Below, in pieces: positions 1 to 64,000 of a DNA stretch of 64,000 bases (positions are counted from its first letter, which is position 1; every line of letters starts with the position of its first letter). Position numbers and translations under genes: made by a program. The stretch comes from an uncultured Roseburia sp. GTDB lineage: Bacteria; Bacillota; Clostridia; Lachnospirales; Lachnospiraceae. The notes under the pieces were generated by a model. That model was not told the origin of the DNA. It was given only the letters and a program-made list of their open reading frames with translations, and did no database searches. The stretch lies in the NCBI GenBank assembly GCA_947642555.1, contig CANRSX010000001.1, positions 1 through 64,000 on the forward strand, read 5' to 3'.

Positions 1-280
1 GCATAGCATAATGGATTTCAGCCTGATTCTCCGCGCCGTAAAGGACATATTCCATTTTCCCGTCTGTCATTGCGGCATACAGCTTCTGCACATCACGGAA
101 TTTCTGGATGGGAACTACAGCGCCATCCGCACCATATGGCAGCGCAATTTTAGTGGAATCACGCTCCGTAAGTTGCTCCGGCAGGATTACCTGCCTCCCA
201 CCGTAAATATAGTAATTAAAAATGTCGGCAAATACGCCTGTATCTTTTACATAATCCTTTGTAACTGTATCTGCTTTCAA
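1..280 (-). CDS. Rpn family recombination-promoting nuclease / putative transposase, N-terminal part
   Basis: The minus-strand frame starts at a TTG (278-280) preceded by AAAGGCGG at good spacing and runs open off the left edge for 93 codons. The visible protein has the family's opening pattern: TVTKDY near residue 5, an acidic FADIFNYYIYGGRQV stretch near residue 18, ILPEQL, then ALPYG and a segment ending AENQAEIHYAM. From memory this is the N-terminal part of the PD-(D/E)XK-type Rpn proteins of Firmicutes, which promote RecA-independent recombination. The catalytic core and C-terminus lie outside the window. No in-frame ATG gives a better start. A good promoter lies just upstream, inside what reads as the tail of the neighbouring transposase fragment. 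Confidence 0.75.
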   Translation of the reverse strand, partial: MKADTVTKDYVKDTGVFADIFNYYIYGGRQVILPEQLTERDSTKIALPYGADGAVVPIQKFRDVQKLYAAMTDGKMEYVLYGAENQAEIHYAM

Positions 281-324
281 CGGTATCCACCGCCTTTCTT
301 CATGAATGTATGGCTGTGAAATTA

Positions 325-654
325 TCACATCCCCACCCCTGCCACAATTTCATTATACTCAAAAAACTGCTTTTTTTCAAGCGTGTCAAGCCGGTTCTCC
401 AAATAAACAGAGGGGTCACATTGGACAACTTCTGATACTGAGTATTTCGGGGGTATCCGTACCAGCATATGGATATGATCCGGGCAGCACTCTGCTTCTA
501 TGATCTCTATTCCTTTTCTGCGGCATAATGATCCCAGTATCTGTCCTACATCCGCCTTAATATCTTTGTATATCACCTGCCTGCAATACTTTGGCGCAAA
601 AACAATATGATACTTGCATTCCCATTTTGTATGGGCTAAACTATTATTGTCCAT
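325..654 (-). pseudogene. tnpA: IS200/IS605-type TnpA transposase, 3'-truncated
   Basis: The first 75 or so residues are a clear Y1 (HUH) transposase of the IS200 type: an N-terminal HTKWECKYHIVFAPKY segment, then CPDHIHMLV, which holds the HxH metal ligands, then a VRIPPKYSVSEVV segment. Intact members are about 130-155 residues and end in a helix carrying the catalytic tyrosine. Here similarity stops after about residue 77 (near base 425), and the remaining 30 residues are read through into the promoter region of the Rpn-type gene. The catalytic Tyr helix is absent, so the protein cannot transpose DNA by itself. The start is fixed by GGAGG six bases upstream of ATG 654. I call it a decayed element; a programmed frameshift is unlikely because no continuation is seen in other frames. 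Confidence 0.75.
352..380 (-). promoter_or_regulatory. Sigma-A promoter for the Rpn-type gene
   Basis: On the minus strand TTGAAA (375-380) and TATAAT (352-357) are separated by exactly 17 bases. The predicted start near 345 leaves a leader of about 65 bases before the TTG start at 280. The promoter lies within the 3' part of the transposase reading frame, so that part is really the nuclease gene's upstream region. Confidence 0.65.
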
Positions 655-661
655 TTTGGAC

Positions 662-714
662 CTCCTGTGTTTTTATTTGTGGTTTGCAGACCCACTTTTA
701 TTCTAACACAGGAG
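662..714 (-). promoter_or_regulatory. Inverted repeat masking the tnpA ribosome site
   Basis: Ten-base arms 662-671 and 705-714 are perfectly complementary and flank an inner GTGG/CCAC pairing. In the minus-strand transcript the 3' arm contains the AGGAG of the tnpA ribosome site, so the hairpin would hide it. IS200 elements are known to silence transposase translation in this way. Confidence 0.6.
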
Positions 715-739
715 TTACTTATATCTAAAGAACTTCCCT

Positions 740-758
740 CCCCCTGCATAGCAGGGGG
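740..758. repeat. Short hairpin, probable left end of the IS200-type element
   Basis: CCCCCTGC (740-747) and GCAGGGGG (751-758) form an 8-bp perfect stem with a 3-base loop, next to a T-run and a TTAC. Subterminal hairpins of this sort mark IS200/IS605 ends. It could also be a plus-strand terminator, since ATTTTTA follows, but no plus-strand gene lies upstream. Confidence 0.4.
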
Positions 759-776
759 GTATTTTTACTGTGACAC

Positions 777-820
777 AACAAGGGATTCCAGCAACACCTA
801 GTGTGCCAGAACCCCTTGTT
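777..820. repeat. Long imperfect hairpin 3' of the ATPase cassette
   Basis: AACAAGGG (777-784) pairs with CCCCTTGTT (812-820), with further partial pairing inside. It lies about 50 bases past the stop of the 84-residue gene and may end that transcript, though no clean U-run follows on the minus strand. The 655-872 gap contains nothing else that looks coding. Confidence 0.35.
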
Positions 821-872
821 TTCAGCGGTTTTCCCGATATTCTGTTCATTCCCTTTGTATCAAATAAGCGGT

Positions 873-1127
873 TTACATTTCCAGATATTCGATGACACGC
901 TTCTTTGCAGTATCCAGGTTGTCTCTGGTTTCTTTATCTGAATATTCATTTACAACATAATAAGCCCGCTGCTCCAATTCCATCAGGCACTGCGGAGTGG
1001 TATCCAGAGTTTTAAGAAAATTTCTCAACCCGGTCAGCAAAGAGGAAAATTCCTGGCCGTCTTTTACATTTTTCAGCCTTGTAACGGCATCCTGTATACT
1101 CGTTATAGTTATACCAAACACAGACAT
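873..1127 (-). CDS. Small protein of unknown function paired with the ATPase
   Basis: 84 residues from an ATG (1127-1125) that overlaps the ATPase stop as TGATG, with GGGAGGCG upstream, so it is translationally coupled. A start six codons upstream (1145) is open but has no better ribosome site. The protein is predicted to be helical, with a region of alternating hydrophobic and charged residues (SIQDAVTRLKNV, FSSLLTGLRNFL) and a C-terminal helix rich in Asp, Lys and Arg. It has no signal peptide, membrane segment or cysteine motif. I do not recognise the family. Tight coupling suggests that it works with the ATPase, as a partner, inhibitor or effector. Confidence 0.6.
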   Translation of the reverse strand: MSVFGITITSIQDAVTRLKNVKDGQEFSSLLTGLRNFLKTLDTTPQCLMELEQRAYYVVNEYSDKETRDNLDTAKKRVIEYLEM

Positions 1128-2308
1128 CAGTGAGCGCCTCCCCATCGCAGATAAAACAGGAACAGAGGATCCAAAATATAGAGACTCCCTTCCTTCCAGT
1201 CAAGTACCTTAAAAATATCTTCCCGTCCATACAGAAGCTCTTTCAGCTTTGCCAGGCTCTCCCGGATCATCTGCGGGGAAGGTTTTTTACAGTCATCTGC
1301 AAGCAGACGGCAGATCCGTTCCTTTACATCCTCAAACTCCAGCTTCATAATGGGAGGATTTTCTGCAATGGATTTTACAATCAGCTCATAAATGTCATGC
1401 TCCTGCCCATCAGCGGTCCGGAAGGTGTTCCGGCTCTTGCCGCGGGTGTTCGGACCTTTCTGCATCAGGGAGACCACGTCCCCATATTCAAAGTTTGCGG
1501 TGGTATAGTGATAAGCAGTCTCCAAAATTTCCTGCCGGATCTGCCGGTTTTCGTCCCCGGACATTTCCAGCATGGTGCAGATGTTCAGGCAGATATACTG
1601 CATCAGCTGGGGAGAAGAAAGGCTTTCCACCGCAATCTGTGCAGCAATAGAGTCCTCAATGGATATCCCCAGCTTTCCAAACCCCAGCTTTGCGATCTCT
1701 TTTAAATCATCCACTTCCCATGGCTCCATGTTGATGAGGCTTAAGCGCCCGGAAAGATCTGCATTCTGGCGAATTGCTTCGTCCGCCCGGTGGGGGAGGG
1801 ATACTACAATAGCTTTAAATCCCCTGCGGATGGCATCCTTGAGCTGCTGGGCAATCTGCATCCGTTTTCCCTCCGGGGCATAATGGAAGTCATCTATGAC
1901 CAGGACCAGATCATGTTCCCTGTAATATTCTATAATCTTATCCTTGGTGAGGGAAAAGGTTTCCTTTTTGGTGTATTTATCGCTGGTACTGGGAATCTGC
2001 TTTTCGGAGGCGAACTGGCCTTCGCATGCAAGCCCTGCTTTGGCGGAAACCAGCTTCCAGAAATCCGTATCTTCATCAAAATCGGCTCCGGAAATTTCCA
2101 CGATATGTTCAAATCCGATGACCTTCTCGCACAAAATGGTCTTTCCCATTTTGGAGGGGCCTACCAGAGAAGTCAGGAATCCAGATACCTTGATGGCCTG
2201 CATCAGCCGGAATTCATAGGGCAGGTCGGAAACGGCAGATTTTCGTGATATATAGGTGTATTCGGGGAATGCTCCGGGGCGGAAGACGTCTTCAGCTCTG
2301 AGTTCCAT
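1127..2308 (-). CDS. AAA/STAND-like ATPase with C-terminal winged-helix region
   Basis: 393 residues. Walker A is GPSKMGKT near residue 50 and Walker B is LVLVIDDFHYA near residue 133. These are followed by a segment of arginine-finger/sensor type (VSLPHRADEAIRQ) and a helical lid. The C-terminal 90 residues look like a winged helix ending in LYILDPLFLFYLRW, a pattern seen in archaeal-type and STAND-like ATPases. Start ATG 2308 has AAGGAGGT upstream and a TATAAT at 2336-2341. It forms an operon with the 84-residue gene and stands beside mobile-element remains. No nuclease, protease or toxin domain is visible. The role could be in defence, transposition-target regulation (TniB-like) or a stress switch; none is proven. 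Confidence 0.65.
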   Translation of the reverse strand: MELRAEDVFRPGAFPEYTYISRKSAVSDLPYEFRLMQAIKVSGFLTSLVGPSKMGKTILCEKVIGFEHIVEISGADFDEDTDFWKLVSAKAGLACEGQFASEKQIPSTSDKYTKKETFSLTKDKIIEYYREHDLVLVIDDFHYAPEGKRMQIAQQLKDAIRRGFKAIVVSLPHRADEAIRQNADLSGRLSLINMEPWEVDDLKEIAKLGFGKLGISIEDSIAAQIAVESLSSPQLMQYICLNICTMLEMSGDENRQIRQEILETAYHYTTANFEYGDVVSLMQKGPNTRGKSRNTFRTADGQEHDIYELIVKSIAENPPIMKLEFEDVKERICRLLADDCKKPSPQMIRESLAKLKELLYGREDIFKVLDWKEGSLYILDPLFLFYLRWGGAH

Positions 2309-2335
2309 ATGCGTACCTCCTTATCCGTTTTATCC

Positions 2336-2394
2336 ATTATACCACATTTTTAACCGATTTAAACCTTTTTATCACTTTTTAATATATTTAACCC
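2336..2394 (-). promoter_or_regulatory. ATPase promoter -10 and repeated GGTTAAA-type motifs
   Basis: TATAAT lies at 2336-2341 on the minus strand. Upstream are three near-copies of GGTTAAA or GGTTTAAA (around 2348-2355, 2358-2365 and 2387-2394); the first two are about one helical turn apart. They could be an operator for an autoregulator or simply an A/T-rich upstream element. Confidence 0.4.
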
Positions 2395-2466
2395 GTTTTA
2401 TTGAATATACAGGATGGTACAAAGATTTTACAGGTCCATATTGGAAGGGGATGCGGTTCCGGAAAC

Positions 2467-2484
2467 GTGCGCCGCCGGGCGCAC
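2467..2484. repeat. Perfect 7-bp GC hairpin
   Basis: GTGCGCC (2467-2473) and GGCGCAC (2478-2484) form a tight hairpin with a four-base loop in the gap between the XRE gene and the ATPase promoter. It has no U-run and its purpose is unclear. Confidence 0.35.
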
Positions 2485-2492
2485 ATATAGAG

Positions 2493-2544
2493 CAGGGGGG
2501 TGCCGCTCGATCATCTGATTTGATGATTTTGCGACACTCCCCTG
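2493..2544 (-). terminator. Large hairpin after the XRE regulator
   Basis: Arms 2493-2506 and 2531-2544 match at 12 of 14 positions, and ATCATC/GATGAT extends the stem inside. It begins 15 bases past the XRE stop on the minus strand. The usual U-run is missing, so it may be an mRNA-stabilising 3' hairpin or a dispersed repeat rather than a true terminator. Confidence 0.4.
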
Positions 2545-2559
2545 ACAGGTGAGATAAAT

Positions 2560-3234
2560 TTACTTACATGAAATATAAACATTCATATTCTCCCCATCGG
2601 TCTCAAAACAGGGGATCACATCCTTTTTCGCGGGTTCATGCTCCAGCCCGTTTACACGCATATACTCCATGAGCGTTTTATAGGCGTTCGGAATCGTCAC
2701 AAAGGGATTTTCAAAGGGCGATTCAATCTGGATTGCCGCATACCTGTGGGCTTCCTGCCTCTGAACCTCATGGTCGGGAGGGACAACCCCTTCCGGCAGG
2801 ATCCACGCCGCCTCGTAGCCGTGCATATTGAACACATTGATCTGCTCCTGTGATACATGTGGGAAATCCCAGCCAATAATACGGGGATCTTCCACGCCGC
2901 AGCCGCGGGCAATGGCGCGCACCCGATCAATCGCGTCCCCCTCCGGCTCGGAGCTGATCACCGCATGTCTGATATAGCAGAATGCGGGGACCGTCTCGAT
3001 GCGCAGATTCGTATAAGATTCGCCGCAGGCCACCATATCATCGCGGAACAGATTGTCCATCGTGCAGTTGAAAAAATTACAAAGTTCGATCGCCTTGTCC
3101 AGTTCGGGCTGCGCCGTCTGAAGCTCCCATTTCGAAACGGTCTGACGGCTGACGTTCATTTTTTCCGCCAGGTCCTCCTGCGTCATATTTCCTCTCAGAT
3201 GCCTCAGAAACTGTAAATTTTTTCCGAAACTCAT
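2560..3234 (-). CDS. XRE-type transcriptional regulator with GyrI-like C-terminal domain
   Basis: 224 residues from ATG 3234, chosen because GAGAGGAGA lies directly upstream and because MSFGKNLQFLR is the usual opening of this family; a frame extension to 3354 has no support. Residues 1-60 are a Cro/CI helix-turn-helix (MTQEDLAEKMNVSRQTVSKWE). The rest, from about residue 75, resembles the effector-binding domain of GyrI/AraC-type proteins (RIETVPAFCYIR, then HGYEAAWILPEG and HRYAAIQIE), which binds small hydrophobic or cationic ligands. It is probably a ligand-responsive regulator of nearby genes or of itself; the target cannot be told from sequence. Confidence 0.75.
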   Translation of the reverse strand: MSFGKNLQFLRHLRGNMTQEDLAEKMNVSRQTVSKWELQTAQPELDKAIELCNFFNCTMDNLFRDDMVACGESYTNLRIETVPAFCYIRHAVISSEPEGDAIDRVRAIARGCGVEDPRIIGWDFPHVSQEQINVFNMHGYEAAWILPEGVVPPDHEVQRQEAHRYAAIQIESPFENPFVTIPNAYKTLMEYMRVNGLEHEPAKKDVIPCFETDGENMNVYISCK

Positions 3235-3372
3235 AAAGTATTCTCCTCTCATTTTTCCTGCGCCGCGCCGCATGATCAGTATAGCCCGTTTTGGGACAGG
3301 CTTCCACCAATCCGTATGCGCTGTTTTCTTCCATCGCGCAACCTTAAGGTGCAAAGGAGACGGATCCTGTCG

Positions 3373-4053
3373 TTAATCTTCCAGCAGAGTATCCAGTGTG
3401 TCCCTTCCATTCTGATACGCTGAATTTACCTCCTGAAAGAGACTGTGATAAAAGTCTGCCGCAATGCGCTGCCGTTCCCTGGCAATATCAGCCGCCTTTT
3501 TTGTATAAAATCCGGAATACAGCTTTTCTAATTTATATTTGTATTCCCGAAAAAACGACGGTGCTGTATCCTGTTCCCCGGTGGAAACGCTTCCGTCCGG
3601 CAGCATACAGTACAGGGGTTCGGAAACAATCCCCTTATAGAGTAATGTTCTTGCAATGCCGGTTGCTCCTGCCACATCCAGCTTATCCGCATCGAACAGA
3701 ATTTTTGCCTCCAGGCTCTGAGGCGGATTATTTTTTCTGTACCGGTGTGTCTTAATGCATTGTTTTACCTGTTCCGCGTAGGATGTTTCAAATCCATGCT
3801 CCAGAAGAAACTGATAAGCCTTCTCGCTTCCTGCCGCCGCATGGCACAGGGCAGGATTTTCAAACTGTTCTCTTCTCCCGATATCATGTAACAGGCATGC
3901 CGCAATCAGAATATCATACTTCACATTCTGTTCTGTCTTCGCGATTTCCAGCGCATGATACAGCACACGGTAGATATGCTCCTTATCATGAGCGGTGTCT
4001 GTCATACAGCAAAGCATATATTGTTCGAGTAAGCAATAGGTTTCTTTCTTCAT
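3373..4053 (-). CDS. HD-domain phosphohydrolase
   Basis: 226 residues from ATG 4053, which has GGGGGAGAA upstream. Metal ligands are visible: His in TAHDKEHIYRV near residue 21, HD in ACLLHDIGRRE near residue 54, and Asp in FDADKLDVAGATG near residue 123. This is the layout of small HD hydrolases of the YedJ/YpgQ kind, which act on nucleotides or related phosphate esters. Substrate is unknown. It lies 42 bases after the membrane ferredoxin gene on the same strand and may be the last gene of the mutS-mutL-miaA run. Confidence 0.75.
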   Translation of the reverse strand: MKKETYCLLEQYMLCCMTDTAHDKEHIYRVLYHALEIAKTEQNVKYDILIAACLLHDIGRREQFENPALCHAAAGSEKAYQFLLEHGFETSYAEQVKQCIKTHRYRKNNPPQSLEAKILFDADKLDVAGATGIARTLLYKGIVSEPLYCMLPDGSVSTGEQDTAPSFFREYKYKLEKLYSGFYTKKAADIARERQRIAADFYHSLFQEVNSAYQNGRDTLDTLLED

Positions 4054-4095
4054 CTGATTCTCCCCCTGTCCGAATCGTGCCAGTCTGACCAAAAT

Positions 4096-4914
4096 TTACA
4101 GCGCATTCTTTGGGCAGTTTTTCACGCACTCAAAGCAGAGAATACATTCCGTGCCGTTTTTTCGTTTCCTGGAATTGTCCGTGACATCCACATCCATCGG
4201 ACACACCTTTTTGCATTTGCCGCAGGAGACGCATTTATTCTGATCGCACTGAATCCGGAGCAGGGAAAAATAGCTCATTGGTTTTAAAAATACGGTGACA
4301 GGGCATATGTACTTGCAAAATGCGCGATTGTCCCGAAAGGCGAAGGCCAGCGCGATCCCGACCGCATAGTATATCACATTTCCTATCAGGAACGCGTAAA
4401 ACATGATTTTTTCAAGATTGCCGACATGTGTAAGAAACAGTGCCGCGACAAATACAAGAGAACCCGCAAATGTCACATACCGGATCCAGCCGATCTTTTT
4501 TCGGGGCGCTTCCGGAGCTTTGTACGGGAGAAAATCAAGTACCATCGCCGTCCAACAGGCATACCCGCACCATCCCCTGCCAAAGATCAGCGGTCCGAAA
4601 ATTTTTGCGACTGCATAGTGAATGGTGGCGGCTTCAAAAACACCGGTAAAAAGATAATACCAGAATCCCTCAATCTGCATGTTTTCGCCGCATATCATCC
4701 CCAGGTAAACCAGCATGTAAAGTCCGACCAGAAGCTGTGCGACTCTGCGGGCATGCTTATAATTTCTGATATAAAGGAAGACCCCGAGAGAAACAGAGAT
4801 TCCAATATAGCTGAAGTTGAAAAAATAAAACGGATTGTTCTGTGTCAGCCACAGCGTGACTGCAACGGTTTCAAAAATTGCCAGCATAAAAAGCGGCAGC
4901 ATATATTTTTTCAT
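4096..4914 (-). CDS. Polytopic membrane 4Fe-4S protein (NapH/NosR-like ferredoxin)
   Basis: 272 residues. The N-terminal 200 hold about six hydrophobic segments, a GRGWCGYACW motif near residue 113 and a second Cys pair in FCKYICPVTVF near residue 200, features of the Fer4_5 membrane family. The C-terminus has two ferredoxin motifs: CVSCGKCKKVCP near residue 229 and CILCFECVKNCP near residue 257. Such proteins pass electrons between a membrane quinol or flavin pool and a soluble redox enzyme. No reductase partner lies here. The start overlaps the methyltransferase stop by four bases (ATGA), so the two genes are translationally coupled. Confidence 0.8.
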   Translation of the reverse strand: MKKYMLPLFMLAIFETVAVTLWLTQNNPFYFFNFSYIGISVSLGVFLYIRNYKHARRVAQLLVGLYMLVYLGMICGENMQIEGFWYYLFTGVFEAATIHYAVAKIFGPLIFGRGWCGYACWTAMVLDFLPYKAPEAPRKKIGWIRYVTFAGSLVFVAALFLTHVGNLEKIMFYAFLIGNVIYYAVGIALAFAFRDNRAFCKYICPVTVFLKPMSYFSLLRIQCDQNKCVSCGKCKKVCPMDVDVTDNSRKRKNGTECILCFECVKNCPKNAL

Positions 4915-5657
4915 ACGGTTCTCTCCTGATGATTCGAAGGTGTGCTGTGGTTCTTTAACCTGATGTAAATGCCCACAAAACAGGTATACGGCAAAATGAC
5001 CGATTCATAATACTTCCTGTCTTCCAGCGCGTATGGATGCCCGGATGCAAACCAGTCCTCCCACGCTTCGCGAAAGCAGTCCATTTCCCATGTCTTTACG
5101 GTATCGATCCTGTCGCTGTCGCCGATGAGCTCCCTCCAGTGTCTTGGACTTTTAAACAGATGAGCTTCCCCGGAAAGCCAGGGGGAAAGCAGCTCCTTTG
5201 CGCGGCCGTCAAAGGCATCCTGCAGACCGGGAATACCGATCAGAACCTCTCCGCCGTCTTTTAAAAACGGCAGGAGTTTTTCCTGAAAATACCCTTTCGT
5301 TCCCGCAAAATAATGATAAGAATCGATGCTGATCAGCGCCCGGAACTGTCTTTCTTCAAAATGCAGATTGTCGGCATTTTCACAGACAGGTGTAATTCGT
5401 CCCCCGACGCCCCACCGGACAAACCGTTTTTCATTTTCTTCCGCACTGATCCACAGGTCGTCCGCGATAACCGCTGCGCCTGTCTCTTTCGCAATGACAA
5501 GGCTCGTCAGGCCCGTCCCGCACCCTAAGTCGAGGATCTGATCCTCCGGGAGAACCTGCAGGGGATATTGATGTAACAGCTCTTCCAGGATCCTTACACT
5601 GTCCGGTCCCATCATGGTTTCCGCCGAAATATATGCCTTATAGTCGCCTGTATTCAT
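4911..5657 (-). CDS. Class I SAM-dependent methyltransferase
   Basis: 248 residues. Motif I is ILDLGCGTGLTSLVIA near residue 42, followed by an acidic ADDLW (motif II region) and ALISIDSYHYF (motif IV/post-II). These mark a Rossmann-fold small-molecule or protein methyltransferase of the Methyltransf_11/25 type. Substrate is unknown. The start lies 5 bases after the miaA stop with AAAGGGATAGGG as ribosome site, and its stop overlaps the ferredoxin gene. Coupling with a membrane Fe-S protein is curious, but I cannot deduce a pathway. Confidence 0.8.
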   Translation of the reverse strand: MNTGDYKAYISAETMMGPDSVRILEELLHQYPLQVLPEDQILDLGCGTGLTSLVIAKETGAAVIADDLWISAEENEKRFVRWGVGGRITPVCENADNLHFEERQFRALISIDSYHYFAGTKGYFQEKLLPFLKDGGEVLIGIPGLQDAFDGRAKELLSPWLSGEAHLFKSPRHWRELIGDSDRIDTVKTWEMDCFREAWEDWFASGHPYALEDRKYYESVILPYTCFVGIYIRLKNHSTPSNHQERTV

Positions 5658-5662
5658 CGTTC

Positions 5663-6613
5663 TTACCCTATCCCTTTCTCTTCCAGCACCTTAAGCATCG
5701 CTGCAAGGATCCGCCCGCTGTCATTTCCGTACTCCTCCTTCCGGATCCAGATTACATCCCGCTCCCGCTTAAACCAGGTCAGCTGCCGCTTGGCGAAATG
5801 CCTGGTCTCGCGTTTGATGATGTAAACGGCCTCCTCCAGGGTGCTTTTTCCCTCCAGGTAATCGAGGATCTCCTTATAGCCCAGGCCCTGCATCGAGACC
5901 ATATCCCGGCGCAGGCCCGTTTCCTTTAAACGCGTCACTTCCTCCACGAGTCCGGCGGCGATCATGGCGTCCACCCGCGCGTCGATTTTCCGGTATAAAT
6001 TCTCCCTCTCTTCCGTGAGGACGAAGTAGGCAGAATTGTACGGCGATGTGCGGCTGCGCTCCCGCTCGTTGTGCTCCGAAATCCTTTTTCCGGTGTGATG
6101 ATAAAATTCCAGGGCGCGGATCACCCGTTTGATATTATGGGCGTGAATCGCCTCCGCGGAGGCAGGATCCGCCTCCCGCAGCAGACCGTGCAGGTACTCC
6201 GCGCCTTTTTCCGCCGCGAGCTTCTGCAGGGATGCGCGGTAAGCCTCGTCGCAGTCCTGCTCCGTAAAATCAATGTCGTAGAGCAGCGCCTGGATGTAAA
6301 ACCCGGTTCCCCCCGTCAGGATCGGGATCTGCCCGGCCGCATAGATCGCGTTAAGACTGCGCTTCGCCAGCTCCACAAACCGCACGACATGAAATTCCTC
6401 GTCGGGTTCAAGCGCATCGATCAGGTAATGCGGCACGCCCTGCATCTCCTCTGGTGTGATTTTTGCGGAGCCGATGTCCATGTGGCGGTAGACCTGCATG
6501 GAATCCGCGGAGATCACAGCGCCATTTATTTTTTTTGCGAGGGCCACCGCGAGCGCCGATTTTCCTGCCGCCGTAGGCCCGGTCAGAACGATCATTGGTT
6601 TTTTTTCTGTCAA
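5663..6613 (-). CDS. miaA: tRNA dimethylallyltransferase
   Basis: 316 residues, the normal family length. MiaA adds the dimethylallyl group from DMAPP to A37 of tRNAs that read UNN codons. Visible motifs are GPTAAGKS (P-loop, near residue 12), DSMQVYRHMDIGSAK, GGTGFYIQALLYDIDF and the tRNA-binding helix region around SMQGLGYKE. The start is a TTG at 6613 whose bases overlap the mutL stop (TTGA), with AGAGGA upstream; ATG 6595 would cut into the conserved beta strand. The mutS-mutL-miaA order is common in Firmicutes. Confidence 0.95.
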   Translation of the reverse strand: MTEKKPMIVLTGPTAAGKSALAVALAKKINGAVISADSMQVYRHMDIGSAKITPEEMQGVPHYLIDALEPDEEFHVVRFVELAKRSLNAIYAAGQIPILTGGTGFYIQALLYDIDFTEQDCDEAYRASLQKLAAEKGAEYLHGLLREADPASAEAIHAHNIKRVIRALEFYHHTGKRISEHNERERSRTSPYNSAYFVLTEERENLYRKIDARVDAMIAAGLVEEVTRLKETGLRRDMVSMQGLGYKEILDYLEGKSTLEEAVYIIKRETRHFAKRQLTWFKRERDVIWIRKEEYGNDSGRILAAMLKVLEEKGIG

Positions 6614-8934
6614 TTTACAATCCTCTTAAACTTTTTCTCAATCTCATACCGGCTCATGGAGACGATTGTAGGTCTTCCATGGGGACAGTGATACGGATTT
6701 TCCAAAGTCAGCAGCTCGTCGATTAACGCCTCCGCCTCCGCGCGGCTTAAGCGGTTTCCGCCCTTTACCGCGGCCTTGCAGGAGAGGGACGCCACCTTCT
6801 CTAAGATCAGCTCCGGCGCTTCCCTTCCGCTGATGCCGGAAAAATCGTCGAGCATTTCCACAAACATCGCTTTCATGTCAATCGCCTCAAAGTCCGCGGG
6901 AACCGCCGTGACGGCAAATTCCTTCCCGCCGAACGGCTCAACCCCGTAACCGAACGCCTCGATCTGCTCCCGACAGCGCTCAAGCGCCTCCTGCTCCTGC
7001 AGGCTTAAGGTCAGGATGATCGGGGGACTTAGCGCCTGCGAGGTAAATTCGTTTTTCCGCACCCGCTCCATCGTGCGCTCGTAGAGCACCTTTTCGTGGG
7101 CGGCGTGCTGGTCGATCACAAAGAGCTTATCGTCGTACTCCACCAGCCAGTAGGTGTCGAACAGCTGGCCGATGATGCGGTGGCGCTTTCTCGCCTCCTC
7201 CGTCAGGAAGCCGGGATCCAGCGCGGCCAGGCTCTGCTGCTCGTACTGCCCGTAGGTGCGCTCCTCTCGCAGTGCAAAACGCTCCCCGCCGGCCGCTGCA
7301 TACCCGGCGCTCTCCGCGGCCGGCTGTCCGGCTGCTGCATACCCGGCGCTCTCCGCGGCCGGCTGTCCGGCTGCTGCATACCCGGTGCTCTCCGCGGCCG
7401 GCGGGTCCGCCGGAGGAGTCGGCCGCGCTGTCCGGCTTTCTTCCCCCGCTGTCGCCTGCTCTCCCGCACCCGGCTTCTTCCGCCCGGGCAGAAGGCTCTC
7501 GAACACGTCCAGATTTTCCGGGAGATCCGGCTGAGCCGGCCGACTCTGCCCTGACACACTGCCGGCCGGCTGCGCAGACCCGCTTTCTCCCGGCCCGGCA
7601 TCAGACGGCATCGCCGGGCTACTCTGTCCCGGCCTGGCATCAGACGGCATCGCCGGGCTGCTCTGTCCCGGCCCGGCATCAGACGGCTGCCCCGGCAGGC
7701 TGCCGGCCGGCTGCCCCGGCATGACCCGCCCGCCGTTTCTTTCACTCTGCCCATACCGCGGCTCGTACGGGCTGTCCGCCGCCACCTTCCGCCGGATCTG
7801 CGCGAGTGCATCCCCGCCCAGGAAGGAGGCGATTCCCCCTGCATCCTCTGCCAGGGGCTTCGCTTTCCCCGCCCTCTCTTCCGCCGGTCTGCCGGCAGAC
7901 CGCCCGCCGGCTGGCGCCTTCCCCGCCGGCGATCCCGGAATCATCTCTTTGTGCGAGAGCGCACCGCGCACCGTCTCGAAGAGACTTTTATAGACCTCCT
8001 CATTCCGGGAAAAACGCAGTTCCATCTTCGTGGGATGCACATTGACGTCGAGAAGCTCTGTGTCCATCTGTACGTAGAGCACGCAGAACGGATACTGCCG
8101 CTGCATCAGAAAGCCCTTATAGGCGTCCTCCACGGCTTTGGAAAACAGGTTGCTGCGGATATATCTTTCGTTGACAAAAAAATTCTCATAATTCCGGTTT
8201 CCGCGGGAAACCGTGGGTTTTCCGAGGAAGCCTCTCACCGAAAACAGCTCCGTCTCTGCCTCGATGGGAAGCAGCGCCGCGGTGATATCACGCCCGTAAA
8301 TATGGTAGACCAGATCCTTTTCGTTCGAGTTTCCGGAGGTGTGCAGCTTTGTCTGTCCGTTATTAATAAACTGAAACGAGATCCCGGGATGGGAAAGCGC
8401 GAGCCGCTCCATCAGATCCCCGATATAATTTCCCTCCGTCTGCGCGGATTTTAAAAACTTGCGCCGCGCGGGCGTGTTATAAAAGAGGTTTCTCACGATA
8501 AATGTAGTCCCATCCGGTGCCCCGACCTCCTCGTTTGTCAGCTCCTTCGATCCCTCGATCACATAGCGCGTGCCGGTGAGCGCCCCGTACACCTTTGTGA
8601 TCAGCTCCACCTGCGAGACCGCCGCGATGCTCGATAATGCTTCCCCGCGGAAGCCTAAAGAGCGGATCCGGAACAAATCCTCCACCCCCCGGATCTTGCT
8701 GGTCGAGTGACGTAAGAATGCAAGCGCAATCTGTGACCGCGCGATCCCGCAGCCGTTATCCGTGATGCGGATAAAGGAGATCCCGCCCTCTTTGATCTCC
8801 ACCGTCACCGCGGTCGCGCCCGCGTCGATCGCGTTTTCCACCAGCTCTTTTACGACAGACGACGGCCGCTCCACGACCTCGCCCGCCGCGATTTTATCTA
8901 TGGTCTCCTGACTTAACAATGCGATTTCCGGCAT
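6610..8934 (-). CDS. mutL: DNA mismatch repair protein MutL
   Basis: 774 residues from ATG 8934, chosen for GGAGGAGA just upstream and the conserved opening PEIALLSQETIDKIAAGEV; the open frame to 9045 is repeat-derived. The GHKL ATPase (residues 1-330) has LVENAIDAGA and GFRGEAL motifs. The C-terminal domain carries DQHAAHEKVLYE, the endonuclease metal motif DQHA(X)2E(X)4E, so this MutL should nick DNA as in other bacteria lacking MutH, and CPHGRPT near the end. The linker (about residues 370-600) is unusually long, rich in Pro/Gly/Ala/Ser and built from 13-residue repeats. Translation follows mutS after 86 bases that contain a tandem repeat. Confidence 0.95.
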   Translation of the reverse strand: MPEIALLSQETIDKIAAGEVVERPSSVVKELVENAIDAGATAVTVEIKEGGISFIRITDNGCGIARSQIALAFLRHSTSKIRGVEDLFRIRSLGFRGEALSSIAAVSQVELITKVYGALTGTRYVIEGSKELTNEEVGAPDGTTFIVRNLFYNTPARRKFLKSAQTEGNYIGDLMERLALSHPGISFQFINNGQTKLHTSGNSNEKDLVYHIYGRDITAALLPIEAETELFSVRGFLGKPTVSRGNRNYENFFVNERYIRSNLFSKAVEDAYKGFLMQRQYPFCVLYVQMDTELLDVNVHPTKMELRFSRNEEVYKSLFETVRGALSHKEMIPGSPAGKAPAGGRSAGRPAEERAGKAKPLAEDAGGIASFLGGDALAQIRRKVAADSPYEPRYGQSERNGGRVMPGQPAGSLPGQPSDAGPGQSSPAMPSDARPGQSSPAMPSDAGPGESGSAQPAGSVSGQSRPAQPDLPENLDVFESLLPGRKKPGAGEQATAGEESRTARPTPPADPPAAESTGYAAAGQPAAESAGYAAAGQPAAESAGYAAAGGERFALREERTYGQYEQQSLAALDPGFLTEEARKRHRIIGQLFDTYWLVEYDDKLFVIDQHAAHEKVLYERTMERVRKNEFTSQALSPPIILTLSLQEQEALERCREQIEAFGYGVEPFGGKEFAVTAVPADFEAIDMKAMFVEMLDDFSGISGREAPELILEKVASLSCKAAVKGGNRLSRAEAEALIDELLTLENPYHCPHGRPTIVSMSRYEIEKKFKRIVN
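7295..7411. repeat. 39-bp in-frame minisatellite in mutL linker (array 1)
   Basis: Three head-to-tail units start at 7295, 7334 and 7373; the last is degenerate. Each unit encodes 13 residues of the pattern ES-A/T-GYAAAGQPAA. Because the period is a multiple of three, unit gain or loss keeps the mutL frame. Confidence 0.9.
7597..7686. repeat. 39-bp in-frame minisatellite in mutL linker (array 2)
   Basis: Units start at 7597, 7636 and 7675 (the third partial). They encode PSDA-(G/R)-PGQSSPAM-type repeats. The period is the same as in the first array although the sequence is unrelated. Confidence 0.85.
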
Positions 8935-8955
8935 ATCCTGTCTCCTCCTGCATCC

Positions 8956-9066
8956 GCCAGTGCCCTGCCATCTGTTCTCTGCCTTATTCTGCGCCAGCGC
9001 CCTGCCACCGGTTCTTCGCCTTATTCTGCGCCAGCGCCCTGCCACCGGTTCTTCGCCTTATTCTGC
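8956..9066. repeat. 37-bp triple tandem repeat at the mutS-mutL junction
   Basis: Three units start at 8956, 8993 and 9030. The unit nearest mutS contains the last codons of mutS with its TAA stop; the other two fill the gap before mutL. The two units closest to mutS are identical and the outermost one is diverged. This looks like slippage duplication of the mutS tail. Confidence 0.9.
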
Positions 9067-11711
9067 AGCTCATACAGCCGGTTCAGCGCGGCAACCGGCG
9101 TCAGATTGCCCACGTCCACCGCGAGAAGCTCCCCTATGATATCGTCGTCTTTTACCGTGTCAAACAGCGACATCTGCGCGAGATCCACGGCGTCCGGCTT
9201 TTTCGTCCGCCCGGAGCGCGCGTTATGTACCTTTGCTTTCGGCGTATCCTTATCGCCCGCCAGAATGCTTCCCGCCGCGTTTACAATATCGTTTGCGCTT
9301 AATTCCTCGCTGATCTCCTTCGCGCGCTCGATCACGGAATCCGGCACGCCGGCCAGCTTCGCGACCTGGATGCCGTAGCTTTTATCCGCGCCGCCCTTTA
9401 CGATCTTTCGCAGGAAGACGATATCGTCCCCTTTTTCGCGCACCGCGATACAGTAATTGCTGACATTGCCAAGCTTTCCCTCGAGCTCCGTCAGCTCGTG
9501 GTAGTGGGTCGCAAACAGCGTTTTCGCGCCGAGCAGCTTCGGATTGCTGATGTGCTCCACCACCGCCCAGGCGATGCTTAAGCCGTCAAACGTGCTGGTC
9601 CCCCGCCCGATCTCGTCTAAGATCAGCAGGGAATCCGCCGTCGCGTTGCGCAGGATGTTCGCCACCTCGTTCATCTCCACCATAAAGGTGCTCTGCCCGC
9701 TCGCAAGGTCGTCGGAAGCGCCCACGCGGGTAAAAATCCGGTCCACGATGCCGATCTTCGCGGAGGCCGCCGGGACAAAGCTGCCGGTCTGCGCCATCAG
9801 CACGATCAGCGCCGTCTGACGCATGTAGGTAGACTTTCCGGCCATATTCGGGCCGGTGATGATGGAGATACGGTTCGAGCCGTTGTCCAGGTAGGTATCG
9901 TTGTCGATAAACATGTCGTTGCTTATCATTTTTTCCACAACCGGATGGCGTCCGCCTTTGATATCGATCACGCCGTCCTCCGCGATTTCCGGGCAGCAGT
10001 AATGATTCTGCTCCGCGACCGCTGCCAGCGAGGCAAAAACGTCAAGCCCCGCCACGGCCCGCGCCGTGCGCTTGATGCTCGCCACCTGTTCTGCGATCTG
10101 ATTTCTCACATCGCAGAACAGCTCGTACTCCAGGGTCACCAGCCGGTCCTCCGCGCCGAGTATCATATCCTCAAGCTCCTTTAACTCCGGCGTGATGTAT
10201 CGCTCCGCGTTGGCGAGCGTCTGTTTTCTCATAAAATAATCCGGCACCATGCTCCGGTAAGAATTGGTGACCTCCAGGTAATAGCCGAATACCTTGTTGT
10301 ATTTGATTTTCAGATTTTTAATCCCGGTCTTCTCCCGCTCCTTTGTCTCAAGCTCCGCCAGCCAGGTCTTGCCCTCTGTCTGCGCCTTCCGGTAGCGGTC
10401 GACCTCCTCGTGGTAACCGTCCCTTATGATCCCGCCGTCCCGCACCGAGACTGGCGGATCCTCACAGACAGCCCGCTCAATCAGCGCTGCGATCTCCTCT
10501 AAGGGATCCATGTCCTCCTTCAGCTGACGCAGCAGCCCGCCGTCAAATTCGTCGAGCAGCGTCCGGATCGGGGGCAGCATGGCGAGCGAGCTTTTGAGCG
10601 CGATGAAATCTCTCGGATTCGCGGTCAGGTAGGTCACGCGGGTCATCAGCCGCTCCAGGTCATAGATGGACGTTAAATATTCCCGCAGCTCCTCCCTGGT
10701 GATCATATGGTCGCAGAGCCCGCGCACCGCCTCCTGGCGCTTTCGGATCTCCTCTGGGTCAATGAGCGGCTGCTCGACGTAGGAGCGCAGCAGCCTGGCC
10801 CCCATCGCCGTTTTCGTCTTATCGAGCACCCAGAGCAAAGAACCCCTCTTCTGCTTTTCGCGCAGCGTCTCCGTCAGCTCAAGGTTGCGCCTGGTAGAAG
10901 CGTCGAGCAGCATGTACATTCCGGTCGTGTACGGGCGGATCGAAAGGATCTGCCCCAGTTCGTTTTTCTGCGTCTCATACAGATAGCGCAGCAGCGCGCC
11001 GGCCGCGATCACGCCGCAGTCATAGCCGCCTAAGCCCAGCGCCTCTAAGCTTTTTACCTTAAAATGCTCTTTTAAAATCGCGTCGGCGGTCTCGTCTCCA
11101 AAGTACCAGGCGTCGAGCGCGGAAATGGTGATCTTCAGCCGGTGTCTTAAATCATCGATGTCCGCGCCGCTCACATAAAAGCTGTCGTTGCAGATGATCT
11201 CCACAGGTGAAAATTTGCTGATCTCGTCCATGAGCCTGCGCTCGGATTCCACCTCGGTCATAAAAAAATCGCCGGTCGAGACGTCCGCGACGGAAATCCC
11301 ATAGCGGTCCGCCAGATACACGATACAAAGGATATAGTTGTTCTTCGATTCGTCGAGCGCCTGCATATCACAGTTGGTCCCTGGCGTGACGATGCGGATG
11401 ACCTCGCGCTTCACTAAGCCCTTCGCGAGCTTCGGGTCCTCCACCTGTTCGCAGATCGCCACCTTATAGCCCTTTGCCACCAGTTTATTTAAATATCCCT
11501 CCGCCGCGTGGTAGGGAATCCCGCACATCGGGGCGCGCTCCTCCATCCCGCAGCTTTTGCCGGTCAGCGTCAGCTCAAGCTCTTTTGAGACAAGTGTCGC
11601 GTCGTCAAAAAACATCTCGTAAAAATCACCCAGCCGGTAAAACAGGATACAGTCCTTATATTCTTCTTTTGTCTGCAGATACTGCTGCATCATCGGTGTA
11701 AATTCCGCCAC
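9021..11711 (-). CDS. mutS: DNA mismatch recognition protein MutS
   Basis: 896 residues, the usual size. The start is GTG 11711 with AGAGGGGA upstream and the conserved opening EFTPMMQQYLQTKEEYKDC. Domain I contains the mismatch-stacking GDFYEMFF motif near residue 30. The C-terminal ABC-type ATPase has ITGPNMAGKSTYMRQ (Walker A, near residue 620), a signature region around DDLASGQSTFMVEM, LLILDEIGRGTSTFDG (Walker B) and FATHYHELTEL. It starts 1 base after the upstream FAD gene's stop, so it is part of one transcript with baiN-like, FAD protein, mutL and miaA genes. The last residues are encoded inside a tandem repeat. Confidence 0.96.
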   Translation of the reverse strand: MAEFTPMMQQYLQTKEEYKDCILFYRLGDFYEMFFDDATLVSKELELTLTGKSCGMEERAPMCGIPYHAAEGYLNKLVAKGYKVAICEQVEDPKLAKGLVKREVIRIVTPGTNCDMQALDESKNNYILCIVYLADRYGISVADVSTGDFFMTEVESERRLMDEISKFSPVEIICNDSFYVSGADIDDLRHRLKITISALDAWYFGDETADAILKEHFKVKSLEALGLGGYDCGVIAAGALLRYLYETQKNELGQILSIRPYTTGMYMLLDASTRRNLELTETLREKQKRGSLLWVLDKTKTAMGARLLRSYVEQPLIDPEEIRKRQEAVRGLCDHMITREELREYLTSIYDLERLMTRVTYLTANPRDFIALKSSLAMLPPIRTLLDEFDGGLLRQLKEDMDPLEEIAALIERAVCEDPPVSVRDGGIIRDGYHEEVDRYRKAQTEGKTWLAELETKEREKTGIKNLKIKYNKVFGYYLEVTNSYRSMVPDYFMRKQTLANAERYITPELKELEDMILGAEDRLVTLEYELFCDVRNQIAEQVASIKRTARAVAGLDVFASLAAVAEQNHYCCPEIAEDGVIDIKGGRHPVVEKMISNDMFIDNDTYLDNGSNRISIITGPNMAGKSTYMRQTALIVLMAQTGSFVPAASAKIGIVDRIFTRVGASDDLASGQSTFMVEMNEVANILRNATADSLLILDEIGRGTSTFDGLSIAWAVVEHISNPKLLGAKTLFATHYHELTELEGKLGNVSNYCIAVREKGDDIVFLRKIVKGGADKSYGIQVAKLAGVPDSVIERAKEISEELSANDIVNAAGSILAGDKDTPKAKVHNARSGRTKKPDAVDLAQMSLFDTVKDDDIIGELLAVDVGNLTPVAALNRLYELQNKAKNRWQGAGAE

Positions 11712-11712
11712 G

Positions 11713-13389
11713 TTATCCCCTCTGTCTTTCTTTTATCCTTTCCGCTACCTTTAACCCGTCCATCGCAGCGGACATGATGCCGCCCGCGTACCCCGCGCCC
11801 TCTCCGCAGGGATAAATCCCGCGCACCGGGGCCATCAGCCCCTCATCCCGCACGATGCGCAGGGGGGATGAGGTGCGGCTCTCCACACCCGAGAGAATCG
11901 CATCCGGCCGGTCGAATCCGGGCAGCGTCCGCCCGAAGCGCCGCATGCCGTCGAGAAACGCATCCTCCACGTAAGACGGCAGGATTCCGCGCAGATTGCA
12001 CCAGACGCCTGCACCGCGCCGCGCGCTCTCAAAAGAACCCGCGCCGGTCGACGCACGGTTTTCACAGAAATCGCGAAACAGCTGCTGCGGGATCGCTCCG
12101 CCGCCCGCCGCGAACGCCCGGCTCTCCAAAAGCTCCTGAAAGCGCACCCCGGCGAGGGCGTCCGTCCCGCCAAAATCCCCGGGCGTCACCGACACGATGA
12201 TCGCGCTGTTGGCGTTTTTCCCGTGCCGCCCGGCATAGCTCATGCCGTTTACCGCCAGCCTCCCGGCCTCGGAGGATGCGTTCACGACATACCCGCCCGG
12301 GCACATGCAGAAGGAATAGACGCCCCTGCCGTCCGCCGCGCGCGCCGTGACCTTGTAGGGCGCGGCGGGCAGGACCTTAGCGTACCGCTCCCCGTACTGC
12401 TGCAGATTTACGTCCGCCTGCGGGTGCTCCACGCGGAAACCGACCGCAAACGGCTTTGCCTCCATCAAAAGCTCCCCCCGGTCATAGAGCATACGGAAGG
12501 TATCCCGCGCCGAGTGGCCGGTGGCCAGCACCATGGTATCCGCCGCCAGCCACTCCGTACCCGGCCACTCCTGCCGGGCTGCTGCCCCGGCGATCTCCGC
12601 TGACCGTGAGAGTCCCACCGCGGTCAGCCTGCCGCCCTCGCTCCGGTAATCCGTCATACAGACGCCAAAGCGAAATGTCACGCCCATCTCCTCCATCGCT
12701 TCCCGCATCCGCCGGATCACGCCGGTCAGGACGTCCGTCCCGATATGCGGCTTCGCGTCGTAGAGGATCTCCTCCGGCGCCCCGAACTTTACAAATGTCT
12801 CCAGCACGAACCGGTTCCTGCCGTGCGGATCCTTTACCAGCGTATTGAGCTTTCCGTCGGAAAACGTGCCCGCGCCGCCTTCGCCGAACTGTACGTTCGA
12901 GGACGGATCCAGCACGCCTGTTTCAAAAAAGCGCACGACATCCGCCTGCCGCTCCTCCACCCGCTTTCCACGCTCGATCACCACCGGGGCGTATCCTGCC
13001 AGCCCGAGCGCATAGGCGCAGAAGAGCCCCGCGGGGCCCGCGCCCACGATGACGGGGCGTCCGTCCGACGGCGCGCCGCTGCAGGCGGGATCCGGTCTGC
13101 GGATATCCACTTTATCATTTATTACGTTTGTAATATCATATTTTTCCACGCAGGCCCGGGTGATATTCCGATCCCGCAGCTTTTTTAAAAGCGCGTCCTC
13201 CCCGTCCACAGGCACATCCACCGTATAGACATAATACAGCTCCGGTTTTTTGCGCGCATCCAGCGAGCGCTTCGCGATCTGAAAGGAAACGTCCCTCCCC
13301 GCCGGAAGACGCAAGGCTTTTCGGATCTTCTGTTCGAGCTCCTCCCCCGTGTGATCCGCCGGCAGCTTCATCTGACTGATCCGAATCAT
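11713..13389 (-). CDS. FAD-dependent dehydrogenase (YhfW/COG2509-like)
   Basis: 558 residues from ATG 13389, which overlaps the upstream stop as ATGA. An N-terminal region of about 90 residues (QIAKRSLDARKKPELYYVYTVDV) precedes the dinucleotide motif PVIVGAGPAGLFCAYALGLAG near residue 110. Later motifs are NVQFGEGGAGTFSDGKLNT, MVLATGHSARDTF and YPCGEGAGYAGGI near the C-terminus. This is the NAD(P)/FAD oxidoreductase family often called uncharacterized FAD-dependent dehydrogenases. It is conserved in Firmicutes next to the BaiN-like gene, but its reaction is unknown. Confidence 0.85.
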   Translation of the reverse strand: MIRISQMKLPADHTGEELEQKIRKALRLPAGRDVSFQIAKRSLDARKKPELYYVYTVDVPVDGEDALLKKLRDRNITRACVEKYDITNVINDKVDIRRPDPACSGAPSDGRPVIVGAGPAGLFCAYALGLAGYAPVVIERGKRVEERQADVVRFFETGVLDPSSNVQFGEGGAGTFSDGKLNTLVKDPHGRNRFVLETFVKFGAPEEILYDAKPHIGTDVLTGVIRRMREAMEEMGVTFRFGVCMTDYRSEGGRLTAVGLSRSAEIAGAAARQEWPGTEWLAADTMVLATGHSARDTFRMLYDRGELLMEAKPFAVGFRVEHPQADVNLQQYGERYAKVLPAAPYKVTARAADGRGVYSFCMCPGGYVVNASSEAGRLAVNGMSYAGRHGKNANSAIIVSVTPGDFGGTDALAGVRFQELLESRAFAAGGGAIPQQLFRDFCENRASTGAGSFESARRGAGVWCNLRGILPSYVEDAFLDGMRRFGRTLPGFDRPDAILSGVESRTSSPLRIVRDEGLMAPVRGIYPCGEGAGYAGGIMSAAMDGLKVAERIKERQRG

Positions 13390-14651
13390 GCGTTCCCCCG
13401 TTTCTCTGATCCGTCCCCCATGCTGCGCGCCGCCGCATGGACGCCGGCCACATAGCCGCTCGACCACGCCCATTGCAGGTTATAGCCGCCGCAGGCGCCG
13501 TCGATGTCCAGCACCTCCCCGGCAAAATAGACGCCGGGCGCAGACTTTGATTCCAGCGTCTCCCCGTTTACCTCCCGGGTGTCCACGCCTCCCGCGCACA
13601 CCTGCGCGGCCTCCATCCCGTTGCTGCCCGTTATGTCCACGCGCAGCGCGCGCATCGTATCGCAGAGCCGCTGCAGCGCCGCCAGACGGACATCCGCGGC
13701 CCGCATATTCCGGTCGATGCGGCTTTCCTTTAACAGCATGTCGGCAAGCTTTTTGTGAACCAGGCCGCTTAACGCCTCCGCGGCGTTTTTCTCATGGTGA
13801 TATTTGAAAAAGCGTTTCCGAAGGAGACTGAAGCTCTGCGGCGCGTTCAGCCACGGCAGGAAATTCAGTTCCGCATGCACTTCTTTCCCCTGGGAAAGCG
13901 CTCTTGTCGCATAGCGGCTGATCTGAAAAACCGGTATCCCGGAAATCCCGTAATCCGTGAGCTGAAGTTCGCCCGTATCCGACTGAATCTGCTCATTTTC
14001 AACAAAGAGCGACACCTCGCATTCTGCACGGATTCCTGCAACCGATTTAAAGAATGACTGCTTTCCCTGCAACTGCACGAGGGCGGGTACAATATCTATG
14101 AAATGGTGCCCGAGACGCTCAATATGTGGAATTGCGCTTCCGTCGCTTCCCGTCTTCGGAGCCGCCAGAAGCCCTGTCGCAAAGATGACGGACGCGGTGT
14201 AAAATGCACCTTTATCCGTCTGAATACGGTAGCCGTTTTTGCACTTCTCCATCTCCAGAACCTCGCAGGAGGTGATGGTCTCCACCTTCTGGTAATCGCA
14301 CTCCATGCGCAGCGCGTCGAGGACGGAGGACGCCTGTCCGCCCGCCGGATAAAAATACCCGTTTTTCTCCTTCGGATAAATACCGAGCTCCTCGAAAAAT
14401 TTCACGGTCTCTCTGTGGTCAAGCTGCGCCAGTACAGGCAGCGCAAAAGCAGGATCCTCCCCCCGGTACCAGGAGAGCTCCTGCCTGCTGTTTGTATAAT
14501 TGCACTTTCCGTTCCCGGTGGAAAGGATTTTCTTCCCGACCCGGTCCATGTGCTCTAAGATCCGCACCGACGCACCGCAGCGCGCCGCCGTAATCGCAGC
14601 CATCATCCCGGACACGCCGCCGCCGATGACCGTCACCTGTGTATCGTTCAT
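13386..14651 (-). CDS. BaiN/HI0933-family flavoprotein
   Basis: 421 residues. It opens with TQVTVIGGGVSGMMAAITAARCGASV, a Rossmann FAD-binding motif, followed by RVGKKILSTGNGKCNYTN, the diagnostic stretch of the HI0933/YhiN/BaiN family, and ends with GVYFAGEVLDIDGACGGYNLQWAWSSG. Family members reduce or oxidise small organic molecules; BaiN was linked to bile acid dehydroxylation, but most members have unknown substrates, so I avoid that label. It is the first gene of the mutS-mutL run and has its own promoter at 14699-14727. Confidence 0.88.
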   Translation of the reverse strand: MNDTQVTVIGGGVSGMMAAITAARCGASVRILEHMDRVGKKILSTGNGKCNYTNSRQELSWYRGEDPAFALPVLAQLDHRETVKFFEELGIYPKEKNGYFYPAGGQASSVLDALRMECDYQKVETITSCEVLEMEKCKNGYRIQTDKGAFYTASVIFATGLLAAPKTGSDGSAIPHIERLGHHFIDIVPALVQLQGKQSFFKSVAGIRAECEVSLFVENEQIQSDTGELQLTDYGISGIPVFQISRYATRALSQGKEVHAELNFLPWLNAPQSFSLLRKRFFKYHHEKNAAEALSGLVHKKLADMLLKESRIDRNMRAADVRLAALQRLCDTMRALRVDITGSNGMEAAQVCAGGVDTREVNGETLESKSAPGVYFAGEVLDIDGACGGYNLQWAWSSGYVAGVHAAARSMGDGSEKRGNA

Positions 14652-14698
14652 ATCTCACCCTGTTCTTTCGTCTGATCCGTCCTGTTTCGCCGCAACTG

Positions 14699-14727
14699 AT
14701 TCTAACACACCCGGCCGGATTATTCAA
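14699..14727 (-). promoter_or_regulatory. Promoter of the baiN-like/mutS/mutL operon
   Basis: Minus-strand TTGAAT (14722-14727) and TAGAAT (14699-14704) are spaced by 17 bases, about 45 bases upstream of the baiN-like start. Confidence 0.6.
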
Positions 14728-14733
14728 GCCGCT

Positions 14734-15123
14734 TCAGCTGCTGTAGCTCTCCAGCAGATCGTATAATTCTCTCTCGTCCCGGACCGTGACGCCGTCCTGA
14801 AAGAGCCGCGCCACCCCGGGCTCCAGATGCTCCGTGCAGATCCCGGTCTCCATCCAGACCGTCGTCCCGTCCTGCTCATAGACGACGAGCATCCCGTCCG
14901 TCTCCCGCAGAATATATAAAAACGGCTCCTGCACCGTCATGCTCTCCGTCGTCTCCGTGTCCGGGAGCCTGACCTCCGTTGTTTCCAGTGTGTGTTTTTT
15001 TTCTTCCGTCGCAGCCGGCTGTTGCTTCTTCTCGTCCCTTTGGGGCATCAGAAAACGGTTTACGCCCCACACCGCCAGCCCCAGCAATACAAAAGCCAGG
15101 CAGATACCGATGATCTTTTTCAT
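14734..15123 (-). CDS. Membrane-anchored protein with BofC C-terminal-like domain
   Basis: 129 residues from ATG 15123, chosen for GGGAGG upstream; the frame to 15162 lacks support. One N-terminal membrane segment (KKIIGICLAFVLLGLAVWG) is followed by a Lys/Glu/Thr-rich linker and a domain from about residue 74 with FLYILRETDGMLVVYEQDG and ending LYDLLESYSS. This last part resembles the bypass-of-forespore C domain, which in Bacillus restrains SpoIVB proteolysis; similar single-domain proteins are common in Lachnospiraceae. The protein should face outside the cytoplasm. Function is inferred only from this likeness. Confidence 0.65.
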   Translation of the reverse strand: MKKIIGICLAFVLLGLAVWGVNRFLMPQRDEKKQQPAATEEKKHTLETTEVRLPDTETTESMTVQEPFLYILRETDGMLVVYEQDGTTVWMETGICTEHLEPGVARLFQDGVTVRDERELYDLLESYSS

Positions 15124-15183
15124 TGCAGCCTCCCAGAAAATTTTACAATCAGTATCTGCCATATTTTCCTGAATTATACAGTT

Positions 15184-16839
15184 TTAACGCAGAAGGCGCA
15201 TTTTTTTCGCGATCCGCACCAGAAGCCGTCCTTTGGGCAGGCGCAGAATCTCCTGCTCCGTCAGCCCTTTTAACAGCAGAAGCAGCACGGCGTACACGAT
15301 CGCCCCGATCAGGATCGAGGCCGGCGTCGCGAGCAGATTGCTGCCGGAAAGCTTCATCAGAAGCTGATAAATCAGCCATACCACGACGCCCATCACCGCG
15401 GACGAGAGCGCCGGAACCAGAAACGTCCGCCGGATCTCCTGTCTTGCGCCGCCAAACCGGCGGATCGAGCGCGCGTTTAAGACGCACATGATAAACCCGA
15501 ACGCCGTATTCGCGATCACCACCGCATAGATATTTAAGTCAAAGCCAAGCATCAGCCCGACGAGCACGCCGATGTGAAGCACCAGGGCGATCAGCGCGTT
15601 TTTGATCGGCTCCTTCATCCGGTTCATCCCCTGCAGCAGGCCGTTTGTCAGCGTGGAGAGGGAATAAAAGAGGATCGCGGCCGCCCCCACCTGCATCATG
15701 CGCGCGGCCAGCTCCGAGGAATCGTGAAACAAAAGCTGAAGGATCGGGGAGGCGAGCACGCCCATCCCGACCGTGCACGGAAACGCGATCACCATGATAA
15801 ACCGGGTCGCCGTCGCGATCTGCCGCTTTGCCGCGCCCCGCTTCCTGCTGGCGTAGGCCGCCGTGAGCGCCGGCACGGAGGAGGCCGCTACCGCGGAAGC
15901 GATGGCGATCGGCACGTTGATCAGCACCTGGTATTTCCCGGAATAAATGCCGTTCCATGCCCCGTACTGGCTCTCCGCGTAGCCCTGGAAATGTGCGATA
16001 TTTTTAAAAATCGCCTCGTCGATCAGTGCATTACAATTGTAAATCGTACTACTCAGCAGCACCGGGATGATCGTGACGATCAGAAGCTTCACGATCGATC
16101 CGTAGGAATCCACGTTCGCGCGGCGCTCCTTTTTCATCTTCCGCTTAAAAGAACGCAGATAGGCAAAGAGGACGAACATCGAGAACAGCAGCGCCACCAG
16201 CGCGCCTGTCCCGGTTCCGATCGTTCCGCCCGCAGCCCCGTAGGCCGCCGCGTATTCCTCCGCGTCCCCCAGAACCGCTCCCACCTTAAGGCCGTGGGAA
16301 AACAGCATATACGCCGCCCACACGCTCATGACGGCGTTTGCGATCTGCTCTAGGATCTGCGACATCGCGCTCGGCATCATCGTGCCAAGCCCCTGGAAAA
16401 ATCCGCGCAGCACCCCTAAGATCGCCATGATAAAGAGCACGGGCACCAGCGTCTCCACCGCAAAAATACTCAGCGGCGTGCGCATCAGATTTGTGATGGT
16501 CTCCGCTCCGAAAAACAGCACGGCAGCGGCGGCAAGGCCCGAGACGGCGCCGAAGATCAGCGAGCACTTTAAAATGCGGTACACATTCCGCCGCCTGCCC
16601 TGCGAGATATTGGCGGAAACCAGCTTTGAGACCGCAAGCGGCAGGCTGTAGGACGAGATAATCAGCAGAATATTATAAATCTTAAAAGCGCTCGCGTAAT
16701 AATTATTGCCGGTGTCCCCCAGAATCGCGGTCAGAGGAATCCGGTAAATCAGGCCGATGATGCGGCTGATCATGGACGCCGCCGCAAGGATCGTGCCCTG
16801 TACCAGGAAACTGGTGTTACTCTCTTTCTTCTTTCCCAT
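15184..16839 (-). CDS. SpoVB/MATE-like polysaccharide flippase
   Basis: 551 residues from ATG 16839 (GAGAGGAAG upstream; starts overlapping the ybeY tail). It opens SFLVQGTILAAASMISRIIGLIYRIPL, the conserved first membrane segment of the COG2244/SpoVB group, and has about 14 hydrophobic segments. This MOP-superfamily group flips lipid-linked sugar precursors; SpoVB serves spore cortex synthesis and related paralogues serve the vegetative wall. Its place behind yqfC-yqfD-phoH-ybeY fits a spore or envelope role, but which paralogue it is cannot be told by eye. Confidence 0.85.
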   Translation of the reverse strand: MGKKKESNTSFLVQGTILAAASMISRIIGLIYRIPLTAILGDTGNNYYASAFKIYNILLIISSYSLPLAVSKLVSANISQGRRRNVYRILKCSLIFGAVSGLAAAAVLFFGAETITNLMRTPLSIFAVETLVPVLFIMAILGVLRGFFQGLGTMMPSAMSQILEQIANAVMSVWAAYMLFSHGLKVGAVLGDAEEYAAAYGAAGGTIGTGTGALVALLFSMFVLFAYLRSFKRKMKKERRANVDSYGSIVKLLIVTIIPVLLSSTIYNCNALIDEAIFKNIAHFQGYAESQYGAWNGIYSGKYQVLINVPIAIASAVAASSVPALTAAYASRKRGAAKRQIATATRFIMVIAFPCTVGMGVLASPILQLLFHDSSELAARMMQVGAAAILFYSLSTLTNGLLQGMNRMKEPIKNALIALVLHIGVLVGLMLGFDLNIYAVVIANTAFGFIMCVLNARSIRRFGGARQEIRRTFLVPALSSAVMGVVVWLIYQLLMKLSGSNLLATPASILIGAIVYAVLLLLLKGLTEQEILRLPKGRLLVRIAKKMRLLR

Positions 16840-17368
16840 ACATCTTCCTCTCATCCGCGGCGCCGTCCGGATCCCGCGTGATCTGCATCGCGTCAAGAAT
16901 CTGTCTCTGCAGGCGCTCCATCTCCTCCGCCTCCCCGGGCTCCATGTGGTCGTACCCGAACAGATGCAGCATACTGTGCACGATCAGAAACGCGAACTCG
17001 CGCCGCTCGCTGTGCCCGTAGGCCGCTGCCTGCGCGCGCACGTGATCCGCCGAGATCACGATATCCCCAAGCAGGATCTCCCCGGTATCCGGGTTGAAGT
17101 TGTCCTCATAGGCATCCTCCAGCGCGGAAAAATCGCCCGCCTTCTCATAGGATAACATCGGAAACGACAGGACGTCCGTCGGGGAATCCACGCCGCGGTG
17201 CTCGCGGTTGATCTCATGGATGCCCGCGTCATCCGTGAGCGTCAGATTCACCTCCGCCTCATAGGGAAATCCTTCGTGCTCCATCACGAACTCCACAACC
17301 TCTTTTGCCAGGCTCGGATAGGGAAAATCAAATTTAACTTTAACTTCTTCCTCAAGATAAAGACTCAT
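16817..17368 (-). CDS. ybeY: Endoribonuclease YbeY, rRNA maturation factor
   Basis: 183 residues from ATG 17368 with GAGGG eight bases upstream; the alternative ATG 17398 has only a weak GGGA. The zinc motif H(X)3H(X)5H is present as HSMLHLFGYDH near residue 133, after the conserved REHRGVDSPTDVLSFPM segment. YbeY trims 16S rRNA and takes part in ribosome quality control. It sits downstream of phoH and the PgpH-like gene, the standard order in Firmicutes. Confidence 0.95.
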   Translation of the reverse strand: MSLYLEEEVKVKFDFPYPSLAKEVVEFVMEHEGFPYEAEVNLTLTDDAGIHEINREHRGVDSPTDVLSFPMLSYEKAGDFSALEDAYEDNFNPDTGEILLGDIVISADHVRAQAAAYGHSERREFAFLIVHSMLHLFGYDHMEPGEAEEMERLQRQILDAMQITRDPDGAADERKMYGKEERE

Positions 17369-17378
17369 ACAGCAACCC

Positions 17379-18557
17379 TCACAATAACGATTTTTCATTC
17401 ACGAGATATTCCCGGATCTTTAAGAACATATTCATGCCGAGACCAGATTTGTCATAGATGCCCTTTGCCGAAAAATCGTTTAATGTCTGATAGATCACCA
17501 TATCCTGGTTCCAGTCGCTCGACATCGTTTTTTCGTCAAACAGCTCCAGCTTTTTGACCAGCCCGTCCACCATATGTACAATCGCGGATTCCGTGCTTGA
17601 CGGAAGGGCCCTCTCCCCGTTGTACTCGCTGATAATCCGGATCACGGCCTCCGGAAAACACTCCCGCTGCGCGATCCGCACCCCGTTTTCCGTGATGGAG
17701 CCGCCCTCTAAGATCCCGATGCGGTAATAGAATCCCGCCGCGGCGCAGAGCTTTTCATCCGCCTCCACCAGCGCCGCGCACTTTGCGGCAAGCGAGGAGA
17801 CGCGCTCGGCATGATGGTAATCCGCTTTGGAAAACTGCTTTAGCTCCCGGCGCACCGGATACCCTTCCTCCAGAATATCCTCCGTCACATCCGAAAGCTC
17901 GGCGTCCCGGCCGGAGGCGATCGCCTGATAAAAGACCAGAAGCACCACATCCGTTAACAGCCCCTCCGCCGCTCCGTATAAAAACAGATACATCCGCACT
18001 TCCCGGTACGCCATGTAATAAAACAGCCCGGGGAGCATCGTGGAGACCGCGCAGACCACAGCCACGTACCAGAACCGCATCCGGCTCTCCGCGACCGCTT
18101 CCGCGAGCATACACCCGAAGAGCGTGAGCAGGCAGTAAAGCACCAGCTCCTCCACGCTGCACCCGAGCGTCAGGCATAAGATCACATCCAGAAAAATCCC
18201 CGCGCACAAAGAGACCTCATGCGTCCCGACCGCCGTCATCAGAATGGCGATCAGAAGCACAGGCCGCAAAAACTCCGGCAGAAACGAACCGGCGATCAGA
18301 ATTGCCCAGGCACAGAAATATCCCGGCACAATCTTTGCATATACAGTCTCCCGGTTCCCGCCAAACAGCCGCGACATGCGGCCTCTTTCCAGCACAAATA
18401 CAAACAGCGCCGAAAAAATCAGATCAATAATCAGATAGATAATAAGCTCGTCCCAGAACCGGTCATAAAGCGATGCGAGAAACAGATGTCCCGCAAGTGT
18501 GAGAAACACAATCAGAAACAGGTTGATCACACGTTTTGCCACATAACGGTCACTCAT
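17379..18557 (-). CDS. Shortened PgpH/YqfF-like membrane protein with degenerate HD domain
   Basis: 392 residues, against about 700 for typical 7TMR-HD (PgpH) c-di-AMP phosphodiesterases that occupy this phoH-ybeY slot. The long extracellular domain is missing. Six to seven hydrophobic segments fill residues 10-220, followed by a cytoplasmic domain. Its expected HD motif (HxHDIGK-like) reads GFYYRIGILEGG, so both the His and the Asp metal ligands are gone, and the later HHG-type motif reads EYNGE. The first His region (DYHHAERV) remains. The start follows the phoH stop directly (TAAATG). I infer a non-catalytic descendant, perhaps a sensor or regulator. Confidence 0.75.
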   Translation of the reverse strand: MSDRYVAKRVINLFLIVFLTLAGHLFLASLYDRFWDELIIYLIIDLIFSALFVFVLERGRMSRLFGGNRETVYAKIVPGYFCAWAILIAGSFLPEFLRPVLLIAILMTAVGTHEVSLCAGIFLDVILCLTLGCSVEELVLYCLLTLFGCMLAEAVAESRMRFWYVAVVCAVSTMLPGLFYYMAYREVRMYLFLYGAAEGLLTDVVLLVFYQAIASGRDAELSDVTEDILEEGYPVRRELKQFSKADYHHAERVSSLAAKCAALVEADEKLCAAAGFYYRIGILEGGSITENGVRIAQRECFPEAVIRIISEYNGERALPSSTESAIVHMVDGLVKKLELFDEKTMSSDWNQDMVIYQTLNDFSAKGIYDKSGLGMNMFLKIREYLVNEKSLL

Positions 18558-19670
18558 TTATTTTCTTCCTTTTCCTGTTTTCTTCTCCGAAGGTCTCCGG
18601 TCCGCCGCACGCCGGTCCGTGGCATGCCGGTCCCCGGCATTCCGGTTCCCGGCGCGCAGAGCCGCGCTGCGCTCCAGGGAGCGTGCCGTACGTGTCGCGG
18701 CCGCCTTTGCCTCTCGCTTCTCGTAATCCTCGTACGCTTTTACGATCCGCTGTACCAGCGGGTGGCGCACCACGTCAAGGCTTGTCAGCTCGCAGACCGC
18801 GATCTCCTCCACACCGGCGAGCACGCGCACCGCCACGTCCAGGCCGGACTGCGCGTCCGGCGCCAGATCCTTCTGGGTGGCGTCCCCGGTGATGACCGCC
18901 TTTGAGCCGAAGCCGATCCTGGTCAGAAACATCTTCATCTGCGCGGGCGTCGTGTTCTGCGCTTCGTCCAGAATGATAAACGCATTGTCTAATGTGCGGC
19001 CTCTCATGTAGGCGAGCGGTGCGACCTCGATCAGCCCTTTTTCCATATTTTTCTGAAAGCTCTCCGCCCCCATGATCTGGTAGAGCGCGTCGTAGAGCGG
19101 CCGCAGGTACGGATCCACCTTGCTCTGCAGATCGCCCGGCAGAAATCCGAGCTTCTCCCCCGCCTCGATGGCCGGGCGCGTTAAGATAATACGCCCCACC
19201 TCTTCCTTTTTAAAGGCGGTGATCGCCATCGCCATCGCGAGATAAGTCTTTCCCGTGCCGGCAGGTCCAAGGCCGAACGTGATCATCCGGTCGCGGATCG
19301 CATCCACATAAGCCTTCTGCCCCAGCGTCTTTGGCTTCACCGGCTTTCCGTTTACCGTGTGGCAGATGCAGTCCTCGTCGATCGCCACAATCGGCGCGGC
19401 CGTCTTCTCCTCCTCCATCAGCGCCAGCGCGTAATTGACATTCTGCTCCGTGACGGTATTGCCGCGCTCGGAGAGCGCCGTCAGCCGGGTAAATACCTCG
19501 GCGGCCCTGCGGCAGCACGCCTCATCCCCGATCAGACGGATCCCGCCGTCGCGGACCACCACGGTCACATTTAACGTGCGCTCTATTTTTTTCATATAAA
19601 CATCAAACTGGCCAAACACATTTGCCATGTGGCCGGCCGGAATATCCAGTGTCATTTCATTCAGACTCAT
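18558..19670 (-). CDS. phoH: PhoH-family ATPase (YbeZ-like)
   Basis: 370 residues. An N-terminal KH-like region (about 1-110) precedes the RecA-like ATPase with GPAGTGKTYLAMAMAI (Walker A, near residue 130) and FIILDEAQNTTPAQMKMFL (Walker B, near residue 220). It partners YbeY in RNA metabolism in many bacteria. The C-terminal 50 residues are an unusual Arg/Ala/Asp-rich tail (RNAGDRHATDRRAADRR) beyond the normal family end. Its start overlaps the yqfD stop by 14 bases. Confidence 0.93.
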   Translation of the reverse strand: MSLNEMTLDIPAGHMANVFGQFDVYMKKIERTLNVTVVVRDGGIRLIGDEACCRRAAEVFTRLTALSERGNTVTEQNVNYALALMEEEKTAAPIVAIDEDCICHTVNGKPVKPKTLGQKAYVDAIRDRMITFGLGPAGTGKTYLAMAMAITAFKKEEVGRIILTRPAIEAGEKLGFLPGDLQSKVDPYLRPLYDALYQIMGAESFQKNMEKGLIEVAPLAYMRGRTLDNAFIILDEAQNTTPAQMKMFLTRIGFGSKAVITGDATQKDLAPDAQSGLDVAVRVLAGVEEIAVCELTSLDVVRHPLVQRIVKAYEDYEKREAKAAATRTARSLERSAALRAGNRNAGDRHATDRRAADRRPSEKKTGKGRK

Positions 19671-20904
19671 CTGTATTCTGCCCCGCTTCCCCTGTACCGG
19701 TCTGTTCTGTCGGCTGATAGGAAACCACGGATTCGCGGACCACGATCGTCCCGCGCGCCACGTAATGCTCCCCTGTATGTTCTATCATAACATTTTTTTC
19801 CAGAATTTGAATACCTTTTTCTTCCAAATCTTCCAGAAAATTCTGAAGATTCTTTGTCGCTATCTGCTGTATTTCCTCCTCCGAATGCGTTTTTTCGGTT
19901 TTTGTGACCTCTTCGTAGCTGTGCCTGGTAAACCAGACAGGCAGGTAAAAATTGTCGGTCAGATGCAGCTGCCAGGTATCGGAGGTGACCTGACAGTCGG
20001 TGTACGGGTTGTGAAAAAACGGGTTGGAAAGCAGCGTATCTCCTGCCATCACGGAATAATCCCGGTGTATTTCGCCTGTTTTTACGACGTCCGTATAATT
20101 CGTTTCAATCACATCCTCATACGGATACACCACGCGCGCATAGATATCCGCGTCCGAGCTGTGATACAGATACTGCGCCACCTCGCCGCTGTCGTCCGTC
20201 ACCCCGATTCTGCCGCTGACCAGAAGATCGCCCGCCTTCACCTCCGTCCCGGCCGCGACAAGCGGCGTGCCGCTTCTCGTGATGATATCCGTGATCACCC
20301 CGTCTTTTGAGGCCACGATATCATAAACCGTATCCGGCGCCGTCTCGTACTCCTCCGCCGGGAGCAGATTTTCCTGCACATCCACGGTCATCTTGGTACC
20401 GTAAATTTTGATCGATGTCCAGATCACCTCGTCATAGCGGCTGCGCAGCGCCTCCTCTAAGCTCTCGCAGCTGATCCGGCTTTTTCTTGTCCCGAACGAG
20501 GCGTTCTCCTCCGCGAGGAAATCCAGAATCACTTCTTCGGACAGGTACGAATTTCCGTTGATCTCAATGTTCCACACAAAACCGGACAGGTACCAGAGCA
20601 GGATGCCGAAAAAGAGAATCCCCGCGGCAAATACCCGCCGTCTCCGATAGCGGAATGCGGCAAACGGCGCCCCGGTCCGTTTTAAAACGCGGATGTGCGT
20701 CCGCGTCTTTTTTAAGATGGGCTTTAACTGGAAAAAACCGCGCACGCTGATGCAGAAGCAGTAGCCCTCCCCGTCCTTTAAGGGCGTTAAATTCCATATC
20801 AGAATATCCCGGCTGCCGCACAGATTCAGGAACCGCTCCGGCGCATATCCCGTCAGCTGGACATAGACATATCCCTGCATATATTTGATCAGCGACAGCA
20901 GCAT
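19657..20904 (-). CDS. yqfD: Sporulation protein YqfD
   Basis: 415 residues. The N-terminal 90 residues contain GYVYVQLTGYAPERFLNLC and DILIWNLTP, a recognisable YqfD opening. One membrane segment (FAAGILFFGILLWYLSGFVWNIEINGN) follows, then a POTRA-like and beta-rich domain. In Bacillus the gene belongs to the mother-cell sigma-E regulon. The yqfC-yqfD-phoH order supports the call. Confidence 0.9.
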   Translation of the reverse strand: MLLSLIKYMQGYVYVQLTGYAPERFLNLCGSRDILIWNLTPLKDGEGYCFCISVRGFFQLKPILKKTRTHIRVLKRTGAPFAAFRYRRRRVFAAGILFFGILLWYLSGFVWNIEINGNSYLSEEVILDFLAEENASFGTRKSRISCESLEEALRSRYDEVIWTSIKIYGTKMTVDVQENLLPAEEYETAPDTVYDIVASKDGVITDIITRSGTPLVAAGTEVKAGDLLVSGRIGVTDDSGEVAQYLYHSSDADIYARVVYPYEDVIETNYTDVVKTGEIHRDYSVMAGDTLLSNPFFHNPYTDCQVTSDTWQLHLTDNFYLPVWFTRHSYEEVTKTEKTHSEEEIQQIATKNLQNFLEDLEEKGIQILEKNVMIEHTGEHYVARGTIVVRESVVSYQPTEQTGTGEAGQNTDESE

Positions 20905-20910
20905 ACCGGC

Positions 20911-21210
20911 CTAACTCTCATACTGAATGGATTCGATCAGTCCCGTGATTCTCATTTCCTCATTCGTGTAATAATCGATTGCAAGATGCGCGCCGGTAAT
21001 CTGTATCCTGCAGGTTTTGGTCTGAACCCGGATAAAGGAATCCTCGTATTCCAGGATTCCCTTATAATTTGCAATCAGAGCCTCCCGCCTGCCGGTGACG
21101 GTAAGGATCGCCGCACCGAGCATCAGGTCCTTGGGAAGCTCTAAGCTCGTTATCATTTTTTCGCGTAGCGGTATATCGCGTTCGGATGATGGTCTTCGAT
21201 TTCTTTTCAT
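20911..21210 (-). CDS. yqfC: Sporulation protein YqfC
   Basis: 99 residues. The core SLELPKDLMLGAAILTVTG, then LIANYKGILEYEDSFIRVQT and ITGLIESIQYE matches the short YqfC family, a spore-coat-associated protein of unknown biochemical role. It is 6 bases upstream of yqfD. No clear ribosome site precedes ATG 21210, but the length fits the family; a downstream ATG at 21156 is the alternative. Confidence 0.85.
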   Translation of the reverse strand: MKRNRRPSSERDIPLREKMITSLELPKDLMLGAAILTVTGRREALIANYKGILEYEDSFIRVQTKTCRIQITGAHLAIDYYTNEEMRITGLIESIQYES

Positions 21211-21245
21211 ATATAACTATATGAAATTTGTGCGGATCTTATTCA

Positions 21246-22553
21246 TCACCCATCGATGCTGCGGTAAATGACCGGATCCGGTTTCCTTCTCTCCCTCCCG
21301 ATCTCATACGCCGCCTGCACGCGGTCCGCCGCGGCGCGAAGCTTTCCCTCGTCCCTGCCATAGAGCACGGCTAAGGGCTCGCCTGCGGTCACGGCGTCCC
21401 CGTTTTTCTTTTTTAAGAGAATCCCGACCGAGAGGTCGATCTCGCTGTCCTTGTTCTCCCTGCCGCCGCCGAGCTGCATACAGGCCGTGCCGACCTCCTC
21501 CGCTAAGATCCGGTTCACGTAGCCGTCCTTTGGCGCTCTGACGATAAATGTCTTATCCGCTATGGGAAGCAGGGACGTGTCATACACCGGCGCGGCGTCA
21601 CCGCCCTGCGCCTCCACAAATTCCGCGAGCTTTTTTAACGCCGAACCGTCCGCGATCGCGCCCTCCATCAGACGCACGGCTTCCGCTTCGTCCGCTGCGC
21701 GCCCCGCAAACACCAGCATCTTCGCGCCGAGGGCGAACACGACCTCCTTAAAATCCTCTGGCCCCCTGCCGCAGAGCGTGTCAATCGCCTCGATGACCTC
21801 CAGCGAATTTCCGACCGCAAAGCCGAGCGGCTGATCCATCCCGGTGATGACGGCCGCCGTCTTTTTCCCGGCGAGCGTGCCGATGGAGACCATCTCCTCC
21901 GCCAGCGCGACAGCGTCCTCGTAGCGCTTCATGAACGCGCCGTTTCCGGTCTTGACGTCGAGCACGATCGCATCGCTGCCGGACGCCAGCTTTTTGCTCA
22001 TGATCGAGCTTGCGATCAGGGACATCTGGTCCACGGTCCCCGTCACGTCGCGGAGCGCGTAAAGCTTTTTATCCGCGGGCGCAAGCGAGGCCGTCTGCCC
22101 GGCGATCGCGATCCCGACCGTATTGACGTTTCGCACAAAGGTCTCCGCGGAAAGCGACGTCGTAAAGCCCGGAAAACATGCGAGCTTGTCGATCGTCCCG
22201 CCCGTGTGCCCGAGCCCTCTCCCGGACATTTTTGCCACCGGAACGCCTAAGGACGCCACCAGCGGCGCGAGCGCGAGCGAGGTCTTGTCCCCGACCCCTC
22301 CGGTGCTGTGCTTATCCACCTTGATCCCCCGGATCCCGGACAAATCGAGCACCTCCCCGCTGTCACGCATGGCAAGCGTTAAGTCCGCGGTCTCCCGCCG
22401 GCTCATCCCGTTAAAACAGATCGCCATCGCCATGGCGGACATCTGATAATCGGGAATACTTCCGTCCGTATACCCCCGGATCATAAAACGGATTTCTTTT
22501 GTGTCAAGCTCCTCCCCGCGCTTCTTCTTTAAAATCAGATCGCACATTCTCAT
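21246..22553 (-). CDS. pdp: Pyrimidine-nucleoside phosphorylase
   Basis: 435 residues, normal length. It splits thymidine, uridine or deoxyuridine into base and (deoxy)ribose-1-phosphate. Motifs are the phosphate loop KVDKHSTGGVGDKTSLALAP near residue 80 and SGRGLGHTGGTIDKL near residue 110. The Lys/Ser pattern of this loop fits the Firmicutes Pdp class of broad pyrimidine specificity, though deoA-type thymidine phosphorylase is close. Start ATG 22553 has GGGGGAA upstream. It may be co-transcribed with yqfC 35 bases downstream. A deoC gene lies elsewhere in the window and could use its product. Confidence 0.92.
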   Translation of the reverse strand: MRMCDLILKKKRGEELDTKEIRFMIRGYTDGSIPDYQMSAMAMAICFNGMSRRETADLTLAMRDSGEVLDLSGIRGIKVDKHSTGGVGDKTSLALAPLVASLGVPVAKMSGRGLGHTGGTIDKLACFPGFTTSLSAETFVRNVNTVGIAIAGQTASLAPADKKLYALRDVTGTVDQMSLIASSIMSKKLASGSDAIVLDVKTGNGAFMKRYEDAVALAEEMVSIGTLAGKKTAAVITGMDQPLGFAVGNSLEVIEAIDTLCGRGPEDFKEVVFALGAKMLVFAGRAADEAEAVRLMEGAIADGSALKKLAEFVEAQGGDAAPVYDTSLLPIADKTFIVRAPKDGYVNRILAEEVGTACMQLGGGRENKDSEIDLSVGILLKKKNGDAVTAGEPLAVLYGRDEGKLRAAADRVQAAYEIGRERRKPDPVIYRSIDG

Positions 22554-22579
22554 TGTGACGTTCCCCCTTATTAAGATAT

Positions 22580-22608
22580 TATTAATATTTCCGCATCAGC
22601 ATTGACAA
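22580..22608 (-). promoter_or_regulatory. Candidate pdp promoter
   Basis: Minus-strand TTGTCA (22603-22608) and TTAATA (22580-22585) are spaced by 17 bases. The -35 overlaps the -35 of the divergent lipoprotein promoter, so the two may compete. Confidence 0.4.
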
Positions 22609-22631
22609 ATTACAGATATCGCTTTTATAAT
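22602..22631 (+). promoter_or_regulatory. Promoter of the small lipoprotein gene
   Basis: TTGACA (22602-22607) and TATAAT (22626-22631), spaced by 18 bases, both consensus hexamers. The leader before the ATG is about 50 bases. Confidence 0.75.
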
Positions 22632-22690
22632 TACAGATATGCCTGTGTCTGCAGGCCATCAAAATTACATAACCCAGGAGGTCATGAGAA

Positions 22691-23122
22691 ATGAAGAACA
22701 AAATGAAACTCGTACTTGCGGCGCTCTTAGCGCTGACCATGGCTTTTGCACTTGCAGGCTGTGGAAAGCCGTCTCTGCAGGACTGGTACAACAAGAATCA
22801 GTCTGAATTCCAGGAGATCGAGGATTCCGTAAATGCACAGTCCGCATCCATGGGGTGCACCTTAAAGCTCTACGTCGAGGACGGCAACGCGCTGGTATTT
22901 GCTTACACGCTGCTTGACGACTATGCGGTGGACACTTCCGTTGACGGTGCGCTTGATTCGCTGGCCAGCATTTATGATTCCATGTTCGATCAGCAGACCG
23001 CTACGTTCTCCGAGCTTCGCACCGAGGTGTTAAAGGAGACCAGCACAGAGGATGTGATCATCCGTCTGATCGCGTTAAATCCGGATGGCACGGAGCTCTA
23101 CTCAAGAGATTTCACAGAATAA
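22691..23122 (+). CDS. Small lipoprotein (DUF4854-like)
   Basis: 143 residues. The signal sequence ends in a lipobox, FALAGC, with lipid attachment at Cys 24. The mature domain of about 115 residues (SLQDWYNKNQSEFQEIEDSVN onward) resembles the DUF4854 lipoproteins common in clostridia, whose function is unknown. It has an AGGAGG-type site, a near-consensus promoter and its own terminator, so it is a highly expressed single gene. Confidence 0.75.
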   Translation: MKNKMKLVLAALLALTMAFALAGCGKPSLQDWYNKNQSEFQEIEDSVNAQSASMGCTLKLYVEDGNALVFAYTLLDDYAVDTSVDGALDSLASIYDSMFDQQTATFSELRTEVLKETSTEDVIIRLIALNPDGTELYSRDFTE

Positions 23123-23130
23123 GTTTTTTT

Positions 23131-23160
23131 GAATGCGGGCTTTTAGCCCGCATTCTTTTT
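23131..23160 (+). terminator. Rho-independent terminator of the lipoprotein gene
   Basis: GAATGCGGGC (23131-23140) pairs perfectly with GCCCGCATTC (23146-23155), followed by TTTTT. A U-run exists only on the plus strand. Confidence 0.9.
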
Positions 23161-24919
23161 ATGCTCTCTGCTCCTCAATCCACGTTCCCATATGATCTCT
23201 TATGATGTAAAACGGCGCCGGGCCGGTCTCCATCAGAAACCGGTGAAATTCCTTTGCCGAAAAGTCGTCTCCCAGCTCATTCCTCGCGTTGTTTCGCAGA
23301 TTTAAAAATTCCAGGTATCCGACAAAATATTTCAGATATTCGGCCGGCTCCGCCTGAAGCGTCTCGAAAATCTCGGCTGCCACCTCCTCATCGTCAATCC
23401 CGATGTCGCTCAGATACCCCGTCACCTCATCCCGGTCCCATCCGTTGTAATGGATCTGAAGATCCAGGTACGCGTAGATGCCAAGGGTATATGCCTGGTT
23501 CCAGCGCAGCACATCCGCCAGATCTTTGTCAAGCCCGCTGATCCCGTAGGCATAAAATTCTACATATGTAGCCCACCCTTCCGAATAACCGGAACAGCCC
23601 AGAAGGTTTCTGGCGAGCGGCAGCTCACTCGAATTCGTGCAGCTGTTCTGATAGAGATGCCCCGGATACCCTTCGTGCGCCAGCGTCGTGTAGAGATCCT
23701 GCGAGGAATCCTCCCCCAAATGCTCGGGGTTGATATAGATCACGTTATTGTCGATATCGTCCACCGGTGTGGTCAGATAAAAAGCCGGGCTCATATGCTC
23801 CTGCATGGAAGGATGCACGTATTTGACCTCATACCCCACATCCGGCGGCTCCGGGAAATCCGTTTTGATCTTTTCCGTCAGATCCGCAAGAATCTCGTCC
23901 GGGTCTGTCAGCGGAAACGCGTAATCGTCGAGCTCATACCAGATCTCCGGGTTTTCCGTGATCGTGTCTAACATCTGGTCCATACACCGGTTCATATAGC
24001 GCTCTGTGCGTTCGATCAGATCGGGAACCGACGCGTCCGTGCCGACCCCGGTGCGGATGAGATACTCATAATACCGGACCCCGTCCTCATAATAGCAGAG
24101 GCCGAGCTCATTCTCCCCGCTGCCCTTAAGCTCCGTCAGCCCGTCGATCAGGATCTGGAACGCGTTTTTGACATCTGTCGTCACGACGGTATAATTCTTC
24201 TCCTTATACGCCTGCCGCTCCTCGTCGGAAAGTCCCTCAAACGCGTCGATTTTGTCGTTGAAGACGTCGATCATGTAATTGTTCTCAATGTCCGCGATAA
24301 ACTCCGTACACTGGTCGAGCACCTCGTCCGCCGTAACATCCGGCATGAACAGGCCGGCTTCTGCTTTTTCTTTCTCAAATGCGATGATACCGGTAAAATA
24401 TTCGTCCATCTGCGCCGCCAGCGCGAGGTAATCCTCGATATCCCGCTCTGTGCGGAACGTATATTCCGCCAGGATGATCGGCAGATTCGACTGCGTCCCG
24501 CCGATGGGGCTGATCGGCTCCGAAAAATACAAAAGATCCTTCACGGAGAGCTCCGTTTCCGCATAATCCATAAAAATATCGTAGGTCAGCTGCTGCTGCG
24601 GGCTTAAGTCCTCACGGTCAAAGGCAGAGAGCTCTGTTTTCAACCCTTCTATCTCCTCGCAGCTTTCCTCCATCTTCTCTCTGGAATACTCCCCCAGCGT
24701 GACCTCGTAGTCCGTGATCCCGTAATTCTCCGGATAAGCAAGCGTATAGTGCAGGTTGACCGTATTCTGCACGATATCCTCATGAAACAGGTCGTCCATA
24801 TACGCGTCAAACCTCGCCCCTGTGTCACCGCTCTGTGCCGGTGACGCGCAGGCCGACAGAAAAAGCCCTCCTGCAAGCGTCGCCGCGAGCGCTGCCCTCA
24901 CACATCGTTTCTGATCCAT
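23159..24919 (-). CDS. DUF885 lipoprotein, putative zinc carboxypeptidase
   Basis: 586 residues. A signal peptide with lipobox (LFLSAC, Cys near 24) shows it is attached outside the membrane. The DUF885 core carries the zinc motif AHEGYPGHLYQ near residue 416, with later SEGWATYVEFYA supplying a further ligand. Members are metallo-peptidases of uncertain substrate. The start follows the ytvI stop directly (TGAATG), so the two are co-transcribed. Confidence 0.85.
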   Translation of the reverse strand: MDQKRCVRAALAATLAGGLFLSACASPAQSGDTGARFDAYMDDLFHEDIVQNTVNLHYTLAYPENYGITDYEVTLGEYSREKMEESCEEIEGLKTELSAFDREDLSPQQQLTYDIFMDYAETELSVKDLLYFSEPISPIGGTQSNLPIILAEYTFRTERDIEDYLALAAQMDEYFTGIIAFEKEKAEAGLFMPDVTADEVLDQCTEFIADIENNYMIDVFNDKIDAFEGLSDEERQAYKEKNYTVVTTDVKNAFQILIDGLTELKGSGENELGLCYYEDGVRYYEYLIRTGVGTDASVPDLIERTERYMNRCMDQMLDTITENPEIWYELDDYAFPLTDPDEILADLTEKIKTDFPEPPDVGYEVKYVHPSMQEHMSPAFYLTTPVDDIDNNVIYINPEHLGEDSSQDLYTTLAHEGYPGHLYQNSCTNSSELPLARNLLGCSGYSEGWATYVEFYAYGISGLDKDLADVLRWNQAYTLGIYAYLDLQIHYNGWDRDEVTGYLSDIGIDDEEVAAEIFETLQAEPAEYLKYFVGYLEFLNLRNNARNELGDDFSAKEFHRFLMETGPAPFYIIRDHMGTWIEEQRA

Positions 24920-26074
24920 TCATTCATCCTCCTTTGTCTGAGCTTCTGGTATTTTACGAAATTCGTTAAAATCATGTATGACTTCCTTTACGCACCAGCG
25001 CAGCGTGTCAAACGCACCGGCCTCCCAGAGATTGATCAGAATCATCCCCGCCGGGATCGCTAAGACCATTCCCGCCACGCTGCTGATCCGGTAGCCGACA
25101 AACATAAAAAACAGCGCCGCAAACGGATCCATGCCGACGGAATCCCCCACCAGCTTCGGCTGCACCAGCTGATGAACGACAAGCGTCACCGCATACAGCA
25201 CGAGCATCCCGGCCGCCGTCCCGTAATTTCCGGAAAAAAGCTTGATCACCGCCCAGGGACAGAGCACCGTCCCGGTCCCGAACACCGGCAGCATATCCAG
25301 AAACGCGATCCCGAACCCGATCAGCCACGCGTATCTGACGTCAAGCAGCACCAGACCGGTCAGCACCACCGCATAGATGACCACCATGATCTGCAGCTGC
25401 GCCTTGAAATACCCTCCGACCACGCGCCGGATCTGCCCGTAAACCCGCGCCGTATATGCGCAGACGGACTGCGGCATGCAGCGTTCCGCAGCTCCTACAA
25501 TCGTATCTCGGTCCGCGATGAAAAAATAGGTGGCGAGCAGACCGACGATCAGGCCGACCAGCACGTCGGGAATCCGCTTTGCGACGTCCCCGATCACAAG
25601 CACCGAGGTCTCATCCGGAATCAGCTCCGCCATATATTCGCCCAGCATCGCGCCCGCCTTATCCAGATCGACATTCTGCGTCAGAGGAAACCGGTGCAGC
25701 AGGCTCTGAAGGCTCTCCGCCGCGCTGCTTAATTCCGCGGCCGCGTTTGCATACATCGTCGGAAAATAATCCGCAAAGCTTCGAAGCCCCGCCGCAAGCG
25801 CCGTAAACACGCCGTAGCAGATCAGAACGATCGTACCGATGACCAGTATGATAATGATCGCCGATCCGTACTTGCGCTTGATGCGGATCCTCTTTTCCAG
25901 AAAACGCACCACCGGATTGGCGATCAGCGAAAATACGAATCCGAAGACAAACGGCATAAAATAACCGAGCAGTCCCGGCAGCACGCGGATGATAAACCAG
26001 AGCGCCGCAGCCGCCAGAAACAAATTGCAGCATATTTTTAAATATTTTACAGACTGCTTCATCTTCCCTCTCAT
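24920..26074 (-). CDS. ytvI: AI-2E family transporter, sporulation membrane protein YtvI-like
   Basis: 384 residues with about eight hydrophobic segments. Features are the N-terminal FVFSLIANPVVRFLEKRIRIKRKYG and the C-terminal GIAFLDMLPVFGTGTVLCPWAVIKL and VQPKLVGDSVGMDPFAALFFMFVGYR, typical of the PerM/AI-2E family; the length and organisation suit YtvI. Neither ATG 26074 nor ATG 26062 has an ideal ribosome site, so the start is uncertain by four codons. Confidence 0.82.
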   Translation of the reverse strand: MRGKMKQSVKYLKICCNLFLAAAALWFIIRVLPGLLGYFMPFVFGFVFSLIANPVVRFLEKRIRIKRKYGSAIIIILVIGTIVLICYGVFTALAAGLRSFADYFPTMYANAAAELSSAAESLQSLLHRFPLTQNVDLDKAGAMLGEYMAELIPDETSVLVIGDVAKRIPDVLVGLIVGLLATYFFIADRDTIVGAAERCMPQSVCAYTARVYGQIRRVVGGYFKAQLQIMVVIYAVVLTGLVLLDVRYAWLIGFGIAFLDMLPVFGTGTVLCPWAVIKLFSGNYGTAAGMLVLYAVTLVVHQLVQPKLVGDSVGMDPFAALFFMFVGYRISSVAGMVLAIPAGMILINLWEAGAFDTLRWCVKEVIHDFNEFRKIPEAQTKEDE

Positions 26075-26157
26075 TCTGCCGCGTTTTGCGGCGGTTTATT
26101 TCAAAAGTTCAGCCCGCGCCATTCGCAAAATTTTTCATTTTCTGACAGGAACTTCAT

Positions 26158-26186
26158 GTTTATCCGTTCCTCCTCTGCACATACTA
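26158..26186 (+). promoter_or_regulatory. Possible sigma-G promoter for the SASP gene
   Basis: CATACTA (26180-26186) fits the forespore -10 CATnnTA, and GTTTA (26158-26162) is a weak -35 at 17 bases. It would leave a leader of about 130 bases. Confidence 0.35.
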
Positions 26187-26322
26187 TCACAGAACAAAAC
26201 GAACGGCAGGGCCGCTGGCTCACAGTCGTAACGGGTTGTTCAGGACGGACAGCAGATGCCTGGCTCTGCCGGACATCCCTGTGTCCAAAAACAGGAAAAC
26301 GTACGAAAAGGAGGAACTTATC

Positions 26323-26529
26323 ATGGCAAATCGTTCATCGAACAAAGCGGCGGTTCCGGAGGCAAAGGGCGCGTTAGACCGTTTCAAGTATGAGGTCGCA
26401 AACGAGATCGGCGTACCGTTAAAGGACGGCTACAACGGCGACTTAACTTCCAGACAGAATGGTTCCGTCGGCGGCTATATGGTAAAGAAAATGATCGAGG
26501 CGCAGGAGCGTCAGATGTCTGGTCAGTAG
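26323..26529 (+). CDS. Alpha/beta-type small acid-soluble spore protein
   Basis: 68 residues from ATG 26323, which has AAAGGAGGA upstream. It binds and protects spore DNA and is degraded at germination. The GPR protease site region reads KYEVANEIGVPL, and the C-terminal NGDLTSRQNGSVGGYMVKKM matches the conserved DNA-binding half (usual form GxxTSRxNGSVGGxMVK). Single gene with a downstream hairpin. Length is normal for the family. Confidence 0.95.
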   Translation: MANRSSNKAAVPEAKGALDRFKYEVANEIGVPLKDGYNGDLTSRQNGSVGGYMVKKMIEAQERQMSGQ

Positions 26530-26560
26530 ACCGGGCTTTCATGTAAGCAGAGGAAAACGG

Positions 26561-26600
26561 CTCCGGGAGATTCCATATGGGATTTCCCGGAGTCTTCTGT
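26561..26600 (+). terminator. Terminator hairpin after the SASP gene
   Basis: CTCCGGGA (26561-26568) pairs with TCCCGGAG (26585-26592), with a TTCC/GGGA inner stem, followed by the T-rich TCTTCTGT. Confidence 0.65.
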
Positions 26601-26650
26601 CGTCCGGCTCCTCCGCAAAAAACGGCCCTGCATTCGGACTGCGCCGCCTC

Positions 26651-28708
26651 TCACAGGCTCAGCTGGTTTTCCTGCTCCTGCGCGGCACGTTCCATATAGC
26701 GCTTTACATTCACATGTTCCGGCGATACAAGCTCCGGATCCTCCGCCAAAAGCCGCTGCACCCGGTCAGACGCGTCTCTTAGCACCGCAGCGTCCTGATA
26801 AATGTCCCCGAGCGCAAACTGCAGCTCCCCGGACTGCCGGATCCCGAAAAAGTCGCCCGGCCCGCGCAGCTTTAAGTCCGCTGCGGCAATCTCAAACCCG
26901 TCGTTGGAGCGGTTTAAAATCAGAAGGCGCTCTTCCGCCGTTCTGCTTTGAGATGCGTTCACCATAATGCAGTAGGACTGCGCGTCCCCGCGCCCCACGC
27001 GCCCGCGCAGCTGATGCAGCTGTGCCAGGCCGAAGCGCTCGGCGTTCTCGATCATCATGACCGTGGCGTTCGGCACATTGACGCCGACCTCAACTACCGT
27101 CGTAGACACAAGTACCTGTACCTCATTGGCAAGAAACGCTTCCATGACCTTATTTTTCTGCTCCGGCTTCATCTGGCCGTGCAGCAGGCCCAGCTGTATT
27201 TCCGGTGGAAAAATCTCACGCAGCTTTTTTACATAGTCGGTCGTGTTCTCAAGATCCATATGTTCCACGGCCTCCACAAGCGGGCAGATCACATAGGCCT
27301 GATGCCCGGCGCGCACCTCCTGCTCAAGGAAGGAATAAGCCTTCGGCCGGTAGCCGGTATGTACGACGCAGTTTTTTACGGGCAGGCGCTTCGCCGGAAC
27401 CTCGTCCACGACCGAGATGTCCAGATCCCCGTACAGGATGATCGCCAGCGTCCGCGGAATCGGCGTCGCGCTCATGACCAGGATGTGCGGATGACACCCT
27501 TTCGCTGCGAACGTCTCCCGCTGGCGGACGCCGAACCGGTGCTGCTCGTCGGTGATGACCAGCGCCAGATTGTCGTAGACCGCCTTCTCCTGGATGAGGG
27601 CATGCGTCCCCACGATCATCGCGTTCGGATAGAGCTGCAGCGACTCGTAGGCCATCCGCTTCTGGCGCGCCGTCATGGATCCGGTTAAGAGCACCACGGG
27701 AATTTTTAACCCGAAGTCTTCGCAGAGCTGCCGGAAGGTCGCGTAATGCTGACGCGCGAGCACCTCCGTCGGCGCCATGATCGCGGACTGGTAACCGCTG
27801 TGCGATGCGTCCGCCATCGCCAGAAACGCCAGGATCGTCTTTCCTGAGCCGACGTCTCCCTGAATCAGCCGCTGCATCGTGTACGGTCCCCGCATATCGC
27901 ACCGGATCTCGGACAACGCCCGCTGCTGCGCCCCGGTCAGCGCAAACGGCAGGCGCTGCATCAGTTCATCTACAAATGTCTCGTTCTTCAGTTCAAATTC
28001 ATTGGCGTCCCGGACTCTTTTTTCCTTATGATACTGCATATTCAGGATAAAAAAGAAAAATTCGTCAAATACCAGCCGTTTTCTCGCCGTGATCAGCGTA
28101 TCCATATCATCCGGAAAATGGATCTGCCGGAGCGCGTAATTGTATTCACAGAGCCTGCATTCGTTTCGGATCTCTGCGGGCAGAGGATCGGGAAACAGCG
28201 GGTCGCCCGCAAACACCGTGCGCACGGCTTTTGTGATCTGATTGTTGGTAATCCCGCCCGTGAGCGCATAGACCGGCAGGAACGCCTGCTCCATCGCGGC
28301 GTACTGCTCCCTCTTATAGATCACCGGCTGTTCCATCACAAGGCGACCGTTTTTTTTCATGACCTTCCCGTAAAAGACATAGGTACCGCCCGGCGCCAGC
28401 TGGCTTCTGATATAGGGCATCCGAAACCACACCAGCTCTAACGGCGCGTCCGCATCGCCGACCGTCGTCATCGTCACCGGCATGCGCTGCGTCTGCCGCA
28501 CCAGCGGCGTCTTTAGCACCCGTCCGATCACCGCGGCCGTCTCCCCCTCCGAGAGCTCCGACGGCTCCTTTGCCACGGGAAACTGCACATAATCCCTCGG
28601 ATAATGCGCGAGCAGATCGCCGACCGTCTCAATCTTTAATTTTCCAAACAGGGCGGCGGTCTTCTCCCCGATTCCCTTCACCGCCGTAATCGCTGCGTCA
28701 CGGTTCAT
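26651..28708 (-). CDS. recG: ATP-dependent DNA helicase RecG
   Basis: 685 residues, normal length. It remodels stalled forks and branched DNA. The N-terminal wedge/OB domain opens with KGIGEKTAALFGKLKIETVGDLLAHYPRDY. Helicase motifs are QGDVGSGKT (I, near residue 286), TDEQHRFGVRQR (II), MSATPIPRTLA (III) and QLRGRVGRGDAQSYC (VI). Start ATG 28708 has GGGGAGAG upstream. It follows fakA in the usual clostridial order. Confidence 0.96.
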   Translation of the reverse strand: MNRDAAITAVKGIGEKTAALFGKLKIETVGDLLAHYPRDYVQFPVAKEPSELSEGETAAVIGRVLKTPLVRQTQRMPVTMTTVGDADAPLELVWFRMPYIRSQLAPGGTYVFYGKVMKKNGRLVMEQPVIYKREQYAAMEQAFLPVYALTGGITNNQITKAVRTVFAGDPLFPDPLPAEIRNECRLCEYNYALRQIHFPDDMDTLITARKRLVFDEFFFFILNMQYHKEKRVRDANEFELKNETFVDELMQRLPFALTGAQQRALSEIRCDMRGPYTMQRLIQGDVGSGKTILAFLAMADASHSGYQSAIMAPTEVLARQHYATFRQLCEDFGLKIPVVLLTGSMTARQKRMAYESLQLYPNAMIVGTHALIQEKAVYDNLALVITDEQHRFGVRQRETFAAKGCHPHILVMSATPIPRTLAIILYGDLDISVVDEVPAKRLPVKNCVVHTGYRPKAYSFLEQEVRAGHQAYVICPLVEAVEHMDLENTTDYVKKLREIFPPEIQLGLLHGQMKPEQKNKVMEAFLANEVQVLVSTTVVEVGVNVPNATVMMIENAERFGLAQLHQLRGRVGRGDAQSYCIMVNASQSRTAEERLLILNRSNDGFEIAAADLKLRGPGDFFGIRQSGELQFALGDIYQDAAVLRDASDRVQRLLAEDPELVSPEHVNVKRYMERAAQEQENQLSL

Positions 28709-28738
28709 CGCTCTCTCCCCAGATGTCCTTATGTAAAC

Positions 28739-28774
28739 AGCAGGCAGGGAATCCTGCCGCTTTCCCTGCCTGCT
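28739..28774 (-). terminator. Hairpin between fakA and recG
   Basis: Arms 28739-28751 and 28762-28774 form a perfect 13-bp stem. On the minus strand the stem is followed only by GTTTAC, so termination is probably partial, or the hairpin adjusts recG expression relative to fakA. Confidence 0.55.
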
Positions 28775-28826
28775 TCGCTCTTATCCCGTCATCCCGCCGC
28801 GTGGAAATCACACGCCGCGCGGATGG

Positions 28827-30584
28827 TCACTCCACCGAAATCACATAATAATAGATCGGCTGGCCGCCGTAATGAATCTCGACCTCAACCTCCGGGTGAT
28901 CCTCCTCAATCCGGCTGCCGACAGCATTCGCTTCCTCCTCCGTCACATCCTCGCCGAAATAGATGCTCACGATCGCGGAGTCCTCGTCGATCAGCTGGCT
29001 GGTCATATCATACACGGTCGCCGCGAGCTCGCGTCCGACTGAGAGGATCCCGTGGTCCCCGATTCCCATATAGTCGTCCTGCCGGATCTCCTTGTCATCG
29101 ATCACCGTATCGCGGACCGCGTACGTCACCTGGCCGGTCTTTACGATCCCGATCTCCTCCGTCATGCGCTCCTCGTTTTCCGACGGAGAGCTGTCCGGAA
29201 TAAAGCTGATCAGCGCCGTGATCCCCTGCGGGATCGTCTTTGTCGGGATCACGATAATCTGCTTATCCTCCACGAGGGACGCCGCCTGATTCGCGGCAAG
29301 AATAATATTTTTATTATTCGGGAGAATAAAGACGGTCTTCGCGTTGACCTTCGCGATCGCGTTTAACATATCCTCCGTGCTCGGGTTCATGGTCTGCCCG
29401 CCCTCGATGATATAATCGACGCCAAGCCCGCGGAAGATCTCATTTAACCCTTCCCCGATGCTCACGGCGATAAAGCCCATCTCCTTTGGCGGTTCCTCCG
29501 CCGCAGCGTCAGCTGTCGCTGCAGCGTCAGCTGGAGCTGCCGGCTCCTTTGCCCCGTCCAGGCCCGCTGCGCCAGCCCCCGCGCCGAGCAGCATGCCCTC
29601 CTGCATCTCCTTTTCCTTCAGCGCGGAAATCTTCTCGTCGCGCTCTAACTTCATATTCTCAATGATAATCGTCGTCAGGCTTCCGTAGGTCAGCGCCCGC
29701 TGCATCGCGAGACCGGGATCGTTGGTATGTACGTGTACCTTCACGATCTCGTCATCCGCAACTACAACAATCGAATCTCCGATACTCTCGAGGAATCCCT
29801 TGAATTCGTCCTCCATCTTCTCGGTAAAGATCCGGTCGAGCATGATCAGAAACTGCGTACAGTACGCAAATTTGATCTCCTGCGCCGCCTGTGCATCCAG
29901 ATTGTAGGAGGAGCGGTCGCCCTCCGCCGCCGGCTCAGACGGCTCCACAAAGGTGTAATCCACCTCTTTGCCGGAAAGTGCGTCGTACGCGCCCTTCATG
30001 ACCTGCATCAGGCCCTGTCCGCCGGAATCCACGACGCCGGCCTGCTTTAACACGGGAAGCATCTCCGGGGTCTTTGCCAGCACCCGGTCGCCCTCGCGGA
30101 TCACGTCGCTCAGGAACGAAAGAAACTCCGTCTTCTCCTCGCAGATCTCCGCCGCACGGCTCGCCATCCCCTTCGCAACCGTGAGGATCGTCCCTTCCTT
30201 TGGCTTCATAACCGCCTTGTACGCGGTCTCCACGCCCTTCTGGAACGCGTCGGCTAAGATCTGTGCATCAAGATCGTCGTACTCTGCAATCACCTTGGTA
30301 AACCCCCGGAACAGCTGGGAGAGAATGACGCCGGAATTACCGCGCGCACCCCGCAGCGAGCCGGAAGAGATCGCTTTCGCGAGCGTCTTCATATCCGGAT
30401 GCGACATCGCGGCAACCTCCTTCGCCGCCGACATCACCGTCATGGACATATTGGTGCCCGTATCGCCGTCCGGAACCGGGAAGACGTTGAGCTCGTTGAT
30501 CCATTCCTTCTTCGCCTCTAAGTTCTTCGCTCCCGCCAGGAATGCTTTGGCGAGAGATTCCGCATTTATCGTAGTGATTTCCAC
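28827..30584 (-). CDS. fakA: FakA-like fatty acid kinase subunit (DhaL/DAK2 plus DegV-like domain)
   Basis: 585 residues from GTG 30584 with AAGGAGG upstream. The N-terminal DhaL nucleotide domain (1-200) has LNVFPVPDGDTGTNMSMT with the Mg-binding Asp residues and SLRGARGNSGVILSQLFRG. The C-terminal third (VSIGEGLNEIFRGLGVDYIIEGGQTMNPS) is the FakA-type domain. FakA phosphorylates fatty acids held by a FakB binding protein. A linker near residue 350 is Ala-rich (PADAAATADAAAEEPP) and shorter than but similar in style to the mutL and uxaA linkers. It follows the gls24 gene by 14 bases. Confidence 0.92.
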   Translation of the reverse strand: MEITTINAESLAKAFLAGAKNLEAKKEWINELNVFPVPDGDTGTNMSMTVMSAAKEVAAMSHPDMKTLAKAISSGSLRGARGNSGVILSQLFRGFTKVIAEYDDLDAQILADAFQKGVETAYKAVMKPKEGTILTVAKGMASRAAEICEEKTEFLSFLSDVIREGDRVLAKTPEMLPVLKQAGVVDSGGQGLMQVMKGAYDALSGKEVDYTFVEPSEPAAEGDRSSYNLDAQAAQEIKFAYCTQFLIMLDRIFTEKMEDEFKGFLESIGDSIVVVADDEIVKVHVHTNDPGLAMQRALTYGSLTTIIIENMKLERDEKISALKEKEMQEGMLLGAGAGAAGLDGAKEPAAPADAAATADAAAEEPPKEMGFIAVSIGEGLNEIFRGLGVDYIIEGGQTMNPSTEDMLNAIAKVNAKTVFILPNNKNIILAANQAASLVEDKQIIVIPTKTIPQGITALISFIPDSSPSENEERMTEEIGIVKTGQVTYAVRDTVIDDKEIRQDDYMGIGDHGILSVGRELAATVYDMTSQLIDEDSAIVSIYFGEDVTEEEANAVGSRIEEDHPEVEVEIHYGGQPIYYYVISVE

Positions 30585-30598
30585 TTCTAACGTCCTCC

Positions 30599-30958
30599 TT
30601 AATCAATCACACGTACGCCTTCGACGTAGATGTTCAGTTTCCTGATTTCCATTCCGGTAAATTCTTCCACCTTGTACTTCACGGTGTCGATCAGGTTATC
30701 GGTCACCGTTCCGATGCTCACACCGTAGGATACGATCACGTGAAAATCAATCGTAATTTTATTTTCTTCATCTATGGACACGTTTATACCATGTGTCAGA
30801 TAATCCCTTTTTAATAATTTTACCAGTCCGTCCTTCATATTGACGGCCGCCATCCCGACGATCCCAAAGCACTCCACCGCCACCGAACCCGCATAAGTCG
30901 CAATTACATCCTGGTCTATGATCACCTTCCCCAACGGGGTTTCCATCTGTCCGTTCAT
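30599..30958 (-). CDS. Asp23/Gls24 family protein
   Basis: 119 residues, normal size. ETPLGKVIIDQDVIATYAGSVAVECFGIVGMA and IDFHVIVSYGVSIGTVTDNL are family marks. These small proteins occur next to fakA in most Firmicutes and are tied to envelope stress or lipid use. Its own promoter is at 31005-31033 and the divergent gene is rpmB. Confidence 0.93.
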   Translation of the reverse strand: MNGQMETPLGKVIIDQDVIATYAGSVAVECFGIVGMAAVNMKDGLVKLLKRDYLTHGINVSIDEENKITIDFHVIVSYGVSIGTVTDNLIDTVKYKVEEFTGMEIRKLNIYVEGVRVID

Positions 30959-31004
30959 ATCACCGACGCTCCTTTCAAAGCCACACTGACACTATTTAAA
31001 AGGT

Positions 31005-31033
31005 ATTATAACCGCTTTTTCCAGAAATGCATA
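31005..31033 (-). promoter_or_regulatory. Promoter of gls24-fakA
   Basis: Minus-strand TATGCA (31028-31033) and consensus TATAAT (31005-31010), spaced by 17 bases. Confidence 0.55.
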
Positions 31034-31072
31034 GCCATATTTTCATTTTTTTATATTTTTTTTAAAATCTGC

Positions 31073-31101
31073 TTGCATTCCGACATGGAATCTGCTAGAA
31101 T
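31073..31101 (+). promoter_or_regulatory. rpmB promoter with A/T-rich upstream element
   Basis: TTGCAT (31073-31078) and TAGAAT (31096-31101) are spaced by 17 bases. A nearly pure A/T stretch at 31040-31068 sits where an UP element would bind the polymerase alpha subunits, as is common for ribosomal genes. Confidence 0.75.
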
Positions 31102-31165
31102 ATCCATATTGTGAGCCTGGACATGAGAACAGGGGAACGAGTTTAGTGCAAGGAGGTGCAAGGCT

Positions 31166-31351
31166 ATGGCAAAGTGTGCAGTTTGTGGAAAGGGCGCTCA
31201 TTTCGGATGTAATGTCAGCCATTCTCATAGAAGATCAAATAGAATGTGGAAATCAAACATCAGGCGCGTCAGCTGCAAGGTTAACGGAACACCGAAGAAA
31301 TTATACGTATGTGCTTCCTGTTTAAGATCCGGTAAAGTTGAGAGAGCGTAG
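31166..31351 (+). CDS. rpmB: 50S ribosomal protein L28
   Basis: 61 residues, normal length. It opens AKCAVCGKGAHFGCNVSHSHRRSNRMW and closes LYVCASCLRSGKVERA. The two CxxC pairs (residues 4/7 and 50/53) show the zinc-binding (C+) form of L28. AAGGAGG-like site upstream, dedicated promoter and terminator. Confidence 0.97.
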   Translation: MAKCAVCGKGAHFGCNVSHSHRRSNRMWKSNIRRVSCKVNGTPKKLYVCASCLRSGKVERA

Positions 31352-31365
31352 TATATGAGTGAAAG

Positions 31366-31390
31366 CCCCCGCAGATGCGGGGGTATTTTA
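31366..31390 (+). terminator. rpmB terminator
   Basis: CCCCCGCA (31366-31373) pairs with TGCGGGGG (31376-31383), then TATTTTATT. It lies 14 bases past the stop. Confidence 0.9.
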
Positions 31391-31418
31391 TTGCCTAAGT
31401 TCAGCCAGTCGGAATCGC

Positions 31419-31455
31419 ATGGGTGAAAATCGTGCCCGCACGAATTTTCATCCAT
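31419..31455. repeat. Long inverted repeat between rpmB and the osmoprotectant operon
   Basis: A 17-18 bp imperfect palindrome: left arm 31419-31435 and right arm 31438-31455 differ by one mismatch and one bulge, with a two-base loop. There is no U-run on either strand. It lies 14 bases beyond the end of the ABC operon and probably caps its 3' end. Confidence 0.6.
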
Positions 31456-31468
31456 CTAAACGTACCTT

Positions 31469-32083
31469 TTATCTGGAAGCCCGCCGCCCCGCCGCGATCA
31501 GAGCCCGGTCCAGAAGGAGCGCCAGCCCCGCGGAGAGGATACTGCCCCACAGGATCTTGTTCATGTTCATCGTGCGCAGCCCGTCAAAGAGGATCGACCC
31601 TAAGCCCCCCGCGTTGATGGAAGCCGCGATCGTCGCGATTCCGACCGTGGAGACCGCCGCGAGACGGATCCCGGAGAGAATGGCTTCCCTTGCAAGCGGA
31701 AGCTGTACGCGTAGTAAGGTCTGTCCCGTAGTCATCCCCATCCCGGCGGCCGCCTCCGTGATCCCGCGGTCGACCTCGTGTAACCCGGTCAGGAAATTCC
31801 GCAGCAGAAGATACTGATTATATAAGGTAAGGACGATCACTGCGGTCGTCTTCCCCAGCCCCGACAGGGGGATCAGCATGGCAAACAGCGCGATGCTCGG
31901 GATCGAATAGATCATGGAACAGACGCCGACCAGCGCTGCCTCCACGCGCTTTACATAGACGCAGAGCACGGTGAGCGCCGCGGCAAGGATCAGGGAAAAC
32001 ACCAGCGTGAGGCCAACCAGCACCAGGTGCTCCCCCAGGGCTCCCAGCAGTTTGTCATAATATTTCACCACATACGTAATCAT
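31469..32083 (-). CDS. Osmoprotectant ABC transporter permease (OpuBB/OpuBD type)
   Basis: 204 residues with five to six membrane segments and the EAA-type loop ITEAAAGMGMTTGQTLLRVQLPLAREAILSG that touches the ATPase. It resembles the short permeases of OpuB/OpuC-type carnitine, choline or betaine importers. It is the last gene of the four-gene operon, 16 bases after the ATPase stop. Confidence 0.88.
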   Translation of the reverse strand: MITYVVKYYDKLLGALGEHLVLVGLTLVFSLILAAALTVLCVYVKRVEAALVGVCSMIYSIPSIALFAMLIPLSGLGKTTAVIVLTLYNQYLLLRNFLTGLHEVDRGITEAAAGMGMTTGQTLLRVQLPLAREAILSGIRLAAVSTVGIATIAASINAGGLGSILFDGLRTMNMNKILWGSILSAGLALLLDRALIAAGRRASR

Positions 32084-32099
32084 GTTTCTTCTCCCGCTC

Positions 32100-32864
32100 T
32101 TATAAGAGTTCCCGCCAGAACCGTTCCTTCTCCTGCACGGAGCGCATCATCGACACCACAAATTCATCCGCCGGATGCTTTATGATCTGTTCTGGCGTGT
32201 CGAACTGAAGAATCTTTCCGGCGTTCATGATGATCACGCGGTTCCCGAGCCGAAAGGCCTCCTCGATGTCGTGGGTGACAAATAAGAAGGTCTTGCCCAG
32301 TCCGCCGTGAATCTGCAAAAGCTCCTCCTGAAGCTTCGCGCGCGTGATGGGGTCGACCGCTCCGAACGGCTCGTCCAGAAGCATAAGCTTCGGATCCGCC
32401 GCAAGCGCCCGCGCAAGCCCGATCCGCTGCTGCTGCCCGCCGGAGAGCTGCCCCGGATACCGCGACCGGTATTCCTCCGGCGGAAGTCCGACAAGTGTCA
32501 GCAATTCGTCCGTACGCGCGCTGATGCGCTCCTTTTCCCAGTGCAGCAGCTCCGGGACCACCGCGATATTCGCCGCGACCGTCATGTGTGGAAACAGGCC
32601 GATCTGCTGGATCACATATCCGATCCGACGCCGCAGGTTTGTCACATCCGCATCCGCGATATCCTCGCCAAAGAGCAGGATCGATCCGGCGTCCGGCTCA
32701 TAGAGCCGGTTGACCAGCTTAAGCAGCGTCGTCTTCCCGCAGCCGGAGGAGCCGAGAATCGTGATAAATTCTCCCTCCTCCGCCGCAAAGCTCACATGGT
32801 CCACGGCGTTCTGCGCCGATCCGTGAAATTTTTTACTCACATCACAAAATTCGATTGCATGCAT
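32100..32864 (-). CDS. Osmoprotectant ABC transporter ATP-binding protein (OpuBA type)
   Basis: 254 residues. Walker A GSSGCGKTT near residue 36, signature LSGGQQQRIGLARALA, Walker B LMLLDEPFGAVDPITR and the H-loop THDIEEAF. The length is short: the C-terminal CBS pair found in longer OpuA-type subunits is missing. The substrate class is set by the neighbouring binding protein. Start at 32864 with GGAGGAGA upstream. Confidence 0.92.
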   Translation of the reverse strand: MHAIEFCDVSKKFHGSAQNAVDHVSFAAEEGEFITILGSSGCGKTTLLKLVNRLYEPDAGSILLFGEDIADADVTNLRRRIGYVIQQIGLFPHMTVAANIAVVPELLHWEKERISARTDELLTLVGLPPEEYRSRYPGQLSGGQQQRIGLARALAADPKLMLLDEPFGAVDPITRAKLQEELLQIHGGLGKTFLFVTHDIEEAFRLGNRVIIMNAGKILQFDTPEQIIKHPADEFVVSMMRSVQEKERFWRELL

Positions 32865-32959
32865 CCTGTGTCTCCTCCCGTCCGGTGCGCCGCGTGTCCC
32901 TGCTCCGCCGCTCCCAAAACGTCTTCCTTCCGGCCTGCCAGCCTGCCGCCGAGCCGGAG

Positions 32960-33844
32960 TTACCGGATCGACTCCCAGAACTCCGCGGCCACTTCCTCGT
33001 ACTCCCGCTTCTCCACGTCCACCTGGGCGTTTAACGAGGTCAGGGTCTCCGTGTCGAGCGCGGCGCTGACCTTATTTAAAATATCCGCGATATCCCCGTG
33101 CTCCGCCAGCACGTCATCCCGGACCACCGGCGCCAGATAATACGGCGGCCACATCTGCTTATCGTCAGTGAGCAGCGTAAACTGTTCCGTGTCCGCCAGC
33201 GGGCCGTCGGTCGTGTAGGCGGGCGTGACATCCGCCTCGTCATTCTGCAAAAGCTGGTATTTTAACCCGCTGTCATAGACTTTGGAGGAGGCAAAGTTAA
33301 ATTCGCCGTACACCTTTTCCAGCCCCGGGATCCCGTCGTCCCGCTGGTCGAATTCTCCCTGGGAGGCAAAGCGGATCTGATCCGCGTGCGCCTGGAGATC
33401 CGAGATCGTATAGATGCCCAGCTCGTCCGCTAACTGCGTGCGGATCACGAGCCCCTGCCCGTCATTCGCCTTCGAGGATTCCAGCCAGGTTAAGGAAAAC
33501 TGCTTCTCATACTCCTCCTTCACCACGCGGTACACCTCCTCCGGGTCCGTGATCAGGTCCATCTTTAACACCGAGAGAAGCCCTGTACCGGTATATTCCG
33601 GGTAGAGGTCGATCTCGTCGTTCACGATCGCGGTGTGCACGACCGAGCCCGCGATATCGAGCTTTCGCTCCACGTCATAGCCGGCATCCTCCAGGGCCAG
33701 GGCGTAGATCTCCGCCACGATCAGGCTCTCCGTAAAATCCTTCGACCCGACGCGGATCGTATCCTTTCCAGAACCGCAGGCGGTAAGGGAACAGGCCATG
33801 GCCGCCGCCAGCAGAAGTGTTGTCATCTTTTTTGTGATTTTCAT
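32960..33844 (-). CDS. Osmoprotectant-binding lipoprotein (OpuBC/OsmF type)
   Basis: 294 residues from ATG 33844, which has GGAGGAAAT upstream; the frame to 33871 lacks a site. The lipobox is SLTAC near residue 20. The mature part opens IRVGSKDFTESLIVAEIYALALE and contains DIAGSVVHTAIVNDEIDLYPEYTGTGLL, the hallmark of the quaternary amine-binding OpuAC family (glycine betaine, choline, carnitine, proline betaine). Ligand choice cannot be read by eye. Confidence 0.9.
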   Translation of the reverse strand: MKITKKMTTLLLAAAMACSLTACGSGKDTIRVGSKDFTESLIVAEIYALALEDAGYDVERKLDIAGSVVHTAIVNDEIDLYPEYTGTGLLSVLKMDLITDPEEVYRVVKEEYEKQFSLTWLESSKANDGQGLVIRTQLADELGIYTISDLQAHADQIRFASQGEFDQRDDGIPGLEKVYGEFNFASSKVYDSGLKYQLLQNDEADVTPAYTTDGPLADTEQFTLLTDDKQMWPPYYLAPVVRDDVLAEHGDIADILNKVSAALDTETLTSLNAQVDVEKREYEEVAAEFWESIR

Positions 33845-33863
33845 GAAATTTCCTCCAACTCTG

Positions 33864-34502
33864 TTAAACATATTTGTAACGCATCAGAAGCCGCCCCAGC
33901 AGGCTGACCGAACCGGCCGCCAGAAGCGACAGCAGCGCGACCGTAAGCCCTCCGGCCAGAAGCAGGTCAAAGCGGTACAGTCCCAGCCCGGTAAAAATAA
34001 TCTCCCCCAGGCCTCCGGCCCCGATCTTCGCGGCGAGCGTCGCGCTCGCGATGATCTCCGTGACCGCGTTTTTGATGCCGGTTAAGATCATAGGCAGAGC
34101 CATGGGCAGCCAGACGCTTCGCCAGATCTGCCCCCGCGTCATCCCGCAGGCCGCCGCCGTCTCCAGCATAAATTCCGGCGTCTGAAGAAGGCCCGCGACC
34201 GTATTAAGAAGAATCGACGGAACCGCGAGGAGCACAAGCGCGACAAGCGCCGGGAGAAGCCCTGTCCCCAGCACCGGGATCAGGAGAAACAGCACGGCCA
34301 GGCTCGGCAGGATGCGCAGCGCCTGAAACAGCGGCACGACCCACCGCTGCACGCCTCTATGGCGCACGCACAAAATCCCCGCCGGGATACCGATCGCCGC
34401 CGCCAGAAAAAGAGCCAGCGCGCTGATTGCCGCATGCGTCGCGATCGCACGCAGAAAATCATCCATATTATTCTGAAAATATCCGGCCATCTCCGCAAAC
34501 AT
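33864..34502 (-). CDS. Osmoprotectant ABC transporter permease, first gene of the operon
   Basis: 212 residues from ATG 34502 (GGAGAGGGGG upstream). Five to six membrane segments; coupling loop LETAAACGMTRGQIWRSVWLPMALPMILTG. Paralogous to the permease at 31469, so a heteromeric pair as in OpuB. Promoter at 34552-34580. Confidence 0.88.
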   Translation of the reverse strand: MFAEMAGYFQNNMDDFLRAIATHAAISALALFLAAAIGIPAGILCVRHRGVQRWVVPLFQALRILPSLAVLFLLIPVLGTGLLPALVALVLLAVPSILLNTVAGLLQTPEFMLETAAACGMTRGQIWRSVWLPMALPMILTGIKNAVTEIIASATLAAKIGAGGLGEIIFTGLGLYRFDLLLAGGLTVALLSLLAAGSVSLLGRLLMRYKYV

Positions 34503-34551
34503 GGCAGCCCCCTCTCCGACACAAACATATGATCGTTTCCGCATTGGTTTT

Positions 34552-34580
34552 AGTATACGCAGAATGGAGAAAAAATGCAA
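34552..34580 (-). promoter_or_regulatory. Promoter of the osmoprotectant operon
   Basis: Minus-strand TTGCAT (34575-34580) and TATACT (34552-34557), spaced by 17 bases, 50 bases before the first permease start. Confidence 0.75.
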
Positions 34581-34585
34581 CTGTT

Positions 34586-35050
34586 TTATCTTCCTCCCCC
34601 GGCATTTTCCCGTTCCAGCTCTCTTAACCTCTCATTGATCCGTCTCGCCTCCGTCCGGTGAAACAGATAAAAGCAGAGCCAGATGACCACAAACATAGCG
34701 CAGGAGGCCAGAAACTGCAGGACGGTAATGCCGATCCGCTCCGGGTGAAAGGGGATCCAGCCCTGCGAGACAGCTGTCGGATAAAAAACTCCCATTCCGA
34801 TGCCAAAATGGATCATGATTTTCATCAGCCGGGAAGGACGGTCAAGCTGATAGACCACCGCCGTGCCCCCGCAGGCAACGCCGATGAGCATGGCGCCGGC
34901 GGCCTGCCTTGTAAAATCCCGGAAAATCTCCATCAGGATCTCCTCCCCGCCCCAGAGGGAATAGGACAGGCACATCAGCACAAAAAAGGTACAGCCCAGG
35001 GAAATGCCGTACAGCACATATTTTATCACTAATTTCACCGTATCTCTCAT
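34586..35050 (-). CDS. DUF3021 membrane protein
   Basis: 154 residues with four membrane segments and a charged C-terminal tail (RRINERLRELERENAGGG). DUF3021 proteins are nearly always encoded with a LytTR regulator, as here (ATGA overlap at 35047-35050), and are thought to control that regulator's activity from the membrane. Confidence 0.85.
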   Translation of the reverse strand: MRDTVKLVIKYVLYGISLGCTFFVLMCLSYSLWGGEEILMEIFRDFTRQAAGAMLIGVACGGTAVVYQLDRPSRLMKIMIHFGIGMGVFYPTAVSQGWIPFHPERIGITVLQFLASCAMFVVIWLCFYLFHRTEARRINERLRELERENAGGGR

Positions 35051-35496
35051 TTTAATCCCAGCCTTTCTTTAAATTTTTTCCGGAAGCTCCTGGAAATATA
35101 ATCCGTGACCCCGTTTTTCATGACCAGCTCCATGGTCCCGTTAAACCCCGCCTCCACATGGCTGATCTGACGGATATTGACCAGCGCGGATTTTGAAATG
35201 CGCACAAAGCGGTCGTCCAGTATCTGCTCCAGCCCGTAGAGAGGCAGGTCCAGCAGATACCTGTTTTTACAATTATCGTAGCACACAATCTCCCGCCCCT
35301 CGGTCCGCACCAGGGCGATGTCCTCCGGCGGGATAAAATATGTTTTTCTGTCTTTTACCCCGTGCACCGTCGGGGCATCCGCCTGCTCCCGTTCCAGCAT
35401 GGAGATGATTTCCGCTATGGATTCCGTCATTTTACTGATATAGAGAACGGCGCGGGGCTCTTTACAGTCTGCGCTGATGCTGCATTCGACTTTCAT
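35047..35496 (-). CDS. LytTR-family DNA-binding regulator
   Basis: 149 residues from ATG 35496 (GGAGG upstream). No receiver domain. The LytTR domain covers about residues 55-149: KTYFIPPEDIALVRTEGREIVCY, DDRFVRISKSALVNIRQISHVE, and SRSFRKKFKERLGL. With DUF3021 it forms a two-gene control unit of the LytTR regulatory system type, most likely acting on the divergent ABC exporter genes and on itself. Confidence 0.9.
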   Translation of the reverse strand: MKVECSISADCKEPRAVLYISKMTESIAEIISMLEREQADAPTVHGVKDRKTYFIPPEDIALVRTEGREIVCYDNCKNRYLLDLPLYGLEQILDDRFVRISKSALVNIRQISHVEAGFNGTMELVMKNGVTDYISRSFRKKFKERLGLK

Positions 35497-35521
35497 GAAA
35501 CGCCTCCTTTCCTTTCCGCTC

Positions 35522-35527
35522 ATTATA
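35522..35527 (-). promoter_or_regulatory. Extended -10 of the LytTR-DUF3021 operon
   Basis: TGCTATAAT reads on the minus strand with the hexamer at 35522-35527, about 25 bases before the ATG. The -35 region is poor, which suits activator control. Confidence 0.55.
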
Positions 35528-35611
35528 GCATGCAACACGGAAAAGCAGGCTGCATTTCAGACAGAAAAAACGACCGCTTGCACAGCACAGAGAGCCGCTC
35601 CCCGGATCCGG

Positions 35612-35641
35612 TTGCGCGCGCCGGGCGTTCTGTTCTATGAT
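35612..35641 (+). promoter_or_regulatory. Candidate promoter of the ABC exporter genes
   Basis: TTGCGC (35612-35617) and TATGAT (35636-35641) at 18 bases. Downstream lie the 36-bp repeats. Confidence 0.35.
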
Positions 35642-35674
35642 AGCACTGGTAAGAGCTGCCCGAGAAGCGTGACG

Positions 35675-35746
35675 CGCTGCTGACGTGAGACGGCACGCCA
35701 GGCACGGCAGCGCTGCTGACATCAGACGGCACGCCAGGCACGGCAG
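35675..35746. repeat. 36-bp tandem duplication in the ABC exporter leader
   Basis: Two adjacent copies (35675-35710 and 35711-35746) differ at about three positions. Each copy ends in CCAGGCACGGCAG. They fill the leader between promoter and ribosome site and could be paired regulator sites or an mRNA structure. Confidence 0.85.
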
Positions 35747-35771
35747 CATTGTGAGAAGAAGGAGGTAAAAA

Positions 35772-36545
35772 ATGTCACAGGCAATTGTAGAAGTGGAAGG
35801 ACTGAATCTGTCCTACAAAAAAGTCCATGCAGTCCAGGATGTCTCCTTTTCCGTAACACCGGGTGAGATCCTGGCCGTGATCGGTCCCAACGGCTCGGGG
35901 AAGACTTCTGTCGTCGAGTGCATCGAGGGCCTGCGGAAGCCGGACAGCGGGCAGATTCTGGTATCTGGAAAAAATCCCTGGCTGCATCGCAGAGAGGTAT
36001 ATCAGGAGATGGGCGTCCAGCTACAGGAGGCGGAATATCCCCTGCGGATCCGTGTGGAGGAGCTCTGCCGGCTGTTCGCCGGTTTTTATGAGAGGCCGGC
36101 GGACTGGAAGCTGCTGCTGACGCAGCTGGGGCTCGCGGAAAAGCGGAGGCGCCCGGTTCAGAAGCTCTCCGGCGGCGAGCGGCAGCGGCTGTCCATACTG
36201 CTCGCCCTCATGGGACGGCCGAAGCTTCTGATCCTGGATGAACTGACCACAGGCCTTGACCCGGAGGTCCGGCAGAATATGTGGAGCAGCATTGAGAATA
36301 TCCGGAAAGGCGGCGTGGCGGTCATACTGGTCTCCCACTATCTGGACGAGGTGGAGGCCCTGGCGGATGACATCCTGTTCCTGGAACACGGGAAGCAGAT
36401 GTTTTTCGGTGCGAAGCAGGATTTCCGGGACTATGTAAAAAGCCGGGTCCCCGCGGAAAAATGGGAGGAAAACGCCACACTGGAACGGCTTTATCTGATG
36501 ATTGCGCCGAAAACGGCGGGACTTACGATGGAGGGGATTTTATGA
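35772..36545 (+). CDS. ABC transporter ATP-binding protein (drug/antibiotic export type)
   Basis: 257 residues. Walker A GPNGSGKTS near residue 39, Q-loop VQLQEAEYPL, signature LSGGERQRLSILLAL near residue 136, Walker B LLILDELTTGLDP, and H-loop SHYLDE. Fold and length suit DrrA/CcmA-type exporters that pair with an ABC-2 permease. AAGGAGG precedes the ATG. It overlaps the permease gene by four bases. Confidence 0.92.
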   Translation: MSQAIVEVEGLNLSYKKVHAVQDVSFSVTPGEILAVIGPNGSGKTSVVECIEGLRKPDSGQILVSGKNPWLHRREVYQEMGVQLQEAEYPLRIRVEELCRLFAGFYERPADWKLLLTQLGLAEKRRRPVQKLSGGERQRLSILLALMGRPKLLILDELTTGLDPEVRQNMWSSIENIRKGGVAVILVSHYLDEVEALADDILFLEHGKQMFFGAKQDFRDYVKSRVPAEKWEENATLERLYLMIAPKTAGLTMEGIL

Positions 36546-37294
36546 GACGGTTTGCGGTTGTCTGTAAGACAGAACTACAATTGTTCACGCGGGATTTTTT
36601 CAGTTTTTTCTTTGCGCTGGTGTTTCCGGTGGGCATGCTCCTGTTATTTGGCAGCATCTATGGAAATGTGCCGCTCTATGAGGGAGCTGAGGTCACCATG
36701 ATGGATCTCTCCGTGCCGGCGTATTTTGTCATGGTCACAGGGGTCACCGGGCTGATGTCCCTGCCTCTGACCGTAGCGGGCTATAAGGAGAAAAAGATTT
36801 ATAAGCGGTTTGACGCCACGCCGGCGGGAAAAATGACGGTCATGCTGGCGCAGGTGTTCGTCTGTTTTATCATGACGATCCTGGGAATCCTTCTTCTGCT
36901 GGCCGCCGGAATGCTCCTGTATCAGGTCCGGATCCGGGGATCCTTTCTTTCCGTCAGCGTCAGCCTGCTCTTTTCCATCGGCGGGATGTTTTCCATGGGA
37001 TTTCTGTTCACGGCCGTCGGGCGGGATTTAAAGAGCACCTCCCTGCTCTGCTACCTGTTTTATTTTATGATGCTGTTTTTGTCCGGCGCCACGCTGCCGA
37101 AGATGCTCTTTCCCGATTCGGTGAAAAAAATATCCGCGCTGCTGCCCATGACCTATGCGGTGGATCTCATGCAGGGGGTGTGCGCCGGAGACAGCCTGTC
37201 CCTGCACGGGAAGGAGCTGCTGATTCTGGGGGCGCTGACGGTAATCTGCACCGCTGCCGGGGCGCTTCTCTACCGAAAGAAAGACTGGACGTAA
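36542..37294 (+). CDS. ABC-2 type permease
   Basis: 250 residues from ATG 36542 (ATGA overlap with the ATPase stop). Six membrane segments; central GYKEKKIYKRFDATPAGK loop and C-terminal SGATLPKMLFPDSVKKISALLPMTYAVDLMQG, both typical of ABC-2 permeases. The cargo (lipid, peptide or drug) is unknown. Confidence 0.9.
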   Translation: MRRFAVVCKTELQLFTRDFFSFFFALVFPVGMLLLFGSIYGNVPLYEGAEVTMMDLSVPAYFVMVTGVTGLMSLPLTVAGYKEKKIYKRFDATPAGKMTVMLAQVFVCFIMTILGILLLLAAGMLLYQVRIRGSFLSVSVSLLFSIGGMFSMGFLFTAVGRDLKSTSLLCYLFYFMMLFLSGATLPKMLFPDSVKKISALLPMTYAVDLMQGVCAGDSLSLHGKELLILGALTVICTAAGALLYRKKDWT

Positions 37295-37298
37295 AATG

Positions 37299-37339
37299 TA
37301 AGGGCTTCTGGCAGTATTTCCTGTGCCGGAAGCCCTTAT
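37299..37339 (+). terminator. Hairpin between the ABC exporter and the GH79 gene
   Basis: TAAGGGCTTC and GAAGCCCTTA are perfect complements at the ends of the element, with TGGCA/TGCC pairing inside. It serves two convergent genes; a loose T-run follows at 37350-37355. Confidence 0.65.
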
Positions 37340-37376
37340 GTATCAGTCATTTTTGTTTATCAGTGATCCTGACTTC

Positions 37377-38906
37377 TTACAGCACGAAGAACGTGCAGGT
37401 GCCCGGCGCAAGCTCCACCGTCCCGGCGGCCTGCGTCACCGGATCAAGCGCCGGCAGGCTGTTATTCTCTCCGAGAACAAGCGGATTGCCATTTAAGGTC
37501 ATCACCGTCGCGCGGAGATTGCCGTTCTCACCGGAGAGCGTATAGCGTGCGGCATCCTTCGGCAGCTCCACGGACAGAGCCTCCGTTCTGGAATTGTTGA
37601 TCACCAGATACGCCGTCTTACCGTCCGCTCCCTTCGCGGAATGTGCGTAAACATGCGCCCCCTCACGAACCGGCTCATTCGTATCGTACACGGTCGTGCC
37701 CATCAGGCGGTTCCATAACAGCACCGCGAAATAATTCGGACGCGGATCAAATACTTCCCTGGCAAGGAAACCATAATCCGAGGAAGCCAGCGTATTGTGG
37801 AAGATCACGCCGTTTGTGACCGCTGCGAATCCGCCGAGCTCATTTAAGGTACGGATCACATCCAGGTAAGTGGACGCCCAGGTGTCTCCGCCGCCGCCCG
37901 CATCGCCGGACTCCGTCACCCACATCTCGCCGCCCGGGCAGTATTTATCGCGCATCGGCGCATAGAACTCTGCCATGTGCGGCGCTGTCCTTAAGTAGGC
38001 TTCCGTCGTCGCTTCCTCCGCCAGCCAGTGTCCGGACGGCATCACGGATGCGAGACGCTCGGAGATCCCGTTATAATAATGATAGCTGAATACGTCTAAC
38101 GGCTCGGTCGTACCTTCCATCAGCTCCGCACAGCTGCAGCTTTTAACGAGCTGCTCGACGCCGCCGGCTTTTCCTTCCCCGCCCTTTCCAAAATAAAGGC
38201 CTTTCTCTCCGCCGGTCGTGCTCGGTCCCACGCACAGGCAGTCCGGATAATTCGCCCTCAGCCATTTGAAAAACAGATCCTGATCGCGGCGGTAATGCTC
38301 CGGCGTATAGCCCTCCGGGAAGCCGGTCTCCTCCATCATGTTCGGCTCGTTTGTAAACTCGGCGGCATCAATCGGCACGCCGTATTCTTTGCTGAACGAG
38401 AACAGCTTCTCCGCCTCGGTCGGATGCCAGGGCTCCTCCGCGGAGTGAAGTCCCGGGCAGTTCGCCACAGAGACAAGCAGCTTCGCGCCGACCGCTTTGA
38501 CAAAATCAAGCACGCCGGTCCACTGCTCCTTTGTCAGCACGTTCAGATAGCCCTCCGGCACCTGCCCGTTTGTCGTCCCGTCAAAATCATAATAGGTCTT
38601 GGTCGCCCATGTGCCGGAAACACGCATCCACACCGGCCCTAATTCCTTCGCCAGGCTGCGCAGCTTCTCATTGTACAGATCGATCGGCGCGTAAACCTGC
38701 ATCAGATCCCTGTACATGGCCGTAATTCCCTCACTGGTCGCCTCCACGTAAAATTCCTCGGTCCCGGCGATCTGTCCCGGCGTGTACGCCTTCCAGAACG
38801 TTCCCCCTGTGACCTCCGCGAACTCCACGTTGTAGGACATCATTTTGGGATTGATCTCGCGCAGGGTCTTTAACCCGCCGGGCGCAAGTCTGATTGATTG
38901 AGACAT
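37377..38906 (-). CDS. GH79-like (heparanase/beta-glucuronidase) glycosidase, cytoplasmic
   Basis: 509 residues, without a signal peptide. The TIM barrel has the acid/base Glu in EFTNEPNMM (about residue 187) and the nucleophile Glu in MWVTESGDAGGGG (about residue 332); between them is DVFSYHYYNG. The region after it (NGVIFHNTLASSDYGFL then FDPRPNYFAVLLWNRLMGTTV) closely follows the pattern of human heparanase and bacterial GH79 enzymes, and a beta-sandwich ends the chain. I infer hydrolysis of imported uronate-containing oligosaccharides. The hexuronate genes beside it support this. A GH39 or GH30 assignment is the alternative. AAAGGGGGAAA precedes the ATG. Confidence 0.72.
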   Translation of the reverse strand: MSQSIRLAPGGLKTLREINPKMMSYNVEFAEVTGGTFWKAYTPGQIAGTEEFYVEATSEGITAMYRDLMQVYAPIDLYNEKLRSLAKELGPVWMRVSGTWATKTYYDFDGTTNGQVPEGYLNVLTKEQWTGVLDFVKAVGAKLLVSVANCPGLHSAEEPWHPTEAEKLFSFSKEYGVPIDAAEFTNEPNMMEETGFPEGYTPEHYRRDQDLFFKWLRANYPDCLCVGPSTTGGEKGLYFGKGGEGKAGGVEQLVKSCSCAELMEGTTEPLDVFSYHYYNGISERLASVMPSGHWLAEEATTEAYLRTAPHMAEFYAPMRDKYCPGGEMWVTESGDAGGGGDTWASTYLDVIRTLNELGGFAAVTNGVIFHNTLASSDYGFLAREVFDPRPNYFAVLLWNRLMGTTVYDTNEPVREGAHVYAHSAKGADGKTAYLVINNSRTEALSVELPKDAARYTLSGENGNLRATVMTLNGNPLVLGENNSLPALDPVTQAAGTVELAPGTCTFFVL

Positions 38907-38950
38907 AGTCTGTTTCCCCCTTTTTCCTTTTTTTCTTCTCCTGATACAGA

Positions 38951-38981
38951 GTCAGACACTTCTGACCCTGGTTTTATTATA
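38951..38981 (-). promoter_or_regulatory. GH79 promoter -10 with downstream palindrome
   Basis: TATAAT lies at 38976-38981 on the minus strand. Ten bases downstream is a palindrome of two 6-bp arms with a 4-bp spacer (38951-38966, GTCAGA...TCTGAC), well placed for a repressor. No good -35 is seen. Confidence 0.5.
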
Positions 38982-39051
38982 TAATAAATCACGGCGGACA
39001 TCCATCACGATTTTTTTGATTTTCGGGAAAATTTTGAGATCTTACAGAATA

Positions 39052-40719
39052 CTACAGCGTCACGCCCTGCTTAAAGATCGCCATGTCGTGATATCCCGCC
39101 CGCTCGCTGCACACCTTTTCCCCGGAGGCGACGGAGAGCACATAGGAGAACAGCTGCTCTCCCGCCTCCGCGAGCGATGCCTCCTCCAGCACGACCCCCG
39201 CGTTAAAATCAATCCAGTTTTTCTTTTTCCCGGCCAGCGTGCCGTTGCTCGCGATTTTTACCGTGGGCACCGGCGAAGCGAACGGCGTGCCGCGCCCGGT
39301 GGTAAAGAGCACGATCTGCGCCCCGGATGCCGCGAGCGCGGTGGCGGCCACCAGGTCGTTGCCCGGCGCGGATAAAAGGTTCAGCCCGGCGGCCTGTACC
39401 CGCTCCCCGTAGGCGAGCACGCCAGAGACCGGGGCGGTTCCCGATTTCTGCGTGCAGCCTAAGGATTTGTCCTCGAGCGTCGTGATCCCGCCCTCCTTGT
39501 TGCCCGGGGACGGATTCTCGTAGATCGTCTGATGGTTGTCCATAAAATACTGCTTGAAATCGTTGATTAAGCTGACGGTCTCATGAAAGAGCTCCTCTGT
39601 CCGGCAGCGGTTCATCAGAAGCGTCTCCGCGCCGAACATCTCCGGCACCTCCGTTAAGATCGTCGTCCCGCCCTGTCCGATCAGAAGATCCGAGAAGCGC
39701 CCCACGAGCGGATTTGCCGTAATCCCGGAGAAGCCGTCGCTCCCCCCGCATTTTAAGCCGACGATCAGCTTTTCCGCCGGCACGCTCTCCCGGGTAAAGC
39801 CCGCCGCGTAGCGGATCAGCTCATCGAGCAGCGCCGCTCCCTGCGCCATCTCATCTTCACATTCCTGGCAGACGAGGAATCTGACACGACATTCGTCGTA
39901 ATCTCCGATATAGCGTTTCAGCTCCCCGATGCTGCTGTTCTCACAGCCGAGTCCCACGACCAGCACTCCCCCTGCGTTCGGATGGCGCACCAGGTCCGCG
40001 AGAATCGTGCGCGTGTGCTCCTGATCGTCGCCCATCTGCGAACAGCCGTACGGATGCGGAAAGGCGGCCACATCCTCCACGCTGCCCCGGATTCGTCCGC
40101 GGGCCTCCCTGGCCAGGGCTTCCGCGATTCCGTTGACGCACCCCACCGTGGGGATGACCCAGATCTCGTTGCGCACGCCCACGCTGCCGTCCGTGCGCAC
40201 AAAGCCCTGGAAGGTGGCGGCGGGCTTTGCGGCAGTAACCGGGCCGGCGGCATCGGCCGGGCCGGAGGCGCCGGGCTTTGCGGCATCGGCAGGGCCGGAG
40301 GCGGCGGGCTTTGCAGCATCGGCAGGGCCGGAGGCGGCAGGCTTTGCGGCATCGGCCTGCCGCACGCACGCCGCAGGCTCATAGACATACTCCGAGATCC
40401 CGTCAAGCGCGGTTTTCACATTGTGCACATGCACCCAGGCTCCGGCGGGAATCTCCTCCTTCGCGATACCGATGCGGGATCCGTATTTGACGACCTCCCC
40501 GCCGGCCGGGATCGCGGCGACCGCCAGCTTGTGTCCGGCCGGGATCCGCTCCCGCACCGTGATCCGGAGCTCTCCTGCCGCCTTTTTTTCTGTCCGATCG
40601 GTGGCATCGGCTTTGCTGCCGTCGGCCCTGGCCGGGATCACCAGCTCCTCGCCAGGCGCAAGCTCCCGCAGCGCCACAATCACATTATCCGTATCGTTTA
40701 TTCTGATATAATCCTTCAT
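39052..40719 (-). CDS. uxaA: Altronate dehydratase
   Basis: 555 residues; the family norm is about 495. It converts D-altronate to 2-keto-3-deoxygluconate. The N-terminal SAF-like domain (1-118) has IRINDTDNVIVALRELAPGE and IPAGHKLAVAAI. The catalytic part has RTDGSVGVRNEIWVIPTVGCVN, HPYGCSQMGDDQ, GLGCENSSIGELK, GLKCGGSDGFSGITANP and CTQKSGTAPVSGVL, giving the Cys/His metal site. Between them lies an insertion of about 50 residues built from 11-residue ADAAKPAASGP repeats. Start ATG 40719 has GGGGGAAG upstream. It follows uxaB by 22 bases. Confidence 0.94.
   Translation of the reverse strand: MKDYIRINDTDNVIVALRELAPGEELVIPARADGSKADATDRTEKKAAGELRITVRERIPAGHKLAVAAIPAGGEVVKYGSRIGIAKEEIPAGAWVHVHNVKTALDGISEYVYEPAACVRQADAAKPAASGPADAAKPAASGPADAAKPGASGPADAAGPVTAAKPAATFQGFVRTDGSVGVRNEIWVIPTVGCVNGIAEALAREARGRIRGSVEDVAAFPHPYGCSQMGDDQEHTRTILADLVRHPNAGGVLVVGLGCENSSIGELKRYIGDYDECRVRFLVCQECEDEMAQGAALLDELIRYAAGFTRESVPAEKLIVGLKCGGSDGFSGITANPLVGRFSDLLIGQGGTTILTEVPEMFGAETLLMNRCRTEELFHETVSLINDFKQYFMDNHQTIYENPSPGNKEGGITTLEDKSLGCTQKSGTAPVSGVLAYGERVQAAGLNLLSAPGNDLVAATALAASGAQIVLFTTGRGTPFASPVPTVKIASNGTLAGKKKNWIDFNAGVVLEEASLAEAGEQLFSYVLSVASGEKVCSERAGYHDMAIFKQGVTL
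40243..40371. repeat. 33-bp in-frame minisatellite in the uxaA interdomain linker
   Basis: Units start at about 40273, 40306 and 40339, with a further diverged copy near 40243. Each encodes 11 residues (ADAAKP-A/G-ASGP). It separates the SAF and catalytic domains. Confidence 0.9.
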
Positions 40720-40741
40720 ACTTCCCCCGCTTCCACGGCCA

Positions 40742-42205
40742 TCAGCCGAAATACTTTTCCAATGCCCCTCTCATGCCCAGGGTGCGGATATCCGTCAGAT
40801 ACAAAGCCACCGCCGCCTTTGCACCGGGAATCCATCTCAGGTCCTCACCCCAGAAGGCCTCGTTTGAAAGCACCGCCTCCGTATAGGCATCCACATGCTC
40901 TCCGCTGTGGGCCGCAAAGAATTCAAGCACCGCAGCGTCGTCCATGATCCGGTACTCTGCGCCGTCGCGGCTGCCGATTAAGGCCTTGTCACGGATTTCG
41001 GAGCCCGTGTAAAAGGCCATCAGCGCCGCGAGGGAAAAGGTCAGACGCTTTGGCAGCTTCCCCTCCTTTTTTGCATAGGAAAGAAAGCTGGGCATGCAGC
41101 GCGCGCGCCATTTGGAGACCGAATTCAGCGAGATGGACAGCAGGGCGTGCTTCACATAGGGATTGAAAAAGCGCGTGATCACTGCCTCTGCAAATTCCGC
41201 GAGATCCTCCTTCGGCAGGGTGAGGGTCGGAATCACCTCATCATAAATGGTTTTTTTCACAAAGGAGCAGATCAGCGGATCCTCCATGGACTCGAGCACC
41301 GTGTCGTGGCCGCACAGATATGACGCCAGGACAAAGGAGGTGTGCGCCCCGTTTAAAATACGCACCTTCCGCTGCTTGTAGGGCTTCTGGTTATCGGTAA
41401 AGATCACCGGCAGCCCCGCCTCCTTAAGCGGCAGCTCCCCACTGATATCCTTCGGGCTCTCGATCACCCACAGCGCAAAGGGCTCCCCGGTCACGATCAG
41501 CTGATCCTGATAGCCGAACTCCTCGCACAGCTGCTCTGCCTCATCCGCCGGATATCCGGTCACAATGCGATCCACAAGTGTAGACGTAAACACACAGGCC
41601 GTGTCCAGCCAGGAGAGGAAGCCTTCCGGCAGCTCCCACAGCGCCGCCAGCTTCTGCACGCATTCCCTCAGATGAATCCCGTTGTCGTCGATCAGCTCCA
41701 CCGGGAGAATGATCAGTCCCTTATCCGCCGCCCCGTCAAAATGACAGTATCTTTCATATAAAAACTTTGTCAGCTTTCCCGGATAGCTCTTCGGCGGGGT
41801 GAATTCCAGGCGATCCGTCTCATCATAGACAATCCCTGCCTCCGTGGTGTTTGACACGATAAAACGCAGCGTATCCAGCTTTGCATAGGACGCGTATTTC
41901 TCATATTCCGTGTAGGCGTCCACCGCGTCCGCCACGCTCGTCACGACACGGTTTATCCGCTCCGCCTTCCCGTCCACAATCCCGCGCAGCTGCACCGTAT
42001 ACTGGCATTCCTGGTCATGAAACCGGGTGAGGGACCCGAATTCAATCGGCTTTACCAGCACGACGTCGCCGTCGAACTTCCCCTGCTCATTGGCGATGTC
42101 GATCATGTAATCGACAAAGGCCCGCAGAAAATTTCCTTCCCCGAACTGCAACACGCGAACCGGCCTCTCCTTTTTTCCTGTCCGTGCCCTGTTTAAAACT
42201 TCCAT
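40742..42205 (-). CDS. uxaB: Tagaturonate reductase
   Basis: 487 residues, normal length. It reduces D-tagaturonate to D-altronate with NADH. It opens PVRVLQFGEGNFLRAFVDYMIDIANE, the NAD fold of the long-chain polyol dehydrogenases, and contains RFIVSNTTEAGIVYDE, ILPVELIDDNG and KVRILNGAHTSFV. These match UxaB rather than fructuronate reductase UxuB. AAGGAG precedes the ATG. The divergent promoter region to the LacI gene holds operator-like sites. Confidence 0.93.
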   Translation of the reverse strand: MEVLNRARTGKKERPVRVLQFGEGNFLRAFVDYMIDIANEQGKFDGDVVLVKPIEFGSLTRFHDQECQYTVQLRGIVDGKAERINRVVTSVADAVDAYTEYEKYASYAKLDTLRFIVSNTTEAGIVYDETDRLEFTPPKSYPGKLTKFLYERYCHFDGAADKGLIILPVELIDDNGIHLRECVQKLAALWELPEGFLSWLDTACVFTSTLVDRIVTGYPADEAEQLCEEFGYQDQLIVTGEPFALWVIESPKDISGELPLKEAGLPVIFTDNQKPYKQRKVRILNGAHTSFVLASYLCGHDTVLESMEDPLICSFVKKTIYDEVIPTLTLPKEDLAEFAEAVITRFFNPYVKHALLSISLNSVSKWRARCMPSFLSYAKKEGKLPKRLTFSLAALMAFYTGSEIRDKALIGSRDGAEYRIMDDAAVLEFFAAHSGEHVDAYTEAVLSNEAFWGEDLRWIPGAKAAVALYLTDIRTLGMRGALEKYFG

Positions 42206-42260
42206 TGTCCTGCTCCTTTCCCCGGGCGCTTTCTGCGCCGCAGACTCCCCTGACTGTTGA

Positions 42261-42274
42261 TGTAAATGCTTACA
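42261..42274. promoter_or_regulatory. cre-like/LacI-type operator at the uxaB start site
   Basis: The 14-base TGTAAATGCTTACA is a perfect palindrome and matches the CcpA cre consensus TGWAANCGNTNWCA with one mismatch. It sits just downstream of the uxaB -10 (42281-42286). Either CcpA or the local LacI protein could bind it. Confidence 0.65.
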
Positions 42275-42280
42275 TGGTTT

Positions 42281-42309
42281 ATTCTGACATCTTTTTGCGG
42301 ATTCGTCAA
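42281..42309 (-). promoter_or_regulatory. uxaB-uxaA promoter
   Basis: Minus-strand TTGACG (42304-42309) and CAGAAT (42281-42286), spaced by 17 bases. The start site falls at the edge of the palindrome 42260-42275. Confidence 0.6.
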
Positions 42310-42331
42310 TATCTATCTGAGAATTTGTCGG

Positions 42332-42360
42332 TTGCGTTTTCCCTGTTTTTTCAGTATAAT
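42332..42360 (+). promoter_or_regulatory. Promoter of the lacI-cyclase operon
   Basis: TTGCGT (42332-42337) and TATAAT (42355-42360) are spaced by 17 bases. Its spacer (TTTCCCTGTTTTTTCAG) resembles that of the uxaC promoter. Confidence 0.75.
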
Positions 42361-42371
42361 GGTGTTGATAG

Positions 42372-42385
42372 TGAAATCGCTTTCA
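42372..42385. promoter_or_regulatory. Perfect cre consensus over the lacI start site
   Basis: TGAAATCGCTTTCA matches the Bacillus CcpA cre consensus TGWAANCGNTNWCA at every position and is extended to a 16-bp palindrome (42371-42386). It begins 11 bases after the -10 hexamer, an ideal roadblock position. Confidence 0.75.
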
Positions 42386-42410
42386 CGTACTGCAGGTTTG
42401 GGAGGTTTGA

Positions 42411-43421
42411 ATGACGATTTACGATATTTCAGAAAAGGCCGGTGTGTCGATCGCCACCGTATCCCGGGTGTTAAACGGCAGCGCCAGGGTCAGCCCTGGC
42501 ACGCGGAAAAAGGTGCTGGAGGTGATCGAGGCCTGCGGCTATGCGCCGAATGCCTCTGCCCGCGGGATGGGGCTGCGCTCCTTGAGAACCATTGGAATTT
42601 TATGTGCGGACTCCTCCGATCTCTTTCTGGCGAAGGCCGTCTATTATCTGGAGCAGGAGCTTACGGCAAACGGATATGAATCGCTGCTCTGCTGCACCGG
42701 CTATCACCAGGAGGTGCGGCGCAGCTATATGGATCTGATTCTCTCGAAAAAGGTGGACAGCATCATTCTGGTGGGCTCCAATTTTATCGGGAGCACCGCC
42801 GATGAAAACCAGTATATCCGGGAGGCCTCCGCCCAGGTCCCCATCATGCTGTTAAACGCCGCCTGCGATGCTCCGAATGTGTACAGCATTCTCTGTGACG
42901 ACGCTGCCTCGATGTATGAGGCGGCCACCGCCATGCTGGATGCCGGGATCCGGGATATCCTGTATCTGTACAATTCCCTTTCCTACAGCGGTAGGAAAAA
43001 GCTGGACGGCTTTGCGGCGGCGATGCGGGATCACGGCGTAAACGGGTATGAGCAGCTGATTTACCGCTATTCGGGGGATCCGCAGCAGATGCGAGCGGTC
43101 ACGAATTTTGTGGCGGACGCGGCAGTGCATTCCCCGGCCTTTCACGGGGTGATCGCCTCGGAGGATCCCCTGGCCATCGGCGCCATGAAGTACGCCGCGC
43201 AGCGCGGGATCCAGATCCCCCGGGATCTCTCGGTCATCGGCTACAACAATTCCATGCTGGCCTCCTGCTGCACGCCGGAACTGACATCTGTCGATAACCG
43301 GCTGGAGGCCCAGTGCCATCAGCTGGTGCAGACGCTCCTTAGCGTGCTGGGCGGGGAGGAAATGCCCCGGAAGTCGGTCTTTTCCGGGAAGCTCATCCGA
43401 AGGGGAAGCACGGCATTTTAA
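42411..43421 (+). CDS. LacI-family transcriptional regulator (hexuronate locus)
   Basis: 336 residues. The N-terminal helix-turn-helix is MTIYDISEKAGVSIATVSRV and the hinge is SPGTRKKVLEVIEACGYAPNASARG. The rest is a periplasmic-binding-like sensor domain with SVIGYNNSMLASCCTPELTSV. GGGAGG precedes the ATG. Position opposite uxaB marks it as the probable uronate-responsive repressor. Only 26 bases, with no terminator, separate it from the cyclase gene, so the signalling genes should share its transcript. Confidence 0.92.
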   Translation: MTIYDISEKAGVSIATVSRVLNGSARVSPGTRKKVLEVIEACGYAPNASARGMGLRSLRTIGILCADSSDLFLAKAVYYLEQELTANGYESLLCCTGYHQEVRRSYMDLILSKKVDSIILVGSNFIGSTADENQYIREASAQVPIMLLNAACDAPNVYSILCDDAASMYEAATAMLDAGIRDILYLYNSLSYSGRKKLDGFAAAMRDHGVNGYEQLIYRYSGDPQQMRAVTNFVADAAVHSPAFHGVIASEDPLAIGAMKYAAQRGIQIPRDLSVIGYNNSMLASCCTPELTSVDNRLEAQCHQLVQTLLSVLGGEEMPRKSVFSGKLIRRGSTAF

Positions 43422-43447
43422 CATCAGAAGACCGACGGAGGGTAGTC

Positions 43448-45292
43448 ATGAAGAAAACGGAGGGGCGAAAACAACACGGTACAGCTAAAAATCTCTGGAA
43501 CAGACGAAAAATGGCGGCGCCCGCCTGTGCTTTTGCCGCGGCCGGGATGCTCACCCTCCTGGCGGGGTCGGGTCTTTTTGCCCGCACCGATCAGGCGGCC
43601 TGCGACGCGCTGTACCAGCATCCCTCCGCCACCGACGGGGAGGTCGTCATCATCGGCATTGACCAGAAATCCCTGGATGCCTACGGCCCGTATCAGGAGT
43701 GGTGCCGTGAGGGCGTCGCAAAAACCATCGACCTTTTAAACGCGGATCCAAACAGCCGCCCTGCGGCAATCGGCGTGGACGTGCTCTTCGGCGGCGGGAC
43801 AGACCCAGAGACGGATCAGGCCCTGGCCGCGGCCGCAGGACGCTGTGACAATGTGGTGACCGCCTGTGCCGCCGAATTTGACGAGGGCTTCGCGGAGACG
43901 GAGGGCGGCTTCATCCACAGCAGTTTTCTGCTGACCGCATTCGAGGAGCCCTTTCCGGCCTTAAGGGACGCGGCTGCCATGGGCCATATCAACGCCATGC
44001 TGGATCAGGACGGCATCCTGCGGCATCATCTTTTATCCTATGAGCTGCCGGACGGGACATATGTCCCATCTCTCGCTCTCGCCCTGGCAGAGATGTATCA
44101 GGATAAGCTGACCCTGCCGCCGGCGGACGCCCACGGCTTCTGGTATCTGCCCTACAGCAAGGTCCCCGGCGATTTTGAAATCCGCTCCATGGCCGATGTG
44201 CTGACCGGCCGTGATCCGGCGGGCTATTTCAAAGATAAAATCGTGCTGATCGGCCCCTGTGCGGCGGGCCTTCAGGACAGCTATCTCACGGCGATGGATC
44301 ACGCCCGGCCGATGTACGGCGTGGAATACCAGGCCAACGCGATCCAGGCGATGCTTTCCGGCAGTTACCGGCGCGAGGCAGGTAAAGGCCTCCAGCTCGC
44401 CCTGCTGTTTGTGATCCTCTGCGGCTCCTTCGCGGCCTTCTGGCGGCGCAGGGTCCGGGTATCCACCGCCATCTGGATCGCCCTGGGGGCGGGATGGGTA
44501 CTGCTGTGCCGCGGGCTGTATGAGGCGGGCTGGGTGCTCCATGTTCTCTGGGTCCCGGCGGGGGTCACCGTGCTCTATGCCGGATGCCTGGCGGCGAACT
44601 ATGTGCAGGCCGCGCTGGAGCGCCAGCGGGTGACCCGGACCTTCCGGCGGTATGTGGCGCCGGAAATTGTGACGGAGCTGCTTGCCGCCGGTCCAGGCGC
44701 TCTGATGCCCGGCGGAAGAAGATGTGACATTGCGGTGCTGTTTGTAGACATTCGCGGTTTTACCACCATGTCGGAACACCTGGAACCGGAAGAAGTGGTG
44801 GAGATTTTAAATCAGTACCTGACCCTGACCACGCAGTGCGTCATGAAGCACCACGGCACCCTGGATAAATTCGTGGGCGACTGTACCATGGCCTTCTGGA
44901 ACGCGCCGCTGCCCCGGGAGGACTATGTCATTCTGGCCTGCCGCGCGGCGATGGATATGGTAAATGCTGCGGCTCCCCTGGCAGAGCGGCTGCAGAAGGA
45001 GTATGGGCACAGCGTCTCCTTCGGCGTCGGCATCCATACCGGGCCCGCCGTGGTGGGAAATATCGGCGCGCCCATGCGCATGGACTACACCGCCATCGGC
45101 GACACCGTCAACACCGCCGCCAGGCTGGAGGCCAACGCCCCGGCCGGCACCATCTATATCTCCCGCGCCGTGGCCGATGCGCTGGCGGGACGGATCACCG
45201 CCACGCCACTTAAGGATCCGCCGCGGCTTAAAGGCAAGACCGCAGGCTTTGAGATCCTGACACTGGATGAGATCAAAGGAGAAGCACAATGA
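43448..45292 (+). CDS. CHASE2-domain class III adenylate cyclase
   Basis: 614 residues. A membrane segment near 22-46 leads into an extracellular CHASE2 sensor (about 47-310: DGEVVIIGIDQKSLDAYGPY, then AAIGVDVLFGGGTDPETD). Two or three membrane segments (about 315-380) and the cyclase domain (about 425-600) follow. Metal ligands are Asp434 (LFVDIRGFT) and Asp478 (KFVGDCTMAFW). Lys474 and Thr548 stand at the adenine-selecting positions in the Lys/Thr form known from CyaC-type enzymes, and Asn555 and Arg559 (GDTVNTAARLE) stabilise the transition state, so all catalytic residues are present. GGAGGG precedes the ATG. cAMP production is inferred; cGMP is less likely. Confidence 0.9.
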   Translation: MKKTEGRKQHGTAKNLWNRRKMAAPACAFAAAGMLTLLAGSGLFARTDQAACDALYQHPSATDGEVVIIGIDQKSLDAYGPYQEWCREGVAKTIDLLNADPNSRPAAIGVDVLFGGGTDPETDQALAAAAGRCDNVVTACAAEFDEGFAETEGGFIHSSFLLTAFEEPFPALRDAAAMGHINAMLDQDGILRHHLLSYELPDGTYVPSLALALAEMYQDKLTLPPADAHGFWYLPYSKVPGDFEIRSMADVLTGRDPAGYFKDKIVLIGPCAAGLQDSYLTAMDHARPMYGVEYQANAIQAMLSGSYRREAGKGLQLALLFVILCGSFAAFWRRRVRVSTAIWIALGAGWVLLCRGLYEAGWVLHVLWVPAGVTVLYAGCLAANYVQAALERQRVTRTFRRYVAPEIVTELLAAGPGALMPGGRRCDIAVLFVDIRGFTTMSEHLEPEEVVEILNQYLTLTTQCVMKHHGTLDKFVGDCTMAFWNAPLPREDYVILACRAAMDMVNAAAPLAERLQKEYGHSVSFGVGIHTGPAVVGNIGAPMRMDYTAIGDTVNTAARLEANAPAGTIYISRAVADALAGRITATPLKDPPRLKGKTAGFEILTLDEIKGEAQ

Positions 45293-46143
45293 ATGATACA
45301 TGGCAGATCACGGTCTGGGGCGTCCGGGGATCCTTCCCCATGCCGTCGCCGGACTATATGGAATACGGAGGGAACACCGTCTGTACCTCCCTGGAGCATG
45401 ACGGGCATATCGTCGTCCTGGACGCCGGAACGGGGCTCGCCTCCCTCGGCGCCACGCTGGCGGGAAAATCAGACATTCGTCGAATCGATATCCTGCTCAG
45501 CCATTTTCACATGGATCACCTGACCGGGCTGTATGCCTTCGCGCCCTTTTTCGATCCGAAGGCTAAGATCTGTCTGCACGGCGGGACGGGGCTTAAAGGT
45601 TATCTTTCCACCCTGACGGGCCCGCCCTTCTGGCCGGTGGGCATCGGGGATTACCCGGCCAGCCTTTCCTTCCACGAGATCGCGCCCGGGGATACCTTTG
45701 ACCTGGAAGGCATTGCCGTATCCACCATGGCGGGAAACCATCCGGGGGGCAGCATCCTCTTCCGGCTGGAGGGGACGGGAAAACGTCTGACCTGCGCCCT
45801 GGACTGCGAGACGGATGAAGCGGCCTTCCGGGAGCTGGCCGGTTTTGCCCGGGAAAGCGATCTGCTGATCTGGGACGCCAGCTTTACCGAATCCGACCTG
45901 CAACCCGGCTGGGGGCACTCCACCTGGAAGCAGGGCCTCGCCCTCGGCCGGGCCGCAAAGGTAAAACGGGTGCTGATGACGCATTACAGCAGAGAGTACA
46001 CGGACGAACTGCTGCGCCGGCAGGAGGCGCTGGCACGTTATTTTACAAATGACGTTTTAGTTCTGCTGACAGGATGTCATTCCCAGGCCGGGCAGGAGCC
46101 GGCCTGCATCTTTGCAAAGGAAGGGATGGTGATCACACTGTGA
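45289..46143 (+). CDS. Metallo-beta-lactamase-fold hydrolase, probable cyclic-nucleotide phosphodiesterase-like
   Basis: 284 residues, start overlapping the cyclase stop by four bases. It opens ITVWGVRGSFPMPSPDYMEYGGNT, typical of a PhnP/COG1235-like branch often found beside cyclases. The dinuclear site is complete: His72-x-His74-x-Asp76-His77 (SHFHMDH), His151 (GNHPGG), Asp172 (CALDCET) and His232 (MTHYS). Family relatives cleave phosphodiesters, including cyclic ones. The coupling to an adenylate cyclase suggests that it breaks down the cyclase product, but an unrelated substrate is possible. It is cytoplasmic, with no signal peptide. Confidence 0.82.
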   Translation: MNDTWQITVWGVRGSFPMPSPDYMEYGGNTVCTSLEHDGHIVVLDAGTGLASLGATLAGKSDIRRIDILLSHFHMDHLTGLYAFAPFFDPKAKICLHGGTGLKGYLSTLTGPPFWPVGIGDYPASLSFHEIAPGDTFDLEGIAVSTMAGNHPGGSILFRLEGTGKRLTCALDCETDEAAFRELAGFARESDLLIWDASFTESDLQPGWGHSTWKQGLALGRAAKVKRVLMTHYSREYTDELLRRQEALARYFTNDVLVLLTGCHSQAGQEPACIFAKEGMVITL

Positions 46144-47594
46144 CACAGGAAGAAATCAGAAAAATACTGAATGTGGGCGTGATGCTCTCCTCGGAGCGGG
46201 ATTTCAATAAACTCCTGGAGCAGATTTTATCCTCCGTGATGGAGCTGGCACACTGCGATGCCGGGACGCTCTATCTTTTGGACGGGGATGTGCTGCGCTT
46301 TCGCATTCTGCGCAACCACACGCTGCACACCTTTTCCGGCGGGGACGGCACGCTGCCGGATCTGCCCCCTGTCCCGCTGTCACCGGAAAATATGTGCGCG
46401 CGGGCGCTGCTGGAAAACCGCACGATCCATGTGGCGGACGTGACGAAAAGCCGGGATTATGATTTTTCCGGCGCCGCCCGGTATGACGCCATGACGGGCT
46501 ACCACACCCGCTCCATGCTGGCTGTCCCCATGCGAAACCGCTTCGGGGTTACCTTAGGCGTCTTACAGCTCATCAACGCCATGGATGAAGAGCGGCGGAT
46601 ACGGCCCTTCTCCGCGGAGATGAACCTGGTGCTGGAATCCGTCGCCTCCCAGGCCGCCATCACCATCCAGAATGTCCGCTATATCAGGGAAATCCAGGAG
46701 CTCTTCCGCTCCTTTGTCCGGGCCATGTCCTCCGCCATCGACGCCCGCAGCCCCTATAACGGCAGCCATACCAGGCACATGGCGGCTTACGGGGAACGGT
46801 TTCTCCGCTATCTGAATGCGCAGGACGCGGCGGAGGGAAAGGAGCCGTCCTTTCCTCCCCTCCGCAGGGAGGAGCTGCTGCTTGCTGTCTGGCTGCACGA
46901 CATCGGTAAGCTGGTGATCCCCCTGGAGGTGATGGACAAGCCGGCCAGACTGCTGCCAGAGCAGCATGACGCCTTCCTCCACCGCATGGAGATCATCCGT
47001 CTGCTGGGGGAGATCGACGTGCTCTCCGGGCGGCGCTCTGACGCGGCAGCGCTGATCCGGGAGACTAAGGAGGCGGAAGCGCTGGTGGAATCGGTCAATA
47101 CGGCAGGCTTCGTCCCGGATGAAGCCCTGGCTGCCATACAGGAGCTGGCCGCCCGGACCTACCGGGATCAGGCCGGGCAGGAGCAGCCCTGGCTGACAGA
47201 GGAGGAAGCCGCCATGCTCTCCATCCGGAAGGGCACCCTCTCCGAGGCGGAACGGGAGACCATCAGTTCCCACGTCGTCATGACGGATCAGCTGCTCTCT
47301 GAGATCCGTTTTTCAGCGGAGCTCTCCCACGTCCGGGAATGGGCGGCGGCCCACCATGAATTTTTAAACGGCAGCGGATACCCGAAGCATTCTTCCGGTG
47401 AGGAGATTCCCATGGAGGTCCGCATCCTGACGATCCTGGACATTTTTGACGCGCTGACAGCCGACGACAGGCCCTACAAGCCGGGAATGCCTGTGGAGCG
47501 GGCTCTCGGCGTGCTAAAGGAGATGGCGGAACGGGAGGGAAAGCTGGATCCCGGGCTGGTACGCGCTTTTACAGAAAGCCGCTGCTGGGAATAA
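46140..47594 (+). CDS. GAF plus HD-GYP-like phosphodiesterase
   Basis: 484 residues from GTG 46140, which overlaps the upstream stop (GTGA). The GAF domain covers about 1-175 (CDAGTLYLLDGDVLRFRIL, then MLAVPMRNRFGVTLGVLQLIN). The HD-GYP domain has His210 (GSHTRHM), His253-Asp254 (LHDIGK), His378 (SSHVVM), His405-His406 (AHHEFLNGSGYP) and LDIFDALTADDRPYK. These are the metal ligands of c-di-GMP phosphodiesterases. The spacing between HD and the next His is about 125 residues rather than the usual 25-30, so roughly 95 helical residues are inserted. Substrate may be c-di-GMP or another cyclic nucleotide. Confidence 0.85.
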   Translation: MTQEEIRKILNVGVMLSSERDFNKLLEQILSSVMELAHCDAGTLYLLDGDVLRFRILRNHTLHTFSGGDGTLPDLPPVPLSPENMCARALLENRTIHVADVTKSRDYDFSGAARYDAMTGYHTRSMLAVPMRNRFGVTLGVLQLINAMDEERRIRPFSAEMNLVLESVASQAAITIQNVRYIREIQELFRSFVRAMSSAIDARSPYNGSHTRHMAAYGERFLRYLNAQDAAEGKEPSFPPLRREELLLAVWLHDIGKLVIPLEVMDKPARLLPEQHDAFLHRMEIIRLLGEIDVLSGRRSDAAALIRETKEAEALVESVNTAGFVPDEALAAIQELAARTYRDQAGQEQPWLTEEEAAMLSIRKGTLSEAERETISSHVVMTDQLLSEIRFSAELSHVREWAAAHHEFLNGSGYPKHSSGEEIPMEVRILTILDIFDALTADDRPYKPGMPVERALGVLKEMAEREGKLDPGLVRAFTESRCWE

Positions 47595-47618
47595 GGGGGC
47601 TGCCATTCCGATTTTTCA

Positions 47619-47647
47619 TTGCGTTTCCCTTTTTCCTATTGTATAAT
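47619..47647 (+). promoter_or_regulatory. uxaC promoter
   Basis: TTGCGT (47619-47624) and TATAAT (47642-47647), spaced by 17 bases, with a pyrimidine-rich spacer like that of the lacI promoter. Confidence 0.7.
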
Positions 47648-47711
47648 ATCCCTGACCGGGCGCTTTTGTTTTCAGTGGAAGCGCCGTTGTCAGAATGATC
47701 AGCAAGGGGGT

Positions 47712-47746
47712 ACAGGCCTGTGTCCGTGCGGCGTCCGCGGGCCTGT
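47712..47746 (+). promoter_or_regulatory. Leader hairpin upstream of uxaC
   Basis: ACAGGCC (47712-47718) pairs with GGCCTGT (47740-47746), with GCGG/CCGC pairing inside. A second inverted repeat (GCGCTT...AAGCGC) lies just before it. The 190-base gap otherwise holds only the promoter and ribosome site; a role in regulation is possible but unproven. Confidence 0.4.
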
Positions 47747-47785
47747 CAGTCACAAAAGCCGCACAGAAACGGGGGAAAACATATC

Positions 47786-49201
47786 ATGAAACAATTTATG
47801 GGTGAGGATTTCTTACTGCAGACGCAGACAGCGCAGAATCTCTACCGCGATTTTGCGGCCGCTACGCCGATCCTCGACTATCACTGCCACATCAATCCGC
47901 AGGAAATCTACGAGGACAGGCAGTTCGAGAACATCACGCAGGTCTGGCTGGGCGGCGATCACTACAAGTGGCGCTTTATGCGTTCCTGCGGCGTGGAGGA
48001 GCGCTACATCACGGGCGACGCTTCCGACAAGGAGAAGTTTTTCAAATGGGCGGAGGTGCTCGGCAAGGCGATCGGCAACCCGCTCTACCACTGGAGCCAT
48101 CTCGAGCTGCAGAAGTATTTCAATTATCACGGCGCGCTCAGCAGAAAGACCGCGGAGGAGGTATGGGAGCTGTGCAACAAACGCCTCGCGGAACCGGATA
48201 TGTCGGTCCGCAACATCATCCGCCAGTCCAACGTCACCTTAATCTGCACCACGGACGACCCGGTGGATTCCTTAGAGTGGCACAAAAAGATCGCGGAGGA
48301 TACGACATTTGACGTGCAGGTGCTCCCGGCATGGCGTCCGGACAAGGCGATGAACATCGAGAAGGCAGCCTACTGCGACTATATCGCGCAGCTCTCGGAG
48401 GTATCCGGCGTCGCCATCGCCACGTTTGCGGATCTGTGCAAAGCGCTTTCCGTCCGCATGGATTTCTTTGATTCGATGGGCTGCTCCGTCTCCGACCACG
48501 GTCTGGAGTACGCGATGTATCAGCCTGCTTCCGCGGAGGAGGTTGAGGCGATTTTCGCAAAACGTCTCGCCGGAAACACGATCACCCGCGAGGAGGAGTT
48601 AAAGTTTAAGACTGCCTTTATGATCTTTGTCGGAAAAGAATACACGAAGCGCAACTGGGTGATGCAGCTCCACTACGGGTGCAAACGCGACAACAACACG
48701 CCGATGTTTGAAAAATTAGGCCCGGATACCGGATTTGACTGCATCAACAACTATGCGCCGTCCTCCGAGCTCGCGGACTACTTAAACGCGGTAAACCGTG
48801 ACGGAGGGCTTCCGAAGACGATCCTCTACAGCTTAAACCCGAACGACAACCAGGCGATCGGCACGATCTTAGGCTGCTTCCAGGATTCCTCGGCGGTTGC
48901 GAAGATCCAGCAGGGCTCCGGCTGGTGGTTTAACGATCACAAGACCGGTATGCAGGATCAGATGATCTCCCTGGCGAACTTAGGCAATCTCTCGGGCTTT
49001 GTCGGAATGCTGACCGACTCGAGAAGCTTCCTCTCCTACACAAGGCACGACTATTTCCGCAGGATTATGTGCAACCTGATCGGCGGATGGGTGGAGGACG
49101 GCGAGTTCCCGATGGATCTCGAGATCTTAGAGGAGATCGTAAAAGGAATCTGCTACAACAACGCCATCGGATATTTCGGATTTGATCTGAAGAAGGCGTA
49201 A
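47786..49201 (+). CDS. uxaC: Uronate isomerase
   Basis: 471 residues from ATG 47786 with GGGGGAAAA upstream; the open frame to 47720 runs through the leader hairpin and is rejected. It interconverts D-glucuronate and D-fructuronate, and D-galacturonate and D-tagaturonate. Motifs are ATPILDYHCHINPQEIY with the HxH metal site near residue 34, TTDDPVDSLEWH, and GMLTDSRSFLSYTRHDYFRR near the C-terminus. Codon use leans on TTA for Leu, which differs a little from its neighbours. Own promoter and terminator. Confidence 0.96.
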   Translation: MKQFMGEDFLLQTQTAQNLYRDFAAATPILDYHCHINPQEIYEDRQFENITQVWLGGDHYKWRFMRSCGVEERYITGDASDKEKFFKWAEVLGKAIGNPLYHWSHLELQKYFNYHGALSRKTAEEVWELCNKRLAEPDMSVRNIIRQSNVTLICTTDDPVDSLEWHKKIAEDTTFDVQVLPAWRPDKAMNIEKAAYCDYIAQLSEVSGVAIATFADLCKALSVRMDFFDSMGCSVSDHGLEYAMYQPASAEEVEAIFAKRLAGNTITREEELKFKTAFMIFVGKEYTKRNWVMQLHYGCKRDNNTPMFEKLGPDTGFDCINNYAPSSELADYLNAVNRDGGLPKTILYSLNPNDNQAIGTILGCFQDSSAVAKIQQGSGWWFNDHKTGMQDQMISLANLGNLSGFVGMLTDSRSFLSYTRHDYFRRIMCNLIGGWVEDGEFPMDLEILEEIVKGICYNNAIGYFGFDLKKA

Positions 49202-49258
49202 TCCTCTCCGGCATTACATGCCGTGACGAAGAACGGCATCCAGATGATGGGAACGTGA

Positions 49259-49295
49259 GACAGCCATGTGACGAATCACATGGCTGTCTTTTTTC
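49259..49295 (+). terminator. uxaC terminator
   Basis: GACAGCCATGTG (49259-49270) and CACATGGCTGTC (49277-49288) form a perfect 12-bp stem followed by TTTTTT. Confidence 0.95.
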
Positions 49296-49305
49296 GCAAA
49301 CTTTT

Positions 49306-49446
49306 CTAATCACAGCAGAACACATAGTAACCGGCCATCATACACGCCACGATCAGGATAAATCCGATGAGGCGGTTGTGGATCACAAGCATCACGAGCA
49401 TCCCCATGGAAAAACAGAACAGTGCAAAGCCAAGCATCCGCTTCAT
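49306..49446 (-). CDS. Tiny two-helix membrane protein
   Basis: 46 residues from ATG 49446. Two hydrophobic stretches (MLGFALFCFSMGMLVMLVI and GFILIVACMMAGYYVFCC) make it a small membrane hairpin. The ribosome site (GGGTGG) is weak. No family is recognised. It is the last frame of the leftward run after deoC. Confidence 0.45.
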   Translation of the reverse strand: MKRMLGFALFCFSMGMLVMLVIHNRLIGFILIVACMMAGYYVFCCD

Positions 49447-49530
49447 AAGACCACCCGGAAAAACAGATATCGTTATAATATATGCATTTCGCGGCGGATT
49501 TTGCCAGCGGATACGCATCTCACCGGCGGC

Positions 49531-50220
49531 TTACATGGCGCGCTTTAATTCTTCCACAATCGAGACGCTGGCGGTGGAGCCAATACGGCTCACTCCCATA
49601 TCAATCATCCGCAGCGCTGTCTTAAGATCCCGGATTCCCCCTGCCGCCTTGACCCTGATCCGTCCCTGCACCTCATCCAGCATCAGCTGCACATCCTCAA
49701 AGGTCGCTCCGCCCGTGCCAAAGCCGGTGGAGGTCTTAATATAGTCCGGCCTGATCTCCATGGCAATTCTGCACAGCGCGCGCTTTTCCTCCTCCGTCAG
49801 GTAGCAGTTTTCAAAAATAACCTTGCTGACGACCTGATGCCTGCGGCAGATACTTACAATACTGTCCATTTCGCGGCTGAGATAATCGTAGTTCTTTTCC
49901 TTTAACGCACCGATGTTTATCACATAATCGATCTCATCCGCACCATCCTCAATTGATTTTATGGTTTCCTGCAGCTTGATCTCAATTGCATTCTGCCCCA
50001 GCGGGAAATCGACGGCCGCCCCGACGTGAACGCCGGTTCCCTTTAAAAACTCTTTGCACATCGCCACCGGCGCCGGATTGACTGCAACCATTTTAAAATG
50101 ATACGCGGCGCTCTCCTCACAAAGAATTTTAAAATCCGCTTCCGTTGCATATGCCTTCAGCTGGGTATGATCAAAATAGCCTGCCAGTGATATTGGCGTC
50201 AGCTTCTGTCTTACTTCCAA
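49531..50220 (-). CDS. deoC: Deoxyribose-phosphate aldolase
   Basis: 229 residues from TTG 50220, which has GGAGGTGA upstream. It splits 2-deoxyribose-5-phosphate into acetaldehyde and glyceraldehyde-3-phosphate. The Schiff-base Lys is in RIRVKAAGGIRDLK near residue 195. Other marks are GAAVDFPLGQN and YIKTSTGFGTGGAT (second active-site Lys). It joins a peptide-use operon rather than a deo operon, though pdp elsewhere in the window could supply its pathway. Confidence 0.95.
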   Translation of the reverse strand: MEVRQKLTPISLAGYFDHTQLKAYATEADFKILCEESAAYHFKMVAVNPAPVAMCKEFLKGTGVHVGAAVDFPLGQNAIEIKLQETIKSIEDGADEIDYVINIGALKEKNYDYLSREMDSIVSICRRHQVVSKVIFENCYLTEEEKRALCRIAMEIRPDYIKTSTGFGTGGATFEDVQLMLDEVQGRIRVKAAGGIRDLKTALRMIDMGVSRIGSTASVSIVEELKRAM

Positions 50221-50239
50221 CTTACGTCACCTCCTTCCA

Positions 50240-52231
50240 TCAGCGCTTTATCGCCGTATAGGTATCCATCCACGCCGTGATCTCCTCCAGACGTTTCTTC
50301 CGGTTCTTCGGATGCCCGTTCCTGGAGAGCTCATGATTTTCATTTTTAAACAGACACAGCCTTGCGGGAACGCCTTTTATGCAGAGCGCGGTATACATCT
50401 GAATCGCCTCCACCGCCGGGCAGCGGTAATCCTGCTCCGACTGCAAAAACAGGGTGGGCGTCTCCACATTTCTGGCATGGCTTAATGGTGACTGATCCCA
50501 GACCGCCTCCAGGTTATCCCAGGGCGAATACAGGGTCATCTCCTCCGTGCAGTATCCGGTCATATCGCTCACCAGGTGCATGGTGATATGGTTCGAGATG
50601 GAGCGCTGGGATGCCGCAGCCGCAAACCGGTTCGTATGTCCGATGATCCAGTTGGTCATAAATCCGCCGAAGGAGCCTCCGGTGACCCCCAGACGCTCTC
50701 TGTCGATCTGCGCGTATCGTTCCAGCACCAGGTCCGTAAACTGCATCAGATTCTCATAATCCTCCCGTCCGAAATGTCCGTAGAGATCATGGAATTCATC
50801 CCCGCGCGCCGCGCTTCCCCTGGGATTGGAATACGCCACGAAATACCCGTGGGCCGCCCAGTACTGCATCTCGTGATAGAAGATCTCCCCGTAGGAAAGC
50901 CCCGGGCCGCCGTGAATATCAAGGATCATCGGGTAGGTTTTATCCGGGTCAAAATCCGCCGGCTTTATCACAAAACCATGAATCTCCACACCCTCCGGGT
51001 CACGGAAGAACAGGCGTTCTGCCGGTAGAATCTCATATTCGCGGTGTACGGCGTCATTGGCATGGGACAGCTGGCGGATCTTTCCCGTTTTTTCATTCAG
51101 GGAAAACAGCTCCTGCAGATGATAGTCATGCATCGCGATATAGACAAGCCGTCCGTTCTTCACATCCAGCATATCCACGGAGCCGTCCTTTTCCAGCAGG
51201 GGCCTCACCTCGCCCTTTTTATTCATGGCGGCGATGTGCGAAGCGTCCTCCTGTCCCAGCACAAAATACAGCTCGTCTCCCACGGGACGCAGGGTCTTTC
51301 CTCCGCCCATGCGGCAGTCCGCAATCACGGAATTCCCGATCCAGGGCGAATCCTGATAAAGCATCGTCTCCTTCCCCTCCGGCACGTCGTAACGGTAAAC
51401 CCGGGTCGCCGTGTGATGGGCGCTCCCCGGCTTATCGTTGCCGGTCGTCACAAGGTACGCCTGATTCCACGCCTGAATCTGATAGACCCGGCGCTCCCCG
51501 GCCTCAAAGAGACAGTCCGTGCGCCCGTCATCCAGGTGGTACAGATAAAGCCCCGGCTTTTCCTGATGCACCGGCATCCGGTAAAAGGCGGAAAACATGA
51601 CCGTCCGGCTCGCTTTGTCAAACGACGCCTGGCTGATGTGATATCCCTCCTCCGTCAGAGCCTCATATTCCCCGGTGGCCAGATTCAGATGGTACAGGCG
51701 GCAGCGGATGCCGGTTGTCATGCCTCTGGCATTATACCAGAACGGGCACTCGTCGATGACGGTAAAGCGCTCCCGCTCCTCTGCCAGCCGTTTTATGGCT
51801 TCGCTGTCACCGGCGCAGGCCTCCACGGCCAGGTCCGTCTCCGCGGTAAATAGCAGGGTATCCTCCGATTCCATTCCCAGAATCTGAACGCTTCCCGGCA
51901 GTTTTGCGACATCTGTCGATCCCATTGTTTTTAAGTCCAGACGACGGAGGCATGTCACCTTCTCCGGGGAATCGCTTTTTATCACCGGCGCATAGAGCAG
52001 CTGCTCCTCCGTCTGCCAGAAAAGGAGCGCGATGTCCTCCTTTAACGGCAGAAGAGGATCCGCGGAGCCGTCCGTGGCCAGCAGCACAAGACGCGCCGTA
52101 TAGCCCTCATGGTCCTCTCTCACCCTTCTCTCCAGATATGCGGCCGTCCTTCCCTCCGGTGAGAGCTCCAGCTCGGAGAGGGATGCATACTGATAAAAAC
52201 TGTCAATCTCAATTTTTTTCCTCTTATCCAC
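50240..52231 (-). CDS. S9-family prolyl oligopeptidase-type serine peptidase
   Basis: 663 residues from GTG 52231 (AAAGGAAG upstream; overlaps the TPR stop by eight bases). The N-terminal beta-propeller (about 1-390) limits access. The alpha/beta-hydrolase part has the nucleophile in GVTGGSFGGFMTNW (Ser near 511), the acid in LQSEQDYRCP and the His in ENHELSRNGHPKNR. No signal peptide, so it should cut imported oligopeptides in the cytoplasm. The oppABCDF operon just upstream fits this. Confidence 0.92.
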   Translation of the reverse strand: MDKRKKIEIDSFYQYASLSELELSPEGRTAAYLERRVREDHEGYTARLVLLATDGSADPLLPLKEDIALLFWQTEEQLLYAPVIKSDSPEKVTCLRRLDLKTMGSTDVAKLPGSVQILGMESEDTLLFTAETDLAVEACAGDSEAIKRLAEERERFTVIDECPFWYNARGMTTGIRCRLYHLNLATGEYEALTEEGYHISQASFDKASRTVMFSAFYRMPVHQEKPGLYLYHLDDGRTDCLFEAGERRVYQIQAWNQAYLVTTGNDKPGSAHHTATRVYRYDVPEGKETMLYQDSPWIGNSVIADCRMGGGKTLRPVGDELYFVLGQEDASHIAAMNKKGEVRPLLEKDGSVDMLDVKNGRLVYIAMHDYHLQELFSLNEKTGKIRQLSHANDAVHREYEILPAERLFFRDPEGVEIHGFVIKPADFDPDKTYPMILDIHGGPGLSYGEIFYHEMQYWAAHGYFVAYSNPRGSAARGDEFHDLYGHFGREDYENLMQFTDLVLERYAQIDRERLGVTGGSFGGFMTNWIIGHTNRFAAAASQRSISNHITMHLVSDMTGYCTEEMTLYSPWDNLEAVWDQSPLSHARNVETPTLFLQSEQDYRCPAVEAIQMYTALCIKGVPARLCLFKNENHELSRNGHPKNRKKRLEEITAWMDTYTAIKR

Positions 52232-53714
52232 GGCGCTTCCTTTCTGTGCTGGCGGCCTGATATCCGAAGGCGTACCGGTTCGTGCCCTTCGTACCTTTAA
52301 GAATCCGATCCAGGATCTCATCCGCCTTTTTTACATCCTTCGCCACATAATAATAGTAATTCGCAAGCCCGTATGCCGTGGTCACGCCCTCCGAGGTGAG
52401 CTCGCCCTCCGGCAGGAAGGTGTCCGGATCCAGCTTTCCCTTATAGAGCATCAGCATACGGTAATAGCCTCCGGTAAAGGCCTCGGAGCCCACCGTCACC
52501 TCCTCCGGGACCGTCTCAAGCAGCGCCGCAGCCTCCGCTTCCTTCCCCTCGTGCATCAGGGTCGCCCAGAGCCAGTTAGTGGTGGAAATGTCTTCGGTGG
52601 CGGAATTCGACAGCTCCAGCGCCCGTTTGTAAATGCGCTCGGCGCGCTTATACTCTCCGATCAGATAGCTGGTCAGCGCCGTGTGGTACAGTACGTTTTT
52701 ATCCTCGGGGCGCATCAGGCACGCAAGGGTCAGATCCGCCGCCGCCCTCTCGTGGTATCCGAGATTGATGCTCCAGTGGCCCCTGCGCTGATAAAATCTT
52801 GCCGGATCCTTCACGTGCAGAATCGCCAGCGAGGTTGCCTGCACTGCAGTGGGCTTTTCCTGCTTATCCGCGTAGACGTGGTTCTTTAAGTGCCAGTACA
52901 GCTCATTTTCCGGATCCTTTTTCAGCTTCTCATCCCATTCCGGCGTGGCGTAGGGCAGCGCGTAAAATCCGAGATCCACGCTGGCCGCCTGGTATGCAAA
53001 GCACGCGCTCCATTCCTCCTTCGCCGCTTCCATCAGCGCCCGGCAGATTTCATCCGCCTTCGCGGTATCTTTTTTGACAAAACGGTAGTAGCCGGAGATT
53101 CCGTAGGCCGCGGTGATGCTCTGCAGATCGTCTGCGCGAAGCCCTTTTCGGACCGGCTCCGGATCCAGCTTCCCCTTGATTACAAATATCGTCTGGTAAT
53201 AGCCGAGATCCTCCTCCTCCATTTCCATATCATCCAGAACGGCGTCGATCGCCGCCTGCGCTTCCTCCTCTTTCTGCGCATGCATCAGGATATGCCAGAG
53301 CCATGCCGAAGCCGCCGCCAGATTGCCTGCGCCCTCCGCCGCGGCCACCGTCCTGCGGCTGATCATCTCCGCGCGCTCATATTCGCCGGTCAGGAACAGT
53401 GCGAGGGCGTAGTGGTACATGATTTCCCATTTATCCGGATTTAAGCGGTACGCCTCCTGATAATCCGCGGCTGCAAATGCATAATTTCCCATATTGATCA
53501 TGCAGTGGCCCCGCAGGTTAAAGGGCTCCGCGGAATACGGCCAGCGGATGATCGCCCGGGAAAAGGCGGCGACTGCCTCATCAAACTGTTTTGCTTCCAT
53601 GTGGATCATGCCCTTCTGCATCCAGACCAGCTCGTCGTCAGGGCACCAGCGGAGCATCTCCGTGTTGTTGGCCAGCGCCGCCTCCATTTTCTCTCGTGTC
53701 TCGTCGTTCATCAT
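52224..53714 (-). CDS. Tetratricopeptide repeat protein with internal duplication
   Basis: 496 residues, soluble. TPR units are visible, for example YSAEPFNLRGHCMINMGNYAFAAADYQEA and NVLYHTALTSYLIGEYKRAERIYKRAL. The two halves (about 1-245 and 246-496) repeat each other: IKGKLDPEPVRKGL/ITAAYGISGYY in the first answers YKGKLDPDTFLPEG/VTTAYGLANYY in the second. TPR proteins are scaffolds. Its coupling with the S9 peptidase suggests a partner role. GGAGGG precedes the ATG. Confidence 0.8.
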   Translation of the reverse strand: MMNDETREKMEAALANNTEMLRWCPDDELVWMQKGMIHMEAKQFDEAVAAFSRAIIRWPYSAEPFNLRGHCMINMGNYAFAAADYQEAYRLNPDKWEIMYHYALALFLTGEYERAEMISRRTVAAAEGAGNLAAASAWLWHILMHAQKEEEAQAAIDAVLDDMEMEEEDLGYYQTIFVIKGKLDPEPVRKGLRADDLQSITAAYGISGYYRFVKKDTAKADEICRALMEAAKEEWSACFAYQAASVDLGFYALPYATPEWDEKLKKDPENELYWHLKNHVYADKQEKPTAVQATSLAILHVKDPARFYQRRGHWSINLGYHERAAADLTLACLMRPEDKNVLYHTALTSYLIGEYKRAERIYKRALELSNSATEDISTTNWLWATLMHEGKEAEAAALLETVPEEVTVGSEAFTGGYYRMLMLYKGKLDPDTFLPEGELTSEGVTTAYGLANYYYYVAKDVKKADEILDRILKGTKGTNRYAFGYQAASTERKRRG

Positions 53715-53729
53715 TCTGCTTTTCCCTCC

Positions 53730-54488
53730 TCATTCCTCTTCTACGGCTACCAGAATCGAGATATCCACATCGTGGTTTTCCGGCATGTCAAGCTGCATGC
53801 GGATGCCGGACGGCGGATATGCGGTCCCCTTGCCGACCCAGTTCTGCCAGACCTCTTCATAGGCATCCAGATCCACCGTCGGGCGGTCGGACACATAGGA
53901 GAACTGAAAGATCATGTTTTCCTTTTTCAGGCCGTGCTCCTCAAATAACGTCTCCATTTCCTTTAACAGGGTCTTCGTCTGCTCCACCTCACAGCTGCCG
54001 TCCGTGCATGCGCCCCCGATCAGATAGCAGACGCCATTGTGCTTTGCGATCCGGACCGGGGCGCCGCTTACCAGGTGCATTTCCTCCATGGTCGCCCGCC
54101 AGCCCTGATCGGCCCGGGCTCTGGCTGCGTGCTCCTCATCCTCCGCCACAAAAAATGTGATGGCGATCTGCCGGTCCATGGGAAAAGTGGAGGAAATCCA
54201 CATAACCTGGGCCTCTGTCTCTCCCATCCACTCCCGGAAGATATCCTCGCACTCCTCTGTCCGGTATGTTTTATCCAGATAATTGATCGCAAAGACAATA
54301 TTCTCTTTCCGGTAACCGAACTGCCCAAACAGCTCCTCATAACGGGCGAGAATTCCCGCCGTCTGCTCCCGCACCGTTTTGTACTCCGGCCTTGCAATGT
54401 GATCCGTAAAATAGGCGATCCCGTGGACCGCTGCGATTCTCACATATGTAATCGGATCATTTGCCGGATCTATTCGTCTGATTTCCAT
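53730..54488 (-). CDS. Tandem RidA/YjgF-like protein
   Basis: 252 residues from ATG 54488 (GGAGGG upstream). Two similar halves: VHGIAYFTDHIARPE...TVREQTAGILARYEELFGQFG (1-125) and HNGVCYLIGGACTDGSCEVEQTKTLLKEMETLFEEHG (126-252), each with the RidA-like fold pattern. The Arg that RidA uses for imine hydrolysis (in an R-V-E-V-A context) is not obvious in either half, so activity is doubtful. It overlaps oppF by 32 bases and precedes the TPR gene. Confidence 0.7.
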   Translation of the reverse strand: MEIRRIDPANDPITYVRIAAVHGIAYFTDHIARPEYKTVREQTAGILARYEELFGQFGYRKENIVFAINYLDKTYRTEECEDIFREWMGETEAQVMWISSTFPMDRQIAITFFVAEDEEHAARARADQGWRATMEEMHLVSGAPVRIAKHNGVCYLIGGACTDGSCEVEQTKTLLKEMETLFEEHGLKKENMIFQFSYVSDRPTVDLDAYEEVWQNWVGKGTAYPPSGIRMQLDMPENHDVDISILVAVEEE

Positions 54489-55485
54489 GGTTCCCTCCGT
54501 TCTTATTCTGATTCTGATGTAAATGGCAGGCCGAAAAATGTCCTGGCGCCACCTCATGAAGCTCTGGCACTTTCTTTTTACATTCGTCGCAGGCATATCT
54601 GCATCTGGTGTGAAAGCAGCACCCCTCCGGCGGGTTGATGGGGCTCGGCACATCCCCCTCCAGGGTTTCCTGCATGCACGCCGCATCCGGGTCCGGGATC
54701 GGAATCGCCTCTAAAAGCGCCTTCGTATAGGGGTGGCTGGGATGCGAAAACAGCTCCTCTTTTCCGGCGATCTCCACGATGTGCCCCAGATACATCACCG
54801 CGATCCGGTCGCAGATATGCTTTACCACGCTTAAGTTGTGCGAGATAAAAATGTAGGTCAGCTGATGCGCGAGCTGCAGCTCCTTCATCAGATTCAGAAT
54901 CTGCGCCTGGATGGAGACATCCAGTGCCGACACCGGCTCGTCGCAGACCAGCAGCCGCGGGTTTAAGGCCAGGGACCTGGCCACGCCGATTCTCTGCCGC
55001 TGTCCCCCGGAAAATTCGTGGGGATACTTGTCGTAATGGTCCGGCCGAAGCCCCACCTCCTTCATCAGCTCCAGCACGCGCTCCTTCCGCTGCCCGGCAT
55101 CCGTCATGCCGTTTACCACCAGAGGCTCCGCTATGATCCTGCCCACGGTAAACTGCGGGTCCAGGGATGAATAGGGATCCTGGAAAATCAGCTGGATCTG
55201 TTTATTGAAATCCCGGTATGCCTTTTTGTCGCTTTTATGGAAGATATCTTTTCCTTCAAATAAAATGTTCCCTTCCGTCGGTTTTATAAGCCGTACGATC
55301 GCTTTTCCGGTCGTGGACTTTCCGCATCCGCTTTCTCCTACCAGCCCGAATACCTCTCCTTCATATACCTCAAAGGAGACGCCATCCGCGGCCCTGACGT
55401 ACTGCCGCACACTGGTTATGGATTTCTTTTTCACCGGATAATATACCTTCAGATTCTCCACTTTCAGCAGCGCCTGATCACGCAT
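54457..55485 (-). CDS. oppF: Oligopeptide ABC transporter ATP-binding protein OppF-like
   Basis: 342 residues from ATG 55485 (GGAGGTGA upstream). Walker A GESGCGKSTT, signature FSGGQRQRIGVARSLA, Walker B LLVCDEPVSALDV. The C-terminal oligopeptide-transporter extension has the Cys-rich loop CCFHTRCRYACDECKKKVPE, which in some members holds a 4Fe-4S cluster. It overlaps the oppD stop by eight bases. Confidence 0.93.
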   Translation of the reverse strand: MRDQALLKVENLKVYYPVKKKSITSVRQYVRAADGVSFEVYEGEVFGLVGESGCGKSTTGKAIVRLIKPTEGNILFEGKDIFHKSDKKAYRDFNKQIQLIFQDPYSSLDPQFTVGRIIAEPLVVNGMTDAGQRKERVLELMKEVGLRPDHYDKYPHEFSGGQRQRIGVARSLALNPRLLVCDEPVSALDVSIQAQILNLMKELQLAHQLTYIFISHNLSVVKHICDRIAVMYLGHIVEIAGKEELFSHPSHPYTKALLEAIPIPDPDAACMQETLEGDVPSPINPPEGCCFHTRCRYACDECKKKVPELHEVAPGHFSACHLHQNQNKNGGNHGNQTNRSGK

Positions 55486-56464
55486 CGTTCGCTTCACCTC
55501 CCTCATACAGCCAGCATCTTACCCTGTGGCCGTCTGCGCGCTTTACATACGGCGGCTTCTCCCGTTCACAGCGTTCCCCGGCATATTCGCACCGCGGGCA
55601 GAAACGGCAGCCTTTGGGGTAATCCTTCGGCCCCGGCACCATGCCCGGTATGTTATAAAGAGTGTCATGATCCTCATTGATCTTCGGGATGGACTGCAGC
55701 AGTCCTTTTGTGTACGGATGCAGCGGATTTTTGTACAATTCCCGGACAGGCGCATATTCGACCGCCTCTCCGGCGTACATGACCATCACATTATGCGCAA
55801 TCTGCGCAACGATCCCAAGGTCGTGGGTAATCATGATGATCGCCGCCCCGGTCTTTTCCTTTAATTCCTTCAGCAGTCTTAAGATCTGCGCCTGAATCGT
55901 CACGTCCAGCGCGGTCGTCGGCTCGTCCGCAATCAGAATCTGCGGCTCGCAGGTTAAGGCCATGGCGATCATAACGCGCTGACGCATCCCTCCGGACAGC
56001 TGGCTTGGGAAATAGCTTATGGCCTTCTCCGGCGTGGAAAATCCCACCAGCCGGAGCATCTCAATGGCGCGGGCCTTTGCCTTCGCCTTATCCTTCTCCC
56101 CGTGATAAATCAGGGACTCCATAATCTGATGACCGATGGGAAACACCGGGTTCAGCGATGTCATCGGTTCCTGGAATATCATGGAGATCTCCTCACCCCG
56201 GATCTGGTTCATTTCCTTTGTATTCTTTTTCAGAAGGTCTTCGCCCTTATACAGGATCTCCCCCGCAACAATCTCTCCCGGGGAGGGGATCAGCTTTAAG
56301 ATGGACAGGGAGGTAACGCTCTTTCCGCAGCCGCTCTCCCCCACAATCGCCAGCACCTCACCGGAATCCAGACGAAAGCTTACCCCGTCCACCGCGGGCA
56401 TTTCTCCCTCTTCCGTGTGAAACACTGTTCTGAGGTTACGAACCTCCAGCAATTTTTCACTCAT
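55478..56464 (-). CDS. oppD: Oligopeptide ABC transporter ATP-binding protein OppD-like
   Basis: 328 residues. Walker A VGESGCGKSVT near residue 40, signature LSGGMRQRVMIAMAL, Walker B ILIADEPTTALDV, and the extension CRFCPRCEYAGERCE near the C-terminus. It powers import with OppF. Confidence 0.93.
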   Translation of the reverse strand: MSEKLLEVRNLRTVFHTEEGEMPAVDGVSFRLDSGEVLAIVGESGCGKSVTSLSILKLIPSPGEIVAGEILYKGEDLLKKNTKEMNQIRGEEISMIFQEPMTSLNPVFPIGHQIMESLIYHGEKDKAKAKARAIEMLRLVGFSTPEKAISYFPSQLSGGMRQRVMIAMALTCEPQILIADEPTTALDVTIQAQILRLLKELKEKTGAAIIMITHDLGIVAQIAHNVMVMYAGEAVEYAPVRELYKNPLHPYTKGLLQSIPKINEDHDTLYNIPGMVPGPKDYPKGCRFCPRCEYAGERCEREKPPYVKRADGHRVRCWLYEGGEANDA

Positions 56465-56476
56465 GGTTCCCTCCTC

Positions 56477-57313
56477 CTACACATTTTTTAACTTTGGATC
56501 CAGCGCGTCCCGCAGTCCGTCTCCCAGCAGGCTGAAGCTTAATACTACTAATGTAATACATATGCCGGGCATCACGACACCGATGGGCGACGTCCGGATG
56601 ACGGTCATGGCGTTGTTTAGCATCGTGCCCCATTCCGGATCCGGCGGCTGTACACCCATCCCGAGAAAGGACAGGGAGGAGGCCGTCAGGATCGCGCTGC
56701 CGAGATTAAGCGTCGTATTCACAATAATCTGCGACATGGCGTTCGGGATCACGTGGGTAAAAATGACACGGGAATTGGATTCCCCCACAATCTGGCAGGC
56801 CTGTATGTATTCCTGATTCTTTATGCCAAGCACCACGGAGCGCACCATACGCGCAATGGATGGCACCGAAAAAATGGACACCGCCAGCGCCGTATTTTTC
56901 ACGCCGTTCCCCAGCACCGCAGAGATGACAATCGCAAGAAGCAGTCCCGGAAACGCCAGCATCACATCGATCAGGCGGCAGATCACCGTATCCACCCATT
57001 TTCCGAAATATCCGGCGCAGACGCCCAGGAGAATGCCGATCATGCATCCGCTCAGCACCCCGGAAAAGCTGATTCCAAGGGAAACGCGTGCGCCGTACAC
57101 CAGACGGGTCAGCGTGTCGCGTCCCAGATTGTCCGTGCCCAGCCAGTGCTCTCTGCTGATGCCTGCATAAATATTCCTCAGATCCTGATCCAGAGGGTCA
57201 TATTTACAGAGCCGTGGTCCGAACAGCGCAATAAAAATAAAGAACATCAGCACAAAAAATGCCACGACAGACAGCTTCTTCTTTGCAAACCGTTTTAAGA
57301 AAACTTTTATCAT
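56477..57313 (-). CDS. oppC: Oligopeptide ABC transporter permease OppC-like
   Basis: 278 residues. The N-terminal KRFAKKKLSVVAFFVLMFFIFIALFGP segment, the LGTDNLGRDTLTRLVYGARVSLGI motif and the coupling loop EYIQACQIVGESNSRVIFTHVIPNAMSQI mark OppC/DppC. Six membrane segments. Confidence 0.94.
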   Translation of the reverse strand: MIKVFLKRFAKKKLSVVAFFVLMFFIFIALFGPRLCKYDPLDQDLRNIYAGISREHWLGTDNLGRDTLTRLVYGARVSLGISFSGVLSGCMIGILLGVCAGYFGKWVDTVICRLIDVMLAFPGLLLAIVISAVLGNGVKNTALAVSIFSVPSIARMVRSVVLGIKNQEYIQACQIVGESNSRVIFTHVIPNAMSQIIVNTTLNLGSAILTASSLSFLGMGVQPPDPEWGTMLNNAMTVIRTSPIGVVMPGICITLVVLSFSLLGDGLRDALDPKLKNV

Positions 57314-57333
57314 AACGCCAGCCCCCCCCTCCT

Positions 57334-58254
57334 TTATTCATACCGGATCCGCGGATCTACCGCCGCGTAAATCAGATCCACGATGGTATTTACCACAATA
57401 AAGATCGTTGCCAGCACCAGGATCGCCGCCTGAAGGCAGGGATAATCCCGCTTCGTGACGGAATCCACCAGGAATTTTCCCATACCCGGGATGGAAAACA
57501 CGGTCTCCGTCACCGCCGAACCGGCCAGCAGCCCGCCGAAGCGCAGGCCGATCGCCGTGATGATCGGAATCATGGAATTCTTCAGCGCATGGGAATAGAT
57601 CACGATCTTCTCCGGTATTCCCCTGGATCTGGAGGTCCTGATATAGTCCTGACGGATCACGTCGAGCATGGCGGAGCGCGTGGTGCGCGCCATAAAGCCA
57701 AGTCCGCTGGATCCCAGCGCCAGAAGCGGCATCACCGCATGCGCCGGGGAGTTTAAGCCGATGCTTGGCAGCCAGCCTAACTGTACGGAAAAAATCAGCA
57801 TCAGCATGAGCGCAAAGAAAAAGGACGGCATCGATACGGTCAGCAGTGAAACCGACATAATCAGATTGTCCAGAAATCTGTTCTGCCGCATGGCGGCGAT
57901 CACGCCGAGAATCACACCAAGCACGGACGAAATCACGGTTCCGCCGACGGCGAGCGTCAGGGTAACCGGCAGACGGCGGCTGATCTCATAGACAACCGGC
58001 TTTTTGCTCACAATGGATTTCCCCAGATCCCCCTGAAAAATATCCCGGACCCAGCGCACGTACTGCACGATGATCGGATCGTTTAAACCCAGCCGCTCCC
58101 GCTCGAACTCAATATTGCTCGCCGGCACGCCGGGGCCTAACATCGCGGACACCGGATCCCCCGGAATCCACCGGATCAGGAAAAAAACAATCACCGATAA
58201 TGCGATCAGCAGGGGAATCATTTGTAAAATTCTCTTTATCGCGTATTTCAGCAT
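57334..58254 (-). CDS. oppB: Oligopeptide ABC transporter permease OppB-like
   Basis: 306 residues from ATG 58254 (AAGGAG upstream). MLKYAIKRILQMIPLLIALSVIVFF opening, FLIRWIPGDPVSAMLGPG, and coupling loop QDYIRTSRSRGIPEKIVIYSHALKNSMIPI, typical of OppB/DppB. It follows a large hairpin that separates it from oppA. Confidence 0.94.
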   Translation of the reverse strand: MLKYAIKRILQMIPLLIALSVIVFFLIRWIPGDPVSAMLGPGVPASNIEFERERLGLNDPIIVQYVRWVRDIFQGDLGKSIVSKKPVVYEISRRLPVTLTLAVGGTVISSVLGVILGVIAAMRQNRFLDNLIMSVSLLTVSMPSFFFALMLMLIFSVQLGWLPSIGLNSPAHAVMPLLALGSSGLGFMARTTRSAMLDVIRQDYIRTSRSRGIPEKIVIYSHALKNSMIPIITAIGLRFGGLLAGSAVTETVFSIPGMGKFLVDSVTKRDYPCLQAAILVLATIFIVVNTIVDLIYAAVDPRIRYE

Positions 58255-58292
58255 GGATTCACACTCCTTGTAACAATTGCTGTTGATGGAAA

Positions 58293-58363
58293 CAGCCGCG
58301 GATGCCACAAAATGCGGATCGGTTCCATGGCCTGCGCCAGACATTTTGTAACACCCACGGCTG
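58293..58363 (-). promoter_or_regulatory. Large intercistronic hairpin between oppA and oppB
   Basis: Nested perfect arms: CAGCCG (58293-58298) with CGGCTG (58358-58363) and ACAAAATG (58307-58314) with CATTTTGT (58342-58349). It has no U-run, so it likely protects oppA mRNA and lowers oppB output, as in other binding-protein operons. Confidence 0.7.
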
Positions 58364-58384
58364 CGTTTTATCAGCGGGTCTGAT

Positions 58385-60055
58385 TTACTGGTCAAGTACG
58401 GTCATCTGCCAGAAATTCACTTCACTTCCTACATTTGCCTCGAAGTTCTGTACTCTGTCATTGAGACCGAATACATTGGTGCGGTAATTCGCCCACATAC
58501 CGGCCGGATCCTCCCACCATACCAGCTCCGCCACGCGCTCATAGCACTCCTGGCGCACCTCTTCATTTGTGGTATAAAGCGCTTTGTCCGTCAGCTCATC
58601 CAGCTCGTCATTTGCATAATAGGAACCGTTGGGCCGGTCGGTGCCTTCCACGGTGGAGCGGAAGAAATTCCGTAACTCCGTGTAATCGAGCGCCATATTT
58701 CCGAGACCCATGATCCACATATCCCACGGCTGGTCGTCCGGGTTCCTCGACGCCATCGCCTCGCTGAAGGCCGCACGCTCCATTACCTCGATATTGAGCG
58801 TAATGTTCGCTTCCGCCATCATCTCTTTCATAACCTCGGCCATCTCAATTCCGTTATTGTAGATCCCGCAGGTCATAATGGAGATCTCAATCCCGTCCGG
58901 ATAGCCCGCTTCCGCCAGCAGCTCCTTTGCCATCTCCACGTCGTATGGCTGCGCGCCCATCTCTTTATAACCGAAGTACAGCGGGCTGCAGGGCGCCGTA
59001 GCGACCGTCTCGCCCAGCTCGCCGAACAGCGCCGACACCATGGTCTCCATATCCACGGACGCAATGATCGCCTGACGGATTCTGGGATCCTCGAGGATCG
59101 GTCTCGACATGTTAAACAGGAACAGATGAAGGCTCATGGAATCCTTTGTCTCCACATGGATCCCGTCCACTGCGTTCAGTCGCGACACCTCGCTTGGCGG
59201 AACGCGGAACATGAAATCGATCTGGTCGGTCTCAAGCGCAATGGAACGGGCATTGTCATCCGGAATGGCCTGGAATTCGATGTATTTGATCGTGGGCGTC
59301 CCTCTCCAGTAATCCTCGTTTGCCTCCAGCGTCATATTCTCTTCCTTATTCCACTCCGCGAGCCTGTACGGTCCGGTACCGACTACCGTTTCGGGATCGT
59401 ATCCGATATCCGCGCCATACTCCTCGATCACATCCGCGCACATCATCATGCCGCCCAGGTTACCGGACATGGTCTGTAAAAACGGCCCCACCGGCTTGCC
59501 TGTGACGAGCTGGACGGTATAGTCGTCCACGATAATAACCTCGTCGATGATCCCCATGGCCTCCGTGGTATTCACGGTATTGACCTTGTCAATCGTCCTC
59601 TCAATCGACGCCTTCACGTCCCTTGCGGTGAATTCCTGTCCGTTGTGGAACTTCACGCCTTTTCTTAAATGGAAGGTCCAGGTCAGCTCGTCCTCCGACA
59701 CTTCCCAGCTCTCCGCGAGATCCGGTACAATCTCATTGTTCATATCACGGGTCACCAGACGGCCGTAGATCTGCGACACCACGATGCTGTTCGTCCGGTT
59801 ATTATGAGGATCCAGATTGTCCTGGTCGCCGTTTAACGCGACACGGATCGTATCACGGTACCCGGTCTCTGCCTCGCCGCCTCCACCATCCGTCTCCTCC
59901 GGTTCTTCCGCTTCCTTCTGCGTCCCGCTGCCGCCCGCCGATTCCGGTGCAGGTTCATTTCCCGACGACGCCCCGTCCTTTGCCCCGCAGCCCGTGAAAA
60001 TCGTTGTGAGCAGGACGGATGTCAGCAACAGACATGCCAGCATTCTTTTTTTCAT
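58385..60055 (-). CDS. oppA: Oligopeptide-binding lipoprotein OppA-like
   Basis: 556 residues. The lipobox is IFTGC (Cys near 23), followed by an acidic, Gly/Glu-rich linker to about residue 65. The SBP_bac_5 fold carries VSEDELTWTFHLRKGVKFHNGQEFTARDV near residue 125 and DPETVVGTGPYRLAEWN. It captures peptides, or nickel or dipeptides in related members; the following peptidase gene favours peptides. GGGGGAGAAA precedes the ATG. Confidence 0.93.
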   Translation of the reverse strand: MKKRMLACLLLTSVLLTTIFTGCGAKDGASSGNEPAPESAGGSGTQKEAEEPEETDGGGGEAETGYRDTIRVALNGDQDNLDPHNNRTNSIVVSQIYGRLVTRDMNNEIVPDLAESWEVSEDELTWTFHLRKGVKFHNGQEFTARDVKASIERTIDKVNTVNTTEAMGIIDEVIIVDDYTVQLVTGKPVGPFLQTMSGNLGGMMMCADVIEEYGADIGYDPETVVGTGPYRLAEWNKEENMTLEANEDYWRGTPTIKYIEFQAIPDDNARSIALETDQIDFMFRVPPSEVSRLNAVDGIHVETKDSMSLHLFLFNMSRPILEDPRIRQAIIASVDMETMVSALFGELGETVATAPCSPLYFGYKEMGAQPYDVEMAKELLAEAGYPDGIEISIMTCGIYNNGIEMAEVMKEMMAEANITLNIEVMERAAFSEAMASRNPDDQPWDMWIMGLGNMALDYTELRNFFRSTVEGTDRPNGSYYANDELDELTDKALYTTNEEVRQECYERVAELVWWEDPAGMWANYRTNVFGLNDRVQNFEANVGSEVNFWQMTVLDQ

Positions 60056-60101
60056 ACTGTTTCTCCCCCTTTATCATTTGGTAGGTTAATGTTGTAATCA
60101 G

Positions 60102-60130
60102 AGTATAGCATGCTCCCTCCGATCCGTGAA
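60102..60130 (-). promoter_or_regulatory. Candidate oppA promoter
   Basis: Minus-strand TTCACG (60125-60130) and TATACT (60102-60107), spaced by 17 bases. A/T-rich sequence lies upstream. Confidence 0.5.
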
Positions 60131-60189
60131 CCTATCATTTCTTACGATTACCCGTATAATATTACGTTATATTGTCCGTACATTATAAT

Positions 60190-60873
60190 TCAAAAAATTT
60201 TCTGCCCTCCGCTGAGCGATTCACGGTATCTGGATGGAGTACATCCGACTTCCCGTTTAAAGATTTTTGAAAAATATTCCGCGTCCCGATACCCCACCAT
60301 GCGGGCGATTTCATGCAGCTTAAGCGTCCGGTTTTTCAAAAGCTCTTTTGCCCGCTCCATCCTCTGGTTCAGACAGTACTGCCCGATGGTCGTCCCGGTC
60401 TCTTTTTTAAAAACAGCTGCCAGATAATTCGGCGTCAGATATGCATAGCGCGCCAGAAGCCGGATGCTTAAGTTCTCATTATCAAGCTCATTCTGAATGT
60501 GGCGTATGGTACCCGCCACCGTCTCCGAATACGCGCTTTCGTGCAGGCAGTCCGTATGCCGGATCCGTCTGATAAATTCCCGGTGAAATTCCTCCCGGGT
60601 ATGAAAGCTCTGCAGCTTTGTATAAATTCTCCATGCCGACTCAGATCCGCTGGCGATATAGCCTTCCCGCAGCTCCATCTGATATATCATCTGAAAATAA
60701 ATGCGCCTGAGTTCCTGTTCCCTGAACGCCTCATCCTGCAGCGCCTGATAAACACGCTCCTCCGCCTCGCAGAGGGCGGCGGAACCTCTTTTGCCGAGCG
60801 CCTCAGAAAAATCGCAAAGAAGCATGGTTCCCATGACCATGATTTTATCTGCATCCTCTTCCCTGGACCGCAT
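60190..60873 (-). CDS. AraC-family transcriptional regulator
   Basis: 227 residues. The N-terminal 120 residues are a helical region with no recognised ligand domain. The C-terminal AraC DNA-binding domain (about 125-220) has LSIRLLARYAYLTPNYLAAVFKKETG, QRMERAKELLKN and EIARMVGYRDAEYFSKIFKREVGCTPSRYRE. GGGGGGAGAGG precedes the ATG. Encoded between the GntR regulator and oppA, so it probably controls the peptide operon. Confidence 0.9.
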   Translation of the reverse strand: MRSREEDADKIMVMGTMLLCDFSEALGKRGSAALCEAEERVYQALQDEAFREQELRRIYFQMIYQMELREGYIASGSESAWRIYTKLQSFHTREEFHREFIRRIRHTDCLHESAYSETVAGTIRHIQNELDNENLSIRLLARYAYLTPNYLAAVFKKETGTTIGQYCLNQRMERAKELLKNRTLKLHEIARMVGYRDAEYFSKIFKREVGCTPSRYRESLSGGQKIF

Positions 60874-60887
60874 CCTCTCCCCCCTCT

Positions 60888-61643
60888 CTAGCGAATCAGC
60901 TCTACCATAAATTCGTTCCGGTCGCCCCGGTAGCGTGCATTTGAATATTCCACCGGCAGTCCGCCTGCCGTGTATGCGGTCGTCCGGACCAGGCAGATCG
61001 CACCCTTGTCCGGCATCTGTAACAGCGCCGCTTCCTTCGGAGTGGCGATCACCGCTTCGATTTTACGGGTCGCACGCACAACCCGGCGTCCGAACAGATC
61101 CTCCATAAGCTGATACAGGGACTGGTTTTCAAAGTCCTGTTCCAAAAGCAGCTCCATACCGTGATAGGGCAGGTAGGTCTCCACATAGACAACCGGCTGG
61201 CCGTCCGCGCAGCGCAGACGCTCCAGATAAATCACAGGCGTATGTTCCGCAAGCCCCAGCCGGCCGCAGATATCGCCGGAAGCCTCCATCTTACTGATCG
61301 AAATCACCTTTGTGGAGGGCTTCATTCCCTTCTCCTCCATCTCCGTGTGAAAGCTTTCCAGCCTGCTGAAAAAACCCGCTGATATTTTGGGCGCCGAGAC
61401 ATAGGTCCCTTTTGCTCTCTTCCGGTAGAGATATCCCTCGGAGACAAGCTCCGTGATGGCCTGGCGCACCGTCGCCCGGCTGATGCCAAGATACTCGCAG
61501 AATTCCGCCTCCGACGGGATGGCGTCGCCCTCTTTCAGCGAACCGTTCTCAATCTTCTCCTTCACCATGTTCTTCACCTGGAAATACAGCGGTATGGGCG
61601 TCTCCTTGTCGATCGCAGCATCATTCGTCCAGAAATCCGTCAT
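60888..61643 (-). CDS. GntR-family regulator with UTRA domain (HutC type)
   Basis: 251 residues from ATG 61643 (AAAGGAGTG upstream); the frame to 61748 overlaps the promoter and is rejected. The winged helix (about 10-80) has IPLYFQVKNMVKEKIENGSLKEGD and ISRATVRQAITELVSEGYLYRKRAKGTYV. The UTRA ligand domain (about 95-245) has VIYLERLRCADGQPVVYVETYLP. It forms an operon with the AraC gene 14 bases downstream. Confidence 0.92.
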   Translation of the reverse strand: MTDFWTNDAAIDKETPIPLYFQVKNMVKEKIENGSLKEGDAIPSEAEFCEYLGISRATVRQAITELVSEGYLYRKRAKGTYVSAPKISAGFFSRLESFHTEMEEKGMKPSTKVISISKMEASGDICGRLGLAEHTPVIYLERLRCADGQPVVYVETYLPYHGMELLLEQDFENQSLYQLMEDLFGRRVVRATRKIEAVIATPKEAALLQMPDKGAICLVRTTAYTAGGLPVEYSNARYRGDRNEFMVELIR

Positions 61644-61685
61644 GTCATTCACTCCTTTAACTTTTTGTACGATTGTTATGACATT

Positions 61686-61715
61686 AGTATATACAGAACC
61701 AAGAAGGAATGTCAA
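61686..61715 (-). promoter_or_regulatory. Promoter of gntR-araC
   Basis: Minus-strand TTGACA (61710-61715) and TATACT (61686-61691), spaced by 18 bases. The -10 overlaps GTATATAC, a small palindrome that could be an operator. Confidence 0.65.
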
Positions 61716-61738
61716 GATGAAATGGTCCGCTCTCTGCG

Positions 61739-62170
61739 CTATACCCACGCGCCTCTTCTCACCGCCTCCTCCATGAGCCGCGGCTGTATCTCTGGATAAG
61801 TCCAGCGCTCCGGCAGCTCGTCTGTGATCACGATCCGCTCGATCTCACTGTGCAGCTCTGTCTCAAAGGTGCGGATGTCCGCGGCATACAGCATCCCAAA
61901 CGTCTCGTTTCCCTCCGCCGGATCTCCCCGCACCACCGAGTAGACGCAGACCGGCGCCAGGTCATACTCCACCGCGCCGGTCTCCTCATACAGCTCGCGC
62001 CGGGCCGTCTGAAGGATCGTCTCGCCCGGTTCCCGGTGTCCGCCCGGATTTTCCAGCGTATCCCGGTCCCGGTGCTTACAGAAGACATGTTTTCCACCTG
62101 TCTTTGCCAGAATCACGGCAAATTTTAAATTCGCGTCATCTGTCCTGTCATAAAATTTTACCTGGATCAT
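61739..62170 (-). CDS. Nudix hydrolase
   Basis: 143 residues. The Nudix box reads GGHREPGETILQTARRELYEE with the following TG, matching GX5EX7REUXEEXGU. These enzymes cleave nucleoside diphosphates linked to other moieties; the preceding KHVFCKHRDRDTLENPGGHREPG is seen in ADP-ribose or 8-oxo-dGTP type members. AGGAAAAC precedes the ATG. Confidence 0.9.
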   Translation of the reverse strand: MIQVKFYDRTDDANLKFAVILAKTGGKHVFCKHRDRDTLENPGGHREPGETILQTARRELYEETGAVEYDLAPVCVYSVVRGDPAEGNETFGMLYAADIRTFETELHSEIERIVITDELPERWTYPEIQPRLMEEAVRRGAWV

Positions 62171-62179
62171 CCTGTTTTC

Positions 62180-63199
62180 CTATCCCTGGCTCACCGACAG
62201 GCTCCACTGCCGCTCCTCGCGAAGAACATCAAAATTCTCCGTCCGCTTCGGCGCCTGGATCTGTCTGCGGTTCATCTGCTCCGTCTCCTGCTCTGAGATG
62301 ACGACCTTACGCTTTTCCTTCCGGGCCGCATCCTCTTTCCTCAGCTCCTCCAGCTTCGCGCTGCGGGCCTCGTCCTTTCGCTGCGCGTCGTCGATGGCAT
62401 CCGAGAGCTTCCGGAGCTTCTCGCCGACCTGCATGGATACCTCGTCGATCCGTCTCTGCAGCTCCACCTTTTCGTCCTGCGTCTCCGCCAGGCGCTGCCG
62501 GTTCACCAGCCCGGTGCGCGTCTGCGAGAGCCGCTGTACAAAATCCTTCGTGTGGGAGATCGCGAGATATACGCCCTGTCTGGCAGCCTCGCGGACCGGA
62601 TCCTCCTGACGCGGATCCCTCTCCTCTGTCGCGCGCTTTGCGGATGCGCCGCTCCCCGCACCGGCGGTCTCCCCTGCGGCGGACGCCCTGCTTCCTGACG
62701 CGGATCCCTCCGTGCCGGACACGGATCCTCCGGCGGCAGATGCGCCGGCCCGCGTCTGTCCGGCCGCTGCCCCGCTTCCTGCTGCCGACGCCTCTCTGCC
62801 GACGCTTCCGCCCGCCGCAGAGCGGGCCATGGTGTGTAACTGCTGTTCCGCCGGCGTCTCCCCAGCATACAGTTCCTTCCTTTGCTCAGCATCCTTTGCT
62901 GCACGCGTCCCGGGTGCATCTGCGGCATGCGGGTCATTTTCCTTTCTGCGCGCGGCATTCTCCTGACGTCTCGCCGCCTGATGCTGGCGCAGCTCGTCAT
63001 TTAATCCGCGCAGCTGCTTCTCGACCGTCTGCATCTGGGCATGCCTCTGTTCTTCCGTCAGTTTTCTGTCATCGGCAATGCTCTTTCGTTTTCCCTGAAG
63101 CTCTGAAATCTGCTTTTCGATTCTCCGCTCATCGCGATCCTTTGACGGTTCCCTGACAGGCGATGTGCCTGACTGTCCCCGGATAGCTGTAATCGCCAT
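62180..63199 (-). CDS. Low-complexity coiled-coil protein (FlxA-like N-terminus)
   Basis: 339 residues. Residues 25-90 are a coiled coil (RRIEKQISELQGKRKSI...TVEKQLRGLNDELRQHQ) that resembles FlxA-type proteins. Residues 130-200 are Ala/Gly/Ser-rich and repetitive (AAGGSVSGTEGSASGSRASAAG). A second coiled coil covers about 220-290. No signal peptide. GGGGGAACA precedes the ATG. Function is unknown; it is followed by the Nudix gene and preceded by gerW. Confidence 0.7.
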   Translation of the reverse strand: MAITAIRGQSGTSPVREPSKDRDERRIEKQISELQGKRKSIADDRKLTEEQRHAQMQTVEKQLRGLNDELRQHQAARRQENAARRKENDPHAADAPGTRAAKDAEQRKELYAGETPAEQQLHTMARSAAGGSVGREASAAGSGAAAGQTRAGASAAGGSVSGTEGSASGSRASAAGETAGAGSGASAKRATEERDPRQEDPVREAARQGVYLAISHTKDFVQRLSQTRTGLVNRQRLAETQDEKVELQRRIDEVSMQVGEKLRKLSDAIDDAQRKDEARSAKLEELRKEDAARKEKRKVVISEQETEQMNRRQIQAPKRTENFDVLREERQWSLSVSQG

Positions 63200-63226
63200 A
63201 CGCTGTTCCCCCTGTCTCTGGCTGCC

Positions 63227-63667
63227 TTAAACCTCCTGGCTCACGGAATCCTTTAAGATCTCCTCCATCTCTTTTTCTGCCGCTTCCTTTGCCGCCGGAT
63301 CCGCCTCCGATGTGACGCCGGCCTCCTCCGTCTTTTTCCGCGAGGTAAATTTGTTTACAAAATCCGGCACCATATCGAGAAGCTTCGTCACGCCGTCCTG
63401 ATTCTTGATGTTGACCAGCTTTGTCGTGCCGTTCTGGATGACCAGCACCGCGCTCGGCATGATCTTGCCGCCCATACCGCCGCCGCCGTTATTTTTTTTG
63501 TCCTGAATGAACACGCCCGCTCCCACGCCGAAGGACACATCCACCAGCGGGAGGATGATCGTATCCCCGATGTGAACCGCGTCTCCTACAACCGTCTTCG
63601 TCGTGATAAAGCTGTCCATCCCCTTAAATAAGGATTCCACCGTTGCGTTAAAACTGTTGTCTGCCAT
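63227..63667 (-). CDS. gerW: GerW-family sporulation protein (YtfJ)
   Basis: 146 residues. SFNATVESLFKGMDSFITTKTVVGDAVHIGDT and PLVDVSFGVGAGVFIQDKKNNGGGGMGGKI are the family core; the C-terminal tail is charged and variable. In Bacillus, YtfJ (GerW) is a forespore protein linked to germination. GAAAGGAAGG precedes the ATG. It follows the DUF2953 gene, the usual ytfI-ytfJ pair. Confidence 0.92.
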   Translation of the reverse strand: MADNSFNATVESLFKGMDSFITTKTVVGDAVHIGDTIILPLVDVSFGVGAGVFIQDKKNNGGGGMGGKIMPSAVLVIQNGTTKLVNIKNQDGVTKLLDMVPDFVNKFTSRKKTEEAGVTSEADPAAKEAAEKEMEEILKDSVSQEV

Positions 63668-63686
63668 AAAAACCTTCCTTTCTGAT

Positions 63687-64000
63687 CTATCTGTTCATGA
63701 TTCGCCGGATAAAAATCCGGAATTCCTTCTGTCGGTAAAGCCGGATCAGGGAGCGCAGCACATGGATCATGCGCGCCCTGCCGCGAATGTCGAATTCCCC
63801 CCGCAGATACAGCTCCTCCGAGAGAAAATCCGGGTAAATGCCGCACCGGTACCGGTAGACAAAGGGCATCACGCTGATGAACCCCAGAGCCTGTCCGGTC
63901 GCCGCCGGATCCCCCAGCGAAAAGGTGAGCTCCGTGTGAACCTTCCGGAAGCGGAAATGCGAAAGTAAAAACTTTAATTCGCCCAGAATCCCGAATACCG
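63687..64000 (-). CDS. DUF2953 (YtfI-like) protein, C-terminal part
   Basis: The frame is open to the right edge, so only about 103 C-terminal residues are visible: FGILGELKFLLSHFRFRKVHTELTFSLGDPAATGQALGFI, then LYLRGEFDIRGRARM and a basic end. This fits the DUF2953 domain, which in Firmicutes directly precedes ytfJ/gerW. The 19-base gap supports an operon. Nothing can be said about its N-terminal part. Confidence 0.75.
   Translation of the reverse strand, partial: VFGILGELKFLLSHFRFRKVHTELTFSLGDPAATGQALGFISVMPFVYRYRCGIYPDFLSEELYLRGEFDIRGRARMIHVLRSLIRLYRQKEFRIFIRRIMNR

Follow-up and report, generated by a model that had tools for sequence, protein, structure and literature searches.

A cassette of three genes, coding for a CHASE2 class III nucleotide cyclase, a metallo-beta-lactamase (MBL)-fold hydrolase and a GAF/HD-GYP protein, separates lacI from uxaC in a hexuronate (uxa) operon of the window, i.e. 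the whole analysed stretch of 64,000 nucleotides from an uncultured Roseburia sp. (contig CANRSX010000001.1). That this clostridial cyclic-nucleotide cassette forms a signalling unit driven by uronate is the reading favoured here, with somewhat better than even confidence. Signalling by cAMP is usually thought to be minor in clostridial gut bacteria. Of 200 genomes of the same family, 40 have a class III cyclase, often beside candidate breakdown enzymes, which suggests a common and testable cyclic-nucleotide circuit. In the uronate operon, nature would have supplied an inducible copy of it: should hexuronate increase transcription of the cassette, a second messenger would be under the control of a sugar acid from the diet. 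The features of the locus are as follows.

39052..40719, minus strand: uxaA, predicted altronate dehydratase (galactarate/altronate dehydratase domains)
40742..42205, minus strand: uxaB, tagaturonate reductase, divergent from lacI (domain/family profiles)
42261..42274, no strand assigned: LacI-family operator-like palindrome TGTAAATGCTTACA, one mismatch to TGWAANCGNTNWCA, on the uxaB side of the divergent promoter region
42332..42360, plus strand: putative lacI/cassette promoter, TTGCGT-17-TATAAT (inspection and pattern search)
42372..42385, no strand assigned: LacI-family operator-like palindrome TGAAATCGCTTTCA, no mismatch to the consensus, just 3' of the putative lacI -10
42411..43421, plus strand: lacI, LacI-family regulator (open reading frames; Pfam LacI and Peripla_BP_3, above cut-off)
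43448..45292, plus strand: CHASE2 class III nucleotide cyclase, predicted adenylate cyclase (Pfam, active-site alignment)
45289..46143, plus strand: MBL-fold (Lactamase_B_2) hydrolase, predicted cyclic mononucleotide phosphodiesterase (Pfam, alignment)
46140..47594, plus strand: GAF and HD-GYP protein, predicted cyclic-dinucleotide phosphodiesterase with GAF sensor (Pfam, alignment)
47619..47647, plus strand: putative separate uxaC promoter, TTGCGT-17-TATAAT (pattern search)
47786..49201, plus strand: uxaC, glucuronate isomerase, downstream of the cassette (domain/family profiles)

The four genes from lacI to the GAF/HD-GYP gene, their coordinates and their close spacing had been reported in a preliminary description of this DNA and are borne out by open reading frames and Pfam matches. 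The lacI stop is followed after 26 bp by the cyclase start, with a GGAGG ribosome site ahead of it, and the next two junctions are 4-base overlaps (ATGA between the cyclase and MBL genes, GTGA between the MBL and GAF/HD-GYP genes). For the last gene, the program-listed open reading frame begins at an upstream ATG (46074), and the aligned relatives favour the GTG at 46140. From this layout we infer, in agreement with the preliminary description, that lacI and the cassette are probably co-transcribed from the lacI promoter. A terminator upstream of the cyclase, which that description had named as counterevidence, was not found in the 26 bp gap by a terminator scan; between 40000 and 50000 the scan yielded 7 terminator-like sites versus 8.6 expected; three of these, on the plus strand, locate at 43513-43572, in the 5' part of the cyclase gene, and one at 46016. 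A promoter scan detected no plus-strand site from the start of lacI to that of the cyclase gene; it returned one at 46140-46168 and, having missed the putative lacI promoter, is not sensitive. The TTGCGT pattern, in turn, was chosen after sighting and derived from the very two sites it finds. Third-position GC content (GC3) is the same in the cassette genes (0.73-0.77) as in lacI and the uxa genes (0.72-0.78), and a recent foreign island was rejected on these grounds. Likewise rejected was a riboswitch or structured leader between the cassette and uxaC, as no Rfam match at gathering score was obtained for 42000-48000 and the interval folds no better than shuffles (z 0.17).

LacI is the predicted repressor of the uxa locus. 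Its neighbourhoods were compared in 20 of the 65 places found besides the window (the 18 strongest plus G161 and G111; a 21st LacI pair, L222 in G006, stands outside the count). At least one operator-like site lies upstream of lacI in 18 of these 20 relatives and at least two in 13, as judged with a pattern composed after viewing seven of the upstream regions and over stretches of 450 bp that may include coding sequence (L192 only 33 bp, L195 356 bp); the two relatives lacking an operator match, L189 and L192, were kept in the 20. Over the whole window, the consensus is not clearly enriched (6 matches versus 2.61 expected; at least 6 in 8 of 100 shuffles), and no operator match was found by pattern search in 47595-47785 ahead of uxaC. 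The consensus also fits CcpA sites. In 15 of the 20 relatives' loci, the lacI homologue stands directly before uxaC, at a distance of 20-85 bp. The window keeps the paired operator-like sites, and its lacI-uxaC adjacency is interrupted by the cassette. Since lacI retains two operator-like sites as most relatives do, expression of the cassette probably rises with uronate; the proposed co-transcript would start behind sites of a kind that most relatives carry too.

The cyclase carries a CHASE2 domain (149.1 bits versus a Pfam cut-off of 26.3) and a Guanylate_cyc domain (88 versus 21.9 bits) and is the sole PF00211 match in the genome. The earlier assertion that every catalytic residue is present holds: D434, K474, D478, T548, N555 and R559 are invariant in 20 of 20 aligned sequences, and a dead cyclase was rejected accordingly. 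We take D434/D478 to be the metal-binding Asp pair, N555/R559 the transition-state Asn/Arg and K474/T548 the ATP-type Lys/Thr pair; the enzyme is predicted to be an adenylate cyclase (ATP to cAMP). The alignment comprised the window protein and 19 of 29 relatives, six having been omitted for a stop within the match and four (L023, L026, L029, L031) without special reason. Class III cyclases are not rare in the family, and the earlier statement that they are uncommon in gut Firmicutes is not supported: among 200 genomes of the same family (own included), 40 have one or more, 36 of these 40 a single one.

The MBL protein matches Lactamase_B_2 (PF12706) above the Pfam cut-off (66.6 bits), and its residues H72, H74, D76, H77, H151, D172 and H232 are invariant in 26 of 26 aligned proteins, a hand-picked set as is that of 26 used below for the GAF/HD-GYP protein. 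Its SHFHMDH stretch fits the [T/S]HxHxDH motif, which does not discriminate an MBL phosphodiesterase because a motif of this kind also occurs in proteins of the RNase Z type. PF12706 and this motif are the criteria for atypical class II phosphodiesterases in the accessible part of PMC9293780, and 6kns and 7u2s are among the solved-structure matches of the family profile. Prediction as a cyclic mononucleotide phosphodiesterase competes with assignment to another kind of phosphodiesterase, e.g. RNase Z-like, that does not break down the cyclase product, an alternative to which we assign about one chance in four. The window protein scores higher with the Ribonuclease Z model TIGR02651 (68.8 bits, equivalog cut-off 292.95) than with the cyclic-nucleotide phosphodiesterase model NF041851 of NCBIfam (49.9 bits, equivalog cut-off 400), both scores being below cut-off; RNase Z models are matched by 26 of 26 members and NF041851 by 25 of 26 (best E 1.9e-19). 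A housekeeping RNase Z role was rejected, as a gene above the RNase Z cut-off (308.5 bits) is located on contig C82 of the same genome. Plasmid-borne relatives of the MBL protein amount to 245 records, mostly rhizobial and all below 60% identity.

In the third protein, GAF (56.2 bits) and HD_5 (103.5 bits) both exceed the Pfam cut-off. The HD-GYP signature consists of H...HD..K...H...HHE...GxGYP...D residues and is present in full in the HD part, where H210, H253, D254, K257, H378, H405, H406 and E407, and likewise G411, G413-Y414-P415 and D434, are invariant in 26 of 26 aligned proteins; an insert of about 90 residues (by eye) separates the HD pair from the next histidine. The NKFDE motif marks cNMP-binding GAF domains, and in the alignment the window GAF has its N and F and lacks K, D and E. 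The protein is predicted to be a cyclic-dinucleotide phosphodiesterase with a GAF sensor. It is improbable, at about one chance in ten, that it is itself a cyclic mononucleotide phosphodiesterase resembling animal GAF-PDE proteins, with the MBL protein in a second role: some cyclase loci do have a GAF/HD-GYP gene without an MBL match, and the GAF part matches the PDE5 GAF (E 7.8e-29), but the best listed stretches of the animal chains fall in the GAF part, and the HD part, with its complete HD-GYP signature, resembles a 3'3'-cGAMP phosphodiesterase and bacterial HD-GYP structures in profile matches.

The grouping of these genes exceeds chance, as homologous cyclases elsewhere have the same genes next to them. 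Among 80 cyclase loci, a full-length match (70% coverage) within 10 kb was present for GAF/HD-GYP in 34, for MBL in 21 and for both in 17; a looser count (E 1e-6, short matches included) gave GAF/HD-GYP at 39, and a FecR match lies near 33. The conserved-neighbourhood search for the MBL protein suggested in the preliminary description was positive: in 250 same-family genomes (own included), 15 of the 19 MBL places and 26 of the 39 GAF/HD-GYP places have a cyclase no more than 10 kb away, the count having used the strongest 42 of 62 cyclase places, so that absence of a cyclase means none among those 42. Two of the four MBL places away from a cyclase have one on another contig (G006, G048), and the other two (G063, G168) lie on short contigs, in genomes that contribute none of the 62 cyclase places; four of the 13 GAF/HD-GYP places away from a cyclase are CHASE2-HD fusions. 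Several related gut bacteria carry the cassette, yet it is far from universal: a full-length MBL match within 10 kb is lacking for 59 of the 80 cyclases and for 24 of the 35 flanked by 8 kb or more on each side, and the most similar cyclase found (63%; L094) is without both MBL and GAF/HD-GYP over about 10 kb. Also mapped, but outside all cassette counts, were the surroundings of some cyclase matches from the same genus and of a few other places.

The preliminary description had named a lack of conserved linkage in relatives as counterevidence. By that measure the cassette part holds, since the cassette itself recurs, and the uronate part fails, its uronate link having been seen in none of the other cyclase regions compared. 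No LacI, UxaA or UxaC match occurs near the 80 cyclase loci, and 40 further regions contain no UxaA/B/C match and one distant LacI. Locus L035 was rejected as a second lacI-controlled cassette, its LacI being divergent and 26% identical; on inspection, an operator-like site lies about 300 bp from its MBL gene, with a promoter-like stretch nearer that gene. The cassette may occupy a permissive transcribed site and perform a job unrelated to uronate, lacI transcription merely supplying a promoter, an explanation we consider possible at rather less than even chance. It agrees with the varied neighbours and differing gene order of the cassette among loci, with the lack of uxaC near it in the 80 and 40 cyclase regions and with the candidate promoter of uxaC's own. 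However, the 26 bp gap and ribosome site make the cyclase part of the lacI transcript, the operator-like sites have been retained, and even a chance insertion would probably render the cassette uronate-inducible.

In the favoured uronate-driven model, a hexuronate or a catabolite would release LacI, upon which the lacI promoter would transcribe lacI and the cassette, and uxaC would be served by its own candidate promoter. The membrane cyclase would sense an envelope signal via CHASE2 and make cAMP, the MBL enzyme would degrade cAMP and thereby reset the signal, and the GAF/HD-GYP protein may read cAMP or another small ligand and hydrolyse a cyclic dinucleotide, most likely c-di-GMP because the genome has six GGDEF matches. 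As the cassette stands between the repressor gene and its usual neighbour uxaC, the signal may be switched by a sugar acid. None of the three cNMP_binding proteins of the genome shows by eye the usual cNMP phosphate-binding cassette, the motif used for this judgement, and hence no cAMP effector was identified. More speculatively, and with odds clearly below even, the cassette could be a self-contained two-messenger converter used by a number of Lachnospiraceae and working without any Crp-type receptor: the GAF domain would read the cyclase product, HD-GYP would shift c-di-GMP or cGAMP, MBL would reset the system and, in the genome studied here, the uronate repressor would set its gain via food type. 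The CHASE2-HD fusions would then be a shortcut, the sensor driving HD-GYP directly.

Among known proteins, 4mcw, which we take to be the HD-GYP phosphodiesterase of Persephonella, matches the window protein over the GAF domain and the beginning of the HD part, and 5z7c (3'3'-cGAMP phosphodiesterase 3) over the HD-GYP core; unlike both, the window protein has the insert of about 90 residues and is co-encoded with a mononucleotide cyclase. The atypical class II phosphodiesterases Rv1339, YhfI, CpdA and phage Apyc1 share PF12706 and [T/S]HxHxDH with the window MBL, which misses the equivalog cut-off, and no link to a CHASE2 cyclase is noted in the accessible parts of these reports (PMC9293780, PMC9117128). 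In the open literature, with subscription papers mostly outside the search, nothing was found pairing CHASE2 with metallo-beta-lactamase, joining CHASE2 and cyclase with clostridia, or joining uronate, LacI, UxaC and Lachnospiraceae. The BiofilmReg operon of Burkholderia has a CHASE2 sensor protein adjoining a FecR protein; there, CHASE2 belongs to a histidine kinase that is accompanied by a response regulator, and the available text mentions no cyclase (PMC5192318). Sinorhizobium meliloti likewise possesses CHASE2 cyclases such as CyaD1, which, according to the available portions of PMC5498481 and PMC13001267, make cAMP upon an outside signal; it is read by Clr, whose targets include a FecR-domain protein, whereas no canonical cNMP receptor was recognised in the window genome. 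The closest published system, as far as the accessible text describes it, is a cluster of CHASE2 adenylate cyclase, cAMP phosphodiesterase, FecR and TPR proteins in Campylobacterota, for which horizontal transfer was proposed (PMC9239204); with this cluster in print, the earlier statement that no system of such layout had been described was too strong. It combines a CHASE2 class III cyclase with a phosphodiesterase and FecR; the window cassette has a candidate phosphodiesterase beside its cyclase, and 33 of the 80 clostridial loci have a FecR match. The candidate breaker here is an MBL protein; in contrast to that cluster, GAF/HD-GYP is part of the unit, FecR is encoded on another contig (C31; 41% identical to a cassette FecR across 236 aligned positions), and the unit resides inside a uronate operon.

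The cassette, composed of genes for a CHASE2 class III cyclase, a Lactamase_B_2-type MBL hydrolase and a GAF/HD-GYP protein, is located within a hexuronate locus, of which uxaA and uxaB point away from lacI:

39052-40719, minus strand: uxaA
40742-42205, minus strand: uxaB
42261-42274: palindrome TGTAAATGCTTACA, upstream of lacI
42372-42385: palindrome TGAAATCGCTTTCA, a perfect match to the LacI/CcpA consensus, immediately downstream of the putative -10 box
42411-43421, plus strand: lacI
43448-45292: CHASE2 class III cyclase, directly after lacI
45289-46143: MBL hydrolase, after the cyclase
46140-47594: GAF/HD-GYP protein, after the MBL gene
47786-49201: uxaC, after the GAF/HD-GYP gene

The junctions given in the preliminary description were all borne out, namely a gap of 26 bp between lacI and the cyclase gene and overlaps of ATGA (cyclase/MBL) and GTGA (MBL/GAF-HD-GYP). 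A 509-residue protein encoded next to uxaA (37377-38906, minus strand) matched neither Pfam nor NCBIfam at E 0.001 and may, by eye, be a glycoside hydrolase.

The suggested tie of the cassette to uronate use was not reflected in relatives. No match to LacI, UxaA or UxaC was found near 80 named cyclase loci and none to UxaA, UxaB or UxaC in 40 further cyclase regions (flanks up to ~10 kb, often shorter); the former set gave one weak match for UxaB at L113 (23 %), the latter one distant LacI at L035 (26 %). Conversely, none of 20 loci around strong LacI matches (from 65 places) harboured the cyclase, MBL or GAF/HD-GYP genes. In 15 of these 20 (L186, L187, L191, L192, L193, L195-L198, L200-L205), UxaC directly follows LacI with ~20-85 bp between match ends, in L194 and L189 it is differently arranged, and in L188, L190 and L199 it was not found within reach. 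The locus with the best LacI match (L186, 69 %) has the order uxaA (minus), uxaB (minus), lacI (plus), uxaC (plus), with a lacI-uxaC gap of ~25 bp, and two same-family genomes (G111, G006) carry the lacI-uxaC pair on one contig and cassette genes on others. These arrangements would be most simply explained by insertion of the cassette into a lacI-uxaC pair. A recent foreign origin was also considered, of which GC3 gives no sign.

Across the window, the operator consensus matched 6 times versus 2.61 expected, a number reached in 8 of 100 shuffles and thus not clearly enriched. In 18 of 20 relatives, nevertheless, at least one operator-like site lies in the 450 bp before lacI (at least two in 13), as compared to 2.5 % of shuffled sequences with at least one. 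Based on site position and the sites in relatives, rather than on window-wide enrichment, the LacI repressor probably controls lacI together with the cassette that starts 26 bp downstream. As the consensus is common to LacI and CcpA, CcpA may act at these sites instead. The 191-bp gap between cassette and uxaC contains no operator-like site, RNA family match or unusual fold; it carries TTGCGT-17-TATAAT, with hexamers identical to those before lacI. Allowing one mismatch, the window has no match to this pattern, which was picked after the fact, besides these two; 0.11 were expected.

Within 10 kb of the 80 named cyclases, full-length matches (70 % coverage) to GAF/HD-GYP were detected at 34 loci, to MBL at 21 and to both at 17; FecR matches occurred near 33. 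NHL-repeat proteins were matched at 13 of the 80 loci. When only the 35 loci flanked by 8 kb or more on each side were counted, GAF/HD-GYP was present in 16, MBL in 11 and FecR in 23; the corresponding numbers for the second set of 40 regions were 25, 14 and 21. A gene for a xylose-isomerase-like TIM barrel protein (e.g., L052:12754-13539) lies near the cyclase at 19 of the 80 named loci, often between the cyclase and GAF/HD-GYP genes. Among 250 same-family genomes (own included), MBL was present in 18 and GAF/HD-GYP in 38; considering the best 42 of 62 cyclase places, 15 of 19 MBL and 26 of 39 GAF/HD-GYP places have a cyclase within 10 kb. The proposed conserved linkage to cyclases was thus seen at most MBL places; the cassette recurs, but is far from universal.

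Protein distances of the three components correlate across 18 loci (r of 0.76, 0.66 and 0.78, values not reached in any of 5000 permutations), part of which could stem from shared species history. The nearest complete cassettes among these are L120 (cyclase 61 %, MBL 55 % and GAF/HD-GYP 66 % identical) and L097 (58, 55 and 68 % in the same order), while the closest cyclase found (L094, 63 %) has neither partner within ~10 kb. At the 17 loci with both partners, these precede the cyclase in 13 (FecR between in 5), follow it as in the window in 3 (L112, L120 and L161, Fusibacter ferrireducens) and are in mixed order in 1. Direct fusion of CHASE2 to the cassette-type HD was observed in all four proteins tested (680-704 residues; L225:419-2467, L226:657-2711, L227:604-2718, L228:613-2655). 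FecR-type proteins range from ~400 to ~1600 residues with variable outer parts (L224:16167-17372, L036:3703-7611, L112:5224-10002).

Judged by sequence, all three enzymes are intact. The catalytic residues claimed for the cyclase were confirmed, D434, K474, D478, T548, N555 and R559 being invariant in 20 of 20 aligned cyclases; likewise, seven likely metal-binding residues of MBL and the HD-GYP residues are invariant in 26 of 26. Since its Lys/Thr pair is of the ATP type, the enzyme is predicted to be an adenylate cyclase.

The window MBL carries the atypical class II phosphodiesterase signature (PF12706 plus [T/S]HxHxDH) given in PMC9293780. Its family profile matches the solved cyclic-mononucleotide phosphodiesterases YhfI (6kns) and Apyc1 (7u2s); the top structure match is an RNase Z, and each of the 26 aligned members also has matches to RNase Z models, so that cyclic-mononucleotide phosphodiesterase remains a candidate assignment. 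A cyclic mononucleotide is favoured as putative substrate because of neighbours such as the row of cNMP-binding/PP2C protein, MBL, cyclase and FecR protein in L131 and the adjoining MBL and cNMP-binding/PP2C genes in L217 and L219.

The own genome (4.99 Mb, 88 contigs) yielded profile matches for one class III cyclase, six GGDEF, three cNMP_binding and one FecR protein, the latter being of cassette type (contig C31; 41 % identity over 236 aligned positions with the FecR encoded in the L035 cassette). In relatives, Pfam clearly recognises the cNMP-binding proteins encoded next to the cyclase. Because none of the own genome's three cNMP_binding proteins displays, by eye, the usual binding cassette, the GAF domain of the HD-GYP protein is the best local candidate for a cAMP effector. 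Among the structures matched by its profile are GAFs from PDE5 and from an adenylate cyclase (1ykd); the NKFDE motif is missing in the window protein. A cNMP-binding plus DUF2225 protein in another CHASE2 cyclase region (L063:4119-5264, minus strand) is a further candidate cyclic-nucleotide effector. Taken together, hexuronate would release LacI and allow transcription of lacI and cassette; CHASE2 would sense some envelope cue, the cyclase produce cAMP and MBL remove it, and the HD-GYP protein would lower a cyclic dinucleotide under GAF control.

Class III cyclases, previously regarded as uncommon, are not so here: among 200 genomes of the family, counting the own genome, 40 have one. The assumed lack of any described layout stands in part: no description of the clostridial cassette or of its placement in a uronate locus was found in the open literature, but CHASE2 cyclases clustered with cAMP phosphodiesterase, FecR and TPR proteins are reported for Campylobacterota (PMC9239204). 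According to PMC5498481 and PMC13001267, CHASE2 cyclases of S. meliloti work with Clr. Homologues of cNMP-binding/PP2C, HATPase, STAS and GGDEF proteins were observed near CHASE2 cyclases in L054, L056, L059 and L062 (also L133 and L134; Pfam check on L056). This group is like the SiaABCD partner-switching module; unlike in SiaABCD, the phosphatase bears a cyclic-nucleotide sensor.
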